In this document: one piece after another, positions 1 to 64,000 of the stretch | Numbering within the stretch: position 1 is the first letter of the stretch | Layout: the number at the start of each line of letters is the position of its first letter | Origin: Oscillospiraceae bacterium | GTDB taxonomy: Bacteria > Bacillota > Clostridia > Oscillospirales > Oscillospiraceae | DNA: 64,000 nt | Assembly (NCBI GenBank): GCA_902790375.1 | Contig: CADARY010000015.1 | Span: forward strand, 61,868 to 125,867 | Direction: 5' to 3' | The notes under the pieces: generated by a model | Told to the model about the DNA's origin: nothing | Database searches by the model: none | The model's input: only the letters and a program-made list of their open reading frames with translations | Program-made: the position numbers and the translations under genes

Positions 1-3000
1 TTGGTTTTTCTAAGTTTTCCATACACGGCGGGCTTACCGTTTGCGTCATAGAGCAGATTTCCACCAGCATCTGTGATCTTGAAGATTCCCAGAACAAAAG
101 TCACGGTGCCGTCACGCTGAACCGAGGCAATGGTATAGCTGCCTTCTTCGCTGTCAGAATCTGCAAATTCCTCAGAAATGCTGAGTATACCCGAGGCTAT
201 CCCCTCAATCACAAGCTTGGTACTATCAGGAATAGACAGATTGATAAAATCGCCATTGTCAAGAACAATACCGGCCTTTCCGCTATCGTCTGTTTTCACA
301 GTGTCCGCAAGGATGATTTCGCCGACTCTGCTGCTGTTCACGAGCGTCAGAGAAAGGTTCATTCTATCCCCCGTGCTGTTTTTCAGCGTCACAGTTTTGG
401 TGCTGCGGGCAGGCTTCGCCCAGACCGCGTAGAGCGTGATCGGCGCGGTCACTTCTTTATCAAAGTCATAGGCCTTGGCAGAGATATCCTCACCTGCCGT
501 ATGGCTTGCCTTCGCAAATGTCTTATCCTCTGTCCAGCCGAGGAAGCCGATCCCCTCTGCCGTGGGATAGACGGGATCGGGCGTCGGGCGTTCGACAGCC
601 GCGCCCCTGTCCACAGCCTTTTGATAGACCCTGCGGTCGCCGTCGCGGTCATGATAGCCGTCCATCGCCGTCGTCCAGGCGCCGCCGTTCGAGTCAAAGC
701 TCACCAGCGGCTGCTCGGTAAAGGTGACAGTGGAGTCCTCTACACTGTACTGGAGCTTACCCTTGACTTCATAGGGGTTCTCATTGTATACGCGCAGAAT
801 AGCAGGATCGGCATATTCATGATAAGACGGTTCGTTATGGATGGTATAGTAATAGCCGATTGCGGGGGTTGAGCCCTCGACGCTGTAATCTTGCTTTGCT
901 GTTGCACTGGTGTCATGCTGGATTTCCAGAATAGCGGTCTTACCGGCGTCAACGCTGATCGTAGCTTTTTTATTGGTGCTGATTCGCTCCTGACCGGTCT
1001 GGTCTTCGTTGACAAGGTAGATATTGTTTTTTCCAACTGTGATCTTTACATCCTCAAGCGTTGACGAGGTGTTGTTTACAATACGCAGGCCGATCAACTG
1101 ACCGTTCGTGAACAGGAGCGGATTTATGGTTCCTGTCACGACAAAGGTATCGCTCAATGCCTCAACAGCGCTGGCGCTGCCGCGCTTCACCGTGGTGCTG
1201 TAGCCGACAATAAAGCTCTCCGTCACAGTGAGCGTCGCGCCGTAAGGAACCGTCAATGTCCTGGTCTGCCCGTTTGTCAGCTCGAAGCTCATCACGCCGT
1301 CTGTAAAGTCGTTGGCGTCATAATCGTCGTAGTCTTCAGGCTTGGTGCCCTCTCCAGCCCAGTCCGTCACAGTTGCAGTAAAGGTGAAGGGCACCACATT
1401 GCCGGAATAGCCATTGACAGTATTCTTCACGGTAATCGTGTTCGTCTTGCGGGTATTGTTGAAGACAATGCTGTGATCGCTGTCGGAAACCTGGTTGATC
1501 GTCGCTGTCAGGCTGCTTTGCTCTGTCCCGCCGTTGATGGAATAAGTCGTGTCATAGATAGCCTTCTGTGTCCCGCCTACGTCCTTCTTGACTTCGGTCT
1601 CCGTGACAACAAGCTTCGTGCCTTCGGGGATGGTCAGGAGGATGCTCTTCGGCGTGGTCTCATTCTTGCCGAAGCTGAGAGTGATTTCAGCCACGCCTTC
1701 TGCATTGGTGGTGATGCTGTTGTTCGGGTCTGTTTCGTCCCTGTAGACCTCGTAATTCGCAACCTTTGTATTTCCGTTTGTCAGCGTGAGCGTGAAGGTG
1801 AAGGACTCCGTCATCGATACCTTGCCCGTAAGCGTCTTGCTGAGCTCGATCTCCGCCATCTTGCGCACGTTGGCAAAGGTGACGTCAGCGCCGTCATCGG
1901 TCACAGAGAATGTGAAGATATTGTCATTATCCTCGTCCGCGTCCGTGATCGCCGTTCCCTCCCCTGTTTTGGGCATGGTTTTGGCAGAGGCCGTGATCTC
2001 ATAATTCGGATCAATGGTCTCCGTAATGGTCATGGTCGCGCCGACAGGGGCCTTAAAATTCCGGGTCACGTCCGCTTTATCCGTCGGCAGCATGGTAAAG
2101 CTCACTTCGCCGTTTGTGTCCGTGACAACATCTTCCGCAAGCGCGAAGTTTTGAACCGGATCTCCGCCCGCCTCGCTCAGCTTTACGGTGAAGTTGAAGC
2201 CAACAGGCGTATCGCCTGTCAGTCTGTCGTCCAGCGTCTTTGTCAGCTTCACGGCCGCCAGCCTGCGGGTGTTTTTAACGGTAATGCTGCTGTTATTCTC
2301 GGCGTAGAAGCTGCCGCCCTCAATCTCTTTCGGCGTCTCGCCGGTTTCAGCTATGGCATAAACCGGGGCATAATTGGAGGCCGATTCGGAGATCGTATAG
2401 TCGCCCACGGGCAGGGGGGATATCTTGATCGAATCCCCGTCTTTTACATTGTTAAGAACGATCCTGCCGGGTCTGTTCATAATCTTCGGCGTGATCGTGT
2501 AATCGATCGTGCCTTCAATGACATAGGAGCTCATGACAATGAACGGAGACGAGAGGGTGATCGTAAAGCGGTCAGCTGGATTCGCGCCAACCGAATCAAC
2601 GATTTTCTGGATCTCGATCGTCAGGCCGTCCCAGACGATGTTGGTGGCGGTGCCGTCTTTCAGCTTGCCGCGATAGCCGTATTCATCATTGACGAAGCGG
2701 TTGAGATTTGCCGTCTGGTCAAAATCAGCCGTGGCAAACTGTTCGCCGATCAGCATGTGGCTATCCATGGCAGACACGCCGATATGGGCTTCGCTGCCAA
2801 GGCCGGGGGCGATAACCGTCACGGCTTTATCGCTGTCAACGCCGATGTAAAGGTTGGCTGCCTTGTTCTTGTCACTGGTGTTGCCAAATATGACAGGGCT
2901 GCCGGAGAGGTGGATCACATCGGTTGCATCCATGATCACCACCGCGCCGTCTATCGCGCCGGTGTTGTTGGTGATGTTTCCGCCGGTCATGTTGAGCGTC

Positions 3001-6000
3001 CCGTTCAGATAGAGGGCGGAGGCGCTGGGAGCGCTGTTGCCGGTGATGGTAACGCCGTCAGCGATGTTTATCTCACCCTTGACATAAGCCGGCTGCTCCT
3101 CAACGGTTTTCTCCATGCCCGTGACATAGATCGCGCCGCCCCTGCCGTCGGTCACAGAATTGCGCAGGGTGGTACTGCCATTCAGGTTCAGCGTACCGGT
3201 GCTGTACACCAGTCCGCCGTCGCCGCTGGCCCTGATGTTTCCGCCGTCAAGGCAGATGTTCTCCAGCGTCAGTGTTCCGGCGTTTTTGAGCATGCTGTCG
3301 CCAACCCCGCCGCGTGTGATGACGGCACGGTCTGGATCCTTGTGTGGCGTGAAGGGGAACAGCGGATCAGTTTTAGATGCTGTTGTGAGGATCAGGCTCT
3401 CCCTTTCCCCGACGCTGACTATATCCGTTACGGGGATGGTATAGTCCTCCAGCATGTAGATCGTCCAGGGAGAGCTGAAATCGTCCGAATTCTTCCGGAT
3501 ATACGTGAGAGCGCTCTTCAGGGATTCAAAGACCACCGGCTTAGAACTTCCATCCGGCACCACCTTGCAGACAACGTGCAGGGTATTGGTGTAGGTGAGG
3601 GTGACTCTTTCGGTCCCGCTGTCGGTCTCATAAGAGAAGGTTCTTCCATCGTCGCTCACGGTTCCGTCAACCGACGCGGCTGTTGCGACCGTGTACTCGG
3701 CGTTATACTTCTCGGTGACGGACGCGGTCACGCCTGCGGGGAGGTTAAGGATAATGGACGCGCCATCTGTCGTCTGGGCATTGGGATTTGTCGGCTTGAG
3801 CTTGAATTTCACTTCGCCGCTCTCGTTCGTCACCAGATCGTTCTCCGGAGCCTCCGTGTCTGTGTAGACCTTCCAGCTCTGGATGGGATGGTCTTTATCC
3901 ACCTGCAGCTTCAGAGTAAAATCAAAAGGTATATCAAGAGACTCCTGGCGTGGGTCATCCTTGAGAGCGGCCTTCGTCACCGTCAGGTTTACGATCTTCG
4001 GCGCGATCCTGTTTTTAATCAGGATGGTTCCTTCGGCCTCGTTCACCTCATACAGCTCGTTGCCGAAGGAAGGAACGGTCTCTAAAATATAATAGTAATA
4101 GGGATTGCCCACGTCGTCCTGTCTGTCCAGGTCGCGGATCGACATGTGCCATTCATTCTCTGCGCCGAACTTCTGCTTCTCCCGCACCTTGGTCAGCGTG
4201 CTGACGAAGGCCATCATATCCGCATTGGTGATGCCGTCGTCCTGGGTTTCGTCCTCAAACTTTGTGCTGGAGCGGTAAACGTCAAAGGTGACGGGAGACT
4301 GCTTGGCAAGTATGCTATCATCCGTTACCTTTTCGTCCTCACCGGTATCCGCGTTAAACTGATACCACTCCTTGCTGACTGTCAGCGTAGTGGCGGGCTT
4401 GTTGCGCACGATGTACACGCCGGCGCTGGAAATGCCGTATTCCTGGTTATATCCGGCGTCAAGCGGGTCTTCGTCGTTGATGCTTTCCTCCTTGATGGAG
4501 TAGATATAATTGCGGTTTTGCTCGTCACGCGAGGGCAGGTCTTTGAAGGTCGTGTTGTTGTAGGGCATGGCGCTGGTCAGGGTGACGGTTCGCGGGGTGC
4601 CGTCTTCATAGGTAACCTGTACGATTTCGCCGCTGCCCTCTACGGATCGATAAAGCCCGACCACGACCCAGGCTCCCGCAGGCCAGGAATTGCCCTGTGA
4701 GGAATTGCTCTGCCAGATTTTCATGACGGGAACATTGATTAATACGCGTTGGTTATCGATTGTGACTTTGTCTCCATTTTCGGTGAGGTTGATGGCCGTC
4801 GCGCCTTCGGGCAGGTTTGCCAAAATTCTCGGTTTCAGATAATCGTCGTTGCAGAAGTAGAAATACCGCCATTTCGCAACTTGCGGCATCAGATATCCAT
4901 CTACCACTTTGGTCTCTGTGATACCGTAAAGCGTCTCGGACTGGAACTCGTCGCTGCCGCGGATCACGATCTCGCCGTTTTTATCCGTCGTGTACGTCGC
5001 TACCGGGTCGTCGTCTACCTGTGGGTCTTCAGACCATGGATCGTAGGACTGTGGTTCACCGTTAATAATCTGGTAAACCGCAAAGACCGTGCCGGGCAGC
5101 ACCTCGCCGGTGCTCTTGTTCATCTTGACGATGGTGAGCTGCGGATCCTCATAGCAGTTGTCGATGACGATGTTGACGCTGTCACTGGCATTTTTCACGC
5201 TGAACAACTGTGGATCTTCCGAATCCGTATCGGGCGCTTCTATGTAGTACGTTGTGGTCAGATGTATGTTCTCCGGCAGATCCCAGGGAACCTGGTTCTC
5301 CTCAACAATGCAGTAGATTGCTTCCGGAACCAGCGGCGCAGAAAACTGTATCGCGCCCCAAAGGGTATCCGTGTAGGCGTGTCTCTCGACAAAGACCCAC
5401 TCATTGTTTTCTTCATCCAGCATTTGGAGAACCGCATTTACCGCATTCTGCTGATCCGGCCGAAGAGCATAGCTGCCGGAGAAGCGGATAGTGACGCTGA
5501 GGCCTGGCGTCGGCGGGTAAAGGCGCACCTTCATGGTGTCACCGTTAAAAAATTGATAGAAATCACCCGTGTCGTAGGCTGGGTCGTCGGTGATCATGAA
5601 GCTGTAGAGGGTGTTGTCCTTCTTGTATCCGGGCACCGCCTTCTGCATCGCAAGGTAATAGCCGGTGTTCTTCTCAATGGTAATGTCGCCCGCTTGCCCG
5701 TGCAGCTCGATATAGGCATAGCCGCTGCTGTCGGTGGTAAAGCTGACAGCCTCCTTGTTCCCGTTCACTGTATACTCTATGACGCGCTGGTTTGCGTCGA
5801 GGAGAATAAACGTCGCCCCTTCGATGCCCTGCTGCATATTGTCTTCGCCATAGACATAGAGCTTCAGCTTATAATTGCCGGAGGCGTCCACGTCGGATGC
5901 GCTGGGATAGATCGCAACCGCGTCTTCGGTGACGCCCGCCGTGGCTCTGGCAATTTCCCCGCCAGAGGCGTCTTTCAGCACGGCGGTGCCGCGGAAGGTC

Positions 6001-9000
6001 TTCTTCTGGCCCGGCTCGGCCGTGATGCGTGTGCGGTATGTGATAGTAACGGGCGTGCTGTCCGGGATGACAAAGGTGCCGGTGTTGCCGCTGTAGTCAT
6101 AGGTGACGCTGCTGTTGCTGACGACGACGCTGCCATAGTCGATGGATTGTGCGGCGTCAGTCTTTGTTTCCTTTGTGGGGTAATCGTCATCAAAGGTGTC
6201 GGCGAGCGTGAGGGATTTGCCCCCGTTCAGCTCGTAGCCTTTGTGGTTCACCGTGACACGCCAGTAGGCCCAGCTGCCGTCCAGCGTGAGATATTCTCTT
6301 TTGAGCGGCGTATAGGTATAGCCAATGATCTCAGTGGTAGCGGTGTCCGAATCGTCGCCCGGGATGTTGGAGGGATTGCCGCTGTTGGAAATTTTGACGG
6401 TGTTCTGAACCGTGGCCTTCTTCTCTTTCCAGTCATAGTTTACATGCTGAGGAATTGCTGTGTAGGTCAGGCTTATTTTGTCTCCCTTATACATGTGGTC
6501 GACGGTGAGGGGGAAGCCGGTGAAAGCTGTCTCAACTCCCGGCTTCACATCCGTATTGTTGACCCGAGAGGCAGGCTTGTCATCAGGCTTGTTCCCTTGC
6601 GTATAGATATAGCTGCCGACAGCCCCGATCGCGGAGTCTCCGATGGAAACAGGGTATTCGTTTTCATCGAAGTCAAGATCGTTATCCGCTTCCACTTCAG
6701 CCGTATAGGTGACGGTGATGGTTCCCGTCTCCGAGTCCACGCTGTAGTCTCCTGCTTTGAAGGAGGAGACCTTCACATTGTGCGCCTTGACCGCAGACAG
6801 GGTGATGCCATTGCCAAGCACATAGTCGTGCGGCACTGTGCTCACCTGAACGGAGACGGGGACGGTGAATCTGACCTCGGTCGATGCGCTGATCGCGGCC
6901 GCCTGTTCGCTGGTATTATCCGCTGTTACGGTGAGGATCGTCGCACCGGTTTCCGAATCCGTTTCCTGCGTTACGGCAGCGTCAACAGTTTCTCCGCCCT
7001 GAAGATTGAGCGTGACGGGACTGGTAACATCAGTAACCGTAAGCTCCGCCGGGAAGGTATATTTCATCGGATTCATCGGCGAGAGCAGCTTCATCTGGCG
7101 CTCGCCCTCCTCCCCCTCCGGGATTTCGGAGAAGGACAGGGTCAGATTCAGGACATCGTTCTCTTTTACGATGGCCGGCACCGACAGAGCATGCGTCTCC
7201 GTTTCGCCCTCGCAGCTATAAACGGTGCCGGTGTCCAGGAACAGGTTGAGATTATCTGATTCCTCCAGCATCTCGCAGACCACCGTAATCGTGCCGGTCA
7301 TGCCGTTTTTGAGCGTGACCGTCAGCGTCTGCGATTCCGTGAAGCTTTGCAGACTCTTCACCGTCAGGTCAGTGACCTCCAGAACGTTCGGATCAGAAGC
7401 GGAAATGCTCTGGACATCCGTGCTGCTTATGGCAGTGATATTGCAGGCCCTGAAAATCTCGTCCAGCGTTGCGTCAGTGCCATTTTTCGCAATGGTATAG
7501 GTATAGTCACCCCAGGAGATTACAGAGACAGTGGCCGGCAGTTCGGGGAGGTCTTCTTTCTTCCCGTCAAAATAGAGTACCAGATTCGTGCAGCCGGTGA
7601 CATCCAGGGTGCTGACGGACGCGGGCAGCTTGAGCGATGTCAAATTTGTATTGTTCGATACATTAATATCGGTCAAAGAACTGTTGGCGCTCAAATCCAG
7701 TGTGGTGAGTTCCGTGCAGCCGGATACGTTCAGGCTGGTGACGGACGCGGGAACATCCAGCGAGGTCAGGCTCGTGAAGCCGGAGGCGTCCAGCGTCGTG
7801 ACCGAGTCGGGCAGGGTCAGCCAGGAGAGATCAGTATGATCGTTACGGTTGCCGACCTTCACCGTCGTAAGCTGGGTGTAGGCGGACAGATCGAGAGAAT
7901 CCAGTTCAGAGCAACCGGAAATGTCCAGCGTGGTTACGCCACCCGGTACGCTCAGGCTGGTCAAGGCGGTGCAGCCTGACACATCCAGGGTGGTCAGCCC
8001 CGTGCAGCCAGAGACATCCAGGCTGGTAACGCTCGTGCAGCCGGAAACGTTCAGGGACGTTACTTTGCTCGGAACGGTCAGGCTGGACAGTCCCGTGCAG
8101 CCGGAGACATCCAGCGTGGTTACGCCGCTCGGAACGGTCAGGCTGGTCAGCCCTATGCAATCGGAAACGTCCAGAGTCGTTACGTTGCTCGGAACGGTCA
8201 GGCTGGTCAGCTCTGTGCAGCCGGAAACGTTCAGTGAGGTAACACTGTTGGGCACAGTCACAGTCTGTAAATTCGCGCAGCCGGATAGATTCAACGTGCT
8301 CAGCGCAGTACAGTTAGAAAAAGCACTATTGGATATAGAGGCCAGGCTCGTGCAGTTTGAAAAATCGACAGAAGTCAAGTTCGAACAGCTTCCGAACGCT
8401 TTATCTCCAACCCTCTCCAAGGCCGAAAAATCGCTCAAATCGATGCTTGTGATCTTGGTTTGATTAAAGGTTTCTAACTCAATTGATTTCAAGGAGTCTT
8501 TACAATCTTGAAAATTTATAATCGTTGATAGGGTCGTGCCGCTAAAGGCATTCTTTCTTCCCAGGTTTTCGAGGCTTGAGCAGCCCGTAAAATCAACGCT
8601 ACTCAGCTTTGGTGCATCCTGAAACGGTCGACTTGTTATAGTGAGCAACGTGCTTGGCAACTTAACAGATTCAAGATTTTGATACCCGTTGAACAACCTG
8701 TTTGCCAGACCGGTAATTCCTTCGCCGATTATGACACTCTTAACATCGTTTTTATAACTTCCCCCCCAATACATACTGCTGTAATTATTCTCATAATTAC
8801 CCAGCATGCCAGTGCCCTGTACAGTAAGTACACCGTCTGCATCCAAGCTCCAAGTTCCGCTGCCGCTCGTTAATTGTACGTCACCAGGCTGTAAAGACTT
8901 GCCATTATTTTTACCATCAAATGACCATTCACCACTGGCAACAACATCCGCGTCCGTGACCTTGATCTCTACCGTCTCACCGTTTTTGAGCGTCAGGGTC

Positions 9001-11351
9001 AGGGCCTCGTCGGTGCTGAAGGGCGCACGAGACCGGAGCAGCCAGTCGGAGTCAAGCTGCTCTATCTCTATATAGTCTGGATTGGTGAAGCTGACGCCGG
9101 TCACATCGGCGGCGGTGATCTCCGTCACGCCGAGCTTTTCCAGCAGAGCGGAGAGGGTGATCTCACTCTCGCCCGCGATGGAGTAGGTATAATCGCCCCA
9201 GTGGAAGTCCACGGTATAGGCGCACACAAGATAGACCGAGAAGCTCTCCGCCGCAAAGCGCACGGTGCTGCCCTCCACAGTGAAGTCCGTGATGGGCTCG
9301 GCGGCTCCGTCGTCATGGATGTGCCAGACCTCGAGTTCAAGGCCCTCCTGGATGGCGGGGTTCGTGATGCTGACGGTCAGGGGGCTGCCCGCCTCGGGCT
9401 GGTATTCCTCCCCGTTCAGAGACAGGGAGATATCATACGCCGCCAGGACATGGCAGCTCTTTTCCGCAGCGCTCCCATCGCTGAGGAAGGCATTGGTCTC
9501 ACCCGCCGCAAGAGGTTCCTTTGCCGCGCTCGGGTCAAAATCCTGATAGCGGGCAGAGACATCCTCCGTCTGAACGGAAACTCCAGCAGGCACCACGCCC
9601 CATACGGCGACGGCGTCGTCGCTGCTGTCCGCCTGCTCCTCCTGCGGGATCGGAGCGGACTGCTCCGCCGTTTCGGCTGCCTCGGTATATGTATTGTCGT
9701 CAGCGTGGGAGTCCGCAGTGCAGGCGCACAGAAGATAGACCGAAAAGCTCTCCACGTCAAAGCGCACGGCGCCGCCCTCCACGGTGAAGTCCGTGATCTG
9801 TTCGGTAAGCCCGTCGTCACGGACATGCCAGACCTCGAGATCAAGGCCTTCTTCGATTGCGGGTTCCGCGATGCTGACGGTCAGCGGATTGCCCGCCTCG
9901 GGCTGATACTCCTCCCCGTTCAGAGACAGGGAGATATCATACGCCGCCAGGACGCGGCAGCTCTTTTCCGCAGCGCTCCCGCCGCCGAAGGATACGCCGG
10001 CCTCGTCCTCCGTGAGCGCGTTCGCGGCTCTCGGGTCAAAATCCTGATAGAGATCCGTGACATTCTCCACCCGAACGTATACTCCGTCCGGCACCTCACC
10101 CCATACGGTGACGGCACTTTCGGTATAATAAGTACGATCCTCGTTCTCCGCTGTGTCGTTGCTTTCGCTTGTGTCGTTGCTTTCGCTTGTGTCGTTGTTT
10201 TCGGTTGTGTCCGCAGTCTCTGCTGCATCCGTGTTTTCCGCAGGTTCCTGCTGATCGGGCTGATCTGCCTGCTCATCCTGCTGCATCTGCGCGAAGCGCT
10301 CCTCCGCCTCCGCGAGCGCGGCCGAAGCGCGCGCAGCCGCCCGGGCTGCGCGGTCCGACGCGGCAAAGGCGCGGTTTGCCTGCTCGCTTGCATTCAAGGC
10401 CGCAGCATACGTGCGGTCATATTCATCGGCCATGACCGCGGCGTATTCCCTTGCGCGCGCGGCCTCTTCGGCCTTGACCTCTGCCGTCTCGCCCGCCTCT
10501 TCGGCCTCCTGCGTCACATCGGCCGGAATCTCCTCGGCCGCTGCGGGCTGCTCGGAATCCGTTTTCTGATTCTCTGCGTTTTCCTGCTGCTCGGTCTTCT
10601 CCTTGTTCGCAGTGAGCTCGCCGGCCGGTGTCGGCGTCGGCGTCGACACGGTGGTCTTATCCTTCGCTTCTTCCCGTTTGGCGTCTCTCTCTTCTGCCGC
10701 TTCCTGGAGCTGCTCGTTTCCATTGCGCTCTCTGTCGCGCTCCTGCGCGGCCATGGCTGCCTCTTCCTGCATGCGCGCCGCCTCGGCGATCTCCTCTGCT
10801 GTCCGGGCTGCACGCTCTGCCTCCTCGGCAGCTTTCTGCGCAGCGTCGGCTGTCCGCTCCGCTTCCTGCGTTGCGATCTCGACAGCCTGCGCCGCCCAGT
10901 CCGCCTCGTCGGCCGCCCTTACGGCAGCGTCCCGCGCGCGGCCGGCTGCGTCTTCCGCCTGTCCGGCGCTTTGCCGCGCGGCCTCCAGCACCGCGCCCGT
11001 GAGCTCCTCACCGAGGATTCGGTCAGTCTCGTCGGCCGCCTGTTCGGCCTCCTGCGCTGCGCGCTCTGCCTCGTCTGCGAAGCTCGCCGCCGCCTCTTCA
11101 CCGAGTCTGGCGGCCTCGGCCGGCGTCACCGTCTCCTCCTGCCCGCTCTCCGGAACCTCAACAGCGGGCGCGGTATTGGTCGTCCGGTCTGCCGGCTCGA
11201 CCGCTGCAAGCGGCACTGCCTCCTCGGCATATGCGGCAGGCAGCCCCACCGAAACAACAGAAAGGCACTCTGCCGCAACCAGCACAGACGCAATTGCCCT
11301 GCGCGCGGCAGTCCCCTGCAGATATTCTTTTATTTTCTCAAAGCTTCGCAT
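1..11351 (-). CDS. Giant multidomain surface adhesin (LRR, SpaA/Cna-B, beta-helix), C-terminus outside window
   Basis: The frame is open without a stop from the ATG at 11351 to the window edge, giving 3783 codons, so the protein is partial. A weak SD (AGAGGG) lies 7 nt upstream. Residues 1-42 form a signal peptide ending in AYA. About 60-400 is Ala/Glu-rich and looks coiled-coil. About 417-540 and 584-711 are two copies of a domain containing LSLNGEEYQPEAG and FSVYL. A domain starting WGDYTY occurs at about 713 and again at about 1273, flanking leucine-rich repeats (about 818-1264). Isopeptide, SpaA and Cna-B type domains follow (about 1385-2320), then a right-handed beta-helix-like stretch (about 2600-2885), more pilin-type isopeptide repeats, and a Listeria-Bacteroides repeat ending GFLGWTEDK and LYAVWAKP (about 3548-3641). 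Family knowledge says such proteins are wall-anchored adhesins. A sortase signal would lie outside the window, so anchoring is inferred. Confidence 0.9.
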   Translation of the reverse strand, partial: MRSFEKIKEYLQGTAARRAIASVLVAAECLSVVSVGLPAAYAEEAVPLAAVEPADRTTNTAPAVEVPESGQEETVTPAEAARLGEEAAASFADEAERAAQEAEQAADETDRILGEELTGAVLEAARQSAGQAEDAAGRARDAAVRAADEADWAAQAVEIATQEAERTADAAQKAAEEAERAARTAEEIAEAARMQEEAAMAAQERDRERNGNEQLQEAAEERDAKREEAKDKTTVSTPTPTPAGELTANKEKTEQQENAENQKTDSEQPAAAEEIPADVTQEAEEAGETAEVKAEEAARAREYAAVMADEYDRTYAAALNASEQANRAFAASDRAARAAARASAALAEAEERFAQMQQDEQADQPDQQEPAENTDAAETADTTENNDTSESNDTSESNDTAENEDRTYYTESAVTVWGEVPDGVYVRVENVTDLYQDFDPRAANALTEDEAGVSFGGGSAAEKSCRVLAAYDISLSLNGEEYQPEAGNPLTVSIAEPAIEEGLDLEVWHVRDDGLTEQITDFTVEGGAVRFDVESFSVYLLCACTADSHADDNTYTEAAETAEQSAPIPQEEQADSSDDAVAVWGVVPAGVSVQTEDVSARYQDFDPSAAKEPLAAGETNAFLSDGSAAEKSCHVLAAYDISLSLNGEEYQPEAGSPLTVSITNPAIQEGLELEVWHIHDDGAAEPITDFTVEGSTVRFAAESFSVYLVCAYTVDFHWGDYTYSIAGESEITLSALLEKLGVTEITAADVTGVSFTNPDYIEIEQLDSDWLLRSRAPFSTDEALTLTLKNGETVEIKVTDADVVASGEWSFDGKNNGKSLQPGDVQLTSGSGTWSLDADGVLTVQGTGMLGNYENNYSSMYWGGSYKNDVKSVIIGEGITGLANRLFNGYQNLESVKLPSTLLTITSRPFQDAPKLSSVDFTGCSSLENLGRKNAFSGTTLSTIINFQDCKDSLKSIELETFNQTKITSIDLSDFSALERVGDKAFGSCSNLTSVDFSNCTSLASISNSAFSNCTALSTLNLSGCANLQTVTVPNSVTSLNVSGCTELTSLTVPSNVTTLDVSDCIGLTSLTVPSGVTTLDVSGCTGLSSLTVPSKVTSLNVSGCTSVTSLDVSGCTGLTTLDVSGCTALTSLSVPGGVTTLDISGCSELDSLDLSAYTQLTTVKVGNRNDHTDLSWLTLPDSVTTLDASGFTSLTSLDVPASVTSLNVSGCTELTTLDLSANSSLTDINVSNNTNLTSLKLPASVSTLDVTGCTNLVLYFDGKKEDLPELPATVSVISWGDYTYTIAKNGTDATLDEIFRACNITAISSTDVQSISASDPNVLEVTDLTVKSLQSFTESQTLTVTLKNGMTGTITVVCEMLEESDNLNLFLDTGTVYSCEGETETHALSVPAIVKENDVLNLTLSFSEIPEGEEGERQMKLLSPMNPMKYTFPAELTVTDVTSPVTLNLQGGETVDAAVTQETDSETGATILTVTADNTSEQAAAISASTEVRFTVPVSVQVSTVPHDYVLGNGITLSAVKAHNVKVSSFKAGDYSVDSETGTITVTYTAEVEADNDLDFDENEYPVSIGDSAIGAVGSYIYTQGNKPDDKPASRVNNTDVKPGVETAFTGFPLTVDHMYKGDKISLTYTAIPQHVNYDWKEKKATVQNTVKISNSGNPSNIPGDDSDTATTEIIGYTYTPLKREYLTLDGSWAYWRVTVNHKGYELNGGKSLTLADTFDDDYPTKETKTDAAQSIDYGSVVVSNSSVTYDYSGNTGTFVIPDSTPVTITYRTRITAEPGQKKTFRGTAVLKDASGGEIARATAGVTEDAVAIYPSASDVDASGNYKLKLYVYGEDNMQQGIEGATFILLDANQRVIEYTVNGNKEAVSFTTDSSGYAYIELHGQAGDITIEKNTGYYLAMQKAVPGYKKDNTLYSFMITDDPAYDTGDFYQFFNGDTMKVRLYPPTPGLSVTIRFSGSYALRPDQQNAVNAVLQMLDEENNEWVFVERHAYTDTLWGAIQFSAPLVPEAIYCIVEENQVPWDLPENIHLTTTYYIEAPDTDSEDPQLFSVKNASDSVNIVIDNCYEDPQLTIVKMNKSTGEVLPGTVFAVYQIINGEPQSYDPWSEDPQVDDDPVATYTTDKNGEIVIRGSDEFQSETLYGITETKVVDGYLMPQVAKWRYFYFCNDDYLKPRILANLPEGATAINLTENGDKVTIDNQRVLINVPVMKIWQSNSSQGNSWPAGAWVVVGLYRSVEGSGEIVQVTYEDGTPRTVTLTSAMPYNNTTFKDLPSRDEQNRNYIYSIKEESINDEDPLDAGYNQEYGISSAGVYIVRNKPATTLTVSKEWYQFNADTGEDEKVTDDSILAKQSPVTFDVYRSSTKFEDETQDDGITNADMMAFVSTLTKVREKQKFGAENEWHMSIRDLDRQDDVGNPYYYYILETVPSFGNELYEVNEAEGTILIKNRIAPKIVNLTVTKAALKDDPRQESLDIPFDFTLKLQVDKDHPIQSWKVYTDTEAPENDLVTNESGEVKFKLKPTNPNAQTTDGASIILNLPAGVTASVTEKYNAEYTVATAASVDGTVSDDGRTFSYETDSGTERVTLTYTNTLHVVCKVVPDGSSKPVVFESLKSALTYIRKNSDDFSSPWTIYMLEDYTIPVTDIVSVGERESLILTTASKTDPLFPFTPHKDPDRAVITRGGVGDSMLKNAGTLTLENICLDGGNIRASGDGGLVYSTGTLNLNGSTTLRNSVTDGRGGAIYVTGMEKTVEEQPAYVKGEINIADGVTITGNSAPSASALYLNGTLNMTGGNITNNTGAIDGAVVIMDATDVIHLSGSPVIFGNTSDKNKAANLYIGVDSDKAVTVIAPGLGSEAHIGVSAMDSHMLIGEQFATADFDQTANLNRFVNDEYGYRGKLKDGTATNIVWDGLTIEIQKIVDSVGANPADRFTITLSSPFIVMSSYVIEGTIDYTITPKIMNRPGRIVLNNVKDGDSIKISPLPVGDYTISESASNYAPVYAIAETGETPKEIEGGSFYAENNSSITVKNTRRLAAVKLTKTLDDRLTGDTPVGFNFTVKLSEAGGDPVQNFALAEDVVTDTNGEVSFTMLPTDKADVTRNFKAPVGATMTITETIDPNYEITASAKTMPKTGEGTAITDADEDNDNIFTFSVTDDGADVTFANVRKMAEIELSKTLTGKVSMTESFTFTLTLTNGNTKVANYEVYRDETDPNNSITTNAEGVAEITLSFGKNETTPKSILLTIPEGTKLVVTETEVKKDVGGTQKAIYDTTYSINGGTEQSSLTATINQVSDSDHSIVFNNTRKTNTITVKNTVNGYSGNVVPFTFTATVTDWAGEGTKPEDYDDYDANDFTDGVMSFELTNGQTRTLTVPYGATLTVTESFIVGYSTTVKRGSASAVEALSDTFVVTGTINPLLFTNGQLIGLRIVNNTSSTLEDVKITVGKNNIYLVNEDQTGQERISTNKKATISVDAGKTAILEIQHDTSATAKQDYSVEGSTPAIGYYYTIHNEPSYHEYADPAILRVYNENPYEVKGKLQYSVEDSTVTFTEQPLVSFDSNGGAWTTAMDGYHDRDGDRRVYQKAVDRGAAVERPTPDPVYPTAEGIGFLGWTEDKTFAKASHTAGEDISAKAYDFDKEVTAPITLYAVWAKPARSTKTVTLKNSTGDRMNLSLTLVNSSRVGEIILADTVKTDDSGKAGIVLDNGDFINLSIPDSTKLVIEGIASGILSISEEFADSDSEEGSYTIASVQRDGTVTFVLGIFKITDAGGNLLYDANGKPAVYGKLRKT
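7560..8300 (-). repeat. Tandem leucine-rich repeat DNA array inside the adhesin gene
   Basis: This stretch encodes a run of short repeats of the pattern LDVSGCTxLTSLxVPxxVTT. At DNA level the units share near-identical blocks such as gtgcagccggaaacgttcag and ctcggaacggtcaggctggt. It follows a more irregular BspA-like LRR region (about 8300-8900). The high DNA identity between units suggests recent unit duplication and possible length variation between strains, which is an inference. Confidence 0.8.
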
Positions 11352-11371
11352 GTTCGGTCCCTCTTATATCC

Positions 11372-11389
11372 GCACCGGCCTTGCGGTGC
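11372..11389 (-). promoter_or_regulatory. Hairpin in the adhesin 5' UTR just before the RBS
   Basis: A perfect 6-bp stem (GCACCG / CGGTGC) with a 6-nt loop lies about 20 nt upstream of the adhesin start codon, between promoter and SD. It could influence translation or mRNA stability, but nothing in the sequence identifies a ligand or partner. Confidence 0.4.
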
Positions 11390-11466
11390 ATCTTCTTTAT
11401 TGTCAAGAGCAGGTAAAATATTCCAGTTTGTTTTGCCAATGCGCATTACATAGCTTTACATAATTT

Positions 11467-11495
11467 ACTATATCACAACCCGGGCCCTGTTTCAA
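11467..11495 (-). promoter_or_regulatory. Sigma-A promoter of the adhesin gene
   Basis: On the minus strand TTGAAA (11490-11495) is followed by a 17-bp spacer and TATAGT (11467-11472). Transcription would start near 11460 and give a 5' UTR of about 110 nt. The perfect 14-bp palindrome TCGGCTTAAGCCGA (11523-11536) lies upstream, between this promoter and the divergent one, and could be an operator. Confidence 0.65.
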
Positions 11496-11577
11496 GCACC
11501 GATTCTTTATTAAATTATTAAATCGGCTTAAGCCGAACCCGTGAAAAACATAAAATCCTGCCTTTTTCTGTTTCTTC

Positions 11578-11607
11578 TTGTCAGACTGGGTGCAAGCATG
11601 GTATAAT
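11578..11607 (+). promoter_or_regulatory. Sigma-A promoter of the NYN-domain gene
   Basis: TTGTCA (11578-11583), an 18-bp spacer and a perfect TATAAT (11602-11607) precede the gene. The TTG inside this -35 box opens an in-frame extension, but it would start upstream of the transcript and is rejected as a start codon. Confidence 0.75.
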
Positions 11608-11646
11608 CGCGACACTCCGACCGCAAATTGGGAGGCACAGGAAGAA

Positions 11647-12585
11647 ATGCAAGAAACCTATTTTCTGATTGATTTTGAAAATGTTGGGCTGAAGGGGCTT
11701 GAAGGGGCGCAGAACCTCACGAAAAGCGACTGGGTACACCTGTTTTCTACACGCAACGCACCGAAAATCAACACCGCTACCCTTGCCAACTTCAACGCCA
11801 CAAATCTGCTGGTGCATGAGGTTCCGGCGAAGAGCCAGTCGGTGGACATGCATCTGGTGTCCTATCTCGGCTATCTGCTGGGCAGTCACGAAACCGCGCC
11901 GCAGATCGTGATCCTCAGCAACGACACCGACTACGATGATATTGTCAGCTTCTGGAAGATAGAAAAGGGCGTCATCATCCGGCGCCGGGACAAATTCCAG
12001 CCGGAGGAAGTGCTGAGCGCCGCGCCGAAGACTGTGAAAAGCCGAAAGGCCGCAGCCTCGAAAAAGGCCGCGGCAGAGCCAAAGGCGCAGGAAGCGCACA
12101 AGGAGACGAGCGCCGAGAACCCCCCTGTGAAAACGAGGCGGACGCGGAAGGCCCGAACGGCGCAGGCGCAGGACGAGGGCGTGAAGGACAGCGCCAAAGC
12201 CGACGAGGGGCAGGAAGGTCCGGAGAAGGACAGCGCCAAAGCCGACGAGGGGCAGGAAGGGCCGGAGAAGGACAGCGCCAAAGCCGACGCATCCCCGAAG
12301 AAGAGCGCGAAGGGCCGGACGAAGGCCGATGACGCGCAGAAGAAGACAGCCAAGAGCGGGGCGAAAGCAGCGGAATATCAGGACAAGACGACGCTGAACA
12401 ACGCCGTGCTCAAGACGCTCAGCAATGCCAAATACGACAACGAGACCGTGAGCTTTGCGGCCTCGCTTGTGACGAAGAACTTTGCGGAGAAGGGCGGCAA
12501 GCAGACCATCTACCGCACGGTCATCAGCAAGTTCGGTCAGGAGCGCGGCCTCGCCATCTACCGGCACATTCAGAAGCTGCTGTAA
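11647..12585 (+). CDS. NYN-domain (PIN-like) putative ribonuclease with Lys/Ala-rich linker
   Basis: The protein is 312 aa from the ATG at 11647, chosen because GGAGG and GGAAGAA lie just upstream and the promoter -10 box excludes the longer frame. The N-terminal 115 or so residues match the NYN/PIN-like nuclease fold: LIDFENVG carries the first acidic pair, SNDTDYDDIV a later acidic cluster, and GVIIRRR ends the fold. Family members cleave RNA. A charged, low-complexity linker (about 120-245) includes two tandem 42-bp repeats. The C-terminal 65 residues (about 248-312) form a compact helical domain of unknown role, possibly RNA-binding. The gene stands alone and is divergent from the adhesin. 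Substrate unknown. Confidence 0.75.
   Translation: MQETYFLIDFENVGLKGLEGAQNLTKSDWVHLFSTRNAPKINTATLANFNATNLLVHEVPAKSQSVDMHLVSYLGYLLGSHETAPQIVILSNDTDYDDIVSFWKIEKGVIIRRRDKFQPEEVLSAAPKTVKSRKAAASKKAAAEPKAQEAHKETSAENPPVKTRRTRKARTAQAQDEGVKDSAKADEGQEGPEKDSAKADEGQEGPEKDSAKADASPKKSAKGRTKADDAQKKTAKSGAKAAEYQDKTTLNNAVLKTLSNAKYDNETVSFAASLVTKNFAEKGGKQTIYRTVISKFGQERGLAIYRHIQKLL
12187..12288 (+). repeat. 42-bp in-frame tandem repeat in the NYN gene linker
   Basis: Units 12187-12228 and 12229-12270 differ by about one base and are followed by an 18-bp partial unit. Each encodes the 14-residue unit DSAKADEGQEGPEK. Because 42 is a multiple of three, copy-number changes keep the frame. Confidence 0.85.
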
Positions 12586-12600
12586 GGCTAAGATTTGCGA

Positions 12601-12687
12601 GGCAGAATTGTGCCAGACAAGGCAAAGCCCGCAGAGCATAATGGATATATGGTCAAGGGCTTCAACGCAGTATGGCGTAATTCTGTC
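12601..12687. repeat. Imperfect inverted repeat downstream of the NYN gene
   Basis: Left arm 12601-12615 (ggcagaattgtgcca) and right arm 12673-12687 (tggcgtaattctgtc) pair at 12 of 15 positions, with an inner aagccc/gggctt pair. It could be a decayed small transposable element or a structured RNA 3' end. No second copy was seen in this window. Confidence 0.4.
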
Positions 12688-12722
12688 CGCATAGATTGTC
12701 CTGTTTTTATTGAAAGTTCGTA

Positions 12723-12836
12723 TAAGGCAATACCGCATAATTCGGCAAGAGCAGATCCTGAGAAAATTTGGGTTCTGATAAAGGCACTTTTTCGCAGATG
12801 TACTTTGTGTACCTCAAGTTGTGCGGTGTTGCCTTA
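12723..12836 (+). mobile_element. MITE-like repeat, copy 1 (complete, 114 bp)
   Basis: Terminal inverted repeats of 20 bp (12723-12742 and 12817-12836) match at 17 of 20 positions, and the three differences are all C/T transitions. Both ends carry a TA dinucleotide, as expected for IS630/Tc1-mariner type insertion. The core is near-identical to copies at 16559 and 48179 in the same orientation. There is no coding capacity; the short frame starting MGSDKGTFSQ recurs only because the DNA recurs. Confidence 0.75.
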
Positions 12837-12853
12837 AGGCTCGCTCAACAGCG

Positions 12854-12904
12854 CAGACCGCAGGGGTCGATCCTTGAATCGGCCCCTGCGGTCTGTTATT
12901 TTAT
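12854..12904 (+). terminator. Rho-independent terminator after the NYN gene / MITE copy 1
   Basis: A 13-bp perfect stem (cagaccgcagggg / cccctgcggtctg) is followed by a T-rich tail on the plus strand. It would end plus-strand transcripts reading through the MITE and face the convergent vWA gene. Confidence 0.7.
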
Positions 12905-12955
12905 TCTATTCTTCAGCAAAACGATTGGTTGCCTGTGTGCCGTGCAGGATCAGTA

Positions 12956-15232
12956 TTATATCTTTCCCTTCTTGCGCAAGTAGGCAATGAGGCCGATCAG
13001 GCTGCCGATGGGGATCAGGCCGCCGAGACCGTAAAGCCCATAGCGGACGTTCATATTCTTCTCGGTGAGCGTGACGGGGATCTCCGCGCTCAGGCCGTAT
13101 CCGTCCGTCGCCTTCACGGTGAAGGAGGCGGTCTTGACGCCCCTGCAGTCCACCTTCAGCCTGCCGTCCGTGATCTGTGCCTTGCCGCCGAGATCATCGG
13201 AGAGGTCATAGCTCAGCACAGTGCCCTTCGGATCGCGGAACAGGGAGCCAAGCTCCCGCTCCCAGGTTCCCTCCTGAAAAAGGCCGGTCTTGACCGTTTC
13301 GCTGATCGCCTGCACGGAGGCTGTGGGCCCCGGAACCTTGAGCTCAAACGGAACTTCCGCGCGCGCGCCGAAAATGTCCGTAGCCGAGACGGTGAACGCT
13401 GCCTCTCTCAGCTCCCGGAGATCCATCTCCAAAAGCCCGTCCGTCAGCGTGACGCAGCCCTCGTAATCGTCCGAGAGGGCAAGCGTCAGCGGGCAGCCCT
13501 TGGGATCAGTGAAGAGCTCATCGACCTCCATCTCCCAGCGATGATCGCCGAGGCGGCCCTGGCTGAGCAGGCTGTTGACGCGCTCCGTCGCCGCAGTGAC
13601 ATGGGGGATTTTGAGGTCAAAGCTGATGTCCGCGCTCTGCCCCATGAGGTCCGAGGCTGTCAGCACGAAGGAGACCTCTTCGGTCACGCCGAAGCGCGCC
13701 CGCAGCACCCCGTCCTCTATCGTCAGAATGCCGCCGCAGTCGTCCGAAAGGCTGTAGCGTATCCCGCTCGTATCCGTGACGCCGAAGAGCTCGCCCAGCT
13801 CCAGCTCCCAGCAGTCGCCGACGAAGCGGCCGTACTGCAGGATATCCGTGATGCGGGTGACCTTTGCGACCAGGGGCCAGGGCTCCACCGTCACGGCCAC
13901 GGGCGCGGAGCGGACCTTGAAGCCGCCGATCCCCACCTCGGCCGTGAGGGCATAGTCGCCGCCCTTCAGGAAGCTGATCTCGCTGGTATAGGCATTCTCC
14001 CCCGCCGTCATGGCGTATTCGCGCACATCGCCGGTGGCGAGGTTTTCAACCGACAACACCGCCCGGAGTTTTTGCAGCTCCTCCCGGGAAATCTGGCCGG
14101 CTTCTGGATCTGTGACCGCCGCTGTGAAGCCATAGGGGGAATAGGCCCGGTAGGCGCCCGAGGGGCTGTCCCCCTCGAGAGAGACAGACATGGAGGCATT
14201 GTAGACCATCGTGACGTCTACCCAGTCCTCAGGCTCGCCCGCAAGGCGGACCTGCCACTCGCCCACCATGGGGTCGGGAATTTTCACAAGAATGTAGCGG
14301 GTGCTCAGCAGGGCATGCTCGGCATCGTCGTACCGGCTGCCGTCGGGTCGGAGGATCTCGACGCCCACAAGTGTGTCCAGGGTTCTGTCGTCGGGCGCGG
14401 TATCATGCTCCACGATCACGTTGGCCTCCTCCACGCCGAAGCTCGGCACGGTGAAGAAGAACTCCGCCCTGCCCTCATCGGAGAAGGCGACCCGCTGCGC
14501 GCCGGTATAGACGGTGTTGTTGATCATGGAATAGAACTGCCGGAACGCATCGGTCAGATCCTCCGGCCGGCTTACTTCCACAAAGCTCCCGCCGGTTCCC
14601 TGGGTATAGGCCGTAAATTCCCATCTGCCGCCGTCGCCCTTGCCGTCCACATTCAGGAGAATGCCGCTGATGGTGATGTGCGCCTCCTTCGCGGCGTTCA
14701 GCGCCTGCTGCGCCACCGCCCAGGAGGCCTGTTTCTTTTCCTGTCCGGCTTCCGTGGTGAAGTCCGTTTTCCCGTCGGTGAGCAGCAGGATCATGCAGGG
14801 CAGATCGTTTTCCGCCCGCATGTCCTGCAGCATCTGTGTCGCGCGCAAAACCGCGCTTCCGATATCCGTGTCGTAAGCGGGCGTGTAGGCCTCCGCCTCA
14901 CGGATCAGATCCTTCTTGTCCTCCATGCCGTCCATCTTCCGAAGGCCGGAATCGTAGCGGATCTCCTGGTCGAACACCACAGCGCCGACGTTGTTGCCGC
15001 GCTCTGTCAGCAGACCGAGAAAGAGGCGCATCGCGTCAAAGCGCAGGCCGTCCGGATCGGTTCCCTGGCCGTTCGTATCCCGCAGGCTCCCGCTCTTGTC
15101 GATGACGAGCACGACGTTAAAGCGGTTGACATCCGCGTTCGGCTCCTCCGCCGAGGCGAAGCTCCCCGGCATCAGCGACAGGAGAAGCAGAAAGGCCAGG
15201 AGCAGGGCGCTGCCTTTTTTTGCTGTTGTCAT
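12956..15232 (-). CDS. Secreted, membrane-anchored vWA-domain protein
   Basis: The protein is 758 aa. A signal peptide (1-28, ending ASA) precedes a von Willebrand factor A domain (about 38-235) with an intact MIDAS: DKSGS at 45-49, a Thr in TPAYDTDIGSA and an Asp in LLLTDG. Three tandem repeats of about 80 residues follow (about 500-735), each with a pattern like LSDDxGG...VSFxVxATDxxG, resembling cadherin-like/CADG folds. A C-terminal hydrophobic segment and Lys/Arg tail (LRKKGKI) fit a single membrane anchor with the domains outside. vWA domains of this type bind proteins through a metal ion. The gene starts 23 bp after the secreted nuclease stop, so the two are likely co-transcribed. Confidence 0.8.
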   Translation of the reverse strand: MTTAKKGSALLLAFLLLLSLMPGSFASAEEPNADVNRFNVVLVIDKSGSLRDTNGQGTDPDGLRFDAMRLFLGLLTERGNNVGAVVFDQEIRYDSGLRKMDGMEDKKDLIREAEAYTPAYDTDIGSAVLRATQMLQDMRAENDLPCMILLLTDGKTDFTTEAGQEKKQASWAVAQQALNAAKEAHITISGILLNVDGKGDGGRWEFTAYTQGTGGSFVEVSRPEDLTDAFRQFYSMINNTVYTGAQRVAFSDEGRAEFFFTVPSFGVEEANVIVEHDTAPDDRTLDTLVGVEILRPDGSRYDDAEHALLSTRYILVKIPDPMVGEWQVRLAGEPEDWVDVTMVYNASMSVSLEGDSPSGAYRAYSPYGFTAAVTDPEAGQISREELQKLRAVLSVENLATGDVREYAMTAGENAYTSEISFLKGGDYALTAEVGIGGFKVRSAPVAVTVEPWPLVAKVTRITDILQYGRFVGDCWELELGELFGVTDTSGIRYSLSDDCGGILTIEDGVLRARFGVTEEVSFVLTASDLMGQSADISFDLKIPHVTAATERVNSLLSQGRLGDHRWEMEVDELFTDPKGCPLTLALSDDYEGCVTLTDGLLEMDLRELREAAFTVSATDIFGARAEVPFELKVPGPTASVQAISETVKTGLFQEGTWERELGSLFRDPKGTVLSYDLSDDLGGKAQITDGRLKVDCRGVKTASFTVKATDGYGLSAEIPVTLTEKNMNVRYGLYGLGGLIPIGSLIGLIAYLRKKGKI

Positions 15233-15255
15233 CGTTTCTTCATCCCCCTGCCGGT

Positions 15256-16236
15256 TTACGGGCTGCAGCGGCTGCAGGGGTTGTAGCCCCTGATGATCGC
15301 CTCGTCCCGTGTGCCGGTGAAATATTCAACATTCATGTTGTAAATGTCGTCGACCGCCGGGCAGCTCGGTTTATGGAACAGAAATGTTTTCTGGTCAAGC
15401 ACATAGGTGGTGCCAAGCGGGATGTCCTTCGGTCCGGCGCCCGTATTCCCAATTGCTTCCAGCGATATAAGCGGTCTGCGCGTACTGGTCGGCGCCGGTG
15501 TCGCAGCGGCCCCCGGTGCTGCGGCTGCCGCCTGCGCTGCAGCGGCCTCCGCCGCAGCCGCCTCTTCCGGCGTCACATAGTCGGGGTCACGTTCGCTCCT
15601 GCCGCTCATGTAGTCGATGATCACCCCGGGCTGGACATTGTATACGAAGACATTGAAGGAGACGGTTTTGCCCGAATCCTCCACCGAGCAGGCCTCAAGC
15701 TGCACGCCCTTTGCCACCAGCGCGTCCCCGTCATAGACGGGCGTGACGCGGTAGAGCACATGGTTTGCGCTGCGCTGCAGATACCGGGCCACCTTCTCCT
15801 CATAGGGGCGCAGCCCCTCCTGATTGAAAAAGCGCGTACCGGTGAGGAAGTTTCGCACATCGTCGTTCGTCCCGCCGAGATCATAGGAGATCAGGTGGCA
15901 GCGGGCATAGAGATAGTTCCCGTCGATGACTCCGTCATAGCGCGCCTCCTCCCAGCCGGAGGGCAGAGCGCTGTGGATCTCCCCGCGCAGCTCGGTCGGC
16001 AGGGCCTTCCGGCTGACGCAGGCCACCGCCTGGCCGGATCTGCCCAGCGCGTCCAGCTCGCTGTAGCGGGTGTAATCCTCCGCCAGCAGCTCCTCCGGCG
16101 CAAAGCCCGGCACGTTGTCATTCAGTTCGATCGCCGTTTTCCCGTCATAGGCAGGGATCTCCGGCGAGGCCGCTCCCGCCGCCATCGGGAGCAGCAGCGC
16201 GAGCAGAAGTATGAGCAGAAGCATTGATTTTTTCAT
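15256..16236 (-). CDS. Secreted DNA/RNA non-specific endonuclease (EndA/NucA-like)
   Basis: The protein is 326 aa from the ATG at 16236 (GGAG SD). The longer frame from 16335 is rejected because its start overlaps the -10 box of a promoter. A signal peptide (about 1-23) is followed by a beta-beta-alpha-metal nuclease domain with YARCHLISYDLGG and DVRNFLTGT. These match the catalytic His and metal-binding Asn block of streptococcal-type DNases, whose canonical motif is DRGH; here it is ARCH. An Ala-rich linker leads to a C-terminal module HKPSCPAVDD...GYNPCSRCSP, resembling the Ada-type Zn-binding tail often found on these nucleases. The role is probably extracellular nucleic acid degradation. 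Confidence 0.8.
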   Translation of the reverse strand: MKKSMLLLILLLALLLPMAAGAASPEIPAYDGKTAIELNDNVPGFAPEELLAEDYTRYSELDALGRSGQAVACVSRKALPTELRGEIHSALPSGWEEARYDGVIDGNYLYARCHLISYDLGGTNDDVRNFLTGTRFFNQEGLRPYEEKVARYLQRSANHVLYRVTPVYDGDALVAKGVQLEACSVEDSGKTVSFNVFVYNVQPGVIIDYMSGRSERDPDYVTPEEAAAAEAAAAQAAAAAPGAAATPAPTSTRRPLISLEAIGNTGAGPKDIPLGTTYVLDQKTFLFHKPSCPAVDDIYNMNVEYFTGTRDEAIIRGYNPCSRCSP

Positions 16237-16323
16237 CGGTTCTCCGGGCCAAAGTCTGCCCTGACACCTCGCTTCCCGGGGATCGCCGTGCGTTTGTTTG
16301 CACGTCGCTCCCATTTTTCTCCT

Positions 16324-16352
16324 ATTATAGACCATCGCCGCGGCATCTTCAA
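16324..16352 (-). promoter_or_regulatory. Proximal promoter of the nuclease-vWA operon
   Basis: On the minus strand TTGAAG (16347-16352), a 17-bp spacer and TATAAT (16324-16329) lie about 90 bp upstream of the nuclease start. With the distal promoter this forms a tandem pair. Confidence 0.7.
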
Positions 16353-16390
16353 TGTTTTTTCACGCTCCGGCGAGCCTGATTCGCGCTCCC

Positions 16391-16419
16391 ATTATACCGG
16401 ATGCGCTGTCGTTTGGCAA
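16391..16419 (-). promoter_or_regulatory. Distal promoter of the nuclease-vWA operon
   Basis: On the minus strand TTGCCA (16414-16419), a 17-bp spacer and TATAAT (16391-16396) form a second, equally good sigma-A promoter about 67 bp further upstream. Confidence 0.7.
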
Positions 16420-16558
16420 GGCAGAGGGTGGTATGAAAGCGCTTGTCCCTGTTGTGCAGCGGTTGCGTCTTGAAGCTCTGCCGTATCCATAATGCAGCCG
16501 GTCAGGCAAGGCTACCTGATCGGCTGCATCAGCATTGTACAATGGTGTCAAGCGGAAT

Positions 16559-16669
16559 TAGGGCAATACCGCATAATTCGGCAAGAGCAGATCCTGAGAA
16601 AATTTGGGTTCTGATAAAGGCACTTTTTCGCAGATGTACTTTGTGTACCTCAAGAGCGGTGTTGCCTTA
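16559..16669 (+). mobile_element. MITE-like repeat, copy 2 (111 bp)
   Basis: Same sequence as copy 1 from the left TA-GGGCAA end through the cctcaag core, with a right end GCGGTGTTGCCT-TA that has lost three bases of the inner terminal repeat. It sits between the nuclease promoters and the ppdK terminator, in otherwise gene-free DNA (16420-16765). Confidence 0.75.
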
Positions 16670-16671
16670 GC

Positions 16672-16703
16672 AAAAGCCGCGCCCCGGATGGGACGCGGCC
16701 TTC
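16672..16703 (-). terminator. Terminator of ppdK
   Basis: On the minus strand the stem GCCGCGTCCC / GGGGCGCGGC is followed by TTTT. A second hairpin (16721-16750, arms gatgcgggcgattc / gaatcgcccgtatc, one mismatch) lies closer to the stop codon but has no T-run. Confidence 0.6.
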
Positions 16704-16765
16704 GCATGTTATCATTCCGAAGATGCGGGCGATTCGTGAATCGCCCGTATCTTTGGAAGGGTTTT

Positions 16766-19612
16766 TTACTTTCTGCGCTCGCCGAAGGTCTTCTTGGCCT
16801 CTTCCCAGCCGGCGAGGAGGGACTTGTACCCGGCCTGGGCGATGTCTGCCAGCTCAGCGCTGGCGTCAGCGGCGGCGGCGGTGAGCTTGTTGGCAGCGTC
16901 GCTCAGCGCGGCCTTTGCGGCCTCGACCTTGTCGTTGATCTCTTCCTCGGCGGCCTTGAGCTCGGCATCGCGCTCCTTCTCCTCCTTGATGGCAGCCTGG
17001 GCTGCGGCAAGGCGGGCGATGGGAACGCGGAAGGGGCTGCAGGACACGTAGTCGAGACCGACCTTGTGGAAGAACTCCACAGAGCTGGGATCGCCGCCGT
17101 GCTCGCCGCAGACGCCCAGATGGAGGTCGGGACGGACGGAGCGGCCCAGGGTCGCGGCCATCTTCACGAGCTTGCCGACGCCCTTCTGGTCCACGCGGGC
17201 GAAGGGATCGCTCTCGTAGATCTTGGCATCGTAGTAGGAGGTGAGGAACTTGCCGGCATCGTCACGGCTGAAGCCGAAGGTCATCTGCGTCAGGTCGTTG
17301 GTGCCGAAGGAGAAGAACTGGGCCTCGGTGGCAATCTCGTCCGCAGTCAGGGCGGCGCGCGGGATCTCGATCATGGTGCCGACCAGATACTTCATGTCGG
17401 AGCCGGCCTCGGCGATGAGCTTGTCGGCAGTGTTGACGACCACTTCCTTGACGTAGCGGAGCTCCTTGACCTCGCCCACCAGCGGGATCATGATCTCCGG
17501 CTGCATCTTCCAGTCGGGATGACGGGCCTGGACAGCCAGGGCGGCCTTGATGACGGCAGCGGTCTGCATCTCGGCGATCTCGGGATAGGTGACGGCCAGA
17601 CGGCAGCCGCGGTGACCCATCATGGGGTTGAACTCGTGCAGGGAGCTGATGATATTCTTGATGTCCTCCACGCTCTTGCCCTGGGTCTTGGCGAGGGCCT
17701 TGATGTCCTCTTCCTCGGTGGGAACGAACTCATGGAGAGGCGGATCGAGGTAACGGATGGTGACAGGATAGCCCTGCATGGCCTCGTAAATGCCCTCGAA
17801 GTCGCCCTGCTGCATGGGCTCGAGCTTTTTAAGGGCGGCAACGCGCTCTTCCTTGGTGTCGGAGCAGATCATCTCACGCAGAGCGGCGATGCGGTCGCCC
17901 TCGAAGAACATGTGCTCGGTACGGGTCAGGCCGATGCCCTGGGCGCCCAGCTCGACCGCCTTGGCAGCGTCGCGCGGGGTGTCGGCATTGGTGCGCACCT
18001 GCAGGCGGCGGTACTTGTCGGCCCAGGCCATGATGCGGCCGAACTCGCCGGCGATGGAGGCATCGACCGTGGGGATCAGGCCGTCATAGATATTGCCGGT
18101 GGAGCCGTCGATGGAGATGAAGTCGCCCTCGTGGTAGGTCTTGCCGGCGAGCTCAAACTTCTTGTTCTCCTCGTCCATCTTGATCTCGCCGCAGCCGGAG
18201 ACGCAGCACTTGCCCATGCCGCGGGCCACAACGGCGGCGTGGCTGGTCATGCCGCCGCGCACGGTCAGGATGCCCTGGGCGGCGGCCATGCCCTCGATAT
18301 CCTCGGGGCTGGTCTCCAGGCGCACCAGAACGACCTTCTCCTTGCGGGCAGCCCAGGCCTTGGCGTCCTCGGCGGAGTAGACGATCTTGCCGCAGGCGGC
18401 GCCGGGAGAGGCGCCCAGGCCCTTGCCGATGGGCGTGGCGGCTGCGAGAGCCTTCGCGTCAAACTGGGGATGGAGCAGGGTGTCGAGGTTGCGCGGCTCG
18501 ATCATCAGGACGGCCTGCTTCTCGTCGATCATGCCCTCGTCCACCAGGTCGCAGGCGATCTTGAGGGCAGCCTGCGCGGTGCGCTTGCCGTTGCGGCACT
18601 GGAGCATGTAAAGCTTGCCGTTTTCGACGGTGAACTCCATGTCCTGCATGTCGCGGTAGTGGTCCTCAAGAAGGGCGCAGACCTTGACGAACTGTTCATA
18701 CGCCTCGGGGAACTTCTCCTCCATCTGGGAGATGGGCATCGGGGTGCGCACGCCGGCCACTACGTCCTCGCCCTGGGCGTTGGTGAGGAACTCGCCCATG
18801 AGCTTTTTCTCGCCGGTGGCGGGGTCGCGGGTGAAGGCGACGCCGGTGCCGGAGTTTTCATTCAGGTTGCCGAAGACCATCGGCATGACGTTGACGGCAG
18901 TGCCCCAGGAATAGGGGATGTCGTTCTGCTGACGGTAGTAGTTGGCACGGGGGTTGTCCCAGGAACGGAAGACGGCGCGGATCGCTTCCTTGAGTTGGAC
19001 GACGGGATCGGAGGGGAAGTCCTCGCCGATCTGCTTTTTGTATTCGGCCTTGAACTGCTCGGCCAGCTCCTTGAGATCGGCAGCGGTGAGCTCGACGTCG
19101 AAAGTGACGCCCTTGCGCTCCTTCATCTGGTCGATGAGCTGTTCAAAATACTTTTTGCCGACTTCCATAACGACGTCGGAGAACATCTGGATAAAGCGGC
19201 GGTAGGAGTCATATACAAAGCGCTCGAACTTGGGATCGGGGTTGCCGGCGATCATGGCGGCAACAACATCGTCATTCAGGCCGAGGTTCAGGATGGTATC
19301 CATCATGCCGGGCATGGAGGCGCGGGCGCCGGAACGAACAGAGACCAGCAGGGGATTCTTGAGATCGCCGAACTTTTTGCCGTTGATCTGCTCCATGATC
19401 TCGACATTCTTCATGATCTCAGCCATGATGCTGTCGTTGATCTGGCGGCCGTCTTCATAGTACTGTGTGCACGCTTCGGTGGTAATGGTGAAGCCCTGAG
19501 GAACGGGCAGGCCGATATTGCTCATTTCGGCGAGGTTTGCGCCCTTGCCGCCGAGCAGCTCACGCATGCCGGCGTTGCCTTCGGAGAAGAGATACACGTA
19601 CTTTTTGCTCAT
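16766..19612 (-). CDS. ppdK: Pyruvate, phosphate dikinase with extra C-terminal helical tail
   Basis: The protein is 948 aa from the ATG at 19612, with AGGAAAG as SD. A longer ATG at 19630 would put the SD inside the gene. The enzyme interconverts pyruvate/ATP/phosphate and PEP/AMP/pyrophosphate in the cytosol. Motifs seen: the N-terminal ATP-grasp start LLGGKGANLAEM, the phosphohistidine loop GGMTSHAAVVARGMG (His about 458), and the C-terminal active-site GVCGEHGGDP (Cys about 833). Typical bacterial enzymes are about 875 aa. Here a tail of about 75 residues after about 870 is rich in Ala, Glu and Lys, predicted helical, and ends KTFGERRK. The gene lies 103 bp downstream of rsmA on the same strand. 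Confidence 0.95.
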   Translation of the reverse strand: MSKKYVYLFSEGNAGMRELLGGKGANLAEMSNIGLPVPQGFTITTEACTQYYEDGRQINDSIMAEIMKNVEIMEQINGKKFGDLKNPLLVSVRSGARASMPGMMDTILNLGLNDDVVAAMIAGNPDPKFERFVYDSYRRFIQMFSDVVMEVGKKYFEQLIDQMKERKGVTFDVELTAADLKELAEQFKAEYKKQIGEDFPSDPVVQLKEAIRAVFRSWDNPRANYYRQQNDIPYSWGTAVNVMPMVFGNLNENSGTGVAFTRDPATGEKKLMGEFLTNAQGEDVVAGVRTPMPISQMEEKFPEAYEQFVKVCALLEDHYRDMQDMEFTVENGKLYMLQCRNGKRTAQAALKIACDLVDEGMIDEKQAVLMIEPRNLDTLLHPQFDAKALAAATPIGKGLGASPGAACGKIVYSAEDAKAWAARKEKVVLVRLETSPEDIEGMAAAQGILTVRGGMTSHAAVVARGMGKCCVSGCGEIKMDEENKKFELAGKTYHEGDFISIDGSTGNIYDGLIPTVDASIAGEFGRIMAWADKYRRLQVRTNADTPRDAAKAVELGAQGIGLTRTEHMFFEGDRIAALREMICSDTKEERVAALKKLEPMQQGDFEGIYEAMQGYPVTIRYLDPPLHEFVPTEEEDIKALAKTQGKSVEDIKNIISSLHEFNPMMGHRGCRLAVTYPEIAEMQTAAVIKAALAVQARHPDWKMQPEIMIPLVGEVKELRYVKEVVVNTADKLIAEAGSDMKYLVGTMIEIPRAALTADEIATEAQFFSFGTNDLTQMTFGFSRDDAGKFLTSYYDAKIYESDPFARVDQKGVGKLVKMAATLGRSVRPDLHLGVCGEHGGDPSSVEFFHKVGLDYVSCSPFRVPIARLAAAQAAIKEEKERDAELKAAEEEINDKVEAAKAALSDAANKLTAAAADASAELADIAQAGYKSLLAGWEEAKKTFGERRK

Positions 19613-19715
19613 GCTGTCTTTCCTTTCCATAACAGAAAAATATACTTAAAATTGAATTGCTTCCCAGCTCTCTATAGCTTACCACAATTCGTTGCTTTTT
19701 CGCAATACCTTTTCG

Positions 19716-20585
19716 TCAAAAATCCGTAGTTTGTGCCCGAAAAATTGCGTCGGAGATTTTGGCAAAGCCCTCGATATCCAGGGTCTCTCCGCGGATGCGG
19801 ACATCGAAGCCAAGGGTCGAGAGGATTTCCTCAAGCCGCGTCTTTTCAAGCTCCGGGATCTGGGCGCTGAGGGCGTTGACCAGGGTCTTGCGCCGCTGGT
19901 TGAAGGCCGCGCGCACCAGGCGGAAAAAGAGCTGTTCGTCCTGTACCGCAGCGGGCGGGGCTGAGCGCCTTGTGAGGCGCACGACCGAGCTTGTCACCTT
20001 CGGGCGCGGCACGAAGCAGGAGGGCGGCACATCGAACAGGAGTTCCGGAACCGCATGCCACTGGACGAAGATGCCGAAGGCGCCGTAGTCCGCCGTGCCG
20101 GGGCCGGCGCAGATGCGCTTTGCCACCTCCCGCTGGATCATGACGGTGACGGTCTCAAAGCAGCCCGCCTCCAGAAAGGCGGTGAGCAGCGGGCTTGTCA
20201 CGTTATAGGGGATGTTGGCGCAGACAACATGCCGAAGACCCGGCATATGCTCCCGCACGAGCGCGTTGAGATCCAGCTTCAGCGCGTCGGCAAAGAGGAG
20301 CTCGACATTGCCGCACTCTGCCAGGGTCTCGGCCAGCACGGGCTTCAGGTCCCGGTCCAGCTCCACGCTCAGAACCTTCCCCGCGCGCAGGCTCAGCTCC
20401 TTTGTGAGGCAGCCGACGCCGGGGCCGACCTCCAGCACACCGGTGTTTTCATCGAGCCCGGCGCTTGCCGCGATATCCTCCGGCACCCAGGCAGCGGTCA
20501 GGAAGTTCTGCCCCTTCGATTTGGAGAAGCGGAACTGATGCCGGGCAAGCAGGGCCCGGATCTCATTATAATCGGTCAGATTCAT
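19716..20585 (-). CDS. rsmA: 16S rRNA dimethyladenosine transferase RsmA
   Basis: The protein is 289 aa, the usual length. It dimethylates two adjacent adenines near the 3' end of 16S rRNA during 30S assembly, using S-adenosylmethionine. Motifs: KSKGQNFL at the N-terminus, the SAM-binding LEVGPGVGCLT (about 50), and the catalytic NIPYNVTSP (about 124). Its start overlaps the trmD-GNAT stop by 4 bp (ATGA), indicating translational coupling in a ribosome/tRNA maturation operon with rimM and trmD. Confidence 0.95.
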   Translation of the reverse strand: MNLTDYNEIRALLARHQFRFSKSKGQNFLTAAWVPEDIAASAGLDENTGVLEVGPGVGCLTKELSLRAGKVLSVELDRDLKPVLAETLAECGNVELLFADALKLDLNALVREHMPGLRHVVCANIPYNVTSPLLTAFLEAGCFETVTVMIQREVAKRICAGPGTADYGAFGIFVQWHAVPELLFDVPPSCFVPRPKVTSSVVRLTRRSAPPAAVQDEQLFFRLVRAAFNQRRKTLVNALSAQIPELEKTRLEEILSTLGFDVRIRGETLDIEGFAKISDAIFRAQTTDF

Positions 20586-21874
20586 TTCTTATCCTTCAAT
20601 ATTTTTTCAAAGGCCTGGCGGCGGGGATCGTGTCCCGGTTCGGAATCAACCAGGATATTTCCCCGGTAGCGGAATCCGCTCTCCCGCAGCAGCGCCTGCA
20701 TCGGTTTATTTTTCCTGTGGGTGTCCACTCTTATACATTTGAGGCCGTAGGCCCTCGCCTGCTCCTCGGCGCAGCGGATCAGTGCCTGAGCCGCGCCGCT
20801 GCCGCGGTATTCCTTCGCCGCCGCGGCCCGGTGCAGCACGCAGTAGGGCAGATCCGCCGACCACCTGCCGTCGGTGATGGCGTCGTACCCCGGTTCGGGC
20901 AGAGGACTGAGCACGAAGAAGGCCGGAATGTCCGCACCGTGCATCAGGACAAAGCACTGGCCGAGGCGGATATCCTCCTCGAAGCGGGCGGCGTCCGGAT
21001 ACGCGCCCTGCCACTGGTCGATGTGAAAGCGGGCCAGGCTCTCCCGCGCATCCTGTACGATTTCCAAAATACGCGGGATGTCCTCCCCGGAGGCGGCGCG
21101 GTAAGTCACAGGCCCGGTGAGTTTCTTTCTCCCCTGCTCCTTTTCCAGCTCGCGCAGAAGCTTCCGGTCCTCCTCCGTCTGCGGCTCAAAGGCCGCGAAC
21201 ATGTCCGGGCGCTTGTCTCTTGTGCGCGCAAGCTGCTGTTTGCGCCGCCAGCGCTCGATGCGGGCATGGTCGCCGTTCAGGAGAATCTCGGGCACACCGC
21301 GCCCCTCCCAGTTCTCGGGCCGGGTATACTGGGGGTATTCCAGAAGGCCGTCCCAGTGGCTCTCGCCGGTATAGCACTGCTCGTCCGCCAGTACGCCGGG
21401 CACCAGGCGGCACACCGAGTCCGCCACCGCCATGGCCGCGATCTCACCGCCGGTGAGCACAAAGTCGCCGAGAGAAATCTCCTCATCCACGCAGGCCTCG
21501 ATGAAGCGCTCGTCCACGCCCTCATAGTGGCCGCAGACCAGCACCAGATGATCGTAGTCCCGGTTGAGGCGTTTGGCCGTCTCCTGCGTATAGGGCTGCC
21601 CCTGGGGGGACAGGTAAATCACACGGGAGCGCAGCTTCTCCGCGCCCTGCATCACATGCTCCAGGCAGGACTTGAGCGGCTGGGCCATCATCACGCAGCC
21701 GAAGCCCCCGCCATAGGGGTAGTCGTCCACCTGCTTCTGTTTGTTTTCGGTGAAGTCCCGAATCTGCACACAGTTGATGTCCACAATTCCCTTCGCGGCA
21801 GCCCGGCCGATGATGCTCTCATGCAGCACGGCGCTGACCGTGTCGGGAAAAAGCGTCAGGATATCTATTTTCAT
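20582..21874 (-). CDS. trmD: TrmD tRNA (guanine37-N1) methyltransferase fused to a GNAT acetyltransferase domain
   Basis: The protein is 430 aa, whereas TrmD alone is about 240-250. Residues 1 to about 250 carry TrmD motifs: DYPYGGGFGCVMM, LSPQGQPYTQ in the SAM-binding trefoil knot, LVCGHYEGVDERF and EISLGDFVLTGGE. Residues about 257-425 form a GNAT N-acetyltransferase fold with the acetyl-CoA loop EYRGSGAAQALI and the strand GLKCIRVDTH. The reading frame is continuous with no stop or internal SD between the domains. TrmD prevents +1 frameshifting by methylating G37. The GNAT substrate is unknown. It lies 2 bp after rimM. Confidence 0.9.
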   Translation of the reverse strand: MKIDILTLFPDTVSAVLHESIIGRAAAKGIVDINCVQIRDFTENKQKQVDDYPYGGGFGCVMMAQPLKSCLEHVMQGAEKLRSRVIYLSPQGQPYTQETAKRLNRDYDHLVLVCGHYEGVDERFIEACVDEEISLGDFVLTGGEIAAMAVADSVCRLVPGVLADEQCYTGESHWDGLLEYPQYTRPENWEGRGVPEILLNGDHARIERWRRKQQLARTRDKRPDMFAAFEPQTEEDRKLLRELEKEQGRKKLTGPVTYRAASGEDIPRILEIVQDARESLARFHIDQWQGAYPDAARFEEDIRLGQCFVLMHGADIPAFFVLSPLPEPGYDAITDGRWSADLPYCVLHRAAAAKEYRGSGAAQALIRCAEEQARAYGLKCIRVDTHRKNKPMQALLRESGFRYRGNILVDSEPGHDPRRQAFEKILKDKK

Positions 21875-21876
21875 TT

Positions 21877-22368
21877 TTACATTCCCTCGATCAGGCGCAC
21901 GGTGATGCGTCCCGCGTCCGCATCGGTTTTCCTGATAAACTCCGGCACCGCGGGAATCAGATGCTCCCGCTCCCCGCGCACCACGTAGATGTTGGAGGCA
22001 GGGGTCTCCATGACCTCCGTGAGGATGCCGATCTCCCTTCCCTCCTCATCCTCGACCTTCGCGCCGATGATGTCCTGCAGGAAGAAGGCTCCCCGGGGCA
22101 GGGCCGCGTCCTCCCGCCGGACGAAAACTGTCTGCCCCTTGAGGCGCATGGCGGCGTTCACATCCTCCGTTCCCTCAAGCCTTGCGATCACGAAGCCCTT
22201 ATGCTCCCTCGCCGAGAGGATCTTCAGCTCCCCGCCGCCCGGCAGCACAAGGCGCCGGAAGCTTTTGAAAAACCGGGGCGAATCCAGCCAGACCTCAATC
22301 TTGACCTCGCCCTGCACACCGTGGGTATTGACGATGCGCCCGGCCTCGATCAGCGTTTTCTTCTCCAT
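21877..22368 (-). CDS. rimM: 16S rRNA processing protein RimM
   Basis: The protein is 163 aa from the ATG at 22368, preceded by GGGAGG. In-frame sequence further upstream is non-protein-like and contains the promoter, so the longer frame is rejected. RimM binds ribosomal protein S19 and assists maturation of the 30S head. The N-terminal beta-barrel (AGRIVNTHGVQGEVKIE) and the C-terminal PRC-barrel (PRGAFFLQDIIGAKVED) are both recognisable. It is first in the rimM-trmD-rsmA set with its own promoter. Confidence 0.93.
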   Translation of the reverse strand: MEKKTLIEAGRIVNTHGVQGEVKIEVWLDSPRFFKSFRRLVLPGGGELKILSAREHKGFVIARLEGTEDVNAAMRLKGQTVFVRREDAALPRGAFFLQDIIGAKVEDEEGREIGILTEVMETPASNIYVVRGEREHLIPAVPEFIRKTDADAGRITVRLIEGM

Positions 22369-22397
22369 GCTCTGCCTCCCGCTTTTTTGATTGCAAC

Positions 22398-22426
22398 AGT
22401 ATACCATAAGCGCCGCCGATTGCCAA
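22398..22426 (-). promoter_or_regulatory. Promoter of rimM-trmD-rsmA
   Basis: TTGGCA (22421-22426), a 17-bp spacer and TATACT (22398-22403) with an extended TGG immediately before the -10. It lies 30 bp upstream of the rimM start. Confidence 0.8.
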
Positions 22427-22446
22427 TAAAAAACCGGGGCGCGCAT

Positions 22447-22492
22447 GAGAAAAGCACGCAAACGGGCTTTTCTCGTTTGCGTGCTTTTTCTC
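22447..22492 (-). terminator. Terminator of the GGDEF gene
   Basis: Perfect 15-bp arms aaaagcacgcaaacg / cgtttgcgtgctttt; the A-start and T-end make it work in both directions. It separates the diguanylate cyclase gene from the rimM promoter. Confidence 0.8.
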
Positions 22493-22498
22493 TTGCGC

Positions 22499-23425
22499 TC
22501 AGGCGGGGGCAGAGCTGCCTTCGATCTGGTTCTTGCCGGCGCGCTTGGCGGTATACATGCGCTCGTCGGCGATGGTGAAGAGCCTGCGCAGATCATAGTC
22601 GTCCGCGACATGGCCCGTGGCATAGCCCACGGAGTAGCCGGCGCAGATGTCGGGCTTGCTCTTGTCCAGCGGAGGGCTGAGCTCAAAGACGGACTTGATC
22701 TGGCTGCGCAGCGCTGTCTCCCCGGCGTTCGGCAGAATGGCCAGAAACTCGTCGCCGCCGTAGCGGTAGCAGTGCTCCTGCCCGAACTGATCGGCCAGGT
22801 TCCGGCCGGTGACGCGCAGGATGCGGTCGCCCTGCTCGTGGCCGTACTGGTCATTGATCTCCTTGAAGTTGTCCACGTCCAGCATCACCACGTACAGGTC
22901 TTTGCCGATGTAGCTGTTGAAGTCGTGGCGCAGGGCCAGGCGGTTGCGGATGCCGGTGAGCGCATCGTTGAGCGACAGCTCCTTGAGCAGGATGTTGTCC
23001 TCCTTCAGCTTCCGGGTCAGCTCGTCGATCTCGTTGAAGGCGCGCATGGAGCTGCGCTTGAGCTCACACACGAAAAGCAGCACCACTGTGATGCCGATGA
23101 GGATCACGATCAGCTTCTCCAGATTAAGGGGCGTATAGCTGATGAAATTATGATCGGTGGAGAAGAAATACATCGAGTACAGCAGCATGAGGCCGCCTGC
23201 CAGCAGACCGCCGTTGTAGCCGAAGATCGCGGCGCTCACCACAAGTCCGGCTATCAGGATCATGTTGGGGTTCGGCACATTGAAATGCACGACCACCAGG
23301 ATCAGCACCAGCATCATCACTGCGGAAATCAGCAGCTCCTGCCAGGGCAGCAGCTTGAGCTCCATGATAAAATAGGGACGATGTACTCCTCCCGCCTCAC
23401 GTTCTACGGGATGGTCAGTATTCAT
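22499..23425 (-). CDS. Membrane-bound diguanylate cyclase (GGDEF)
   Basis: The protein is 308 aa. The N-terminal 125 residues contain about four hydrophobic helices with short loops and no recognisable sensor domain. A short coiled-coil linker (DELTRKLKEDN) leads to a GGDEF domain (about 147-305) with LNDALTGIRNR, MLDVDNFKEIND and an intact active-site YGGDEF (about 221-226). The position of the inhibitory RxxD site reads FGQE, so product feedback through a classic I-site is unlikely. It makes c-di-GMP from GTP. An AAGGAG SD lies rather far (14 nt) from the ATG; a start at codon 21 is possible. It is divergent from pilB, whose product carries a c-di-GMP-binding motif. Confidence 0.88.
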   Translation of the reverse strand: MNTDHPVEREAGGVHRPYFIMELKLLPWQELLISAVMMLVLILVVVHFNVPNPNMILIAGLVVSAAIFGYNGGLLAGGLMLLYSMYFFSTDHNFISYTPLNLEKLIVILIGITVVLLFVCELKRSSMRAFNEIDELTRKLKEDNILLKELSLNDALTGIRNRLALRHDFNSYIGKDLYVVMLDVDNFKEINDQYGHEQGDRILRVTGRNLADQFGQEHCYRYGGDEFLAILPNAGETALRSQIKSVFELSPPLDKSKPDICAGYSVGYATGHVADDYDLRRLFTIADERMYTAKRAGKNQIEGSSAPA

Positions 23426-23483
23426 ACGAAAGAAAGCAGCTCCTTTTCTTCAATTCATGCACCAATATAATATATTCTGTAAA

Positions 23484-23511
23484 ATTATACCACACGGAAT
23501 TTGTTTTTCAA
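23484..23511 (-). promoter_or_regulatory. Promoter of the GGDEF gene
   Basis: TTGAAA (23506-23511), a 16-bp spacer, and TATAAT (23484-23489) with extended -10 TGG. It lies back to back with the pilB promoter. Confidence 0.75.
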
Positions 23512-23575
23512 GAGGCAAGGTGTACAAATCCATTTTTTGTCGAAATGATTGCTCTGAAAAAAAGAAAGGAAATTC

Positions 23576-23604
23576 TTGCAAATCGAAAATGATAATGCTA
23601 TAAT
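23576..23604 (+). promoter_or_regulatory. Promoter of pilB-pilT-pilC
   Basis: TTGCAA (23576-23581), a 17-bp spacer and TATAAT (23599-23604), followed by GGAGGTGG before the pilB start. Confidence 0.75.
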
Positions 23605-23646
23605 CAAAGTTACCGAATTGTAACCATTATTGGAGGTGGATGTTTC

Positions 23647-25359
23647 ATGGCCTTTTATCGCCGCCTGGGCGAGCTGCTGCTGGCAGCAGGGACCATCACG
23701 CAGGAAGAACTGGACCGTGGCCTTGAACTTCAGAAAACCCAGAAGGGCCGTCTGGGCGAGGTGCTGATCGCAAACGGCATCATCACCGAGGACCAGCTCA
23801 TCGAAGCGCTGCAGATGCAGCTCGGCATTGAGTATATCGACCTCTCCAAAATCAATATTCCGACGGAGCTGGCCTCCGTCGTGCCGAAGAATATCGCCAA
23901 GCAGTACCAGGTCGTGCCGGTGCGCCTGAAGAAGGACGAGCTGTATCTGGCCATGTCCGACCCGCTCAACTTCTATGCGATCGAAGAGGTGCGCAAGGCC
24001 GTGCGCAAGAAGATCGTGCCCATGGTGGCCCACAGCGCCGCGGTGGAGCGCGCGATCCAGGTGCTCTACGGAAACGAGGGCGCGGCTCGAGCCATCGAGG
24101 AGATGAAGCGTGAGGCGGCCGCCGGTCAGGGAAACGACAGCTCCACGCAGGACAGTTCTTTCGTCTCCAATCAGATCGACGATTCTGTCAACAACGCCCC
24201 GACCATCCGCCTTGTCAACTCCATCATCGAGCGCGCCATCACCGAGCGCGCAAGCGATATCCACCTGGAGCCGCGCGAGGCCGAAATGGTGGTGCGCATG
24301 CGTATCGACGGTCTGATGCGCATGATCCTGACCGTGCCGAAGGATCTGCAGAGCTCCGTCATTTCCCGTATCAAAATCATGAGCGGCCTGGACATCGCCG
24401 AGCGCCGCATCCCGCAGGACGGCCGCTTCAACGTGCGCATGAAGGACAAGGACATCGACCTGCGTATATCCACCCTGCCGACGGTGTACGGCGAGAAGAT
24501 CGTGGCCCGTCTGCTTGACAAGTCCGGCGGCAATCTCAACAAGGACAATATCGGTCTGAGCGGGCACGACATGGAGACCTTTGACAAGATGATCAAGTGC
24601 CGCAGCGGCGTGCTGCTGATCGTCGGCCCCACCGGCAGCGGCAAATCCACCACCATGTACGCCATGATCGGCGAGCTCAACAAGCCCGAGGTCAATATGG
24701 TCACGCTCGAGGACCCTGTCGAATACAACATTGACGGCGTCAATCAGGTGCCGATCAATGAGAAGACCGGCATGACCTTTGCCAGCGGCCTGCGCGCCAT
24801 CCTGCGTCAGGACCCGGACATCATCGGCGTCGGCGAGATCCGTGACGGCGAGACCGCCGAGATCGCCATGCGCTCGGCCATCACCGGCCACGTCGTGATC
24901 TCCACCATCCACACCAACGACGCTGTAGGCACCATCGAGCGTCTGGAGGATATCGGCGTGGAGCCCTATCTGGTTGCCAGCGCCCTGCGCGGTGTTATCT
25001 CCCAGCGTCTGGTGCGCCGCATCTGTCCGCGCTGCCGCACGGCCTACACGCCGGACGATGAGGAGCTCAGCGAGCTGGGCCTGCCGCCGCAGGAGGGCCT
25101 GCAGTTCTACAAGGGCGCCGGGTGCCCGAGCTGCTTTGACACCGGCTATCACGGCCGTATCGCGGTGTTTGAAATGCTGGTCATTAACTCCCGCGTGCGC
25201 CGCATGATCGCCGACGGCGCGAGCCGCGACGAGATCGAGCAGGAGCTCAAAAAGCCCGAAAACGGCTTTGTATCTCTGTATGATAACGCCATGCGCCTTG
25301 TGCGTGAGGGCATCACCACCACGAGCGAGATGCTGCGCGTGGTGAGTGAGCAGGATTAA
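23647..25359 (+). CDS. pilB: Type IV pilus assembly ATPase PilB with MshEN c-di-GMP-binding domain
   Basis: The protein is 570 aa. Residues 6-57 match the two-half MshEN pattern at every conserved position: RLGxxL, xxxG, six residues then L, xxxLxxQ, then LGxxL...G...L...LxxQ. The secretion ATPase core follows with Walker A GPTGSGKST (about 328), Asp and His boxes (ASDIHLEP, TIHTND) and a CxxC...CxxC zinc site (CPRC about 461, CPSC about 492). PilB powers pilus extension at the inner face of the membrane. MshEN domains are known c-di-GMP receptors, so pilus assembly is probably c-di-GMP-controlled. It is first in the operon with pilT 19 bp downstream. Confidence 0.95.
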   Translation: MAFYRRLGELLLAAGTITQEELDRGLELQKTQKGRLGEVLIANGIITEDQLIEALQMQLGIEYIDLSKINIPTELASVVPKNIAKQYQVVPVRLKKDELYLAMSDPLNFYAIEEVRKAVRKKIVPMVAHSAAVERAIQVLYGNEGAARAIEEMKREAAAGQGNDSSTQDSSFVSNQIDDSVNNAPTIRLVNSIIERAITERASDIHLEPREAEMVVRMRIDGLMRMILTVPKDLQSSVISRIKIMSGLDIAERRIPQDGRFNVRMKDKDIDLRISTLPTVYGEKIVARLLDKSGGNLNKDNIGLSGHDMETFDKMIKCRSGVLLIVGPTGSGKSTTMYAMIGELNKPEVNMVTLEDPVEYNIDGVNQVPINEKTGMTFASGLRAILRQDPDIIGVGEIRDGETAEIAMRSAITGHVVISTIHTNDAVGTIERLEDIGVEPYLVASALRGVISQRLVRRICPRCRTAYTPDDEELSELGLPPQEGLQFYKGAGCPSCFDTGYHGRIAVFEMLVINSRVRRMIADGASRDEIEQELKKPENGFVSLYDNAMRLVREGITTTSEMLRVVSEQD

Positions 25360-25378
25360 GAAAAAAGGAGAACTTACC

Positions 25379-26431
25379 ATGATCACAATCGAAGGACTGG
25401 TTTCGCAGGCACGGCAGGACGGCGCCTCCGATATTCATATCATCTGCGGTCTGCCGCCCAAGTACCGCAAGGACGGTCAGATCGAAAACATGTGCGACGA
25501 GGTGCTTGACGAGAGTGAGTGCCTGCGCCTGGCCCGTGACCTTGCCGGTACGGACGAGGCCTTCAAGGCGCTCATGCGGGACGGCGAGCTGGACTCTGCG
25601 GCCACCTACGCGGGCAGCCGCTGCCGTATCCATATCTTCAAGCAGCAGGGCGTGCCGTCGGTGGCGCTGCGTCTGCTGCGGGAGGAGATCCCGGATCTGA
25701 CCAAGCTGGGCCTGCCCCCCGCCGCCCTGGAGCTTCCGAACCAGCACAAGGGCATCGTCCTTGTCACTGGTGAAACCGGCTCCGGCAAATCGACGAGCCT
25801 CGCGGCGATGATTGATTATGTAAACCATCATCGCAAGGCCCATATCGTCACCCTTGAGGACCCGGTGGAGTATCTGTACAAGCCGGACATGTGCGCCATC
25901 AACCAGCGCGAGGTGGGCAAGGATACCCGGAGCTTTTCCGAGGGACTGCGCGCCAGTCTGCGTGAAGACCCGAACGTCATCCTCATCGGTGAGATGCGCG
26001 ACAAGGACACCATCGAGACGGCCATCACCGCCGCCGAGACGGGCCACCTTGTCTTCGGCACCCTGCATACCGGCAGCGCCTCCGACGCGGTGGACCGCAT
26101 CGTGCAGGTCTTCCCCGAGGCGATGCAGACCCAGATCCGCCTGCAGCTTTCCATGTGCCTGCAGGCTGTGCTGACGCAGCAGCTTGTCCCCAAGAAGGGC
26201 GGCGGGCGCTGCCTCGCCTGTGAGCTGATGATCGTCACGGACGCCATCCGCAACCTCATCCGCGCGGGCAACACCCCGCAGATCGCAAATGCCATTGCGA
26301 CCTCCTCCGCCATCGGCGGGCAGACCATGGACCAGGCCCTGGTACGTCTCGTGCGCAGTGGCCAGATCACCCGCGACGTGGCCATGCAATATGCCCACGA
26401 CCGCGAGTTTGTCAAGAAAAATGCGATCTGA
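25379..26431 (+). CDS. pilT: Type IV pilus retraction ATPase PilT
   Basis: The protein is 350 aa from the ATG at 25379, which has AAGGAG upstream; the frame extending into pilB is rejected. Motifs: Walker A GETGSGKST (about 131), Asp box VTLEDPVEY, Walker B region LIGEMRD, His box TLHTGS, and the PilT-specific AIRNLIR near residue 289. PilT depolymerises pili for twitching motility and DNA uptake. Length is normal for the family. It lies between pilB and pilC. Confidence 0.95.
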   Translation: MITIEGLVSQARQDGASDIHIICGLPPKYRKDGQIENMCDEVLDESECLRLARDLAGTDEAFKALMRDGELDSAATYAGSRCRIHIFKQQGVPSVALRLLREEIPDLTKLGLPPAALELPNQHKGIVLVTGETGSGKSTSLAAMIDYVNHHRKAHIVTLEDPVEYLYKPDMCAINQREVGKDTRSFSEGLRASLREDPNVILIGEMRDKDTIETAITAAETGHLVFGTLHTGSASDAVDRIVQVFPEAMQTQIRLQLSMCLQAVLTQQLVPKKGGGRCLACELMIVTDAIRNLIRAGNTPQIANAIATSSAIGGQTMDQALVRLVRSGQITRDVAMQYAHDREFVKKNAI

Positions 26432-26486
26432 GCGGCCGCTCCCGGAAGGAGAGGCTGCAGGAGTCCCCGAAAGGAAGTGACAGCAT

Positions 26487-27695
26487 TTGGTAACCTATAA
26501 ATATACCGCCATGTCCCAGAGCGGGCAGAAGGTATCCGGTGTGATCGAGGCCTTTAACGAGATGGACGCGGTGGACCGCATCAAGCAGAACCACAGCGTG
26601 ATCATCAAGATAACCCCTGTCAAGGAAAACAACCTGTTGACCATGGAGATCGGGGGCAACAAGCTCAACAGCAAGGCCTTCATCGTCATGTGCAGCCAGT
26701 TCGCCATCATTCTGGGCGCGGGCATCCCCATCGCGCGCACCTGCCATCTGATCGCCGACAAGACCACGGACAAGCCGCTCAAGCGCATGCTGCAGCATGT
26801 GGCGGAGGATGTGGAGGCAGGCCGTTCCATTTCCTCAAGCTTTGCCGAGCGCGGCGATAAGCTTCTGCCGACGACCTTCGTGGAAACTATTGCCGCCGGT
26901 GAGCAGAGCGGCAACCTGGACAAGGCCTTCCAGACCGTGCATGAGCATTTTGACAAGCAGGCCAAGATGGCGGCGCGGGTCAAGTCCGCCCTGGCTTACC
27001 CGGTCTTTGTGCTGTTCATTGCCGTGGCGGTGGTGGTCGTGCTGATGGTCAAGGTGGTGCCGACCTTCCTGGCCATTTTTGACAGCTACAATGCGGAACT
27101 TCCGCTCCCCACACGGATCCTGATTGCGATCTCCGATTTCTTTGTGAAGTACTGGATGGTGATGCTTGCGATCGTCGTGGCGGCCGCCATCTTCTACAAG
27201 GTTTACGGCAACACCGAGCAAGGGCGGATGAACCTCGCCAAGTGGTCGCTGAAGGTGCCGATCCTCGGCAATATTCAGCAGCTCAATGCAGCCAGCGAGT
27301 TTGCCAACACCCTGACCACCATGCTCGCCTCCGGTCTGCCCATGACCAGGGCCATCTCCATCACCGCCAAAACCATGTCGAACTACTACATGAGCACCGA
27401 GGTCGGCAAGCTTGCCGTCAAGCTGGAGGAGGGCCACGCCCTCGGCCCCAGCATGCGTGAGGCAAACTTCATGCCTGATATTCTGGTGGACATGGTCTCC
27501 GTCGGCGAGGAGACCGGCGAGATGGAGCAGACCCTGAAAACCATCGCCACCTACTACGACGCAGAGCTGGACATGGCGATCAACTCCGCCCTGGAAAAGC
27601 TGGAGCCGGCGCTGCTGGTGGGCCTGGCAGGCATTGCGGGCTTCATCGTCGTCGCCATCTACATGGCCATGTTCGGCATGTACGCCGCCATGTAA
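26487..27695 (+). CDS. pilC: Type IV pilus inner-membrane platform protein PilC (GspF family)
   Basis: The protein is 402 aa. The start is TTG at 26487 with AAGGAAG 7 nt upstream; the reading MxYKYTAMSQSGQKVSG is the usual GspF/PilC N-terminus. Two homologous cytoplasmic helical domains are each followed by membrane segments (about 170-195, 225-245 and 375-400). The motif SVGEETGEM(E)QTL in the second domain and AAGEQSGNLDKAF in the first mark the internal duplication. It anchors the PilB/PilT motors. No pilin, prepilin peptidase or PilM/N/O genes follow. Confidence 0.93.
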   Translation: MVTYKYTAMSQSGQKVSGVIEAFNEMDAVDRIKQNHSVIIKITPVKENNLLTMEIGGNKLNSKAFIVMCSQFAIILGAGIPIARTCHLIADKTTDKPLKRMLQHVAEDVEAGRSISSSFAERGDKLLPTTFVETIAAGEQSGNLDKAFQTVHEHFDKQAKMAARVKSALAYPVFVLFIAVAVVVVLMVKVVPTFLAIFDSYNAELPLPTRILIAISDFFVKYWMVMLAIVVAAAIFYKVYGNTEQGRMNLAKWSLKVPILGNIQQLNAASEFANTLTTMLASGLPMTRAISITAKTMSNYYMSTEVGKLAVKLEEGHALGPSMREANFMPDILVDMVSVGEETGEMEQTLKTIATYYDAELDMAINSALEKLEPALLVGLAGIAGFIVVAIYMAMFGMYAAM

Positions 27696-27766
27696 ACCGC
27701 TTCCGTTTTCAGAATCGGCCGCGCGCCTGTCCCGGCGGCACAGGAGGCGTAAAGCATCTCCCTGTC

Positions 27767-27813
27767 ATGAACAGCCCGGGATTGTGCTCTCCGCACAATC
27801 CCGGGCTGTTCAT
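27767..27813 (+). terminator. Terminator of the pil operon
   Basis: Perfect 20-bp arms (atgaacagcccgggattgtg and its complement) around a 7-nt loop lie 70 bp after pilC. The following T-run is weak, but the stem is very stable. Confidence 0.7.
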
Positions 27814-27842
27814 ACGTTTTCAGCGCTTTTTTCCGTTCCCTC

Positions 27843-27871
27843 TTGAATCCGGTCAGGCATTACGTTATACT
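27843..27871 (+). promoter_or_regulatory. Promoter of the small transporter pair
   Basis: TTGAAT (27843-27848), a 17-bp spacer and TATACT (27866-27871), about 88 bp upstream of the first transporter gene. Confidence 0.7.
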
Positions 27872-27958
27872 GTGGTATACGTTTTCATGCGCCGCGGTGT
27901 GGGGCATGGAATCATACCGTAATGAGAATCCGGTCATTGTGAAGAAGGAGCAAGCAGA

Positions 27959-28312
27959 ATGAAGAATAAACTCTATCTTGCCCTGCATCTGTTTCTGATG
28001 CTCTACTCCTTGAGCGGCGTGGTTTCCAAGCTCGCCGCCGGAAAGCCCTTCATGTCTCCGGCTTTTATCGCGCTCTACGGCATTGAGATCCTGATCCTCG
28101 GCTTCTATGCCATCGGCTGGCAGCAGTTCATCAAGCGCATGCCCCTCTCGGTCGCCTACGCCAACAAGGCCGTCACCGTTGTGTGGGGCTGCGTGTGGGG
28201 CGTGCTCATCTTCCGCGAGCAGCTCACGCCCGGCAAGATCATCGGCGCACTCCTGGTGCTGTGCGGTGTGGCGCTCTACGGCTGGGCAGACGGAAAGGCG
28301 GCGAAGGAATGA
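27959..28312 (+). CDS. Small EamA/SMR-type transporter subunit A
   Basis: The protein is 117 aa with four predicted transmembrane helices, the size of one small-multidrug-resistance (SMR) or half-EamA subunit. The segment PLSVAYANKAVTVVWGCVWG resembles helices 3-4 of the EamA superfamily. Helix 1 lacks the membrane Glu that SMR drug exporters use for proton coupling. That makes an ArnE/ArnF-like lipid or metabolite role as plausible as drug efflux. Its stop overlaps the start of the second subunit by 3 bp, so a heterodimer is likely. GAAGGAG precedes the start. Confidence 0.7.
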   Translation: MKNKLYLALHLFLMLYSLSGVVSKLAAGKPFMSPAFIALYGIEILILGFYAIGWQQFIKRMPLSVAYANKAVTVVWGCVWGVLIFREQLTPGKIIGALLVLCGVALYGWADGKAAKE

Positions 28313-28662
28313 ACGGACAGCTGATCCTCTATGCCTGCATCATGCTCCTGGGCGTGTTCATCAGCTCCGTCGCCCAGGTGCTGCTCAAAAAAGCCGCGCA
28401 GAAGCAGTATGGCAGTGTGCTGGAGGAGTACCTCAACTGGCCTGTCATTACGGCCTACGCCATCTTCTTTGCCGCTACCTTTCTGAGCATCTACGCCTAC
28501 AAGGTGGTGCCGCTTTCCATGGGCCCGATCCTGGAAGCAACCGGGTATATCTACGTCACCATCTTTGGCGTCACGATCTTCCATGAAAAGCTCGATCGCT
28601 GGAAGCTGATCGCGCTCGCGCTCATCATCGGCGGCATCATCGTGTATTCGGCTCTCGGGTGA
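28309..28662 (+). CDS. Small EamA/SMR-type transporter subunit B
   Basis: The protein is 117 aa, same length as subunit A, four predicted helices, start ATG 28309 overlapping the upstream TGA. Sequence such as VVPLSMGPILEATGYIYVTIFG and EKLDRWKLIALALIIGGI is typical of EamA-like helices 3-4. It also lacks a Glu in helix 1. Two equal-length neighbours with overlapping codons fit the paired-SMR arrangement in which the two chains insert in opposite orientations. Substrate not predictable. Confidence 0.7.
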   Translation: MNGQLILYACIMLLGVFISSVAQVLLKKAAQKQYGSVLEEYLNWPVITAYAIFFAATFLSIYAYKVVPLSMGPILEATGYIYVTIFGVTIFHEKLDRWKLIALALIIGGIIVYSALG

Positions 28663-28711
28663 TTCAGGCGGGAGCTGCTTTGCCTCAGAATAATAACAGG
28701 GGGAAATTGCT

Positions 28712-28942
28712 ATGAAACGTGGACCGCTCGGAATCCTGATTTTTTTGATCGTTGCGCTGCTGGTCGCTTTCCTGCTTATGAAGGAGCTGCAAAATCCCAC
28801 GCCCCTCTCGGAAAGGGCGTCGCAGGCTGTTGCAGACACGGCCGTCGATGCCGTGCAGAGTGCGGTCGACACGATCAATGAAGCAGTACAGAATTCGGAT
28901 TTGACGGAAAGCCTGCAAAGTATGCTGGGAGGGACGAGATGA
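28712..28942 (+). CDS. Small single-pass membrane protein, unknown
   Basis: The protein is 76 aa. Residues 7-24 form one hydrophobic helix (GILIFLIVALLVAFLL), followed by an amphipathic, Ala/Asp/Glu-rich tail. A GGGGG SD precedes it (cagggggaaattgct). The stop overlaps the start of the next membrane protein gene by 4 bp, so the two are translationally coupled and may act together. No family recognised. Confidence 0.6.
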   Translation: MKRGPLGILIFLIVALLVAFLLMKELQNPTPLSERASQAVADTAVDAVQSAVDTINEAVQNSDLTESLQSMLGGTR

Positions 28943-29757
28943 ATCCCTATGCGTCCGATCCCTATATGATGATCCTGAAGGCCGATCCGGACAGGTATAT
29001 CAGGAGAGCCGCGCCGACCATCCTTGCGCTGATTAAAATAGCGGAAGGCCCTGTGGCCTTCCTGTGGTGCTTCCGCATGCTCGATTGTCTGGTTCAGCTC
29101 GCAAGCGGAAGCGCCGTACAGTCCCCCGCCGGTGTGCTCTTCTCTCTTCTGCCGGCGGAGATCGCGCGGATGCTCCTGCCGAACACCATACCATCAGGCG
29201 GCATAGTGTGGAGGATTCTCGGCAGCGCTGCCGCAGCGTGCGTCCTGATTGCGCTTGTGTGCCTGGCGGCGGAGGCCGTCGCAGCGGCACTGCTGCGCTT
29301 TGCCATGCCGGCGCTCGGGGCAAGATGGTTCAGGTATACGCGCAAGTGGGCGCTTGCCGTCTGCGTGCTTTTCACGGCCTGCGTTGTGATCTCGGTGGTG
29401 ATGCAGGCTTATTCCGTTTATCGGGCGGGCCTCAGCTCGGTGTCTGCGGTGCTGCGCCCCCTGCTCGTGCAGCTTATCCTGATTGTGCTCCTCGCTGTGC
29501 GCATTGCGTACCACCGCGGCGCGGCCGTTGTCATGGAGGCCGTCGACTATGAGTTTCGTCTCGGCTTTAAGGAGACCGCAATGGAAGAGCACAAGCTGGG
29601 GCTGTGTTCCTTCCTGCTCGGTCTGATATGCCTCGCCGCGGCAGTGCAGCTCTTCCGGCTCTCCATGGGAAACCTCGCCGCTGTTTTCGCTGTGCTCTGC
29701 GTCAAATTCTTTGCCGTGTGGAAAAGCTGGCAATTCTTCAGCCAGTGCCACAGGTGA
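28939..29757 (+). CDS. Polytopic membrane protein, unknown
   Basis: The protein is 272 aa with about five to six hydrophobic segments (about 30-50, 90-115, 135-155, 170-190, 225-260). No catalytic motif or known family was recognised. It is coupled to the single-pass protein just upstream by an ATGA overlap, and both follow the transporter pair on the same strand, so one transcription unit from the 27843 promoter to the terminator at 29804 is likely. Confidence 0.65.
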   Translation: MNPYASDPYMMILKADPDRYIRRAAPTILALIKIAEGPVAFLWCFRMLDCLVQLASGSAVQSPAGVLFSLLPAEIARMLLPNTIPSGGIVWRILGSAAAACVLIALVCLAAEAVAAALLRFAMPALGARWFRYTRKWALAVCVLFTACVVISVVMQAYSVYRAGLSSVSAVLRPLLVQLILIVLLAVRIAYHRGAAVVMEAVDYEFRLGFKETAMEEHKLGLCSFLLGLICLAAAVQLFRLSMGNLAAVFAVLCVKFFAVWKSWQFFSQCHR

Positions 29758-29803
29758 CGGCGCCTGCCGCGCGGTGCGTTGCTGTGTATGCCGTCCTCAG
29801 TTG

Positions 29804-29846
29804 AAAAGCCCGCCCGGAAGCAAAAACGCCTCCGGGCGGGCTTCTT
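29804..29846. terminator. Bidirectional terminator between membrane-protein unit and coaX
   Basis: Arms aaaagcccgcccgga / (c)ccgggcgggcttctttc lie between convergent genes, with A-rich 5' and T-rich 3' flanks. Confidence 0.75.
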
Positions 29847-29868
29847 TCAGCATGTCTGCAAATTTCTG

Positions 29869-30636
29869 TCAGCGGTTTTTCTGGTACAGTGTCCAGAGGC
29901 CGCGCAGCAGCAGCTCATTGTCCACAAGGATGCCGGGGCGGCGGCAGCAGGGAACGATGTCCCGCGCGAGGCTGCCGGTGGCGATCACCTTGCAGGCATA
30001 GCCCAGCTCCTCCTCCATGCGCTCCACCATGCCGTCGATCATGGCCGCCGTGCCGTAGACCGCGCCGGAGCGCATGCAGTCGACCGTGTTGCTGCCCACC
30101 ACCTTTTTCGGCGGCAGGATGGCCACGTCCGGCAGCAGACTCGTCCCCGCGGCGAGGGCTCCATAGGAGAGCTTCACCCCCGGGATGATCACGCCGCCGC
30201 GAAAGCAGTTGTTCTTATCCACCACGGTGAGCGTCGTGGCCGTGCCCATGTCGATGACGATGGCGGGCGTACCGTAGCAGGCTGAGGCCGCGATACCCCC
30301 CACGATCAGATCGGCGGCAACGCTGCCGGGCTCGTCCACCCGGAGGTTCAGGCCGGTTTTGATGCCGGGGCCCACCACCATCGCCCGCCGCCCCGTGAGC
30401 TTTTCCAGGGCCGTCTTCAGCGGCTCCGTCACCCGCGGGACAACGGAGGAGATAATGCTGCCCTCAAACTGTGTCGGGTCCAGGCCGTAGAAATCCGTGA
30501 TCTGGCGCAGCTTGATGATATGCTCGGTGGCGGTCTCCCTGGGATCGGTGTGGATGCGCACGATGTTGAGGATCTCCCCGTTCTCGATCATGCCGATCAC
30601 AATATGGCTGTTGCCCACGTCAATGGCGAAGATCAT
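29869..30636 (-). CDS. coaX: Type III pantothenate kinase CoaX
   Basis: The protein is 255 aa, normal for the family. It phosphorylates pantothenate in the first step of coenzyme A synthesis. The ASKHA-fold motifs are visible: phosphate-1 loop AIDVGNSHIVIG at the N-terminus, PGIKTG(L)N about 92, and VIDMGTATTLTVVD (phosphate-2, about 128). AAGGAG lies 8 nt before the ATG. It starts 20 bp after the polysaccharide deacetylase stop on the same strand. Confidence 0.93.
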   Translation of the reverse strand: MIFAIDVGNSHIVIGMIENGEILNIVRIHTDPRETATEHIIKLRQITDFYGLDPTQFEGSIISSVVPRVTEPLKTALEKLTGRRAMVVGPGIKTGLNLRVDEPGSVAADLIVGGIAASACYGTPAIVIDMGTATTLTVVDKNNCFRGGVIIPGVKLSYGALAAGTSLLPDVAILPPKKVVGSNTVDCMRSGAVYGTAAMIDGMVERMEEELGYACKVIATGSLARDIVPCCRRPGILVDNELLLRGLWTLYQKNR

Positions 30637-30656
30637 GGCGCAGCTCCTTTTCTTTC

Positions 30657-32120
30657 TCAGTTATTCAGTCCGTGGTGAGCGGCGGGGCTGTCAAGCTGCA
30701 GTGCCCGGAAGCTGTAGCCGTTGCTCTGGCCCCACTTCAATATATCCTCCACCGCCGCCACGCTGTAGTCCTTGATGTCATGCTGCAGCACAACGGCATA
30801 TTTGTGCTGTGCGCAGCCCTCCTTGATGTTCTTGACGATCTGCTCGGTCTTTGTGGTCTCCCCGGCGTCGCCGGAGTAGACGTTCCAGTCGTAGTACTGA
30901 TAGCCCATGTCGTTCATGGCGCGGCACAGGCGGGTCATGATGCCGGGGTTGAAGCGGCTGACGGTATTGGAGCTGCCGCCCGGGAAGCGGAAGAGCCGGG
31001 TATAGCTGCCCGTCTGCTGCAAAATGATCTCCTCCATGCTAAAAAAGTCCTCAAAAAAAGCCTGCTCGCTGGAATAGATCTTGTCGTAGTCATGGCTCGT
31101 GGTGTGTACGCCGATGGCATGACCCGCGCGGAAAGCCCTGCCGATCTGGTCATAATAGCGGGGGTCCTGCGCCGTCACGAAGAAGGTGGCCTTGGCCCCG
31201 TAGCGGTCCAGCACATCCAAAAGCCGGGCGGTATAGGGGCTCGGTCCGTCGTCAAAGCTCAGGTAGATGGTCTTCTCCTCCGGCTTTTGCTCCGCGGGCA
31301 GCTCCACCGGCAGCACCTTCACCGTGCGCACGGCGCTCACCCTCTCGCCCAGCTCGTTTGTGATGCTGTATTCGATCTGATAGTCCCCGGCAAACCAGGG
31401 GATCACACTGCCCTCCGTCACGAGATACGGCGTGAGGTCCGTGCCGAGGCTGTCGCTCACCGAAGCGCCCGGGTCCTGGAACCAGAGACCGGCCTGCATG
31501 GTCATGTTCCGCTCACCGAGGACAGTGATCTCGGGCGGGGCAAAGTTCCGGCTGATCAGCACGCGCTCGACGCTCGTGCTGTTGCCCTCGCTGTCCGTGA
31601 CGCTGTAGCGGATCCGGTCGCCGAGGCGCTGGCTCTCCACCTTGTCCGTGAGATCCCCGTCCACAGCGTCAAAGGCCGTGTAGCCCTCCTCGGCATAGCC
31701 GGTCATCCAGGTGGGAGTATAACCCTCCGTCTTCTTCAGCTCGATCACCGGCGGTGTCGTGTCCACGACCGTGACGTGCCGCTCCACACTGTAGTCGGTA
31801 AAGGCGTAGCGGGCGGTGTAGCGCAGGACATAGCTGCCGAGTCTGCGGGTATCCACCGCGCCCCAGGTCTGCACCGGGAGCCGCTCCTTCCCCTCGCCGA
31901 AGAGACTGCCCTCCGTCACGGCATATACGCCGGGATCCGTAAAGTCCGTGCCGTATTCCACCGTGAGGTTTTCGTCCCCATAGACATAAAAGCGCACATG
32001 CCGCGCGTCGATGAGCATGATCACCGCCACTGTCAGCAGCAGCCATACCAGCACCGCGAGCGTGACCGCCAGAGCGCTTCGCCCGCGTCTGTTTCCTGTC
32101 CTCTCTCCTGTCTGTCTCAT
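30657..32120 (-). CDS. Membrane-anchored polysaccharide deacetylase with Ig-like domains
   Basis: The protein is 487 aa. A basic N-terminus and one transmembrane helix (about 18-38) place the rest outside the cell. Two Ig-like, DUF5011-type modules follow (about 50-275; GTDFTDPGVYA, TTPPVIEL, EEGYTAFDAVDGDLTDKV). The C-terminal NodB domain (about 283-475) has the metal and catalytic motifs SFDDGPSP, HTTSHDY and RFPGGSSN. Family members remove N-acetyl groups from peptidoglycan or other glycans; the substrate here is not determined. AGGAAGAGG SD. Probably co-transcribed with coaX downstream. Confidence 0.88.
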   Translation of the reverse strand: MRQTGERTGNRRGRSALAVTLAVLVWLLLTVAVIMLIDARHVRFYVYGDENLTVEYGTDFTDPGVYAVTEGSLFGEGKERLPVQTWGAVDTRRLGSYVLRYTARYAFTDYSVERHVTVVDTTPPVIELKKTEGYTPTWMTGYAEEGYTAFDAVDGDLTDKVESQRLGDRIRYSVTDSEGNSTSVERVLISRNFAPPEITVLGERNMTMQAGLWFQDPGASVSDSLGTDLTPYLVTEGSVIPWFAGDYQIEYSITNELGERVSAVRTVKVLPVELPAEQKPEEKTIYLSFDDGPSPYTARLLDVLDRYGAKATFFVTAQDPRYYDQIGRAFRAGHAIGVHTTSHDYDKIYSSEQAFFEDFFSMEEIILQQTGSYTRLFRFPGGSSNTVSRFNPGIMTRLCRAMNDMGYQYYDWNVYSGDAGETTKTEQIVKNIKEGCAQHKYAVVLQHDIKDYSVAAVEDILKWGQSNGYSFRALQLDSPAAHHGLNN

Positions 32121-32187
32121 ACCTCTTCCTTCTGTGTGTCAGTTCTCTGCGAATAGTATATGCCCTTTCAGCAAAAAGGAATGTTTT

Positions 32188-33672
32188 TTATTTGAGCTTG
32201 TCCAGGATCCCCTGGCGCGTCTCGTCAAAGAGCAGGTCGCGGTTGTGGCGGAAGTAGGCGTCGCAGCCGAACTCGCCGACAAACCAGGAGCTGTCATAGC
32301 CCGCGGTGATCTCCGTGACGAAGAGCACCAGCTCCTGCCCGGGGCCGACAGCCTCCTCCAGGAAGTGAAAGGCGCTGTCGAACATGCCGCCGGTCTCGTC
32401 GGCAAGCGCTTCGCGTCTGTCCGTCTCGGCGGTGAAGAGGGCACGCAGCGCGTCCATCTGGGCGTCCGCGTCCTCGATTTCGCCGAGAGCCTCAAGATAG
32501 GCTTCGAGCTTGTTGATCTCCGCCTGGCGGAGATTTTTCTGTTCCCGGTCGTCCTGTCCCGCGTCGGCAGCGCGCTTGAGGCTTGCGCGGCGCACGGCGA
32601 GGATGTCCCGCAGGGTCTCCGCCGGCAGCGCGGGCAGGGCTGCCTTTACGCCCCGGAGTGTGTCATGGAGCGCGGCGCACAGCCCGTCCTGCCGTCGGGT
32701 CTCCCGCGATGCCTCCGACAGGCGGGAGAGCAGCAGCCCCATCACCGCGAGCTTTTCATCAAAGGGCGCCGCGGCAAATTCCGAGAGCGTCACCTTCGGC
32801 ACGCGGCCGTGGAGAATGTCGTCGATATGGTAGACCTGGCGGTACTTGTTGTAGAGAGCATAGTAGTTCTGGAAGTCCCGGGCGACGGCGGGCATCTGCA
32901 CATACTGCACGGCAAGCTCCGCGTCCGGCAGGATGCCGAGAGCCTCATAGGCGTACAGGATCTCGCTCAGATCCTCCCAGCCGCGGGCGGTGGCAAACTG
33001 CATCCCCTCGGGGCTGTTTTCGATGCGGTAGAAGTTTTCCTTCCTGAGGTCGAGATAAGAGATCACCGCCCCGTGCAGGCCCTTTTTGAGGGCGTATTCC
33101 TTCCAGACGGCAAAGTCCTCCTCCACCGTGATGCGCTTGACACGGTCGAGCGTGACCACGTCGAAATCGCGCACGGAGCGGTTATACTCCGGGGGATTGC
33201 CCGCCGCCACAATGAGCCAGCCCTCCGGCAGCTTCTGGTTGCCGAAGGTCTTGCACTGCAGAAACTGCAGCATCATCGGGGCCAGGGTCTCGGAGACGCA
33301 GTTGATTTCATCGAGAAAGAGGATGCCCTCCCGGATGCCGGTCTTCTCGGTCAGGGCATAGACCGAGCCCAGGATCTCGCTCATGGTGTACTCGGTGACG
33401 GTGTGCTCCACCCCGTCATAAACCCGCTTTTCGATAAAGGGCAGGCCGATGGCGCTCTGGCGGGTGTGGTGGGTGATGGTGTAGGACACAAGGCCCACGT
33501 TTTCCTCGGCGGCGATCTGCTCCATGATCTGGGTCTTGCCGATGCCCGGCGGGCCCATCAGGAGCACCGGCCTCTGCCGGACGGCGGGGATGCGGTAGTT
33601 TCCGAGCTCGTCCCGTGTGAGATAGGCCTGCAGAGTATTGCGGATCTGTTCCTTGGCTTGTTTGATGTTCAT
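32188..33672 (-). CDS. MoxR-like AAA+ ATPase of an LRR/vWA/MoxR cluster
   Basis: The protein is 494 aa. The AAA+ core at the N-terminus has Walker A GPPGIGKT (40-47), Walker B GILFLDEIN, and sensor-1-like IVAAGNPPEYN. The C-terminal 250 residues are helical, with an Asp/Arg-rich stretch, and no known domain was recognised. MoxR ATPases act as chaperones that, with a vWA partner, insert metals or assemble complexes. Here the vWA-like partner is the gene immediately upstream (62 bp gap). AGAGGGG precedes the start. Confidence 0.85.
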   Translation of the reverse strand: MNIKQAKEQIRNTLQAYLTRDELGNYRIPAVRQRPVLLMGPPGIGKTQIMEQIAAEENVGLVSYTITHHTRQSAIGLPFIEKRVYDGVEHTVTEYTMSEILGSVYALTEKTGIREGILFLDEINCVSETLAPMMLQFLQCKTFGNQKLPEGWLIVAAGNPPEYNRSVRDFDVVTLDRVKRITVEEDFAVWKEYALKKGLHGAVISYLDLRKENFYRIENSPEGMQFATARGWEDLSEILYAYEALGILPDAELAVQYVQMPAVARDFQNYYALYNKYRQVYHIDDILHGRVPKVTLSEFAAAPFDEKLAVMGLLLSRLSEASRETRRQDGLCAALHDTLRGVKAALPALPAETLRDILAVRRASLKRAADAGQDDREQKNLRQAEINKLEAYLEALGEIEDADAQMDALRALFTAETDRREALADETGGMFDSAFHFLEEAVGPGQELVLFVTEITAGYDSSWFVGEFGCDAYFRHNRDLLFDETRQGILDKLK

Positions 33673-33734
33673 AGTGTCCCCTCTTTGCTGTTCTATGTGC
33701 GCTCGCTTCCCCTGCCCGGGGAGAAGGGCGCGAA

Positions 33735-35093
33735 TCAGAGCTCCGGCATTTCGGCCAGGATCTCCTCCTGCCAGAATTCATCGAAGCTCTCCCGCTGCTT
33801 TTTCCAGGGCAGCGACGGCATGATGCGGATAGCCCAGGGCGGCATTTTCACGGACAGCGGCGGCTCCTCCAAAAGGACGAAGGCCGCCTCGTAATCCGGG
33901 CGCTTCGTCGGATAGATGCCCATGCCGTCGGTAAAGTAAAGCAGGCCCCGGAGATTGGAAAAGCTGCCCTCGGCAAGGAGCTTGTCCACATGCTCGAACA
34001 CCGGGCGAAAGTCCGTGGCGCTGCCGCCGGAGAGGGGCAGATCCTCCATGTAGCGCCGCAGCTCCTCGAGACTCGTGATCTTCTTGTCCGAGCGGAGCTG
34101 ATCGTCACACTGGAGAATGTGGATGTTGAGTCTGCGCGTAAAGCTGTCCACAGAGCGCAGGATCGCATAGGTGCTGGCCAGAAACTCCCGCACCAGGGTG
34201 CCGGAGGTGGACATGGAGGTGTCGATGGCGATGACGAAATCCTCAATACGCCGCTCCTCCCGGGTCTCCGGCGCCTCGATGAGCGGCATGTTGCCGTAGC
34301 GGCGCAGACCGTAGGTATAGTAGATATAGTCAAACGCGTCCGTGTCGGCGCGCATGATCTCCCGGGGCGCGGCAAAGCGGCGCAGAAACCTGCGGTAGTC
34401 CACATCATCCCGCGCGGCAATGGAGAGCTGCTCCATCACGTTCTCGCCGCCCGCGCCTTTCTCGGACAGCATGCTGTCCAGAGCGGTCTGCGAGCGGGAG
34501 GCCGCATCCTGCCAGGCCTGATCCTGGCGCTCGCTGCGCTCCCGCTCCTGTTTTTCCTCCAGATCCCAGAGGCTGTGATCGTCCATGGCGAAAAGGCGCT
34601 GAAGGCTTGCGATCCTGTACGCCGGCAGCCGCGCGCGCAGGAGCATGCGGTAGATGCCCTCGGCGCTCAAAACCTTCATCTCCCGGCGGCACTCGGCAAG
34701 GAACATCTCCCGCGCGGGGACGCTGCGCTCTTTGAGGCAGGCGTAAGGCAGAGCGTCGATCACGCTTTCCACCGCAGCGTCGCAGGCGAGATCCCAGAGG
34801 CCCGCGTCCCGCCCCCGGCGCTTGGCAAGATGGCGGAACAGGCAGTGCAGCACCATGTGCAGATTGAGGCGGGGCGAGAAGCGCGCGCTTTTGAGAAAGC
34901 CCGCCGCGAGAAAGGAGGCGTTATACCAGAGCGTCTCCCCGTCTGTGGCGGCGCCGGTGGTCACGCTCTCCCCCGCCGCCGGGAGCAGAGCGCACAGAGC
35001 CCCGCTCATATACGGCAGGGCAAGACAGAGCTGATTTCGGCCGGAGGCCAGGATCTCCTGTCCCACGGCGGATAGGTTTTTTTCGTTGGTCAT
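33735..35093 (-). CDS. vWA-like protein with DUF2201-type N-terminal domain
   Basis: The protein is 452 aa. The N-terminal part carries LNLHMVLHCLFRH (about 78-90), corresponding to the metallopeptidase-like HExxH region of DUF2201 proteins; the catalytic Glu is replaced by Met, so it may be inactive. The C-terminal vWA-like domain (about 284-440) has an altered MIDAS, DTSMSTSG, and LLYFTDGMG. Family context (RavA-ViaA, MoxR-vWA) predicts physical partnership with the downstream ATPase. GGGAGG SD. Confidence 0.82.
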   Translation of the reverse strand: MTNEKNLSAVGQEILASGRNQLCLALPYMSGALCALLPAAGESVTTGAATDGETLWYNASFLAAGFLKSARFSPRLNLHMVLHCLFRHLAKRRGRDAGLWDLACDAAVESVIDALPYACLKERSVPAREMFLAECRREMKVLSAEGIYRMLLRARLPAYRIASLQRLFAMDDHSLWDLEEKQERERSERQDQAWQDAASRSQTALDSMLSEKGAGGENVMEQLSIAARDDVDYRRFLRRFAAPREIMRADTDAFDYIYYTYGLRRYGNMPLIEAPETREERRIEDFVIAIDTSMSTSGTLVREFLASTYAILRSVDSFTRRLNIHILQCDDQLRSDKKITSLEELRRYMEDLPLSGGSATDFRPVFEHVDKLLAEGSFSNLRGLLYFTDGMGIYPTKRPDYEAAFVLLEEPPLSVKMPPWAIRIMPSLPWKKQRESFDEFWQEEILAEMPEL

Positions 35094-35122
35094 CGTATGC
35101 CTCCCTCAGGGCGGGAGCCGGA

Positions 35123-36097
35123 TCACAGTTCAAATTTCTTCGCCCTGCCCGCGCCGGGGCGGGAACGGCGCGTTTCCAGCAGCAGGGCCGTGGCCTCGGT
35201 CAGACGCCGGGCGCGGGCCTTCTCCAGGGCGGCGTCCAGGGTCTCCGGCGCCAGCTCCCCGAGAGCCAACAGCAGGCGCAGGCCCGGCATGTCCTGTTCG
35301 TCCAGCGCGAAGGAGAGAGCCGCGCCCGGATTCCGGCGCAGGTATGCCGTATAGCGCTCCTGCGCGCTCTCGCTGAGCTCCACAGGGCAGCGCAGCCGCC
35401 AATAGGCAAGGCGCAGGGCAGAGCCTTCGTCATGCTCGGCGGCGACGTAGCCGGGCCACAGCGCATCATACTCCTGCAGCCGCAGGCGCTTGTCCCGGAA
35501 AACGCTGTGGTATGCGTAGCCCCCGCCGCTGATCTTGAGCTCGAAGTGGTGGGCTGGGGTATTCTCGGTGTAGTTTTCGATGTATTCGGGGAAAATGAGG
35601 CGCAGGCTGCTCCCGTCCGTGCGCCGGATCGTCACATCCAGCTCCTGCTGGAGATTGCGCACAATGGACGCCAGCGCCGGCCCCTGCTTCGGTCCGGTTC
35701 GGGTCAGCTCGATTTTTGAAAAGCTGCGGCAGTTCATAAACGTCGCGCTGCCGGTGGAAACGAGATCGTCGCAAAGGCGCAGCGTCTCCATGGCGCGCAG
35801 GTTCATCAGGGCGTAATCGCCGATGCTCTGAAGCCCCCGGGGCAGGGTGAGGTCCCGGATGTTCCGGTTGTCCCAATCCGCCGATTCCGCCCCGCCGAGG
35901 ATCAGCACGTCCTCCCCCGCGGCGCCCGCAGCTCCATGAGCAAGCGCCCGGTCGGAGAGCGCCGTGACCGGCAGGCCGAAGAGCGTATCCGGCAGCGCGG
36001 CTTTTTTGTCGCAGGTCAGAGCCCGCAGGATCACAACAGATCCCTCTTCCCGCCGCACACTGAGGCGCCAGTTTGTAAGACCCTGTATCGTTTCCAT
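35123..36097 (-). CDS. LRR-like protein, first gene of the vWA/MoxR cluster, unknown role
   Basis: The protein is 324 aa with no signal peptide, so probably cytosolic. Residues about 30-140 have BspA-type leucine-rich character (LPDTLFGLPVTALSDRAL, LTLPRGLQSIGDYALMNL). The middle region is unassigned and the C-terminal region (about 215-310) is helical and repeat-like (GLRLLLALGELAPETLDAAL resembles ankyrin-type repeats). It ends 29 bp before the vWA gene. A substrate-recognition role for the pair downstream is a guess. AAGGAG lies 11 nt upstream of the ATG. Confidence 0.7.
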   Translation of the reverse strand: METIQGLTNWRLSVRREEGSVVILRALTCDKKAALPDTLFGLPVTALSDRALAHGAAGAAGEDVLILGGAESADWDNRNIRDLTLPRGLQSIGDYALMNLRAMETLRLCDDLVSTGSATFMNCRSFSKIELTRTGPKQGPALASIVRNLQQELDVTIRRTDGSSLRLIFPEYIENYTENTPAHHFELKISGGGYAYHSVFRDKRLRLQEYDALWPGYVAAEHDEGSALRLAYWRLRCPVELSESAQERYTAYLRRNPGAALSFALDEQDMPGLRLLLALGELAPETLDAALEKARARRLTEATALLLETRRSRPGAGRAKKFEL

Positions 36098-36188
36098 GGG
36101 GCACTCCGCTCCTTCCGGAAGATTGATGTGGAAAAAACACGTCGGAAGGGTTATACTGATATTATAAAACTTGAAAGAAGGCGTTCGT

Positions 36189-36656
36189 ATGACACGTATG
36201 ACAGACTATCAAACGCTGTGCGAGAAGCTGAGCGCTCTGATGGAGGGTGTGCCCCACAGGGTCGCAAATCTCGCCAACGCCTCGGCCCTGCTGTATGCGG
36301 AGCTGGAGGATCTCAACTGGGCGGGCTTCTACTTTCTGGAGGGCGGGAAGCTGGTGCTCGGTCCCTTCCAGGGAAAGCCGGCCTGCATCGAGATCGAGGT
36401 CGGCAAAGGCGTCTGCGGGACGGCGGTGCAGGAGGAGAGGACCCAGCTTGTGCCGGATGTTCATCTCTTCCCCGGTCATATCGCCTGTGACAGCGCGTCC
36501 AACTCCGAGATCGTCGTACCCCTGCGGGTCAAGGGCTGCGTTGTGGGCGTGCTGGATATCGACAGCCCCTGGCCCGGGCGCTTCACCACAGAGGATCAGG
36601 CCGGGCTGGAGGCTGCCGCCGAAATCATCGCTCAGATGCTCACGCGCTGCTCCTGA
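36189..36656 (+). CDS. msrC: Free methionine-(R)-sulfoxide reductase (GAF domain)
   Basis: The protein is 155 aa from the ATG at 36189 (AGAAGG SD); a TTG 18 bp upstream lacks an SD. It is a GAF domain with three cysteines, C66, C76 and C100. Their spacing (10 and 24) equals that of the E. coli fRMsr catalytic set (84/94/118), in the context GKGVCGTAV and HIACDSASNSEIVVPL. It reduces free, not protein-bound, Met-R-sulfoxide using thioredoxin. The gene is divergent from the LRR cluster and its last 25 bp overlap the convergent membrane protein gene. Confidence 0.9.
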   Translation: MTRMTDYQTLCEKLSALMEGVPHRVANLANASALLYAELEDLNWAGFYFLEGGKLVLGPFQGKPACIEIEVGKGVCGTAVQEERTQLVPDVHLFPGHIACDSASNSEIVVPLRVKGCVVGVLDIDSPWPGRFTTEDQAGLEAAAEIIAQMLTRCS

Positions 36657-37471
36657 TCCTCGCTGCGCTGCCCGTCCTTTCTCTCAGGCCCTCTTCCGTC
36701 CCGGCGGGGTGAAAAGTCCCGGAAGTCGACGCCCGTGAGCTGCTTGACGATCCAGAGGAAGCAGAGCAGTACCAGGATCGGAATGAGGCAGGAGGTCACG
36801 ATCATCACCGCAAGCGTCTCCACAAAGCGGTTGAGCACCGTGGAGGCCTTGTCGACCATACCGCCCGTCGTCTCAGAGAGGCGATTGAGGATCCTGTCGA
36901 GCATGTTCGCATCCTGCGCCGCCGCAAGCTCCTCCGTCTCCTCCGTCAGCGCCTCGGCCGAGGCGATGGTGGAGTCGATGGAGTCCTGATAGGTGTTATA
37001 GATCATGTCAGAGGTGCGCACGCTCAGCGGGATGACGAGCAGCAGGGCCAGGGCGATCAGCAGCAGCTTGAAGCCCTGCCGTCTCATCACCTGCCCGTTC
37101 CAGACAAGGCCCACGCCGAAGAGCGCGCACACCAGCGGGATAAGCCCCTTGAACACCCCGTAGGGGATGATGGTGAGCAGGTACTTTTCGGCATAGAGCA
37201 TGCAGAGGATCAGCAGAAAGTACTCCGAAAAATCCGCCAGCTTCTCCGCAATGGGCGTGGCGGTGTCCCCCGGGATGGCTGTGATGCCGGCAGAGGTCAC
37301 CGTGGAGACCGCCATCAGCTTCAGGACCGTTTCGGTCTTCTCATCGATGGACACGACATAGTCCGTGTACCGTTCGGGGGAGGTATATCGCTCGGCAATC
37401 GGGAAAAATGAGACCACTGCGATGGCGATCAGCGCAATGCAGATCACGATTTTGGTTGCGGTCTTGTTCAT
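36632..37471 (-). CDS. Polytopic membrane protein, unknown
   Basis: The protein is 279 aa with about five hydrophobic segments: near 8-25, 85-105, 108-128, 135-152 and 222-245. A soluble stretch of about 65 residues (155-215) lies before the last one. The tail is Arg/Asp-rich and cytosolic-like. No family recognised. AAGGAG precedes the ATG. Its 3' end overlaps the 3' end of the fRMsr gene on the other strand by 25 bp. Confidence 0.65.
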   Translation of the reverse strand: MNKTATKIVICIALIAIAVVSFFPIAERYTSPERYTDYVVSIDEKTETVLKLMAVSTVTSAGITAIPGDTATPIAEKLADFSEYFLLILCMLYAEKYLLTIIPYGVFKGLIPLVCALFGVGLVWNGQVMRRQGFKLLLIALALLLVIPLSVRTSDMIYNTYQDSIDSTIASAEALTEETEELAAAQDANMLDRILNRLSETTGGMVDKASTVLNRFVETLAVMIVTSCLIPILVLLCFLWIVKQLTGVDFRDFSPRRDGRGPERKDGQRSEDQEQRVSI

Positions 37472-37580
37472 GGTTCTCCGCTCCTTTTTCTTTTTTCGCT
37501 ATTTTATCATAGTTCCCGTTCGACTTCAACAATTGAAGGGCGGGCTCCCTGCAATTCACTGTCAGGAAGAAGCAAGGCTC

Positions 37581-37608
37581 TTGCTCTTTCGGCAAAATCT
37601 GCTATAAT
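37581..37608 (+). promoter_or_regulatory. Promoter of sufC-sufB
   Basis: TTGCTC (37581-37586), a 16-bp spacer and a perfect TATAAT (37603-37608), 45 bp upstream of the sufC start. No clear regulator site seen. Confidence 0.65.
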
Positions 37609-37653
37609 GTCATATCGTTACGGAATATACACCAGAAGGGGTTTTGAGTCCAT

Positions 37654-38403
37654 ATGCTTGAATTGAAAAACATCAGCTTTGGCGTTGAGAACGAGGACAA
37701 CACCAAAGAGATCATCAAGGACGTAAGCTTTATCGTCCCGGATGAGAAATTCGTCGTCATCACCGGGCCCAACGGCGGCGGCAAGTCCACCCTGGCCCGC
37801 CTCATCATGGGCATCGAAAAGCCCAGCTCCGGCCGCATTTATCTCGACGGGCAGGATATCACCGGGCTCGGCATCACGGAGCGCGCAAGGCTCGGCATCA
37901 GCTTTGCCCTGCAGCAGCCCGTGCGCTTCAAGGGCATCCATGTGGTGGATCTGCTGCGCCTGGCCTCCGGCAATCCGAAGCTCAGCGTCGGGGACGCGTG
38001 CGAATACCTCTCAGCCGTCGGCCTGTGCGCCCGCGACTACATCAACCGCGAGGTCAACGCCAGCCTCTCCGGCGGCGAGATGAAGCGCATCGAAATTGCG
38101 ACTGTGCTCGCCCGCGGCACCACACTCTCCGTCTTTGACGAGCCGGAGGCCGGCATCGACCTCTGGAGCTTTCAGAGTCTCATCCAGGTTTTTGAGAACA
38201 TGCAGAAGCGCACCCACGCTTCCATCCTCATCATCTCCCATCAGGAGCGCATCCTGGAGATCGCCGATTCCATTCTCCTCATTGCCGATGGGCAGGTGCG
38301 CGGCCAGGGCAGCAAGGAGGAAATGCTGCCGGAGCTGATGAAGAGCACCATCCCCGTTACCTGCAGCCGTATCCTGGAAGGAGGCGTGAACAATGCTGAC
38401 TGA
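37654..38403 (+). CDS. sufC: Fe-S cluster assembly ATPase SufC
   Basis: The protein is 249 aa, an ABC-type ATPase with Walker A GPNGGGKST (about 37-45), Q-loop ALQQPVRFKG, signature LSGGEMKR, and a Walker B/D-loop reading FDEPEAGID, which is the SufC-specific form. It drives conformational change of the SufB scaffold during Fe-S cluster building. Its last 11 bp overlap the sufB start, so the two are translationally coupled. Confidence 0.95.
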   Translation: MLELKNISFGVENEDNTKEIIKDVSFIVPDEKFVVITGPNGGGKSTLARLIMGIEKPSSGRIYLDGQDITGLGITERARLGISFALQQPVRFKGIHVVDLLRLASGNPKLSVGDACEYLSAVGLCARDYINREVNASLSGGEMKRIEIATVLARGTTLSVFDEPEAGIDLWSFQSLIQVFENMQKRTHASILIISHQERILEIADSILLIADGQVRGQGSKEEMLPELMKSTIPVTCSRILEGGVNNAD

Positions 38404-39313
38404 GATCCAGAAGCAGCTATTGAAAGAGATTGCGGATCTCCACAAGGTTCCCGAGGGCGCGTACAACATCCGCGCAAACGGCGAGGCCGCAGGCCGCAAC
38501 TCCACCGCCAATATTGAAATCAGCTCCAAGACCGACAAGCCCGGCATCGACATCCGCATCAAACCCGGCACGAAAAACGAGAGCGTGCACATTCCCGTCG
38601 TCCTCTCCGAGAGCGGTTTGAAGGAGGTCGTGTACAACGACTTCTTCATCGGTGACGACTGCGACGTGGTCATTGTCGCCGGCTGCGGCATCTCCAACTG
38701 CGGCGACCAGGACTCCGCCCACGACGGCGTACACTGCTTCTACGTGGGCAAGAACGCCAGGGTCAAATACGTGGAGAAGCACTACGGCGAGGGCACCGGC
38801 CGCGGCAAGCGCATCATGAATCCCCGTACCGAGGTATATATCGGCGAGGGCAGCAGCGTCGAGATGGAGATGGTGCAGATCAAGGGCGTGGACGACACCA
38901 GGCGCGACACGATCGCAAAGCTTGAGAAGGACGCGCGCCTTGTGGTGCATGAACGGCTCCTGACCCACGGCGATCAGCGGGCCGAGAGCGGCTACACGGT
39001 GGAGCTCAACGGCGACAACTCCAGCGCCGATGTAGTCTCCCGCTCCGTCGCCAAGGAGCGCAGCTGGCAGCTCTATCGCTCCCGCATCGTGGGCAACGCT
39101 CTCTCCAACGGCCATACCGAGTGCGACGCCATCATCATGGACGAGGCGAAGGTTCTCGCCATTCCGGAGCTTGAGGCCAACAATCTCGACTCCGCTCTGG
39201 TGCATGAGGCCGCCATCGGCAAGATCGCGGGGGATCAGATCATCAAGCTCATGACCCTGGGGCTCACCGAGGAAGAGGCCGAAGAACAGATCGTCAACGG
39301 ATTTTTGCGGTAA
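38393..39313 (+). CDS. sufB: SufB/SufD-family scaffold protein (short form)
   Basis: The protein is 306 aa, against about 450-490 for E. coli-type SufB, lacking the long N-terminal region. The beta-helix core is present, and the C-terminal signature LEANNLDSALVHEAAIGKI contains the conserved Asp and His. A Cys-containing segment reads VAGCGISNCGDQD. No sufD, sufS or sufU lies next to it. This matches the minimal two-gene SufBC (SmsCB) type, in which SufB replaces SufD; that assignment is from family knowledge. A terminator follows 14 bp after the stop. Confidence 0.85.
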   Translation: MLTEIQKQLLKEIADLHKVPEGAYNIRANGEAAGRNSTANIEISSKTDKPGIDIRIKPGTKNESVHIPVVLSESGLKEVVYNDFFIGDDCDVVIVAGCGISNCGDQDSAHDGVHCFYVGKNARVKYVEKHYGEGTGRGKRIMNPRTEVYIGEGSSVEMEMVQIKGVDDTRRDTIAKLEKDARLVVHERLLTHGDQRAESGYTVELNGDNSSADVVSRSVAKERSWQLYRSRIVGNALSNGHTECDAIIMDEAKVLAIPELEANNLDSALVHEAAIGKIAGDQIIKLMTLGLTEEEAEEQIVNGFLR

Positions 39314-39326
39314 TGCACAAGCATGG

Positions 39327-39375
39327 AACGCCCCCTGCACCGCTTTCAAAAAAGCGACGCAGGGGGCGCTTTTTA
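39327..39375. terminator. Bidirectional terminator between sufB and the epimerase gene
   Basis: Imperfect long stem (aacgccccctgc...gcttt / aaagc...gcagggggcgctt) followed by TTTTT on the plus strand and A-rich on the other side, between convergent genes. Confidence 0.75.
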
Positions 39376-40437
39376 CTTGTAGTATTCCTTATACCACGCG
39401 GCAAAGGCCCGCAGGCCCTCCCGAATGCCGATTTTCGGGGTAAAGCCGAAATCCCGCTCCAGCGCCGCGGAATCGGCATAGGTGACAGGGACGTCCCCCG
39501 CCTGCATGCCGACAAGCTCACGATGAGCTTCAAAGTCGTAATCGGGCGGCAGGATCCCCGCGCGCACCAGCTCCTCCTGCAGGGTCGCAACAAAGTCAAG
39601 GAGCTGCTCCGGTCGGCCCCCGCCGATGTTATAGAGTGCGAAGGGCGGGACGGGCAGGCCGTCGTCCCCCGTGGCCCGCTCCGGCGCGCCGCGCATGACG
39701 CGCAGGATCCCCTCCACGATATCGTCAATATAGGTGAAGTCGCGCATCATATCGCCGTAGTTGAAGATCTTGATGCTCTCCCCGGCGGCAAGCCTTCTGG
39801 TCGCGCTGTAGTAGAACATATCCGGTCTTCCCGCCGGGCCGTAGACTGTGAAAAAGCGCAGACCGGTGGCCGGGATGTCATAGAGCTTGGAGTAGGCGTG
39901 GGCCAGCAGCTCGTCGCTTTTTTTCGTGGCGGCGTAGAGGGAGACGGGGTGATCCACCTTGTCGTCCGTGGAGAAGGGCACCTTTTTATTGCCCCCGTAC
40001 ACCGAGGAGCTGGAGGCGTAGACCAGATGCTCCACCGGATGATGACGGCACGCCTCCAGAAGATTATAGAAGCCGATGATGTTGGATTCGATATACACAT
40101 CGGGGTGGTCGATGCTGTAGCGCACGCCCGCCTGCGCGGCGAGGTTCACCACCACATCGAAGCGGTAGCGGGAAAACAGCTCCTCCACCAGGGCCCTGTC
40201 CGCAATGGAGCCGCGCACGAACACATGCCGGGCCGGGGACGCTGCCGCCGTCTTCTCAATCTGCTTTAAGCGCCACTCCTTGAGGCTCACCTCATAGTAG
40301 TCGTTCATGTTGTCGAGAGAGACGATCGTACCGCTCTCCAGCTCTCTGAGCAGGCGGATTACGAGACCGGCCCCGATAAAGCCGGGAGAGCCCGTGACAA
40401 GAATGCTTTTCCCGTTGAGCGTAATTGGTGTTTTCAT
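39373..40437 (-). CDS. NAD-dependent nucleotide-sugar epimerase (UDP-glucuronate 4-epimerase-like)
   Basis: The protein is 354 aa, an extended short-chain dehydrogenase. NAD-binding GSPGFIG (16-22), catalytic YAATK (Tyr about 168), ASSSSVYGG, and TVYGPAGRPDM match UDP-glucuronate 4-epimerases more closely than GalE. It would supply a sugar nucleotide for surface polysaccharide. The start overlaps the DNA methyltransferase stop by 4 bp, so it is the last gene of the hemZ operon. Exact substrate is inferred. Confidence 0.8.
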   Translation of the reverse strand: MKTPITLNGKSILVTGSPGFIGAGLVIRLLRELESGTIVSLDNMNDYYEVSLKEWRLKQIEKTAAASPARHVFVRGSIADRALVEELFSRYRFDVVVNLAAQAGVRYSIDHPDVYIESNIIGFYNLLEACRHHPVEHLVYASSSSVYGGNKKVPFSTDDKVDHPVSLYAATKKSDELLAHAYSKLYDIPATGLRFFTVYGPAGRPDMFYYSATRRLAAGESIKIFNYGDMMRDFTYIDDIVEGILRVMRGAPERATGDDGLPVPPFALYNIGGGRPEQLLDFVATLQEELVRAGILPPDYDFEAHRELVGMQAGDVPVTYADSAALERDFGFTPKIGIREGLRAFAAWYKEYYK

Positions 40438-41393
40438 AGCTTTCCTTTCTGCGCCTGTTCTTTTTCGGGGCGGGTATTTCTCTCCCGGAAAACGCCGTCT
40501 GCGTAGCCCTGGATCTCAGGGTCGCGCTCGGCCGCCTCCAGGCGCTGCTCGCACCAGAGGCAGTACTGCGCGTCGCGCTCGATGCCGAGGTAGTGCCGCC
40601 CCAGCTTTTTTGCCGTGACACTGGTCGTGCCGGAGCCGAGGAAGGGATCGAGCACCAGATCGCCCGGATTTGAGCTTGCCAGGATCAGCTTTGCGATCAG
40701 CTTCTCCGGCTTCTGGGTGGGATGGGCCGTGTTCTCCGGCATGGACCAGAAGGGCACCGTGATGTCATCCCAGAAATTGGAGGGGCAGGTGTCCCGGTAA
40801 TTGCCGGTCCCGGTCTCGACCCAGTCCTTGGGCTTTCCGTCCACCCGATAGGGCGCGATGACCCTGCGGCGCAGCTTCACCGCGTCGAGATTAAAGGTAT
40901 AGCCCTCTCCCTTTGTGGCAAACCAGATATCCTCCAGGCTGTTTTTCCAGTTGGCCCCGGCGCCTCTCCCCTTCTCGCGCTGCCAGGTGATGCGGTTTCG
41001 GACCGTAAAGAAGTCCCCCAGCACGCGGCCGATGATGAGGCTCGTCTTCCAGTCGCAGCAGACATAGAGGGAACCGCCCTGCCTCAGAAGCGGTGAGACC
41101 AGCGTCAGCCAGCGGCGGGTATAGGCCTCATATTCCTCGGCGGGCTTTTCGGCAAAGACGCTGCCGTTATAGGATTTCGTGAGATTATAGGGAGGGTCGG
41201 CAATGACCAGATCCGCGCAGGCCCCCGGCAGCAGCGGCAGCACCGCAAAGCTGTCCCCCAGGACCGTCCTGTCGCGCAGCTCCTCGATGCTGTCAAGAGG
41301 CCGCTCGACCGTGACGCAGCGCTCAAGATACGCCCCGCCTGCAGAGAGCGGTGTGTCGATTGTCTTGTTGCGCGGGGCTTTTGCTCCTGGCAT
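40434..41393 (-). CDS. Orphan beta-class DNA methyltransferase (N6-A or N4-C)
   Basis: The protein is 319 aa from the ATG at 41393, chosen for GGAGGGGG just upstream; two longer in-frame starts lack one. Motif IV DPPYNL (66-71) precedes motif I DPFLGSGTT (about 250-258), the beta-class order, with FWDDITVPFWSMPENTAHPTQKP between them. It methylates adenine N6 or cytosine N4 within an unknown site. No restriction endonuclease or specificity gene is adjacent; it is embedded between a kinase gene and a sugar epimerase gene, so it is probably a solitary, CcrM/regulatory-type enzyme. Confidence 0.85.
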   Translation of the reverse strand: MPGAKAPRNKTIDTPLSAGGAYLERCVTVERPLDSIEELRDRTVLGDSFAVLPLLPGACADLVIADPPYNLTKSYNGSVFAEKPAEEYEAYTRRWLTLVSPLLRQGGSLYVCCDWKTSLIIGRVLGDFFTVRNRITWQREKGRGAGANWKNSLEDIWFATKGEGYTFNLDAVKLRRRVIAPYRVDGKPKDWVETGTGNYRDTCPSNFWDDITVPFWSMPENTAHPTQKPEKLIAKLILASSNPGDLVLDPFLGSGTTSVTAKKLGRHYLGIERDAQYCLWCEQRLEAAERDPEIQGYADGVFRERNTRPEKEQAQKGKL

Positions 41394-41415
41394 GCCGTCC
41401 CCCTCCCTCATGGCC

Positions 41416-42345
41416 TCAGCCGTAGATGCCGCCGCCGATAAATTCACGGATCAGCGCGTTGTCCGCCACGTCCTCCTCCGGGATCTGGCCGAAAAGCTGC
41501 AGCGCGGGCAGAACCTTGCGCAGCTCTTCAAAGCGCTCGATCCCCTCCGGCACGGATTTGAAGAGCTCCGTCGCCGTGCGGTTGAAGACCGGCAGCTCAT
41601 AGGCAAAGGAGGTGTCAAAGCGGAAGTTGGCCTGATCCTTATATGGGGATATGTAATTGAGCTCACCCCGGCGGACATTGCCCCACATGCTCATGGTCTC
41701 CAGGGGATCGGAGCCGCGGAACTTGTAGTCGCGCACCATGCGCCGCACCAGACGGAACCAGGTGCGTTTAAACACCACGCGGCCCTGAAATTCCACATCG
41801 CTGCGGGCGGAGATATAGAGCTTGAACGCCTCGGGGTGCACATCGGTGATCATGGTGTTGAGGGCATGGATCCCCTCAAAAACCACCATCTCATCCGGGC
41901 CGAGCTTGATGGACTTGGACGGCTCCTGAATCCGCATGCGGCGGCAGAACTCAAATTTGGGGACATAGATGCGCTCGCCCCTGGCAAGCTCGCTGAAATG
42001 GCGGTTCAGCAGCTCCATGTCCAGGCACAGCGGGGATTCCAGATCCAGCTCCCCTTCCGGGGTGCGGGGCGTGGTGCGGTCCACGGTCTTGAAATAGTCG
42101 TCCATGCCCACATAGTGGGTGTAGACGCCGTGCTTTTCCATCGCCTCGGCGATCTTCATGGAGGTCGTGGTCTTGCCCGAGCCGGAGGGGCCGGACAGCA
42201 GGACAATGGGGCTGTTCTTCTTGTTTGCAAGAATGCGCTCTACCGCCTCTTCCACGCGCCGATCATAGATTGCGTCGCACTCCTGCATAAAAGCCTTGTG
42301 ATCGCTTACGGTTCTGAGATTGATGTCATTGAGCTTGTAGGCCAT
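41416..42345 (-). CDS. Uridine kinase / phosphoribulokinase family nucleoside kinase
   Basis: The protein is 309 aa. P-loop GPSGSGKT (52-59), DDYFKTVDRTTPRTPEGELDLESP with the acceptor-site Asp pair, and VFEGIHALN match the long uridine-kinase-like group found in Firmicutes. The protein is about 100 residues longer than classic Udk (about 210). It starts immediately after the hemZ stop (TGAATG). It likely phosphorylates uridine or another nucleoside or sugar; the true substrate is not known for this subgroup. Confidence 0.75.
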   Translation of the reverse strand: MAYKLNDINLRTVSDHKAFMQECDAIYDRRVEEAVERILANKKNSPIVLLSGPSGSGKTTTSMKIAEAMEKHGVYTHYVGMDDYFKTVDRTTPRTPEGELDLESPLCLDMELLNRHFSELARGERIYVPKFEFCRRMRIQEPSKSIKLGPDEMVVFEGIHALNTMITDVHPEAFKLYISARSDVEFQGRVVFKRTWFRLVRRMVRDYKFRGSDPLETMSMWGNVRRGELNYISPYKDQANFRFDTSFAYELPVFNRTATELFKSVPEGIERFEELRKVLPALQLFGQIPEEDVADNALIREFIGGGIYG

Positions 42346-43830
42346 TCAGTCGTCCTCCTTCGTTTCCGTATAGAAATCCGAAATGCGCTTTTTTTCCGCG
42401 CAGGTTTTTTCGATGCTTTCGATATATTCCAGCGGATACTTGGGCGCCATCAGGCGGATGTTGCGCCCGCCGTCCAGGCGGATGAGCTTCGTCGAGCCGC
42501 CGCCGCCCATGGCGAGAATGCTGCGCAGCTCCTCCATGATGCAGATGTTGTAGAGATTCACGCGCCCGCCCCGCGCCCAGCCGACGTTTTCAAAGCCGCC
42601 GGACATGAACTTCTGTCGGTAGAGATAATAGGGGGAATAGCCCGCCGCTGTCAGAAGCCGGGAAGCGCAGTCCAACATATCCGCAACCTCCCGCGCGCCG
42701 GGGATCGGCGTCTGGTCCAGCGTGATGCGCGAGCCTTTTTTGAGCGACAGGGTGTGTACCGTGATGTTCTCCGCCCCCAGGGCCAGCACCTTTTCAAGCG
42801 TGGCGCGAAAGCCCGCCGCGCTGTCCCCCGGGAGCCCCGCGATCAGGTCCATGTTCACATCAAAGCCGCCGACGCTGCGCGCCTTTTCCAGCGCCGACAC
42901 GATATCCGCCGCCGTGTGCCGCCGCCCGATCAGCTCCAGCACCCGGTCGTCCATGGTCTGGGGGTTGACGCTGATGCGGTCCACGCCGTGCGCGCGCAGA
43001 ACACGCAGCTTCTCCTCTGTGATGGTGTCGGGCCTGCCCGCCTCCATGGTGTACTCCCGCAGGGCGGAGAGATCAAACTGCTCGGAGAGGACAGCGCAGA
43101 GCCTGTCGAGCTGCTCTGCGGAGAGGGTGGTCGGGGTGCCGCCGCCCATGTAGAGGGACACCGGGCGAAGCCCCAGGCGCCTCACCTCCTGCGCCGTGGC
43201 GCTGATCTCCCGCTCCAGCGCCTGCAGGAAGGGGGCGACCAGCTTCATGCTTTTCTCCACTGACTGGCTGACAAAGCTGCAGTAGGCGCAGCGGGTGGGG
43301 CAGAAGGGAATGCCCACGTAAAGGCACACGTCCCTCGCCTCCAGAGAGGTTTCGGCCTTCAGTGTCTCGCGGGTCGTGATGAGGCAGAGGCCGGCGCGCC
43401 CGGCGCTCACGTCATATTCGTCAATAAAGCGGCGCAGGGCCTTCTTCTCGTCAAGGCCCGCACCGATGAGGCCGGCCAGCAGCTTTCCGGGCCGCACCCC
43501 CGTCAGCGCGCCCCAGGGCGGCTTCGGCACGCCTGCCTTCAAGGCCGCGCGGTACATGGCGTTTTTGACAAGGCGCTGGCAGATCCGGTCACGCGCCAGA
43601 GGCTCCAGAAGCGCCTCGTTTTTCACGCGGGCCGCGCCGCGCCAGACCTCTCCGCCCCGGTACCAGGCACAGCCTGCGCTTGTCATCTGCGCGCCCCGGC
43701 TGAGGCGGATCTCCATGCGCTCCCCTGTCGGCCCCGCTGCGGGATATTCGGGCCGCTCCTCCGGAAAAAGGGTAAGAAGCATCTGCTCCACCGCGTATTT
43801 GTAATCATGGCCGTAAAGAAACAGCTTCAT
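42346..43830 (-). CDS. hemZ: Radical SAM coproporphyrinogen III oxidase-like protein HemZ
   Basis: The protein is 494 aa from the ATG at 43830, with GGAG six bases upstream; an ATG 12 bp earlier overlaps that SD. The radical SAM cluster motif CPTRCAYC lies near residue 180, after GIPF. GGGTPT and PQTMDDRVLELIGR are HemN/HemZ family motifs, and the long N-terminal domain of about 170 residues is typical of HemZ. HemZ is annotated in oxygen-independent tetrapyrrole synthesis, but no other heme genes are here, so its reaction is uncertain. Confidence 0.85.
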   Translation of the reverse strand: MKLFLYGHDYKYAVEQMLLTLFPEERPEYPAAGPTGERMEIRLSRGAQMTSAGCAWYRGGEVWRGAARVKNEALLEPLARDRICQRLVKNAMYRAALKAGVPKPPWGALTGVRPGKLLAGLIGAGLDEKKALRRFIDEYDVSAGRAGLCLITTRETLKAETSLEARDVCLYVGIPFCPTRCAYCSFVSQSVEKSMKLVAPFLQALEREISATAQEVRRLGLRPVSLYMGGGTPTTLSAEQLDRLCAVLSEQFDLSALREYTMEAGRPDTITEEKLRVLRAHGVDRISVNPQTMDDRVLELIGRRHTAADIVSALEKARSVGGFDVNMDLIAGLPGDSAAGFRATLEKVLALGAENITVHTLSLKKGSRITLDQTPIPGAREVADMLDCASRLLTAAGYSPYYLYRQKFMSGGFENVGWARGGRVNLYNICIMEELRSILAMGGGGSTKLIRLDGGRNIRLMAPKYPLEYIESIEKTCAEKKRISDFYTETKEDD

Positions 43831-43877
43831 CGTATACTCCATCCGTCCCGCGAAACAGAAATTTTTTTATAAGAATC

Positions 43878-43906
43878 ATTATACCAGACGCCACGGCGCA
43901 TGACAA
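43878..43906 (-). promoter_or_regulatory. Promoter of the hemZ operon
   Basis: TTGTCA (43901-43906), a 17-bp spacer and TATAAT (43878-43883) with TGG before the -10, 47 bp upstream of the hemZ start. Confidence 0.75.
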
Positions 43907-44076
43907 TGGTGAATATACCGTTTGGGAGTAAGGGAGAAATTGGGAGAAAGACCGAAAACCCGCATGAGAGGCCAATATTTGAAAAAATTTTAGTAAAAAA
44001 AGGCTGGTATTTTTCTCCGTTTTGTTGTATTATAGGTTTGCGGGAGTATTGTCTGTATGTAAGTGAGGGTGAATGT

Positions 44077-44565
44077 ATGTACTCAGTCGGCGAAAAAATC
44101 ATCTATGGGGAAAACGGTGTGTGCACCGTTTCCAAGGTCGCGCCGCTGGAATCATCCGGCGCGCCGGACAAGCTGTTCTATCATCTGGAGCCCCTGATCG
44201 GCACGGGTGTATATTTTGCACCGGTGGACTCCGGCGCCTTTATGCGCCCTGTCATCAGCCGCGAGGAGGCGGAGGCGCTGATCGACGCGATTCCCACGAT
44301 CGAGCCCGCCATCTGCCGCGACAACCGCTTTAACCATGTGGACGCCTTTTATAAGGAGCTGTTCCGCCAGCACAGCTGTGAGGCGCTTGTGGCCATTGTC
44401 AAGGGCCTGTATCTGCGCATGAACGAGAAAAAAACCAAGAGCAGCCGCGCAGAGACTACTATGAAGCGCGCGAAGGACATCCTGCACGGGGAGCTCTCCA
44501 TCGCCCTGGAAATGGACGTGAGAGAGGTCGAGTCCTATATCAGCGAGCGCCTTAAGGTCGATTGA
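44077..44565 (+). CDS. CarD-family transcriptional regulator
   Basis: The protein is 162 aa from the ATG at 44077 (GAGGGTG SD); the longer frame upstream is AT-rich and non-protein-like. The N-terminal CarD/TRCF RNA-polymerase-interacting module reads VGEKIIYGENGVCTV, followed by YHLEPL, Y(F)AP and MRPVISREEA. The C-terminal half is helical (EKKTKSSRAETTMKRAKDIL) and would bind promoter DNA. CarD proteins bind RNA polymerase beta and stabilise open complexes. The gene is monocistronic, with its own terminator. Confidence 0.88.
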   Translation: MYSVGEKIIYGENGVCTVSKVAPLESSGAPDKLFYHLEPLIGTGVYFAPVDSGAFMRPVISREEAEALIDAIPTIEPAICRDNRFNHVDAFYKELFRQHSCEALVAIVKGLYLRMNEKKTKSSRAETTMKRAKDILHGELSIALEMDVREVESYISERLKVD

Positions 44566-44585
44566 GACCGCCCACAGCCATGCAG

Positions 44586-44619
44586 AACCCCTGAACCGTT
44601 CTGGTTCGGGGGTACTCTA
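44586..44619 (+). terminator. Terminator of the CarD gene
   Basis: Arms acccctgaacc / ggttcgggggt (one mismatch) with a 5-nt loop, followed by actctattttt. It lies between convergent genes. Confidence 0.7.
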
Positions 44620-44622
44620 TTT

Positions 44623-45516
44623 TTAAAACAGATCCAGGGAGCTGTCCAGATAGATCTCCTCCCGGACCTTGAGCTGGTATTCCGGCTTTGTCAGGTAGTA
44701 GAGCAAAAGCTCCAGAATGACGGCGCTGCCGAGGCTGCGCCCCTCGAGCTTAAACTGCTTAAAGCCTCGCGGCAGGTAGAGCTTCCGGATCTCGTCAATG
44801 CCGATGAAGCCGGGATTTTTCATGGCCTCGGAAAAACGGTAGCCGCGCTCCGCTCCCGGGGCGGTGCAGATATGATCCTCACAGTTCTCGCCGAGGCTTT
44901 TGCGGCTGACGTTTTCATAGCAGGCCCGCCGCTCCGGACAGCCGGGGCGGCAGCACTCGTTGCACAGAAACTCCAGCTTCCGCTTCTGTTCATCAGGCAG
45001 GGCGTCGAGGCCTTCAAAGGCCCGGTTGAGCCTGGTGTCCGGCACCACAAAGCGAAATTCCGGCCGGGACAGCTCCGCCTTAAGCTCCCCGAACCGGGTG
45101 AGCACCTTGGTCGTGGAGGAGACAAAATACAGGCCGGGGTAGCGTTCCCGCAGATAGGAGAGCAGCAGATCGGACGTAAGGATCACGCCGCTTTGGACAG
45201 GGCCGTTCCTCTCAAAGAGGGCGCAGAGGGCGTTGCATTTTTTGTCCCGGAGATGCTCTTCCCGCAGCAGGGAGTTGCTGAAGGTGAGGCGCGCGGAGAG
45301 CCCGTAGGCCCGCGTCAGCTCTGCCGCCTCCTCCGGCAGATCCCTGCCGAAGCCGATGCGCCCGCCGCCCCACAGGCAGTCCGCCGGCGCGCCGTAGAGG
45401 GAGCCGATCTCGCACCAGTCATAGAAGTACTCCCGGTGTTCATAATAGAGCGGCAGAAAGGCTCGGTACAGCTCGCAGAACTCAAAAAGACCCGGCAGAT
45501 GATACGTCGCCTTCAT
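44623..45516 (-). CDS. Cys-cluster protein, possibly U32-like, unknown function
   Basis: The protein is 297 aa. Alternating strands and helices (ARLTFSNSLL, GVILTSDLLLSYLR, LYFVSSTTKVLT, FRFVVPDTRLN) suggest a TIM-barrel-like fold. It has a cluster FLCNECCRPGCPERRACYENV and a later ENCEDHIC, together six or more cysteines that could bind an Fe-S cluster as in U32 peptidase relatives. The resemblance is by eye and not certain. It overlaps the msrA stop by 4 bp and is the last gene of the helicase operon. Confidence 0.55.
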   Translation of the reverse strand: MKATYHLPGLFEFCELYRAFLPLYYEHREYFYDWCEIGSLYGAPADCLWGGGRIGFGRDLPEEAAELTRAYGLSARLTFSNSLLREEHLRDKKCNALCALFERNGPVQSGVILTSDLLLSYLRERYPGLYFVSSTTKVLTRFGELKAELSRPEFRFVVPDTRLNRAFEGLDALPDEQKRKLEFLCNECCRPGCPERRACYENVSRKSLGENCEDHICTAPGAERGYRFSEAMKNPGFIGIDEIRKLYLPRGFKQFKLEGRSLGSAVILELLLYYLTKPEYQLKVREEIYLDSSLDLF

Positions 45517-46022
45517 GCCTCAGTCTGCTTCTCTCTGCTGTTCAGGGTGAAGAAGCCTGCGGGAATATGGCAGTAGCCGCCCGGATTCCTGTCCAGGTAT
45601 TTCTGATGATAGTCCTCCGCCGAAAAGAAGTTTCTGAGCGGCAGCAGCTCTACGGCAAGCTTTGCGCCGGCCTTTTGCTCCTGCACCCGGTAAACGGATT
45701 CGATCTCCGGCAGATCGGCCTGATCGGTATAGTAGATGCCGGTGCGGTACTGGATGCCGCGGTCGCCCCCCTGGCGGTTCACAGACAGCGGATCGATGAC
45801 CAGGAAATAGTACTCCAGGAGCCGGGTCAGCGTGATTCTCTCCGGGTCATAGTCGATGCGCACCGTCTCGGCGTGTCCGCTGTCGCTGCACACATCCTCA
45901 TAGCGCGGTGCGGCGTCCGGCCCGTTGGCATACCCGACCTCGGTATGCAAAACGCCGTCAAACTGGTCCAGGAACTTCTGCATGCCCCAGAAGCAGCCGC
46001 CCGCGAGATAGATCGTCTTCAT
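45513..46022 (-). CDS. msrA: Peptide methionine-(S)-sulfoxide reductase MsrA
   Basis: The protein is 169 aa from the ATG at 46022, preceded by GGGGAGGA; the longer frame upstream is a shadow of the DUF1801 gene. The catalytic motif GGCFWG is at residues 8-13, with GYANG, GHAETVRIDYDP and a resolving-region NPGGYCHI near the C-terminus. It repairs protein Met-S-sulfoxide. Together with the fRMsr gene at 36189 the window encodes two sulfoxide repair enzymes of opposite stereospecificity. Confidence 0.93.
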   Translation of the reverse strand: MKTIYLAGGCFWGMQKFLDQFDGVLHTEVGYANGPDAAPRYEDVCSDSGHAETVRIDYDPERITLTRLLEYYFLVIDPLSVNRQGGDRGIQYRTGIYYTDQADLPEIESVYRVQEQKAGAKLAVELLPLRNFFSAEDYHQKYLDRNPGGYCHIPAGFFTLNSREKQTEA

Positions 46023-46044
46023 GTTTTCGTCCTCCCCTGCCGTA

Positions 46045-46383
46045 TCAGTCGGCGTTGTGCGTCCCGCACCAGGCGGCAATGCGCCCGAGCAGCTCCCGAT
46101 CGACCCTGTCGTAGGGCATCTGGATCGCGCCCTTGCTGTATCGATAGCCCTTCTCGTCCAGCTCCTTCCGGAAGGCCTCCACCGCCTCCGGTCCGGGATA
46201 GATGCCGACATGCCGCTTTTGCGCGGCAAAGTGGATCAGGTTGTGTCCGCGCCGCCAGGTGGGCATCTGCCAGCTTATGCGCTCCTCCGCTTCGCCGACG
46301 GACGCGCGGATCGTGCCGCACACGTCCCGGAGGACGGGCTGCAGCGCCTCTTCCTGCGCGAGAATATAGTCCTCTATCGTCAT
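46045..46383 (-). CDS. DUF1801 / YdhG-like protein
   Basis: The protein is 112 aa from the ATG at 46383 (GAGG six bases upstream). It resembles the small YdhG/DUF1801 family: RISWQMPTWRRGHNLIHFAAQKRHVGIYPG followed by KGAIQMPYD and a short C-terminal helix (quoted in part; key residues are the central Trp and the HFAA-K-H-GxYPG block). Members are sometimes called iron-chaperone-like, but function is not established. It lies 16 bp after the helicase stop and 22 bp before msrA. Confidence 0.75.
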   Translation of the reverse strand: MTIEDYILAQEEALQPVLRDVCGTIRASVGEAEERISWQMPTWRRGHNLIHFAAQKRHVGIYPGPEAVEAFRKELDEKGYRYSKGAIQMPYDRVDRELLGRIAAWCGTHNAD

Positions 46384-46399
46384 GATAAACCTCGTATTC

Positions 46400-48148
46400 C
46401 TACAGCCGCCGCCCGCCCTCGCGGAAGGCTGCGCAGCGCTCGCAGAGATTGAACAGCGAGCCGATGGGCAGCTCCTTCCCGCAGATGCGGCAGCGGCGGA
46501 TATACTGATCCTTGTTCTCCCGCATGAGCTCCGCGATCCGCTCACAGATGATCTGACGCTCGGCGCTGCAATCGTCCTCAATGCCGATCCTGCGCAGGAG
46601 CTGATGGCGGATGTCGTATGCCTTATATTGCAGCTCACAGCTCTGCAGGGTCTCGTCCCCGAACCAGGGCGCGGGGGGCCGCTTGTTTTTCACAATCGCC
46701 TCGGCACAGCGCGACCAATAGATCACCAGCTCCTCTGTGCGTGTATCCACCGGGCAGGTGACAAGGTCGAAGACAAGCTCCCGGTTCTCCGGGGTGATCG
46801 GTTTCCGGAAATGCCGCAGCAGGATCAGCGCATCCTGCATGCTCTCGCGCACAAACTCCCGCGCCCGCGGCATTTTCTCCCAGGCGAGAAGCAGCAGCTC
46901 CAGCGGATAATCCTCGGACAGGACCTCCCGCGGGAAGCCGATGCAGGCCTGCTTGATGGCCCGCACATTTTTGCCGAGCTTTTCCTCGATCAGCTCCGCA
47001 TTGCCGAGGGCCAGCACCTCACCGTATTCGTTGAGGCCATAGCGCCCTGCCCTGCCGCCGATCTGCTTGACCTCTGCCGTGGTGAGCTGCCGAAACTCCT
47101 TCCCGTCGAACTTCTCCGTCTCGGCAAAAACAACGCGCTTGATGGGCAGCGAGATGCCGAGGCCGATCGCATCCGTTGCAACGACGATGTTGTTTTCTCC
47201 GGAGAGGTACTTGCGCACCTCGTTTCGCCTTGCCTCCGGCGGCAGCGCGCCGTAGATGACGCTGGCATGAAAGCCGTGCTTTTCAAGGATCGCCGCCGTG
47301 GAAAGAACGCTCTTGCGGGAAAAGCAGATAATCGCATCGTCGGGCCGAAAGTCCCCGTACCCCTTGCAGCGGCCCGCATAGCGCAGCGGCGCCAGGCGCT
47401 TGTGCCATACGACGTTATAGGGATCGCCGAAGCTTGTGATGAGCTCCTCGATGAAGGGCAGGGCCTCCGGAGCCATGCAGATATGCACCATCTCCGCATC
47501 CACAAGGCAGATGGCTTTGAGCCAGGCGGAGCCGCGGTTTTTATCCGCAATGAGCTGTGCCTCGTCAATGACGGCGGTGCTGTAATGCCTGTTAAAATCG
47601 CACAGCTCAATGGTCGAGGAGACGACCACAGCCCCCTCAACCGGGATCGACTCCTCCCCGGTCAGCATACTGCAGGGAATGCCGGCGTCGTTGAGCTTGT
47701 CGAACATCTCCAGCGCCAGCAGGCGCAGAGGCCCCAGATAGGTCCCCGGCGTGTGGGTTTTCAGATCCTCGATGGCGTCATAGGTTTTGCCGCTGTTGGT
47801 CGGACCGACATGCAGGACGAACATCCGCTGCAGCCTGCGCGCCTTATCCAGATAGGATTCCGGTGAGAAGCCCTCATAGAGCGCCATGATCTCGCCGATC
47901 TGCCGCTCCCGCAGCTCCTTCTCCGCGCGCGCCCTGATCTGCTTCTGGATCTCCGGGTGCTGCACGGCCTCGGCCGCCACCTCCGCCGGCCAGCCCTCCA
48001 TTGTCCACCGGGAGCCCCCGCGCCCGCGGACATGGATGATCTCCGGCTTCGGAAAATGCTCCTGAATGAGTTTTTTCGTGATCCCGTATTTTCTGATGAT
48101 CTGCTGCCGGGTGAGCAGCGCCTCTTTTTTCTTCCTGCTTCTTGCCAT
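46400..48148 (-). CDS. SUV3-like DExH RNA helicase
   Basis: The protein is 582 aa from the ATG at 48148 (GGAAAG SD); an upstream frame runs into the MITE-like repeat and is rejected. An N-terminal region (1-105) reads like a helix-turn-helix or RNA-binding part. Core motifs: Walker A VGPTNSGKT (about 114-121), YLGPLRLLA (Ia), IDEAQ (about 195), ATDAIGLGISLPI (V) and QIGGRAGRYG (VI), which match mitochondrial SUV3 degradasome helicases closely. A C-terminal zinc-ribbon (CRIC...CERC) follows. It probably unwinds RNA during decay. It heads an operon with DUF1801, msrA and the Cys-cluster gene. Confidence 0.85.
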   Translation of the reverse strand: MARSRKKKEALLTRQQIIRKYGITKKLIQEHFPKPEIIHVRGRGGSRWTMEGWPAEVAAEAVQHPEIQKQIRARAEKELRERQIGEIMALYEGFSPESYLDKARRLQRMFVLHVGPTNSGKTYDAIEDLKTHTPGTYLGPLRLLALEMFDKLNDAGIPCSMLTGEESIPVEGAVVVSSTIELCDFNRHYSTAVIDEAQLIADKNRGSAWLKAICLVDAEMVHICMAPEALPFIEELITSFGDPYNVVWHKRLAPLRYAGRCKGYGDFRPDDAIICFSRKSVLSTAAILEKHGFHASVIYGALPPEARRNEVRKYLSGENNIVVATDAIGLGISLPIKRVVFAETEKFDGKEFRQLTTAEVKQIGGRAGRYGLNEYGEVLALGNAELIEEKLGKNVRAIKQACIGFPREVLSEDYPLELLLLAWEKMPRAREFVRESMQDALILLRHFRKPITPENRELVFDLVTCPVDTRTEELVIYWSRCAEAIVKNKRPPAPWFGDETLQSCELQYKAYDIRHQLLRRIGIEDDCSAERQIICERIAELMRENKDQYIRRCRICGKELPIGSLFNLCERCAAFREGGRRL

Positions 48149-48178
48149 AGACCGCTTTCCTTTGGTATTGGTTTTCTT

Positions 48179-48274
48179 TAGGGCAATACCGCATAATTCG
48201 GCAAGAGCAGATCCTGAGAAAATTTGGGTTCTGATAAAGGCACTTTTTCGCAGATGTACTTTGTGTACCTCAAG
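48179..48274 (+). mobile_element. MITE-like repeat, copy 3 (right end missing)
   Basis: Identical to copies 1 and 2 from TA-GGGCAATACCGC to cctcaag, then diverges; no right terminal repeat is found in the next 60 bp. It lies 30 bp upstream of the helicase start and next to the terminator of the exopolysaccharide operon, so it may supply part of the helicase leader. Confidence 0.7.
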
Positions 48275-48321
48275 AATTACAAGCTCATGCAGCCGCTCGT
48301 GTATCCTGCGGTTATCCGCAT

Positions 48322-48354
48322 AAAACGAAACCACCACTTGACGTGGTGGTTTCG
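48322..48354 (-). terminator. Terminator of the exopolysaccharide operon
   Basis: Perfect 12-bp stem (cgaaaccaccac / gtggtggtttcg) with a 5-nt loop, followed on the minus strand by TTTTA. It lies about 60 bp after the BY-kinase stop. Confidence 0.8.
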
Positions 48355-48414
48355 AAGAATGCCTTGCGTTTTTTACGAAGCAATGCCGAAGTCAGAGCTC
48401 AATACTCCGGTGTC

Positions 48415-49944
48415 TCAATAATAGCCATAGCCGTAGCTGTAGTTGTTGTACTGGTACTTTCTGCTTGAGCCCTCGAGCGCGCCGTTGAGCACAAAGCCAA
48501 GGACATTCACATCCGCATAGCCCAACTGCTGCATGCATTCCCCAAGCAGATTTCTCGGGCACATGTTCTCACGGACGACGACCACCATGCCATCCAGCTC
48601 CTGCGCCACGGACACGGCGTCAATAACCGCGCCGATCGGGGGCAGGTCGATCACAATATAGTCGTAGACCTTGGCAAGAGTCTCCAGCAGCTTCTCCATG
48701 CGTTTGGAGTTGAGCATTTCCGAAGGATTCTCCGCGGTCTCGCCGGCAGGCAAAAGATCAAAGCCGGTCTCGCTGTTGCTGCTCTGGTAATGCCGCAGGG
48801 CGGCCGCAATATCCGGTGACTTGTCTGTGATCACTTCGTTCAGTCCCGGCGATCTCATAAGCTTGGTTTTTTCATGCAGAGAGGCGCGGCGCATATCCGC
48901 ATCGATCAGAAGCGTCTTTTTTCCCAGCTCTGCCAGAGAATAGGCGAGGTTCAGCGCGATGGTGCTCTTGCCGTCGCTGGGCTGTGCGCTGGTGATGCCG
49001 ATCAGATGGCAGCTGGTATCCTCACGCGGAAAGCACATGACAAGGTTTGTACGCAGACGCTTGAAGGCTTCCTTGGCGGCAAAGCTGAGGTTTTCGCAAA
49101 TCGGCATCATCGCGTCCTTGCCTCTGGCGGTATGCGATGAGGCTCTGGCAACTCTGCGCTCCTTGCCGTCCTCGTTTTTCCCTCCGTAATAGGAGGAGTA
49201 ATAATAGCCCTTCTTCTGCGACAGGCGCATATCCGGGATCATGGCCAGGACCTTGACCTTGGGATAGAGCTGACGCAGCTCATCGGAAGAGTGGACCGTA
49301 ACATCGTTCTGCTCTTTAATGATGAAACGCACGGCAATAAAGCCGGCAGCGAGAACAGCGCCGACAAGAACGCCGATAATCAGATTCTTTGAGTAGCTCG
49401 GGCCCGCGCGGTGCTCGGGAATAATGGCATAGTCAATAATGCGGACGCTGCTTCCGTCAACGATCTCGGCAATACGATCCGGCAGGACCTCGGTAATGGT
49501 ATTGACGATGCGCTCCGCCTCGGTGGGGCTTTTACTCGTGATCGTCGCATCAAAGGTCGCGGAGTTGCCGTCCACTTTTGTGGTGAGCATTCTGCGAAGC
49601 TCTTCATAGCCATACGGGAAATTGCCCTTCTCGATGACATCCTCCAGGGTGGTGCGGGACTGAAGAATGCGCAGATAGGTATTCACCAGTGAGCTCGAAG
49701 CGCTCAGTTCTCCGGCGGAGATCGAGTAGCTGGTCGAGCCGATCGAGATTGAGCTGTTGTTCACATAGAAGGTTGCCGTTGCCTGATAAGTCGGCGCAAT
49801 GAAGAATGCCGTCACTGCCAGGACAGCCGCGCCTGTGATGAGAGCGGTGAGAATGATGCCCAACGCATTTCGCCACAGTTCCTTGGCGATGGGTACCAGG
49901 TCGATATATTCTTCAGATTTTTCGATTTTCTTATTCGCGTTCAT
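48415..49944 (-). CDS. Fused polysaccharide co-polymerase / bacterial tyrosine kinase (Wzz + CpsD type)
   Basis: The protein is 509 aa. The Wzz-like part has transmembrane helices at about 28-50 and 183-205 flanking an extracytoplasmic domain. A BY-kinase domain follows with Walker A SAQPSDGKST (about 319-328), A' LLIDADMR and B VIDLPP. The last 14 residues hold seven tyrosines for autophosphorylation, and there is a second tyrosine cluster (YYYSSYY) in the linker. Firmicutes usually split these into two proteins; here they form one chain, as in proteobacterial Wzc. It would control polysaccharide chain length and export. GAGGAG SD. Confidence 0.9.
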   Translation of the reverse strand: MNANKKIEKSEEYIDLVPIAKELWRNALGIILTALITGAAVLAVTAFFIAPTYQATATFYVNNSSISIGSTSYSISAGELSASSSLVNTYLRILQSRTTLEDVIEKGNFPYGYEELRRMLTTKVDGNSATFDATITSKSPTEAERIVNTITEVLPDRIAEIVDGSSVRIIDYAIIPEHRAGPSYSKNLIIGVLVGAVLAAGFIAVRFIIKEQNDVTVHSSDELRQLYPKVKVLAMIPDMRLSQKKGYYYSSYYGGKNEDGKERRVARASSHTARGKDAMMPICENLSFAAKEAFKRLRTNLVMCFPREDTSCHLIGITSAQPSDGKSTIALNLAYSLAELGKKTLLIDADMRRASLHEKTKLMRSPGLNEVITDKSPDIAAALRHYQSSNSETGFDLLPAGETAENPSEMLNSKRMEKLLETLAKVYDYIVIDLPPIGAVIDAVSVAQELDGMVVVVRENMCPRNLLGECMQQLGYADVNVLGFVLNGALEGSSRKYQYNNYSYGYGYY

Positions 49945-49968
49945 TGGCGCTCCTCTTTTTTCCGGCGG

Positions 49969-51258
49969 TCATTTCAGTATATTTTTAATGATCGACTCGA
50001 AATACTGCGGATCATCCTTCAGGATTTCCTTGGTGGTCTCTGTGAGATTCAGCTCTTCCTTGATCTCATCGAAATACCCGAGGTTGTCCATACGCGTAAA
50101 GATCAGCTTGCCGATCAAGCGATGCGCCAGACTGTTGAGCTCCTGACTGTTGGAGGAAACCTTAAAGCTTGGCGGCACCATTTCCTGCGTAATATAGTAC
50201 TGGTCGTCGTAGGTGGGCGTCTTTCCGGCGTCGATATATCCGTCACCGACCAGATATTTGCGAATGCTGATGTAACGGTTGCCAAAGGCCGCGAGCATCG
50301 CATCATCCACAGCCTCCACCATGCTGGAAGAGTAAGTGGAATAGTAGTGTATGTACGGCCCGAGGATGATAAAGCGATCCGGGTTTTGCGTCTGCCGCTC
50401 CAGCAGAGCGCTGACCTGCCTGACCAGATCGTCAGCATCTTTGTACTCGCCGTACATGCCGATGAAAATCACATGGATATAGTCTTTATACAAATCCTCA
50501 GACGCGGTTTTGATCACCGTCTCCGCCGGGACAACGACCTCGCTGCCGGGCTCGAGGCGCGTGAAGCTGTAGCTGAGGTTTCTGTAATAGCTGCTGCCGT
50601 CCTGGTTCAGGCTCAGCTTTCCCTCGACGCCCGCAATGACGACGTTATTGACGCCCGCATCGCCGCCGGTAAGCGGTGTAACGATCGCGCCCTCGGAGGA
50701 AGTGAAGCTGATTTCGACGGGCTCCGTTCCTGCCGGAATCGTAAACTCCTTTGACACGATGTAAGGATCTACGCCGGCACGACCCATGATGGTATAGCTG
50801 GACTCACGCCCCGAGGCCATATTGACCACCGGGATATTGACATTGTATTTCTTCCAGTCAAGGCGCGAGTAATCCGTGGCATTCTCGATCGAGCTGCTGA
50901 GATCATAAATGTCGCAGAGATAGGTATTGATATAGGTCTGGAGCACATACGGATAGTTGAGCAGGCCCGAGACGGCTGCCGTGGTGTTATCCCCCCAGCA
51001 GACGATGCCGGGCATGTACTCTGCGACGGTCTTGAGGTCCTTTTCGTATTCGGCGTCTACGACGGCCATGGATTCCTGCCGCGCTTCCGCCTGCTGCTGC
51101 TGCTGCTGGACATAGGCTTCGGAAAGCTCCTTGTCGTGTGCCTCCGTCTGTTTACGCAGACGCATGCCAAAATACGCGATCCCCGCAATGACAATCAGGA
51201 TCAGGATAACAAGAAAAACATTCCATATTTTTCTTCTTTTGCTTGTGTCTTCCCACAT
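49969..51258 (-). CDS. Membrane-anchored SGNH-hydrolase-like protein with degenerate active site
   Basis: The protein is 429 aa. A transmembrane helix at about 11-32 is followed by a Gln-rich coiled-coil (EAYVQQQQQQAEARQ) and an extracytoplasmic domain. Strands such as GIVCWGDNTTAAV, HVIFIGMYGEY and RFIILGPYIHYYS follow the SGNH/GDSL pattern. However, the expected block I Ser is Asn (GDN) and no clear DxxH triad motif is found; the matching C-terminal place reads SNSQELN. A binding or scaffolding rather than esterase role is inferred. It lies between the LCP and BY-kinase genes with gaps of 28 and 24 bp. Confidence 0.65.
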   Translation of the reverse strand: MWEDTSKRRKIWNVFLVILILIVIAGIAYFGMRLRKQTEAHDKELSEAYVQQQQQQAEARQESMAVVDAEYEKDLKTVAEYMPGIVCWGDNTTAAVSGLLNYPYVLQTYINTYLCDIYDLSSSIENATDYSRLDWKKYNVNIPVVNMASGRESSYTIMGRAGVDPYIVSKEFTIPAGTEPVEISFTSSEGAIVTPLTGGDAGVNNVVIAGVEGKLSLNQDGSSYYRNLSYSFTRLEPGSEVVVPAETVIKTASEDLYKDYIHVIFIGMYGEYKDADDLVRQVSALLERQTQNPDRFIILGPYIHYYSTYSSSMVEAVDDAMLAAFGNRYISIRKYLVGDGYIDAGKTPTYDDQYYITQEMVPPSFKVSSNSQELNSLAHRLIGKLIFTRMDNLGYFDEIKEELNLTETTKEILKDDPQYFESIIKNILK

Positions 51259-51286
51259 AGATATTCTCCGCTATTTTTATATTTCG

Positions 51287-52261
51287 TTAAGCACAAAAAA
51301 CAGAGCGAACGCAGCCCCAAAGCGAGGCCTCATCTACAATGTATTCCGGGAAATCCTGGCCCGGCTGATAAGTCCCGTCCGCCGTGACAGCAGGAAGGAT
51401 TGTATACGTATTGAGATTATCGGTCATGGTGGAGACATTCTCCACGCTCAGATCAGTGTTGATGAATTTCTCCACCGTGTGAAAAATTCTGGCAGCAAGA
51501 TCAGGGTCTTCCGCAGACGCCCGCCGCGCCGCATCCACAAAGGCGGTAAGATACAGACGATGGTGCGCCATGCGGCGAAGATTATCGTCAAGCAAAGAGG
51601 TATCCCTGTAGCGGACAAAGCGCAGAGCGTCGGCGCCTCTCAAGGTAATGCGGGCGCCCTTCACATAGTCCGGGCCGAGGGCCGGTATATCGTCTTCCAG
51701 CGTAACGGTGATCCCGCCCACCAGATCATTGACATAGGGCACGGTATCCATGGTGAAAGCCAGATAGTTGTCGATCGGGGCTTCAAACAGGAGCCCCTCA
51801 ACAGCCTTTCTGGTATTCTCACAGCTGTCTTTCCCGCCTGACCCATAGGTGTGCGCCAGGGTGATCTGCATGCGCTGCGTTCCGCCGGAGGTCACAGGTA
51901 CCTCGCACATGGTGTCGCGGCAGATCTGAAACGGGATAACCGTCCTGGCTGCATGGTCAAAGACCAGCACGACAAGAAAATCCGCCAGATTGAAATTATA
52001 GGGCAAGCCCTCATACTGCTTTTCGTCGTCAATGAAATTGTCCGTACCCATGAGCAGCAGGGTGCTCATATTGCGCTTCAGAGGATAGCTTTCGCCCTGA
52101 TAGCTGAGGGAGGGACGATAGCGCATGGCGGCGTCTTCCGGCTTGACAAGATCCGCGTCCTGCGCCTTTGCGCGTCTTTGCAGGGCGTAATACCCCAGAA
52201 GTACAACGATCCCGGTCAAAACCACCAGGCCGATCAGCAGAGGGGTTCTCTTCTTTTTCAT
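51287..52261 (-). CDS. LytR-CpsA-Psr (LCP) family wall polysaccharide ligase
   Basis: The protein is 324 aa from ATG 52261 (MKKKRT); a GTG 15 bp upstream is the alternative, and neither has a good SD. One transmembrane helix (about 8-25) leads to an LCP domain with LLLMGTDN, ADFLVVLVFD, ICRDTMCEV, and GADALRFVRYRD with the Arg residues that bind the pyrophosphate lipid. LCP enzymes attach wall teichoic acids or capsule to peptidoglycan. A strong terminator hairpin lies just 20-42 nt upstream of the start, so expression may depend on read-through from the upstream secreted-protein gene. Confidence 0.85.
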   Translation of the reverse strand: MKKKRTPLLIGLVVLTGIVVLLGYYALQRRAKAQDADLVKPEDAAMRYRPSLSYQGESYPLKRNMSTLLLMGTDNFIDDEKQYEGLPYNFNLADFLVVLVFDHAARTVIPFQICRDTMCEVPVTSGGTQRMQITLAHTYGSGGKDSCENTRKAVEGLLFEAPIDNYLAFTMDTVPYVNDLVGGITVTLEDDIPALGPDYVKGARITLRGADALRFVRYRDTSLLDDNLRRMAHHRLYLTAFVDAARRASAEDPDLAARIFHTVEKFINTDLSVENVSTMTDNLNTYTILPAVTADGTYQPGQDFPEYIVDEASLWGCVRSVFCA

Positions 52262-52280
52262 ACAGCAAACTGACACAAAT

Positions 52281-52303
52281 AAAGGGCGGTCGAGCCGCCC
52301 TTT
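52281..52303 (-). terminator. Terminator or attenuator directly upstream of the LCP gene
   Basis: Stem AAAGGGCGG / CCGCCCTTT with a 5-nt loop, followed by atttg on the minus strand. It separates the abundant-looking small secreted protein gene from LCP-SGNH-BY-kinase. No separate promoter was found after it. Confidence 0.7.
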
Positions 52304-52338
52304 ACCTGTTTACACATCCAATTCAGCCTCGGCACCGC

Positions 52339-52836
52339 TCAGGCTGCTTTTTTTGCAATGACGATCTCGCAGGAACCGTTCACCGTGATCTCATATTTCC
52401 CTTCGCTATTCTTGTTCAGATCCTTGGCAATCAGCTTTACGATCGTGCCGTCCGGATAGATAACATAAACGACTGCATCCTCGTCGAGTGCGATGGTGAC
52501 CGTCGACTCTCCGCTGGTCTCAACAGAAAGGGCGTCGGTAGCCAGGCTGCCGTCTTCCTTGACCTTGTTGAGTGTCTTGTCCATCTCAGCCTTCTGCTCC
52601 GCGGTCATATCCTTGAGGCTGACAATCTTCGCATCATTGCTCGCGCTGTTGGTGGTTGTGTGCGTGGTCGTAGTCGCGGGCACATTCGTGACAACCGTTG
52701 CATCCGCCACAGCTTCGCTCTCAGAGGGGAGATCGCTGACGCCCCATTTTTTTATGGGAGAAACTTCGGCAAAGGCAACAGCACTGAAGCTGAGAACCAT
52801 TGTGAGGGTCAGAACCATTGCAAGCAGCTTTTTCAT
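52339..52836 (-). CDS. Small secreted protein, first gene of the exopolysaccharide operon
   Basis: The protein is 165 aa from the ATG at 52836 (GGAGG SD). A signal peptide (1-23, ending AFA) precedes a Thr/Ser/Asn-rich linker (VPATTTTHTTTNSASN) and a compact C-terminal domain of about 70 residues (STVTIALDEDAVVYVIYPDG...YEITVNGSCEIVIAKKAA), beta-rich by pattern. No known family recognised. It is separated from the LCP gene by a terminator, so it is probably made in excess over the downstream genes. Confidence 0.7.
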   Translation of the reverse strand: MKKLLAMVLTLTMVLSFSAVAFAEVSPIKKWGVSDLPSESEAVADATVVTNVPATTTTHTTTNSASNDAKIVSLKDMTAEQKAEMDKTLNKVKEDGSLATDALSVETSGESTVTIALDEDAVVYVIYPDGTIVKLIAKDLNKNSEGKYEITVNGSCEIVIAKKAA

Positions 52837-53249
52837 GACTAAATCCTCCATTAATAAGTGTTTTTCCTTTATTATGGTTGTTAAAGTTTTGAACTCCCGG
52901 CACACGGATATGCCCGAACGGTATATCCTTCCTATTAAATCCGATTATATTGCCTGTGCGAGAATCCATCAAATAACTTACACGCTGATAGTATCATAGC
53001 TGAAAGAATTTTTCAAGTTTTTATGAAATCAAAAATTTACAAAAGATAGCCAAATTTTCTGTGCTTTTCCACCCCACTTTGCACAAATACATCAAACCTC
53101 TTTGCCCACATCAGATAAAATTTGTTAAAAACGAGAAAACGCCCGGTCTCTTTCTGTGCTCTGCCTCATCTTGAGTCGATTTTGAGCGCTTTTTTGTGAT
53201 AATATATTTTTTACACATGCTCCTGTCGGGAGAGAAAGGACGCAGCAAC
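52837..53249. other. AT-rich intergenic region between divergent genes
   Basis: About 410 bp without a gene. It holds the promoter at 52944-52972 and a leader with a small hairpin (ggatat...atatcc near 52920). From about 52990 to 53210 the DNA is markedly AT-rich compared with the rest of the window, with no frame that looks like protein. Confidence 0.6.
52944..52972 (-). promoter_or_regulatory. Promoter of the exopolysaccharide operon
   Basis: TTGATG (52967-52972), a 17-bp spacer and a perfect TATAAT (52944-52949). Transcription would begin near 52937, giving a leader of about 100 nt before the small secreted protein. Confidence 0.75.
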
Positions 53250-53552
53250 ATGAAAAAACTCCTCCCTATACTGTTGACGCTGGCAATGCTTCTGTGCCTG
53301 GCGCCCTGTGCCGAGGCTGAGACGCCCGAGCTCGCCATTCCCTTCCGCTTTGCCTCGAAGGCGGAGGGCGTGGAGCTGCTGCTGGCGAACAAGGAGTACT
53401 ACGCCAAATTCAGCCCCAACAAGCTCGACTATATTATGCAGCGCACCGGCGCCGACATGGAGGAATATCTTGCGTTGGCAAAGGAACAGGTTCTCGACTG
53501 GACAGACGAAGAGAAGGATATCATCACCCGCGGCATACAAAGGCTACCATAA
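53250..53552 (+). CDS. Small secreted protein, apparently frameshifted near its end
   Basis: The protein is 100 aa from ATG 53250 (GAAAGGA SD). The signal peptide (1-22) ends in AEA and the mature part is helical (EGVELLLANKEYYAKFSPNKLDYIM with a GAD turn, then MEEYLALAKEQVLDWTDEEK). In frame it ends abruptly with ITRGIQRLP. One base skipped near 53536 would give ITRG-YKGYHNPEIIEGIIDILSQ, ending at 53595, which reads as a natural helical C-terminus. Either the gene is damaged or the base is a sequence error. Function unknown. Confidence 0.6.
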   Translation: MKKLLPILLTLAMLLCLAPCAEAETPELAIPFRFASKAEGVELLLANKEYYAKFSPNKLDYIMQRTGADMEEYLALAKEQVLDWTDEEKDIITRGIQRLP

Positions 53553-53638
53553 CCCCGAAATCATCGAGGGCATCATCGACATTCTGAGCCAATAACAGCG
53601 GCAGGCTGTGCCGCGCTCTGCGGGAGTGCGCTTCCTGT

Positions 53639-53667
53639 TTGACTTTCTCTCCTGTTTCAAGTAGAAT
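53639..53667 (+). promoter_or_regulatory. Promoter of the HD-GYP gene
   Basis: TTGACT (53639-53644), a 17-bp spacer and TAGAAT (53662-53667), 30 bp upstream of the start codon; GAAGGAG is the SD. Confidence 0.7.
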
Positions 53668-53696
53668 AGGCGCATTCTTGTGAAGGAGCACCGTCT

Positions 53697-55292
53697 ATGA
53701 ACAGAAATCGTCCTCTGCTTCCCACAGTCATTTTATCCATCGCATGCGCCTGCCTTGTCATCGTAGGCCGTGTTCTGCCAAGCAGCAGCGTCTTGAACCT
53801 CGGCCCCGCTTCGATCCCCTTCACCGATTTCTTTTTTGTGATCTCCGCCGGCATTGGCAGTCTGGGCAGCGGTCTGCTGTCGTTTGTCCTTGTCTTTATT
53901 GCGGAATTCATCCGTTTCAGCGGAGATATGTCCCTTTATGCGGTATCTACCTATCTTATTGTTGTGCTTTTTACCGCGAGTCTGTCCACGGCGGGTTGGT
54001 TCAAGACCGTGAAGAAGACCGTTATCGGCTGCATCCTGACCACCGCCGCGCTGGCCTTTTGCTGGCTGCTGACCTTTACGGTCGTTCTGCCGGATGGCGC
54101 TCTCCCCAACACCCTGTATAAAGGCGCCCCATACTGGCAGCTCTTTGTGATGGCGCTTCCTGAGACGGCGCTTGCTTTTGCGGCTGTGTATCTGTTCTAC
54201 CATAAAGCGCCCCTGCATGTTCGCACCCTGATGGCAAACGCCTGGATCTATGATCCCTGCGAATACGGCAAGCTTCGGAAGAACCAGGTGCTCGCTCGGC
54301 GCATCACCGCTTTCTCCATGCTGGAAACCTTGATTTTGTATCTTGCCGCCCTGTTCTGCACGAACCTGCTCTCCGCCGGTGCGGAAAGAACGCCTTTTAA
54401 TCTCTCCTACGTTCTTTCCAAATGGCAGGACAATCTTCGGCTTGCTCTCATGATGATGTGTGTGGGCGTTCCGATTGCTTATCTGTTCAATCGCTTTATC
54501 ATGCAGGCTGTCGTATTTCCCATCAATCGAATGTCCAATTACATGGATCAGTATTATGCGCAGCAGCGGGAAGCCGGCGCCAGGCATGAATTTCCGGACC
54601 TGCATATCCAAACGGGAGACGAGGTCGAGCGCCTGTATCACAGCCTCCGGAAAATGGTTCATGATATGGATGCCTATGTCGATCATATCATAGAGCAGGA
54701 GCAGAAAACCGCCCATCTTACGAAAGACTTCATGATGGCGCTGGCCAAGGCCGTTGACGCAAAAGACCATTATACCAGCGGTCACTCCGTTCGCGTGGCG
54801 CAGTATTCCAGAGAAATTGCCAGGCGAATGGGAAAAACGCCGGAGGAGCAGGAGGATATCTACACGCTGGGTCTGCTTCATGATATAGGGAAAATCGGCG
54901 TTCCCGAGTCCATCATCAACAAAAACGGCAGACTTACCGATGAAGAATTCAAGACCATTAAAGAGCATCCTGTTATGGGCTATGATATTTTGAAGAACGT
55001 CAAAGAGCTGCCGACCCTCGCGGTGGGAGCCCGGTGGCACCACGAGCGTTTTGACGGCCGCGGTTACCCCGACGGGCTCAGCGGTGAGAGCATCCCGCTC
55101 GAAGCCCGGATCATCGGCGTAGCGGATGCATACGACGCCATGACCAGTAATCGCGCCTACTCCAGCGTCAGGCCTCAGGAGCAGGTCAGAGCTGAGATCG
55201 TGCGCTGCAAGGGCAGCCAGTTTGATCCGGCCATCGCCGATGTGATGGTCAGCATCATGGATGACGACAAGGCTTACAAGCTCCACGAGTAG
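53697..55292 (+). CDS. Membrane HD-GYP domain protein (putative c-di-GMP phosphodiesterase)
   Basis: The protein is 531 aa. The N-terminal 280 or so residues contain about eight hydrophobic helices with no recognised sensor name; the layout is reminiscent of MASE or ECF-type membrane domains. A HAMP-like stretch (about 275-335; FPINRMSNYMDQYY, DEVERLYHSLRKM) links to the HD-GYP domain (about 345-520) with GHSVRVAQYSREIA, LLHDIGKIGVP and HHERFDGRGYP, all metal-binding residues present. It would hydrolyse c-di-GMP to GMP or pGpG. It lies next to the exopolysaccharide operon, a common c-di-GMP target. Confidence 0.87.
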   Translation: MNRNRPLLPTVILSIACACLVIVGRVLPSSSVLNLGPASIPFTDFFFVISAGIGSLGSGLLSFVLVFIAEFIRFSGDMSLYAVSTYLIVVLFTASLSTAGWFKTVKKTVIGCILTTAALAFCWLLTFTVVLPDGALPNTLYKGAPYWQLFVMALPETALAFAAVYLFYHKAPLHVRTLMANAWIYDPCEYGKLRKNQVLARRITAFSMLETLILYLAALFCTNLLSAGAERTPFNLSYVLSKWQDNLRLALMMMCVGVPIAYLFNRFIMQAVVFPINRMSNYMDQYYAQQREAGARHEFPDLHIQTGDEVERLYHSLRKMVHDMDAYVDHIIEQEQKTAHLTKDFMMALAKAVDAKDHYTSGHSVRVAQYSREIARRMGKTPEEQEDIYTLGLLHDIGKIGVPESIINKNGRLTDEEFKTIKEHPVMGYDILKNVKELPTLAVGARWHHERFDGRGYPDGLSGESIPLEARIIGVADAYDAMTSNRAYSSVRPQEQVRAEIVRCKGSQFDPAIADVMVSIMDDDKAYKLHE

Positions 55293-55320
55293 AGCGAGCC
55301 TCTGCCGTCCCGGCTTAGAT

Positions 55321-55368
55321 AACGGCTCTTCCGAGCAGATCCATTTCTGTCCCGGAAGAGCCGTTTTT
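55321..55368 (+). terminator. Terminator of the HD-GYP gene
   Basis: Perfect 13-bp arms aacggctcttccg / cggaagagccgtt followed by TTT. The next 190 bp (55369-55560) hold no gene. Confidence 0.8.
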
Positions 55369-55562
55369 GATGAGAGGAGGTGGCTGTTGAGGCCGCTTTA
55401 TCACGTGAAAGCGTTCAGCGATTCGTATAGCCGTTCAGACAGCTTCGCTGCCAGGCATTTCCCTCCAAGCCGGTTTACAGATTCTCTGACGCATGACGCA
55501 GGCGCGTCATTCAGGGCCCACGCTGCCATGCAATGGCATTATTGCAAAACAATAAAGGCGTC

Positions 55563-55612
55563 TTGACAAGTGACCTTTCGTTCACTATAATGGGTGAACG
55601 AAAGGTCACTTG
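55563..55612 (+). promoter_or_regulatory. Promoter with a large perfect palindromic operator for the TetR gene
   Basis: TTGACA (55563-55568), a 17-bp spacer and TATAAT (55586-55591) form a consensus promoter. A perfect inverted repeat with 19-bp arms (55567-55585 caagtgacctttcgttcac and 55594-55612) is centred on the -10 box. TetR regulators bind such palindromes and block RNA polymerase, so autorepression is inferred. Confidence 0.88.
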
Positions 55613-55630
55613 CTGCATATGGAGGTACTT

Positions 55631-56230
55631 ATGGCAAACGATACGAAAGAGAGAATCCTTGCCGCTGCGCTGGAAATGTTTTCGCAATACGGCTATGCCG
55701 GCACAAATATCCGTGAACTGAGCGCATCGCTCGGGCTTGTCAAGTCCGGGGTCTATAAGCACTATGAGAGCAAGGAGGCAATCTGGAACGCGCTGCTGGA
55801 TCAAATGATCGCCTACTACGGGGAACACTTCGGGTCGGCAGAGCGCTTGCCGCCTGTGCCGGATTCCCCGGAAGAGCTGGTGCAGATGACGATGCAGATG
55901 GTAAATTTCACAGTCCATGATGAGAGGATCATCATGACGCGAAAGGTGCTGACGCTGGAACAGTACCGGGATGCACGTGCGCGGGAGCTTGCAACAAAGC
56001 ACTTCCTCACCGGACTTATCGACATGTTCACGCATGTATTCACAGGTATGATGGATAAAGGACTGCTCCGGCGGGACGATCCTGTCATGCTGGCCTTTGC
56101 CTATACCGCGCCGATCTCCGCCTTGATTCATCTGTGCGACCGGGAACCGGCAAAGACAGGGGAAGCAATGCGGCAGGTCGAGGCATTCAGCCGCCATTTC
56201 ATCAAAACGTACGGCGAGGATATACGGTGA
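55631..56230 (+). CDS. TetR-family transcriptional repressor
   Basis: The protein is 199 aa from the ATG at 55631 (GGAGG SD); an upstream TTG lies next to the operator and is rejected. The N-terminal helix-turn-helix (about 8-52) reads RILAAALEMFSQYGYAGTN and LGLVKSGVYKHYESKEAIW, typical of TetR. The rest is the helical ligand-binding and dimer domain, with no clue to the ligand. It probably represses itself and the downstream VOC protein, with only 4 bp between the genes, through the palindrome at its promoter. Confidence 0.9.
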   Translation: MANDTKERILAAALEMFSQYGYAGTNIRELSASLGLVKSGVYKHYESKEAIWNALLDQMIAYYGEHFGSAERLPPVPDSPEELVQMTMQMVNFTVHDERIIMTRKVLTLEQYRDARARELATKHFLTGLIDMFTHVFTGMMDKGLLRRDDPVMLAFAYTAPISALIHLCDREPAKTGEAMRQVEAFSRHFIKTYGEDIR

Positions 56231-56234
56231 GGAT

Positions 56235-56597
56235 ATGAAATTCAAGGGAAGTCTGATCGTCGTAAAAGACTGCGGGAAAGCGTTGAAATTTTATCAGGAC
56301 ATGTTCGGATTCGCGTTGATTCGGGATCATGACGGCAACATGGAGCTGTCCGGGAATCTGTATCTCCAGGAAGAAAAATACTGGGAGCGGTTTACTGGGA
56401 GGCGCGTGATTCCGCAAAGCAATCAAACGGAGCTGTATTTTGAAGAGCCGGAGATCGACGGCTTCGCAGAAAAGCTTGAAAGGCTCTATCCTGACACGGA
56501 ATACGTCAATCACCTGATGACGCACAGCTGGGGACAGCGTGTCGTCAGATTCTATGACCCGGACGGCAACCTCATCGAAGTTGGCACCCCTGTATGA
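56235..56597 (+). CDS. VOC-superfamily protein (glyoxalase/bleomycin-resistance-like)
   Basis: The protein is 120 aa, one VOC (vicinal oxygen chelate) module: KDCGKALKFYQDMFGF at the start and VVRFYDPDGNLIEVG at the end, the last with the metal-type Glu. A Trp-rich middle (EKYWERF) follows LSGNLYLQE. VOC proteins act as lyases, dioxygenases or drug-binding proteins; the substrate is unknown. Being in the TetR transcription unit suggests inducible detoxification. Confidence 0.82.
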   Translation: MKFKGSLIVVKDCGKALKFYQDMFGFALIRDHDGNMELSGNLYLQEEKYWERFTGRRVIPQSNQTELYFEEPEIDGFAEKLERLYPDTEYVNHLMTHSWGQRVVRFYDPDGNLIEVGTPV

Positions 56598-56675
56598 CCC
56601 GTGCAAAAAGGAAAAATGCGAACGTCATGGAAGCATCGAGAAAAGAATGATCTTGAAAAAAGGAGATAATACAGA

Positions 56676-57524
56676 ATGAACGTCAACTATGAAAAGAAAG
56701 AGGCCATGACCTTTATAGGTTACCATACTGAGATCCTGCCTGAAGAGGCTTATCAGAAATGCCCGGAGTTCTGGGACAGGGAGTACGCCGCAAAGTACGC
56801 TCGGCTCTGGCAGACGATGCAGCCGGAGACTGACGTGGAGAAAGCGATCCTTGACAATGGGATCGGGATGTTCGCGATCTGTGCGGACGCCGAAAACGGT
56901 TTCGAGTACTGGATTGCCGGTCTGTATCAGGGCGGCGCGGTTCCGGAGGGGCTGGAGCTGTACGCCTTTCCGGAAAGCGAATGGGCCGTCTTCACAACGA
57001 AAGGGCCCATTCCGGATTCCCTGCAAGCGCTGAACACAGCCGTATGGCAGAAGTGGTTCCCGACCGAGGGACAGAAGCATAACGCGAACGGTACCGCGAC
57101 GCTGGAGGTCTATTCCGCCGGGAACCCGCAGTCGCCGGACTATGAGTGCGGCATCTGGGTGCCGGTCAACACAAAACAAGTTGAATATATCGCATATTGC
57201 GGACTGAATTGTGAGGCGTGTGAGGCCCGTCTCGCAACCGTGAATGACGACGACGCGCTGCGGGAAAAGGTCGCCGGACTCTGGTCGGAGCTGAACGGCG
57301 TGGAGATCACGCCGGAGATGATCAACTGTTCCGGTTGCCGGATCGACGGCGTGAAAACGCCTTACTGTGACTCGCTCTGTCCGATCCGCCGGTGTGCTCT
57401 GGAGAGAGGCGTGGAGACCTGCGGGGCCTGCGCCGACATGAGCAAGTGCGAAAAGCTGGGCATGATTACGGAAAACAACGCCGACGCCCTGAAAAACCTG
57501 AAATCACGAAAAGCATCACGTTGA
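56676..57524 (+). CDS. GyrI-like effector-binding domain fused to DUF3795
   Basis: The protein is 282 aa with AAGGAG upstream. Residues 1 to about 168 resemble the GyrI/AraC-effector-binding (SOUL-like) fold: MTFIGYHTEI, WIAGLYQGG, SEWAVFTTKGPIPDSLQAL and YECGIWVPV. Residues about 170-275 are a Cys-rich DUF3795 module (YCGLNCEACEA, INCSGCR, CDSLCPIRRCA, CGACADMSKC), likely binding zinc or an Fe-S cluster. GyrI domains bind small molecules. The gene lies 78 bp after the VOC gene and may share its transcript. Confidence 0.82.
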   Translation: MNVNYEKKEAMTFIGYHTEILPEEAYQKCPEFWDREYAAKYARLWQTMQPETDVEKAILDNGIGMFAICADAENGFEYWIAGLYQGGAVPEGLELYAFPESEWAVFTTKGPIPDSLQALNTAVWQKWFPTEGQKHNANGTATLEVYSAGNPQSPDYECGIWVPVNTKQVEYIAYCGLNCEACEARLATVNDDDALREKVAGLWSELNGVEITPEMINCSGCRIDGVKTPYCDSLCPIRRCALERGVETCGACADMSKCEKLGMITENNADALKNLKSRKASR

Positions 57525-57556
57525 CACACGAATGGATTTGGAGGCTGGAATGGTAG

Positions 57557-57769
57557 AACTCAGCCTTCCTGACTGCCATCGGCGTCAGCGCCAATGATCG
57601 CTATTCTGCGGCAGATGAAACCAACGGTGACGTGACCACGTATTATTACCGTTCTGGCACCCTGACCGATGATGCAAAGGACATGGTGACGCTCATGACC
57701 TGCCGCCTGCCCAACACCGGAGGCAAGTATCGCTATCTTGTATATTGCGAAAGGGTGATCGAAGAATAA
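57557..57769 (+). pseudogene. Remnant of a class B-like sortase (C-terminal part)
   Basis: An open frame of 70 codons without a start codon (stop TAA 57767-57769) reads AFLTAIGVSANDRYS, then a Gly/Thr/Tyr-rich stretch, then DMVTLMTCRLPNTGGKYRYLVY. TLMTC matches the sortase TLxTC catalytic Cys motif and KYRYLVY the strand carrying the catalytic Arg. The His-bearing N-terminal two-thirds are absent; the frame is closed upstream by TAG at 57554. It is taken as a degraded gene fragment. Confidence 0.6.
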
Positions 57770-57808
57770 GACAATCTCCTTAAAACGCAGGAGATATAGC
57801 ACAGCAAC

Positions 57809-57921
57809 TATGACCGCAATATTACAAAGTTGGAGGCGCTTTCCCCGCTTCTCCGGATAATCTGCGAGACATTAAGATTTATTCAGATTATTTCGGTGCG
57901 TTTTGTAATATTACGGTCATA
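57809..57921. repeat. Long inverted repeat upstream of the LysM peptide gene
   Basis: Arms of 20 bp (57809-57828 tatgaccgcaatattacaaa; 57902-57921) match with one mismatch around a 73-bp middle. It could be the remains of a small mobile element or a stem in the leader of the gene at 58021. No further copy was noticed in the window. Confidence 0.6.
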
Positions 57922-58020
57922 TTCGGTATGCTATGCTTATGCCATGTTCGGCAAGCTGCGTTATGAAACATCATGCAAGGCTGAAAGCAAACAACAAAAA
58001 CATAAAAAGGAGATCAAAAC

Positions 58021-58266
58021 ATGTCTGACGAAGTGAAAGTCCTCAACGAGCAGGAAGCTGCAAACGTAGCCGGCGGCGCGGCCCATGCCAACGGCCAGTA
58101 CTGGAGCGACGGCGGCGCGACCTACTACCGCATCGCCCCCAACGACTATCTCGGCAACATCGCCCAGATGTTCGGCACCAGCCCCTATGCCATCCAGCAG
58201 CTCAACCCCGGCAAGATCAAGAATATCGACGTGATCCGCGCCGGCGACGTGATCCGCGTCCGGTAA
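58021..58266 (+). CDS. Small protein with double-glycine leader and LysM domain
   Basis: The protein is 81 aa with AAAGGAG SD. Residues 1-19, MSDEVKVLNEQEAANVAGG, have the layout of a bacteriocin-type leader ending in Gly-Gly (18-19): acidic, with hydrophobic residues spaced before V-x-GG. The rest (about 33-81) is one LysM domain (YYRIAPNDYLGNIAQMFG, IQQLNPGKIKN, AGDVIRVR) that would bind peptidoglycan or chitin-like glycans. Cleavage after GG by a peptidase-domain ABC exporter is inferred; none is in the window. A homologous leader occurs on the protein at 60695. It is followed by a terminator-like hairpin. Confidence 0.75.
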   Translation: MSDEVKVLNEQEAANVAGGAAHANGQYWSDGGATYYRIAPNDYLGNIAQMFGTSPYAIQQLNPGKIKNIDVIRAGDVIRVR

Positions 58267-58278
58267 TGACGCCCTTGC

Positions 58279-58319
58279 AGCACCGGGGAAGCTGTCGGAC
58301 AGCCCCTCGGTGCTCGTTT
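58279..58319 (+). terminator. Terminator after the LysM peptide gene
   Basis: Long imperfect stem (agcaccg-ggg-gctgtc / gacagc-ccc-cggtgct) followed by cgttt. Partial read-through to the next gene is possible. Confidence 0.6.
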
Positions 58320-58399
58320 GCAGCAGGAACTCCGGCAATAATATCTGCCCATTCTGTCATGGCCGCATCAAATCATGGTAAGAGAAAGGAGAAAATAAT

Positions 58400-60583
58400 A
58401 TGAAAAAGCTTCTCGCAATCGTACTCGCGCTGTGCATGCTGTTCTCGCTGGGTATTGTCGCCCACGCGGACGAGCATGATCACGATCATGAAGTAGCAAA
58501 CGGCGTCGGCGAGCAGATCAAGTTCCTCGCGGGCCGCTTCGCCGATCTCGAGCAGAAGGACGACGGGAACACCTGGCACTACGCTGTCACGGATCTCGAC
58601 CACAACGGCCGCCTGGAGCTTCTGGCCACCTGCCGGGACAAGCTGGGCCTCAACTGGCTGAGAGCATGGGAGATCAGCCCCAACGGTGCAACGCTCATCA
58701 GCTGCACGCAGAATACGATCCCCGCTCCCATCGGCTCGGATAAGAAAACCATAACGGCTGACGGCATGCTCCTGAACCTGTACAGCAACAGCGTCGATAC
58801 CTGCTATGACAAGGACAGCAATACCTATTGCTATCTGTTTAAGGACGTTGCGGAATACACCGCGACGGAGGCCACAAAGATCATGACGCCCGGCGGGGAC
58901 GCGATCGCCATTGCGGTCAGCAGTGACGTCGTCACCACCGGCGTGGGTGCTGCCGCCCTGAAAAACGGCAGCATGGAGCCCAGCATCATGCTCGGCAGCT
59001 GCACCACCTGGAGCGAGGGCGACGGCGATCTCAAGGTATACTGCCGCAACGGCAAGGGCGAAACGATCACCATGGATGAATTCCTGACCCTCGGCGTAAG
59101 CAGCTTCAAGGACCTTCCCCACTTCAACACCGCCTTTGACTGGTTTACCGCCGACGAGGCCGGCATGCTCCAGCGCTTTGTGGACAGCTATGCCACCTTT
59201 GACGGTGTGCGCGACGCGGACAACGCCGAGGGCGGCGTCGCCTTCACGGCCTCCCAGAGCGCCGGCGGCGTCTACATCACCAAAAATCCCACCGACGAAA
59301 AGCACAACGAGGGCCAGACGGCGGAATTCATCGCCAACGCCAACATCTATGACGACGTGACCTGGACCTTCGTCGCTCCCGACGGCAGAACCTACACCGT
59401 GGACGAAATCAGAAACCTCGGCGGTGAGCTTGAGGGCATCAAGACCGGCGACCTGAAGATCAAAAACGTCAAGACCAACATGAACGGCTGGGGCGTGTTC
59501 GCCACCTTCGATTACCGCGGCGCCTCCGCCAGAACCTCCACCGCCTACCTCTATGTCTGGGCTGGCGGCAGCACGAGTGACCTGTCCGCAAAGATCGACG
59601 AATTTTACAGAGTCAAGCCCTGGCTCAACGGTGTCTGGACCTGCCCGAAGTGCAGCGCGGCGGTCTCCGGCTCCCAATGCTGGAACTGCGGCTTTAACCC
59701 CGTCTCCTTCTATGCGATCTACTACGGTGTGACGCCCACCGGCTATGACTGGTACTACGGTCTGAACGGCCAGACCCCCGTCAACACCATCACGCCGAAC
59801 CCGTATGTCGGCGTCCTTGCCTGGATCTGCCCCATCTGCGGGGAGAGCACCCAGAACGCCGTTACCTGCTGGAACTGCGGCTATCACTACGGCGATCCCG
59901 TTTATCTCCCCGCGCACCCGACCTCCGGCACCTTTGCCTGGACCTGCCCGGTCTGCGGCGAGGGCAACCAGGATGTCATGGACTGCTGGAGCTGCGGTTA
60001 TCATTACGGGAATCCCGTCGGGTACAACGACCCTGCCTGGAACACCTACCGCGAGGCGCTCATGGGCGCAGACCTGATCGCCTGCTGGTTCTGCGGCCAG
60101 TACTTCAACAGCGACTATGACTGCTGCCCCTACTGCGGCAGCTATCCGGGCGGCGGCAACTTCTATGGCGAAATCATGAGCGATCAGTACAACGAGCTGA
60201 TGCAGGGCGCGACCCTGATCACCTGCTGGAGCTGCGGCCAGGCCTACAACAGCGATTATGATACCTGCCCCTACTGCGGCAACTACCCGCAGAGCGGCCC
60301 GACCTGGGTGGATGAGGTCGACTCCAACCAGCTCAGGGAGGCCATCCAGGGCGCCACGATGATCACCTGCTGGAACTGCGGGCGCGATTACAACTATGAC
60401 TATGATTCCTGCCCCTACTGCGGAAGCTATCCCCACACCGCCTCTGGCCTGCCGAGCGCGGTAGTCACCGGAAACCAGATCTCCGAAGCCTACCAGGGCG
60501 CGACCATGATCCAGTGCGCCAGCTGCGGTCAGTTTTTCAACTCCGATTACGACAGCTGCCCCTACTGTGGCTGGATGCCCTGA
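58400..60583 (+). CDS. Secreted His-rich protein with seven tandem zinc-ribbon units
   Basis: The protein is 727 aa from ATG 58400 (AAAGGAG SD). A signal peptide (about 1-23, ending AHA) is followed by DEHDHDHE, a likely metal-binding His cluster. Residues about 35-400 form an unassigned region with an EF-like DLDHNGRLELL (VCBS/dockerin-like) early on and a beta-rich Ig-like part later (WTFVAPDGRTYTVDEIRNLGG). From about 412 come seven double-CxxC ribbons: three of type CPxC-CWxCG and four of type CWxCGxxxNSDYDxCPYCG spaced about 50-55 residues apart. Zinc ribbons are usually cytosolic; here they are predicted outside the cell. Function unknown. Confidence 0.75.
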   Translation: MKKLLAIVLALCMLFSLGIVAHADEHDHDHEVANGVGEQIKFLAGRFADLEQKDDGNTWHYAVTDLDHNGRLELLATCRDKLGLNWLRAWEISPNGATLISCTQNTIPAPIGSDKKTITADGMLLNLYSNSVDTCYDKDSNTYCYLFKDVAEYTATEATKIMTPGGDAIAIAVSSDVVTTGVGAAALKNGSMEPSIMLGSCTTWSEGDGDLKVYCRNGKGETITMDEFLTLGVSSFKDLPHFNTAFDWFTADEAGMLQRFVDSYATFDGVRDADNAEGGVAFTASQSAGGVYITKNPTDEKHNEGQTAEFIANANIYDDVTWTFVAPDGRTYTVDEIRNLGGELEGIKTGDLKIKNVKTNMNGWGVFATFDYRGASARTSTAYLYVWAGGSTSDLSAKIDEFYRVKPWLNGVWTCPKCSAAVSGSQCWNCGFNPVSFYAIYYGVTPTGYDWYYGLNGQTPVNTITPNPYVGVLAWICPICGESTQNAVTCWNCGYHYGDPVYLPAHPTSGTFAWTCPVCGEGNQDVMDCWSCGYHYGNPVGYNDPAWNTYREALMGADLIACWFCGQYFNSDYDCCPYCGSYPGGGNFYGEIMSDQYNELMQGATLITCWSCGQAYNSDYDTCPYCGNYPQSGPTWVDEVDSNQLREAIQGATMITCWNCGRDYNYDYDSCPYCGSYPHTASGLPSAVVTGNQISEAYQGATMIQCASCGQFFNSDYDSCPYCGWMP

Positions 60584-60617
60584 CCGGCTTGTGATACTTC
60601 TGTGACGAACGTCATGG

Positions 60618-60623
60618 TATGAT
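60618..60623 (+). promoter_or_regulatory. Extended -10 promoter element before the SH3-type peptide gene
   Basis: TGG-TATGAT lies 72 bp upstream of the GTG start at 60695; the -35 region is weak. It suggests a separate transcript for the small gene. Confidence 0.45.
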
Positions 60624-60694
60624 GATCGCACAGCCAGGGAAGAATACAGAAAGAAACAAAACGATAGATTAAAAATCGGAAAGGAGACAGAACC

Positions 60695-60958
60695 GTGTCT
60701 GAAAAAGAAATCATCAAGGATCGGGAGCTTGAAAACGTGAGCGGCGGCGAAGGCCGTATCGTCAACACCGGCGATTACAGAGACGCCGCGATCAGAAGCT
60801 ATCCCGGCCTGAACGCCCCGGTTGTCGCATCCCTTCCCAACGGCACGATGGCGAATACGACCGGAAACTTCATGCAGGCCGACGGTCGCAACTGGGCGGA
60901 GATCGACTACCCGGTGCGGGGCTGGATCAAGGGGAGCATCCTCGGTTACGCCTGGTAA
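60695..60958 (+). CDS. Small protein with double-glycine leader and SH3-like domain
   Basis: The protein is 87 aa, GTG start with AAAGGAGAC upstream. Residues 1-18 read MSEKEIIKDRELENVSGG; ELENVSGG is a near-consensus double-glycine leader end. The remainder resembles a bacterial SH3 (SH3b) domain: AAIRSYPGLNAPVVASLPNG, ADGRNWAEIDY, RGWIKGSILGY. SH3b domains bind cell-wall peptides. With the LysM protein at 58021 it forms a pair of leader-bearing small proteins aimed at the cell wall. A terminator follows. Confidence 0.75.
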   Translation: MSEKEIIKDRELENVSGGEGRIVNTGDYRDAAIRSYPGLNAPVVASLPNGTMANTTGNFMQADGRNWAEIDYPVRGWIKGSILGYAW

Positions 60959-61025
60959 TAAGCGGCAGTGTAAATTCGCAATGCAGATATGCGCGCACCG
61001 CGAAATAAACAAAAGACTGAGAATC

Positions 61026-61070
61026 CGTACAGACGCTGCACCTCTGCGGCGCCTGTACTGGTTCTTTTTT
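61026..61070 (+). terminator. Terminator after the SH3-type peptide gene
   Basis: Imperfect stem (gtacag-cgc-gca / tgc-gcg-ctgtac) followed by tggttctttttt. Confidence 0.75.
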
Positions 61071-61111
61071 ATGCGGGCTGATTTGTAATAGTGTGGTGAT
61101 ACTGAATGTGG

Positions 61112-61117
61112 TATAAT
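61112..61117 (+). promoter_or_regulatory. Extended -10 promoter of the two-component genes
   Basis: TGG-TATAAT at 61109-61117 with a weak -35; transcription would start near 61124, just before the response regulator SD. The GTG at 61132 is possible as a start but is less well placed than ATG 61159. Confidence 0.6.
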
Positions 61118-61158
61118 TATATTTTAGACGAGTGAAAGAAGAAAAGGGTGAGGGAGAC

Positions 61159-61971
61159 ATGAAGATCCTGCTTGTAGACGACGAGGCCGGTGCCCTGCGG
61201 GATTTGCTCCGGGTGATGGAGAAGGCCGCGCCGGGCGATGAGATCGTGACTGCCAGAGAGTCAAAAGCCGCGCTCTCGCTGTGCGGGGAGCAGCGCTTCG
61301 ACGTTGTGTTCCTGGACATCAAAATGCCGGACATGGACGGCCTGACGCTGACCTCGGAGATCAAACGGATCTGCCCGATGACCAATATCATTATCGTGAC
61401 GGCGTATCCGAATTTCGCCCTGGACGCGCTCAGGCTCTATGTCAGCGACTATATTCTGAAGCCCGCAAGGCCGGAGGACGTGAGACAGGCGCTCTTTAAT
61501 CTGCGGCATCCGGTCAGCGATACAAGGAAGGGGCTTTATGTCCAGTGCTTCGGGCATTTTGAGGTCTTTTATGACGGCCAACCCGTTCGCTTTCGCCGTA
61601 CGAAGGTCAAGGAGCTGTTCGCTTACCTGATCGACCGGAGGGGCGCGTCAGTGACCAATACGCAGCTCAGAGCCATCCTCTGGATGGACGAGGTCAGCGA
61701 GGACGAAAAGCAGAGAAAGTATTTCGCCCAGCTCATCCATGAACTGCAAAACTGGCTGGAGGAACGTGAGCTCTCCGACATCTTTATACACAGACGGGAT
61801 TCCTATGCCGTCGCGCCGGAAAAGATCGCCTGCGACTATTATCGCGCCCTCGCCCTTGACGCCCGCGCGCTGTCCATGTACCAGGGGGAGTATATGTGCC
61901 AGTACGAATGGGCCGCGTACCGGGACATGACGAACGAGGGCCTGCTGAATAAAATCGGGATTATGCCATGA
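61159..61971 (+). CDS. Response regulator: receiver plus SARP-type winged-helix output
   Basis: The protein is 270 aa from ATG 61159 (GGGAG SD). The receiver domain (1-120) has the acidic pair DDE (7-9), phospho-acceptor D53 in FLDIKMPDMDG and the Lys in LKPAR. The output (about 128-220) begins CFGHFEVFYDGQPVRFRRTK followed by LFAYLIDRRGASVTNTQL and LW, the winged-helix form seen in SARP-type activators, with a short C-terminal region in place of a full BTAD domain. It is translationally coupled (ATGA overlap) to the sensor kinase downstream. Targets are probably the neighbouring secreted genes, by inference from position only. Confidence 0.85.
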   Translation: MKILLVDDEAGALRDLLRVMEKAAPGDEIVTARESKAALSLCGEQRFDVVFLDIKMPDMDGLTLTSEIKRICPMTNIIIVTAYPNFALDALRLYVSDYILKPARPEDVRQALFNLRHPVSDTRKGLYVQCFGHFEVFYDGQPVRFRRTKVKELFAYLIDRRGASVTNTQLRAILWMDEVSEDEKQRKYFAQLIHELQNWLEERELSDIFIHRRDSYAVAPEKIACDYYRALALDARALSMYQGEYMCQYEWAAYRDMTNEGLLNKIGIMP

Positions 61972-63593
61972 AGATGACGGTGAAAAAGAAATCCCTGCTC
62001 GTCAGGGTGACGGCCATCGCGCTTGCGCTGGGGGTCGCCGCCATGCTTCTGAGCGGGGCTGTGCTCTACAGAATCTTTCACGAGCGGGCTTTGGCAAACG
62101 TGGAAAAGAGGCTGGATGAAGTCTCTGTTTTGCTGTATCCGCTCGTCAAGCATCAGAGCCTTGACTGGCTGCTGTCCTATTGGCAGGAGCACTGGGAGGA
62201 AATGGAGCTGCCCCCGTTTCACGACATGGACACATACATGAAATGGGCGGAGGAGCGCAGTGAATTTGAGCGTCTGAATGTCACCGCGCTCACGGCGGAG
62301 GCGCTTCGGGAAATGCCTGCGCAGCGCCAGCGCTATTTTGCGGAATACTGTTACCTTGAAACCATGCTTGCGCTGATCGTGAATCGCAGCCATGTGGGCG
62401 TCGATGTGATTTCCTGCTTTATTCCGAACGCATCCGGAGAGGGCGCCTTTGCCGTCTTTCTGAGCACGGCTGAAGACACAGGCTTTCTGGAACAGCGCAT
62501 GGTCCTGGGCGACGCATGGGACTTTCACGCGGCGGAGCACCCGGAGGCCATGGCGCTCTGTGAGCAGGACTACCCGCTTGATACCGGGACCGAGGTTTAT
62601 CGTTCCCCGAAGGACGGAATCGAGTACGCGAGCAAATATTCGCGGATCGGTATCGATCACAGGGCCCTTTTCGCAGTCTCCGTATCCATGCAGGAGATGC
62701 GGGAAGAGATCCGGTCGGATGTATGGAGCTTTGAAAAATGGGTCGCCCTGATCATCCTCGCCGCGATCCTGACCATGCTCTATATGATCTATCAAAGCTC
62801 GCTGAAGCCGACGCTGACCCTCGCCCGGGATATCCGCGCCTATACGGGGGACAAGTCGGCGAAAAAGCTGTCCGACGCTCTGGAAAGTCTGATCGGCCGC
62901 GGGGATGAGATCGGTATGCTGGCGGGCGACATTCGGGACATGGTGGAGCAAAACGAGCTGTATTACCGGCAGAAGCTCGAAAACGAAGCGCTGACAACAA
63001 AGCTCCTGCTGGCGCAGATCAAGCCGCATTTTATCTACAACTGCCTGGCGGTCATCCGCTCCTGTATCGACGAGCCGCAGAAAGCGGAGGAGGCCCTGAA
63101 TCATTTTGCGGGCTTTTTGAGAGGGAGCGTGGACATGCTGGAAGAGACGGCGTGCATCCCGGCGGATCGGGAATTCAAGACGGTGGACGACTATCTCTAC
63201 ATGCAGAAGCTGCGCTTCGAGGATCGGCTGAACATCGTAACGGATTATCGGGACAGAAGCTTTTTCATACCTGCTTTTTCGCTGCAGATGCTGGTTGAAA
63301 ACGCCGTGGAGCACGGGATCAGCGGAAGCAAAGATTTGCGTGGAACCGTATGGATACGGAGCTTCGAGGAAGACGGCTTCCATGTCGTCGAGGTGGAGGA
63401 CAACGGGGCCGGGATACCGCCGGAAAAGCCCGTAGGATCAGAAGAGGATCAACGGCTTCACGTCGGACTCCGGAACGTCGAAAAGCGCCTGGAGTGGATG
63501 TGCCGCGGAACGCTCACGATCCGGAGCCTGGAAGGCAAAGGCACCGTGGCGGTGATTCGTATTCCAAGTCATAGCCAGCCTTTGAAGCTGTAA
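61968..63593 (+). CDS. LytS/YehU-type sensor histidine kinase
   Basis: The protein is 541 aa. A first transmembrane helix (about 13-33), an extracytoplasmic domain of about 215 residues with no known name, and a second helix (about 260-280) precede a HAMP-like linker. The His_kinase domain has AQIKPHFIYNCLAVI (phospho-His about 353) and the ATPase part has LQMLVENAVEHGI (N box) and VEDNGAGIPP (G1), followed by GLRNVEKRLEW. These are hallmarks of the LytS/YpdA class that pairs with LytTR or SARP-like regulators. It probably senses an envelope or peptide signal. Confidence 0.88.
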   Translation: MKMTVKKKSLLVRVTAIALALGVAAMLLSGAVLYRIFHERALANVEKRLDEVSVLLYPLVKHQSLDWLLSYWQEHWEEMELPPFHDMDTYMKWAEERSEFERLNVTALTAEALREMPAQRQRYFAEYCYLETMLALIVNRSHVGVDVISCFIPNASGEGAFAVFLSTAEDTGFLEQRMVLGDAWDFHAAEHPEAMALCEQDYPLDTGTEVYRSPKDGIEYASKYSRIGIDHRALFAVSVSMQEMREEIRSDVWSFEKWVALIILAAILTMLYMIYQSSLKPTLTLARDIRAYTGDKSAKKLSDALESLIGRGDEIGMLAGDIRDMVEQNELYYRQKLENEALTTKLLLAQIKPHFIYNCLAVIRSCIDEPQKAEEALNHFAGFLRGSVDMLEETACIPADREFKTVDDYLYMQKLRFEDRLNIVTDYRDRSFFIPAFSLQMLVENAVEHGISGSKDLRGTVWIRSFEEDGFHVVEVEDNGAGIPPEKPVGSEEDQRLHVGLRNVEKRLEWMCRGTLTIRSLEGKGTVAVIRIPSHSQPLKL

Positions 63594-63763
63594 GCGTACT
63601 GCGCTGTCGCGCCGGAGTCTGCTGCGGACGTGCGGGTGTAGCCGCCCGGGAAAAACAAAAAACAGAATCGGTTGTGCCGATCCTGTCTTTTCGTCGATAG
63701 TTCATATGCGGGTGTTTCGAGCCATTTCATGCCCAGTATCTGATCTTGTATGAACTTCAACAT
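63569..63763 (-). pseudogene. Truncated start of a DUF318/YraQ-type permease gene
   Basis: GGAGG lies 7 nt before ATG 63763, and the first 15 codons, MLKFIQDQILGMKWL, match the start of DUF318 permeases usually found after ArsR-type regulators. After that the frame reads ETPAYELSTKRQDRH and on through the terminator at 63662 into non-protein sequence, without any membrane helix. The gene appears to have been cut by a deletion that joined its 5' end to the region downstream of the kinase gene. The family match is by eye. Confidence 0.55.
63662..63691. terminator. Bidirectional terminator after the kinase gene
   Basis: Arms acagaatcgg / ccgatcctgt (one mismatch) with A-rich 5' and CTTTT 3' flanks on the plus strand. 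Confidence 0.7.
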
Positions 63764-63810
63764 ATGAACCTCCTTAGTTCGATACATTCAAATGTTTCTA
63801 TATATTTTCC

Positions 63811-63851
63811 TTTTTTATAGGCAACCCACTCACGGATTGCCTATAAAAAAA
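63811..63851. terminator. Terminator-like hairpin between the ArsR-family gene and the permease remnant
   Basis: Arms ttttttataggcaa / ttgcctataaaaaa give a perfect stem with U-runs on both strands. On the minus strand it would limit transcription from the regulator into the permease. Confidence 0.7.
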
Positions 63852-63857
63852 TTCTTC

Positions 63858-64000
63858 TTATGCGCCAACACTGCAACTGCAGTTTCCGGTTTCATTTCCA
63901 GCTTCACAATCGCAGCGTGCATATGTTCCGATCATATCTCGAAAAGCTGCTACGCCTTCCGGTGAAATCGAATAGTACATCCACTTTCCATCCTTGCGCC
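63858..64000 (-). CDS. ArsR-family regulator, C-terminal part only (runs off window)
   Basis: The last 47 residues are visible. RKDGKWMYYSISPEGVAAF is the winged-helix wing and last helix typical of ArsR/SmtB repressors. The tail YARCDCEAGNETGNCSCSVGA has four cysteines in CxC pairs, suitable for binding a soft metal or metalloid. The N-terminus is outside the window. Context, with a DUF318 permease start directly downstream, fits a metal or metalloid resistance pair. Confidence 0.7.
   Translation of the reverse strand, partial: RKDGKWMYYSISPEGVAAFRDMIGTYARCDCEAGNETGNCSCSVGA

Follow-up and report, generated by a model that had tools for sequence, protein, structure and literature searches.

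What do double-glycine (GG) leaders do in front of LysM and SH3-like domains, and by which transporter would such proteins leave the cell? The question is raised by a locus of an Oscillospiraceae bacterium (GCA_902790375.1, contig CADARY010000015.1), located at positions 58021-63593 of the window, the whole stretch of 64,000 nt that was analysed (61,868-125,867 of the forward strand). We consider it likely that the locus belongs to a regulon of OmpR/SARP type, whose mini-proteins bind peptidoglycan and leave the cell through an NHLM C39 transporter; the binding, like export and leader cleavage, is inferred.

Two mini-proteins carry double-glycine leaders

The proteins in question, here called GG minis, are encoded by two tiny genes:

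58021..58266, + strand: GG-leader LysM mini-protein gene (81 aa, ATG start, AAGGAG before the start); leader 58021-58077, core starting at 58078
60695..60958, + strand: GG-leader SH3-like mini-protein gene (87 aa, GTG start, AAGGAG before the start)

The original prediction, that genes starting at 58021 and 60695 encode near-consensus double-glycine leaders followed by LysM and SH3-like cores, was confirmed. Both open reading frames are present. The described leader code comprises a hydrophobic residue at -12, E at -8, L at -7, V at -4 and G at -2 and -1 (PMC12184118); the SH3 leader matches all six positions and the LysM leader five, the exception being A at -7. The LysM core is clear (PF01476, E 2e-9, 37.7 bits, cut-off 20.9). 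The SH3 core remains below the cut-off of 27 bits in the window (PF08239, 21.3 bits) and exceeds it in the relative L071 (28.0 bits); AlphaFold2 gave a poor model of the SH3 protein (pLDDT 46). Comparison with the relative L061 suggests purifying selection on both genes (dN 0.032/dS 0.239; dN 0.117/dS 0.542).

No bacteriocin core or leader model was passed by the window minis, which gave sub-cut-off leader matches only (PF10439, 14.6 vs 27.1; TIGR03949, 12.2 vs 21.5), and the same was true of the scanned relatives. At a threshold of E 1, neither mini matched a nitrile-hydratase-like or Nif11-like leader model. The MAM leader pattern MMMPANx(8,11)VxGG is missing from both leaders, as judged by eye. 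Leaders and cores are computed results; folding outside the cell and wall binding are inferred, without protein-level data.

A secreted protein, a regulator and a kinase adjoin the mini-genes

The rest of the locus consists of the following features:

58337..58381, + strand: 3' remnant of a GG-leader mini zinc-ribbon gene, whole in the relatives L049, L050, L051 and L061
58400..60583, + strand: P3, a large Sec-type secreted protein with signal-peptide-like start, His cluster, conserved VTDLDHNG region, a region reading as Ig-like, and zinc ribbons
61132..61971, + strand: response regulator with a receiver domain and a putative winged-helix (OmpR/SARP-like) output; alternative ATG start at 61159
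61968..63593, + strand: LytS-type sensor histidine kinase

About 200 bp of the zinc-ribbon gene may be absent here, unless the assembly is at fault. P3 has a Sec-type N-terminus and the His cluster DEHDHDHE. Seven CxxC...CxxC zinc ribbons were read by eye at 59642-60571, and Pfam counts five DZR stretches; the predicted large secreted protein with a His cluster and seven ribbons thus holds by reading. The Ig-like-reading region has no Pfam match, AlphaFold2 gave a low-confidence model of residues 24-395 (pLDDT 41), and a profile search of the N-terminal region against the PDB yielded nothing better than E 0.5.

The regulator had been predicted to be of SARP type. Its receiver domain is clear (E 2e-22), its winged-helix match is weak (E 0.16; above cut-off in two of five homologs), and the BTA domain, the other half of a SARP, was detected neither in this protein nor in the five homologs (6 scanned). 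The claim of a LytS-type kinase coupled to the regulator held: a His_kinase/HATPase match was found and the two genes overlap by 4 nt. There is no exporter gene at the locus in the window. In the relative L049 the cassette lacks a detectable SH3 gene.

GG minis are widespread in the genome and the genus

In the genus, GG leaders precede five core types: LysM, CW_7 (PF08230, 97 bits), SH3, mini zinc ribbon and an unnamed beta-rich domain. Thirteen GG minis were found in the genome of origin, spread over 10 contigs. Genome-wide, GG is kept in 32 of 35 LysM-protein matches; a GA variant occurs in L005, the leaderless G044 protein belongs to another family, and one match was left unexamined. Of the 30 loci of this search, 18 were placed by tblastn and 12 were read from other results. 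That homologs would lack the leader had been named as a possible refutation, and this did not occur. The 32/35 count is independent evidence; the invariant GG of our leader alignments is not, since their rows were mostly chosen by leader pattern. The filter imposed -7, -4, -3 and GG, leaving -12 unconstrained, and -12 is hydrophobic in 64 of the 65 mini leaders tabulated besides the window pair.

Under a single filter, 46 GG-leader ORFs were counted in 480,181 bp around C39 exporters vs 7 in 474,000 bp of control DNA. This sample is partly selected, as 9 of the 31 C39 regions were fetched for a nearby LysM gene. On visual inspection, three of the seven control ORFs (L094, L096, L110) resemble true GG minis, and the 46 include apparent false positives such as L092.

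No PDB profile match of the beta-rich domain was better than E 0.5. Three genomes also encode the domain joined to Sec-type P3 homologs (E 3e-9 to 4e-15). This fusion supports an outside destination of the GG proteins.

A C39 exporter on another contig is the likely partner

The transporter had been placed outside the window, and its absence from the genome would have refuted the prediction. Two C39 ABC exporters are present, on the contigs C8 and C20, of which the C8 exporter is the likely partner. Its peptidase-bearing ABC1 passes TIGR03796 (931.2 bits, cut-off 853.3), as does ABC1 of two relatives (915.9 and 924.1 bits), and its ABC2 passes TIGR03797 (741.4 vs 709.4 bits). The C39 motifs have Q, C, H and D in place, the expected residues being taken from PMC12184118. 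The HlyD-type subunit stayed below the TIGR03794 cut-off where tested (30.0 bits on C20 and 26.5 bits in L053 vs 156.2); the C8 copy was scanned at E 1e-100 alone, a threshold that cannot decide the matter. The C8 exporter falls into a clade of 21 exporters from 20 genomes (support 95/96).

The C20 exporter was considered as the cognate one and set aside, as it lies outside the clade tied to GG minis; it reaches 826.5 bits with TIGR03796, under the cut-off. Its neighbours are LanM and radical-SAM-like genes, and a GG-LysM gene lies 11 kb away.

In several relatives the orthologous exporter, GG-LysM, GG-CW_7, a P3 homolog and response regulators occur together in one cluster, which in L057 also holds an M15 D-Ala-D-Ala dipeptidase, a STAS protein and a DUF218 protein. 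GG-LysM genes were found in 20 of 21 C39-exporter-positive vs 0 of 16 C39-negative same-genus genomes (n = 37), and all 20 same-genus genomes having leader-bearing LysM matches possess a C39 exporter. These counts are genome-wide, but the search model was built from loci of this kind. A strong P3 copy (E <1e-99, a cut-off chosen after the hits were seen) is present in 17 genomes, all with the exporter clade. All but one of the 37 genomes show weaker or partial P3 matches, and G028, which has no C39 gene, shows one at E 1.9e-53. The genomes are related, and Fisher values are therefore overstated; the four Fisher tests used 19 exporter genomes, G021 having been added afterwards.

Exporter, clusters and co-occurrence are computed. 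They support the predicted leader-directed export of wall-binding domains, of which cleavage, export route and wall binding remain inferred. Beyond what had been predicted, the system is probably far larger than the locus, with its likely exporter elsewhere in the genome and P3 as a recurrent member.

Direct repeats precede many of the mini-genes

Direct repeats upstream of GG minis are a new observation, not contained in the original prediction. The window holds:

57809-57825, other strand: mirrored core copy of the LysM-gene repeat
57905..57937, + strand: putative operator upstream of the LysM gene, a direct repeat GTAATA-N5-GTCATA-N10-TATGCT whose core recurs in L049, L050, L051 and L061
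60590..60623, + strand: putative operator/promoter upstream of the SH3 gene, a class I repeat TGTGAT-N5-TGTGAC-N11-TATGAT
61085..61117, + strand: putative operator upstream of the response regulator, a direct repeat GTAATA-N5-GTGATA-N10-TATAAT (possible self-regulation)

Class I repeats are 11-bp direct repeats (TGTGAC-N5-TGTGAC-N11-TAnnnT), and 60590..60623 is the sole match in the window on both strands with at most one mismatch. They precede 45 of 87 GG minis vs 5 of 607 other genes, with a gap to TAnnnT of 11 in 45. Four GG ORFs had been removed from 611 controls; of 96 minis, 94 were left once identical proteins had been dropped, and filtering by upstream identity left 87. These still include at least one clear ABC-transporter fragment (L085 8081). 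Three of the five controls bearing the repeat are genes not known as members. The repeat is missing from 42 of the 87 minis, the window LysM gene bears a different one, and no class I repeat was seen at the exporter operon in 19 of 19 clusters tested.

The second 11-bp direct repeat, that of the LysM gene, occurs in the window solely before the LysM and regulator genes, and zero copies were found in 417 kb of control DNA. Being shared and unique in the window, it lends cis support to the predicted control by the kinase. The repeats are computed; regulator-repeat pairing and the role of the kinase are inferred.

Two further candidates are not claimed. A promoter-like pattern, TCTTAA..TGGACA..TATAAT, stands before four minis of the genome of origin but separated weakly: with two mismatches allowed it preceded 5 of 96 minis, one gene being counted twice among these five, against 3 of 611 controls. 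A terminator suspected by eye between the SH3 and regulator genes was not reported by the terminator scan; the generic promoter/terminator scan yielded about as much as shuffled sequences.

Relation to known systems

Among the closest parallels is MAM/PCAT of Faecalibacterium duncaniae, a member of the same order as the source genome. MAM likewise is a GG-leader protein for which C39 ABC export was proposed from modelling, and it is the most abundant envelope protein by proteomics (PMC12184118). It is, however, one helical protein, and LysM and SH3 are unmentioned there; here we find many LysM, CW_7, SH3 and zinc-ribbon cargoes, a two-subunit NHLM exporter, the putative P3 scaffold and direct-repeat promoters. 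In Synechococcus elongatus several small GG-motif proteins, EbfG1-4, need the C39 transporter PteB, and their surface (biofilm) role was shown by mutation (PMC4997328). That organism is a cyanobacterium, and the relevant sections are silent on LysM and CW_7 cores.

NHLM/NHLP bacteriocin export (TIGR03796, TIGR03797, TIGR03794) is alike in that ABC1 and ABC2 of the genome of origin pass curated cut-offs. It differs in the third subunit, here short, HlyD-like and below cut-off where tested, and in the cargo, here short GG leaders with wall-binding domains. The CW_7 cargo is the same wall-binding repeat as in the Cpl-7 endolysin, whose ligand is a peptidoglycan unit (PMC5705596), but there CW_7 targets a phage lytic enzyme, whereas here it is the sole domain after a GG leader.

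Streptomyces SARPs are reported to use 11-bp repeats (PMC10936776), and their operators likewise have direct repeats 11 bp apart directly upstream of the -10 box (PMC10936776, PMC5930380). In contrast, the regulators here are receiver-domain proteins of a clostridial lineage with the BTA half undetected, and the gap to -10 is 9-11 bp, depending on repeat bounds, vs 8 reported. Repeats of 11 bp next to -10 would suit other OmpR-type regulators too. No paper on GG leaders with LysM, SH3 or CW_7 cargo was found in the open-access literature searched. PMC3482391 and PMC9159523 contain LysM plus C39 or double-glycine; the passages checked do not connect them.

Alternative explanations

The most serious rival is antagonism, in which bacteriocin-like minis would attach to the cell walls of competing bacteria and inhibit growth or hydrolases. 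The exporter families carry bacteriocin-export names (PMC2887384), and the paralogs are many and variable. However, the scanned cores contain no catalytic domain, the minis are single genes over 10 contigs with no recurring partner beside those inspected (by eye, unsystematically), and the L057 cluster contains, as companions, a wall enzyme together with a scaffold-like secreted protein. We regard this explanation as unlikely. Less credible still is that minis would act as wall-bound signals reporting wall state to the LytS-type kinase. The minis do have the kinase and regulator genes as neighbours, and one repeat is common to the LysM and regulator genes, but there is no evidence of a receptor and the cores are wall-binding families, not short pheromones.

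A function in the spore envelope, in cortex or coat building, is also improbable. LysM is known from spore coat proteins (TIGR02899 match, sub-cut-off), a GG-CW_7 gene of the genome of origin comes after spoVAD/spoVAE-like genes, spoVAD lies ~1 kb from the exporter in G027, and in G034 a GG-LysM match lies ~3 kb from spoVAD. Against this, SpoVAD occurs in 51 of 60 genomes, including many that have no exporter; it was not found in the exporter-bearing G010, G015, G020 and G024 (drafts, 72-93% complete); and spoVAD, the only spo gene compared, shares a contig with C39 in G027 only. Finally, the GG N-terminus might not be an export leader at all, the proteins remaining inside. Cleavage here has no experimental proof, yet the leader code, exporter linkage, co-occurrence and wall-binding cores all oppose this reading, and it can practically be dismissed.

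Discussion

The preferred reading remains an exported set of wall binders, and the locus would be a satellite cassette of a genus-wide secretion regulon. Minis, each with one peptidoglycan-binding, zinc-ribbon or beta-rich domain behind a double-glycine leader, would be made in the cytosol; the NHLM-type C39 ABC exporter (contig C8 here) would cut them after GG and export them; and they would fold outside and bind the cell's own wall beside the Sec-exported P3 scaffold. Regulators driven by LytS kinases may act on 11-bp direct repeats occupying the place of the -35 box. The biological job is inferred, with wall building or shielding the most likely. A bolder reading, about as likely as not, is that an NHLM 'bacteriocin' exporter has become a general route out of the cell for single-domain wall binders, with a scattered regulon read through 11-bp direct repeats and cargo domains interchangeable with arms of the Sec-exported scaffold, giving a modular protein coat on peptidoglycan.

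C39 exporters of this kind are named for bacteriocin export, and their neighbours therefore tend to be read as antibiotics. The cargo in this genus consists of peptidoglycan-binding domains, suggesting that the role of such exporters extends to building or guarding the envelope, as has been proposed for MAM. The upstream repeat of the minis provides a handle for locating the remaining regulon, and the pattern of GG leader, wall-binding domain and 11-bp repeat is directly testable in cultured members of the genus. For these gut bacteria, it hints at an undescribed way to build or defend the bacterial surface.

Window locus and related cassettes

The original prediction had placed two mini-genes, a large secreted protein, a response regulator and a kinase in one set, and this set held as described. 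GG minis are small proteins with a double-glycine leader and one core domain. The locus comprises:

58021-58266 (+), GG mini with LysM core
58337-58381, truncated mini zinc-ribbon gene, last codons only
58400-60583 (+), P3, large Sec-type secreted protein with zinc ribbons
60695-60958 (+), GG mini with SH3-like core
61132-61971 (+), response regulator
61968-63593 (+), LytS-type kinase

The LysM core claimed for the first mini-protein is certain. The SH3-like core claimed for the second is marginal in the window copy; it scores above the Pfam cut-off in a relative, and L049 yielded no SH3 match. Similar cassettes were identified in three Ruminococcaceae MAGs (loci L049, L050 and L051) and in genome G027 (L061). 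All four carry an intact GG-leader mini zinc-ribbon gene, and the truncation in the window may reflect either a genuine deletion or faulty MAG assembly. They also carry a divergent gene with 75-82% identity to an L,D-transpeptidase-like protein of contig C35, which matches YkuD. The window (G000:C15:61868-125867) ends at the contig end, and its genome, G000, is a draft (3.1 Mb, 95 contigs, 88.6% complete).

Putative GG-leader cargo and C39 exporters

The cores of GG-leader proteins near these C39 exporters are of LysM (three kinds), CW_7, SH3, mini zinc-ribbon or beta-rich type. Thirteen GG minis were found in G000 on 10 contigs (8 LysM, 2 CW_7, 1 SH3, 1 beta-rich, 1 zinc ribbon). Position -12 is hydrophobic in 64 of 65 tabulated leaders, a trait not imposed by the filter. 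Among 35 genome-wide matches to the window LysM protein, 32 have GG, one is a GA variant, one is leaderless (another family) and one was not inspected. The GA variant, L005 (G031:C50), is related to LysM-A and has a leader with GA in place of the final GG. A LysM protein at L079 12322-12702 has two tandem GG-leader-like motifs ahead of its core.

G000 encodes two C39 peptidase ABC transporters. The expected catalytic motifs are present in the pair on contig C8, which exceeds both NHLM subunit cut-offs; a GG-leader peptide with a core of unknown kind comes after it. In the tree this pair falls within a clade that unites 21 exporters, drawn from 20 same-genus genomes. The C20 exporter lies outside this clade; a radical-SAM-like protein and a LanM-like enzyme are encoded beside it. 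Together with this second exporter pair and a short GG peptide they form a separate cluster (L035 7144-18434, G000:C20), probably a lanthipeptide-type locus. Short GG-leader peptides without known domain, unlike the presumed wall-binding minis, lie directly 3' of ABC2 at L033 14759-15007 and L053 2896-3201.

Loci L057 and L059 share one order: regulators, STAS, HlyD-like, ABC1, ABC2, GG-LysM, DUF218-type protein, 169-aa protein, regulator, P3 homolog, then more GG-LysM and GG-CW_7 (Pfam names from L057 only). Much of this order recurs in L054, L058 and others (tblastn).

Linkage, co-occurrence and range

By one filter, 46 GG ORFs were counted in 480,181 bp around C39 genes, against 7 in 474,000 bp of control; the regions were partly selected. 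Across 37 same-genus genomes, leader-bearing LysM matches occurred in 20 of 21 C39-positive and 0 of 16 C39-negative genomes (Fisher 1.3e-9, kinship uncorrected). The lone exception, G021, is a draft 67% complete. Some P3 match, weak or strong, is present in 36 of the 37, and the 17 genomes with strong matches (E < 1e-99, a threshold set after the hits were seen) all have the exporter clade. The beta-rich domain is present in 33 of 37; 7 genomes have it in GG form, and each of these also has the exporter clade.

In an order-wide sample (295 genomes, 149 genera, own genus represented by G000 alone), CW_7 matches beyond G000 never begin before model position 27. LysM matches beyond G000 start at position 11 or later (GG = 18-19), and all 19 fetched LysM loci of this kind lack a GG leader. 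Because of these late starts and leaderless loci, leader-bearing forms are likely confined to this genus, at the sensitivity of the search. In a larger genus sample, 33 of 61 genomes contained them.

The closest known parallels are MAM/PCAT and EbfG/PteB. No GG leaders on LysM, SH3 or CW_7 cores were recognised in the open-access literature searched, and passages with the relevant words in two papers (PMC3482391, PMC9159523) did not join GG leaders or C39 to LysM.

Direct repeats and regulators

A motif, TGTGAC-N5-TGTGAC-N11-TAnnnT, lies upstream of GG minis, with an extended -10 in the consensus. The TGTGAC repeat precedes 45 of 87 distinct minis versus 5 of 607 other genes (mean 0.0/87 over 20 single-base shuffles). 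Two of these five belong to clusters: one encodes a P3 homolog, the other is the 169-aa gene before a regulator. Control DNA of 417 kb contains three sites, two of them ahead of GG minis; the window has a single site, 60590-60623. In 19 clusters examined, no copy of the repeat turned up ahead of the exporter.

A second 11-bp repeat, GTnATA-N5-GTnATA-N10-TAnnnT, is common to the window LysM and regulator genes. It occurs at two places in the window and nowhere in the 417 kb of control DNA. Among 611 control genes it is confined to the window regulator and the L049 ortholog of that regulator, and among minis to the LysM genes of the window, L049 and L051. The reported hallmark of SARP operators is direct repeats with 11-bp spacing close to -10 (PMC10936776, PMC5930380). 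The regulators combine a receiver with an OmpR-type winged helix, which is only a weak match in the window copy; a BTA part was not detected in them. Control of the regulators by the kinase is inferred from adjacency.

Ahead of the window LysM gene lies a 33-nt inverted repeat (57796-57828 / 57902-57934, 85% complementary), whose arms contain mirrored copies of the direct-repeat core. On its far side, four relatives have the divergent L,D-transpeptidase-like gene. Another promoter-like pattern (TCTTAA, TGGACA, TATAAT) was seen upstream of four other G000 GG minis (L035 2675, L038 7661, L113 1492, L117 1441).

Domains shared between the Sec and the proposed C39 routes

The beta-rich core of GG proteins is also the C-terminal arm of P3 homologs in G019, G023 and G030, which have Sec-type or lipobox-like starts (read by eye). 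Zinc ribbons likewise occur both on P3 (window, C35, L058, L082) and as GG minis. The presence of both domains on Sec-type P3 and on GG minis argues that both act outside the cell. Most likely the same domains are exported by Sec in one protein and by C39 in another, the C39 route being inferred. The beta-rich domain (~120 aa; e.g. L054 9065-9517, L057 19321-19743, L123 1480-1923) was seen following GG leaders as well as on other proteins. It gave no Pfam match (one copy scanned) and no PDB match better than E 0.5.

Proposed mechanism and alternatives

We propose that the kinase and regulators would turn on the scattered mini-genes. The leader would bring each mini-protein to the C39 domain; after cleavage behind GG, the core would be threaded out and then fold. 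LysM and SH3 families bind peptidoglycan, and the CW_7 ligand is reported to be a peptidoglycan unit (PMC5705596); the exported LysM, CW_7 and SH3 cores would bind peptidoglycan, with P3 as a possible scaffold.

The main rival reading is that the set serves antagonism, which we consider unlikely. A spore role is less probable still, with some neighbourhood support in three genomes: in G000 a GG-CW_7 gene directly follows spoVAD/spoVAE-like genes (L135 10189-10515), an exporter lies ~1 kb from spoVAD (G027:C6 102146-104549), and a GG-LysM match lies ~3 kb from spoVAD (G034:C139 1471-5825). The preferred reading, that the set helps to build or shield the wall, is inferred; it is in keeping with the D-Ala-D-Ala dipeptidase, L,D-transpeptidase-like and DUF218 neighbours.
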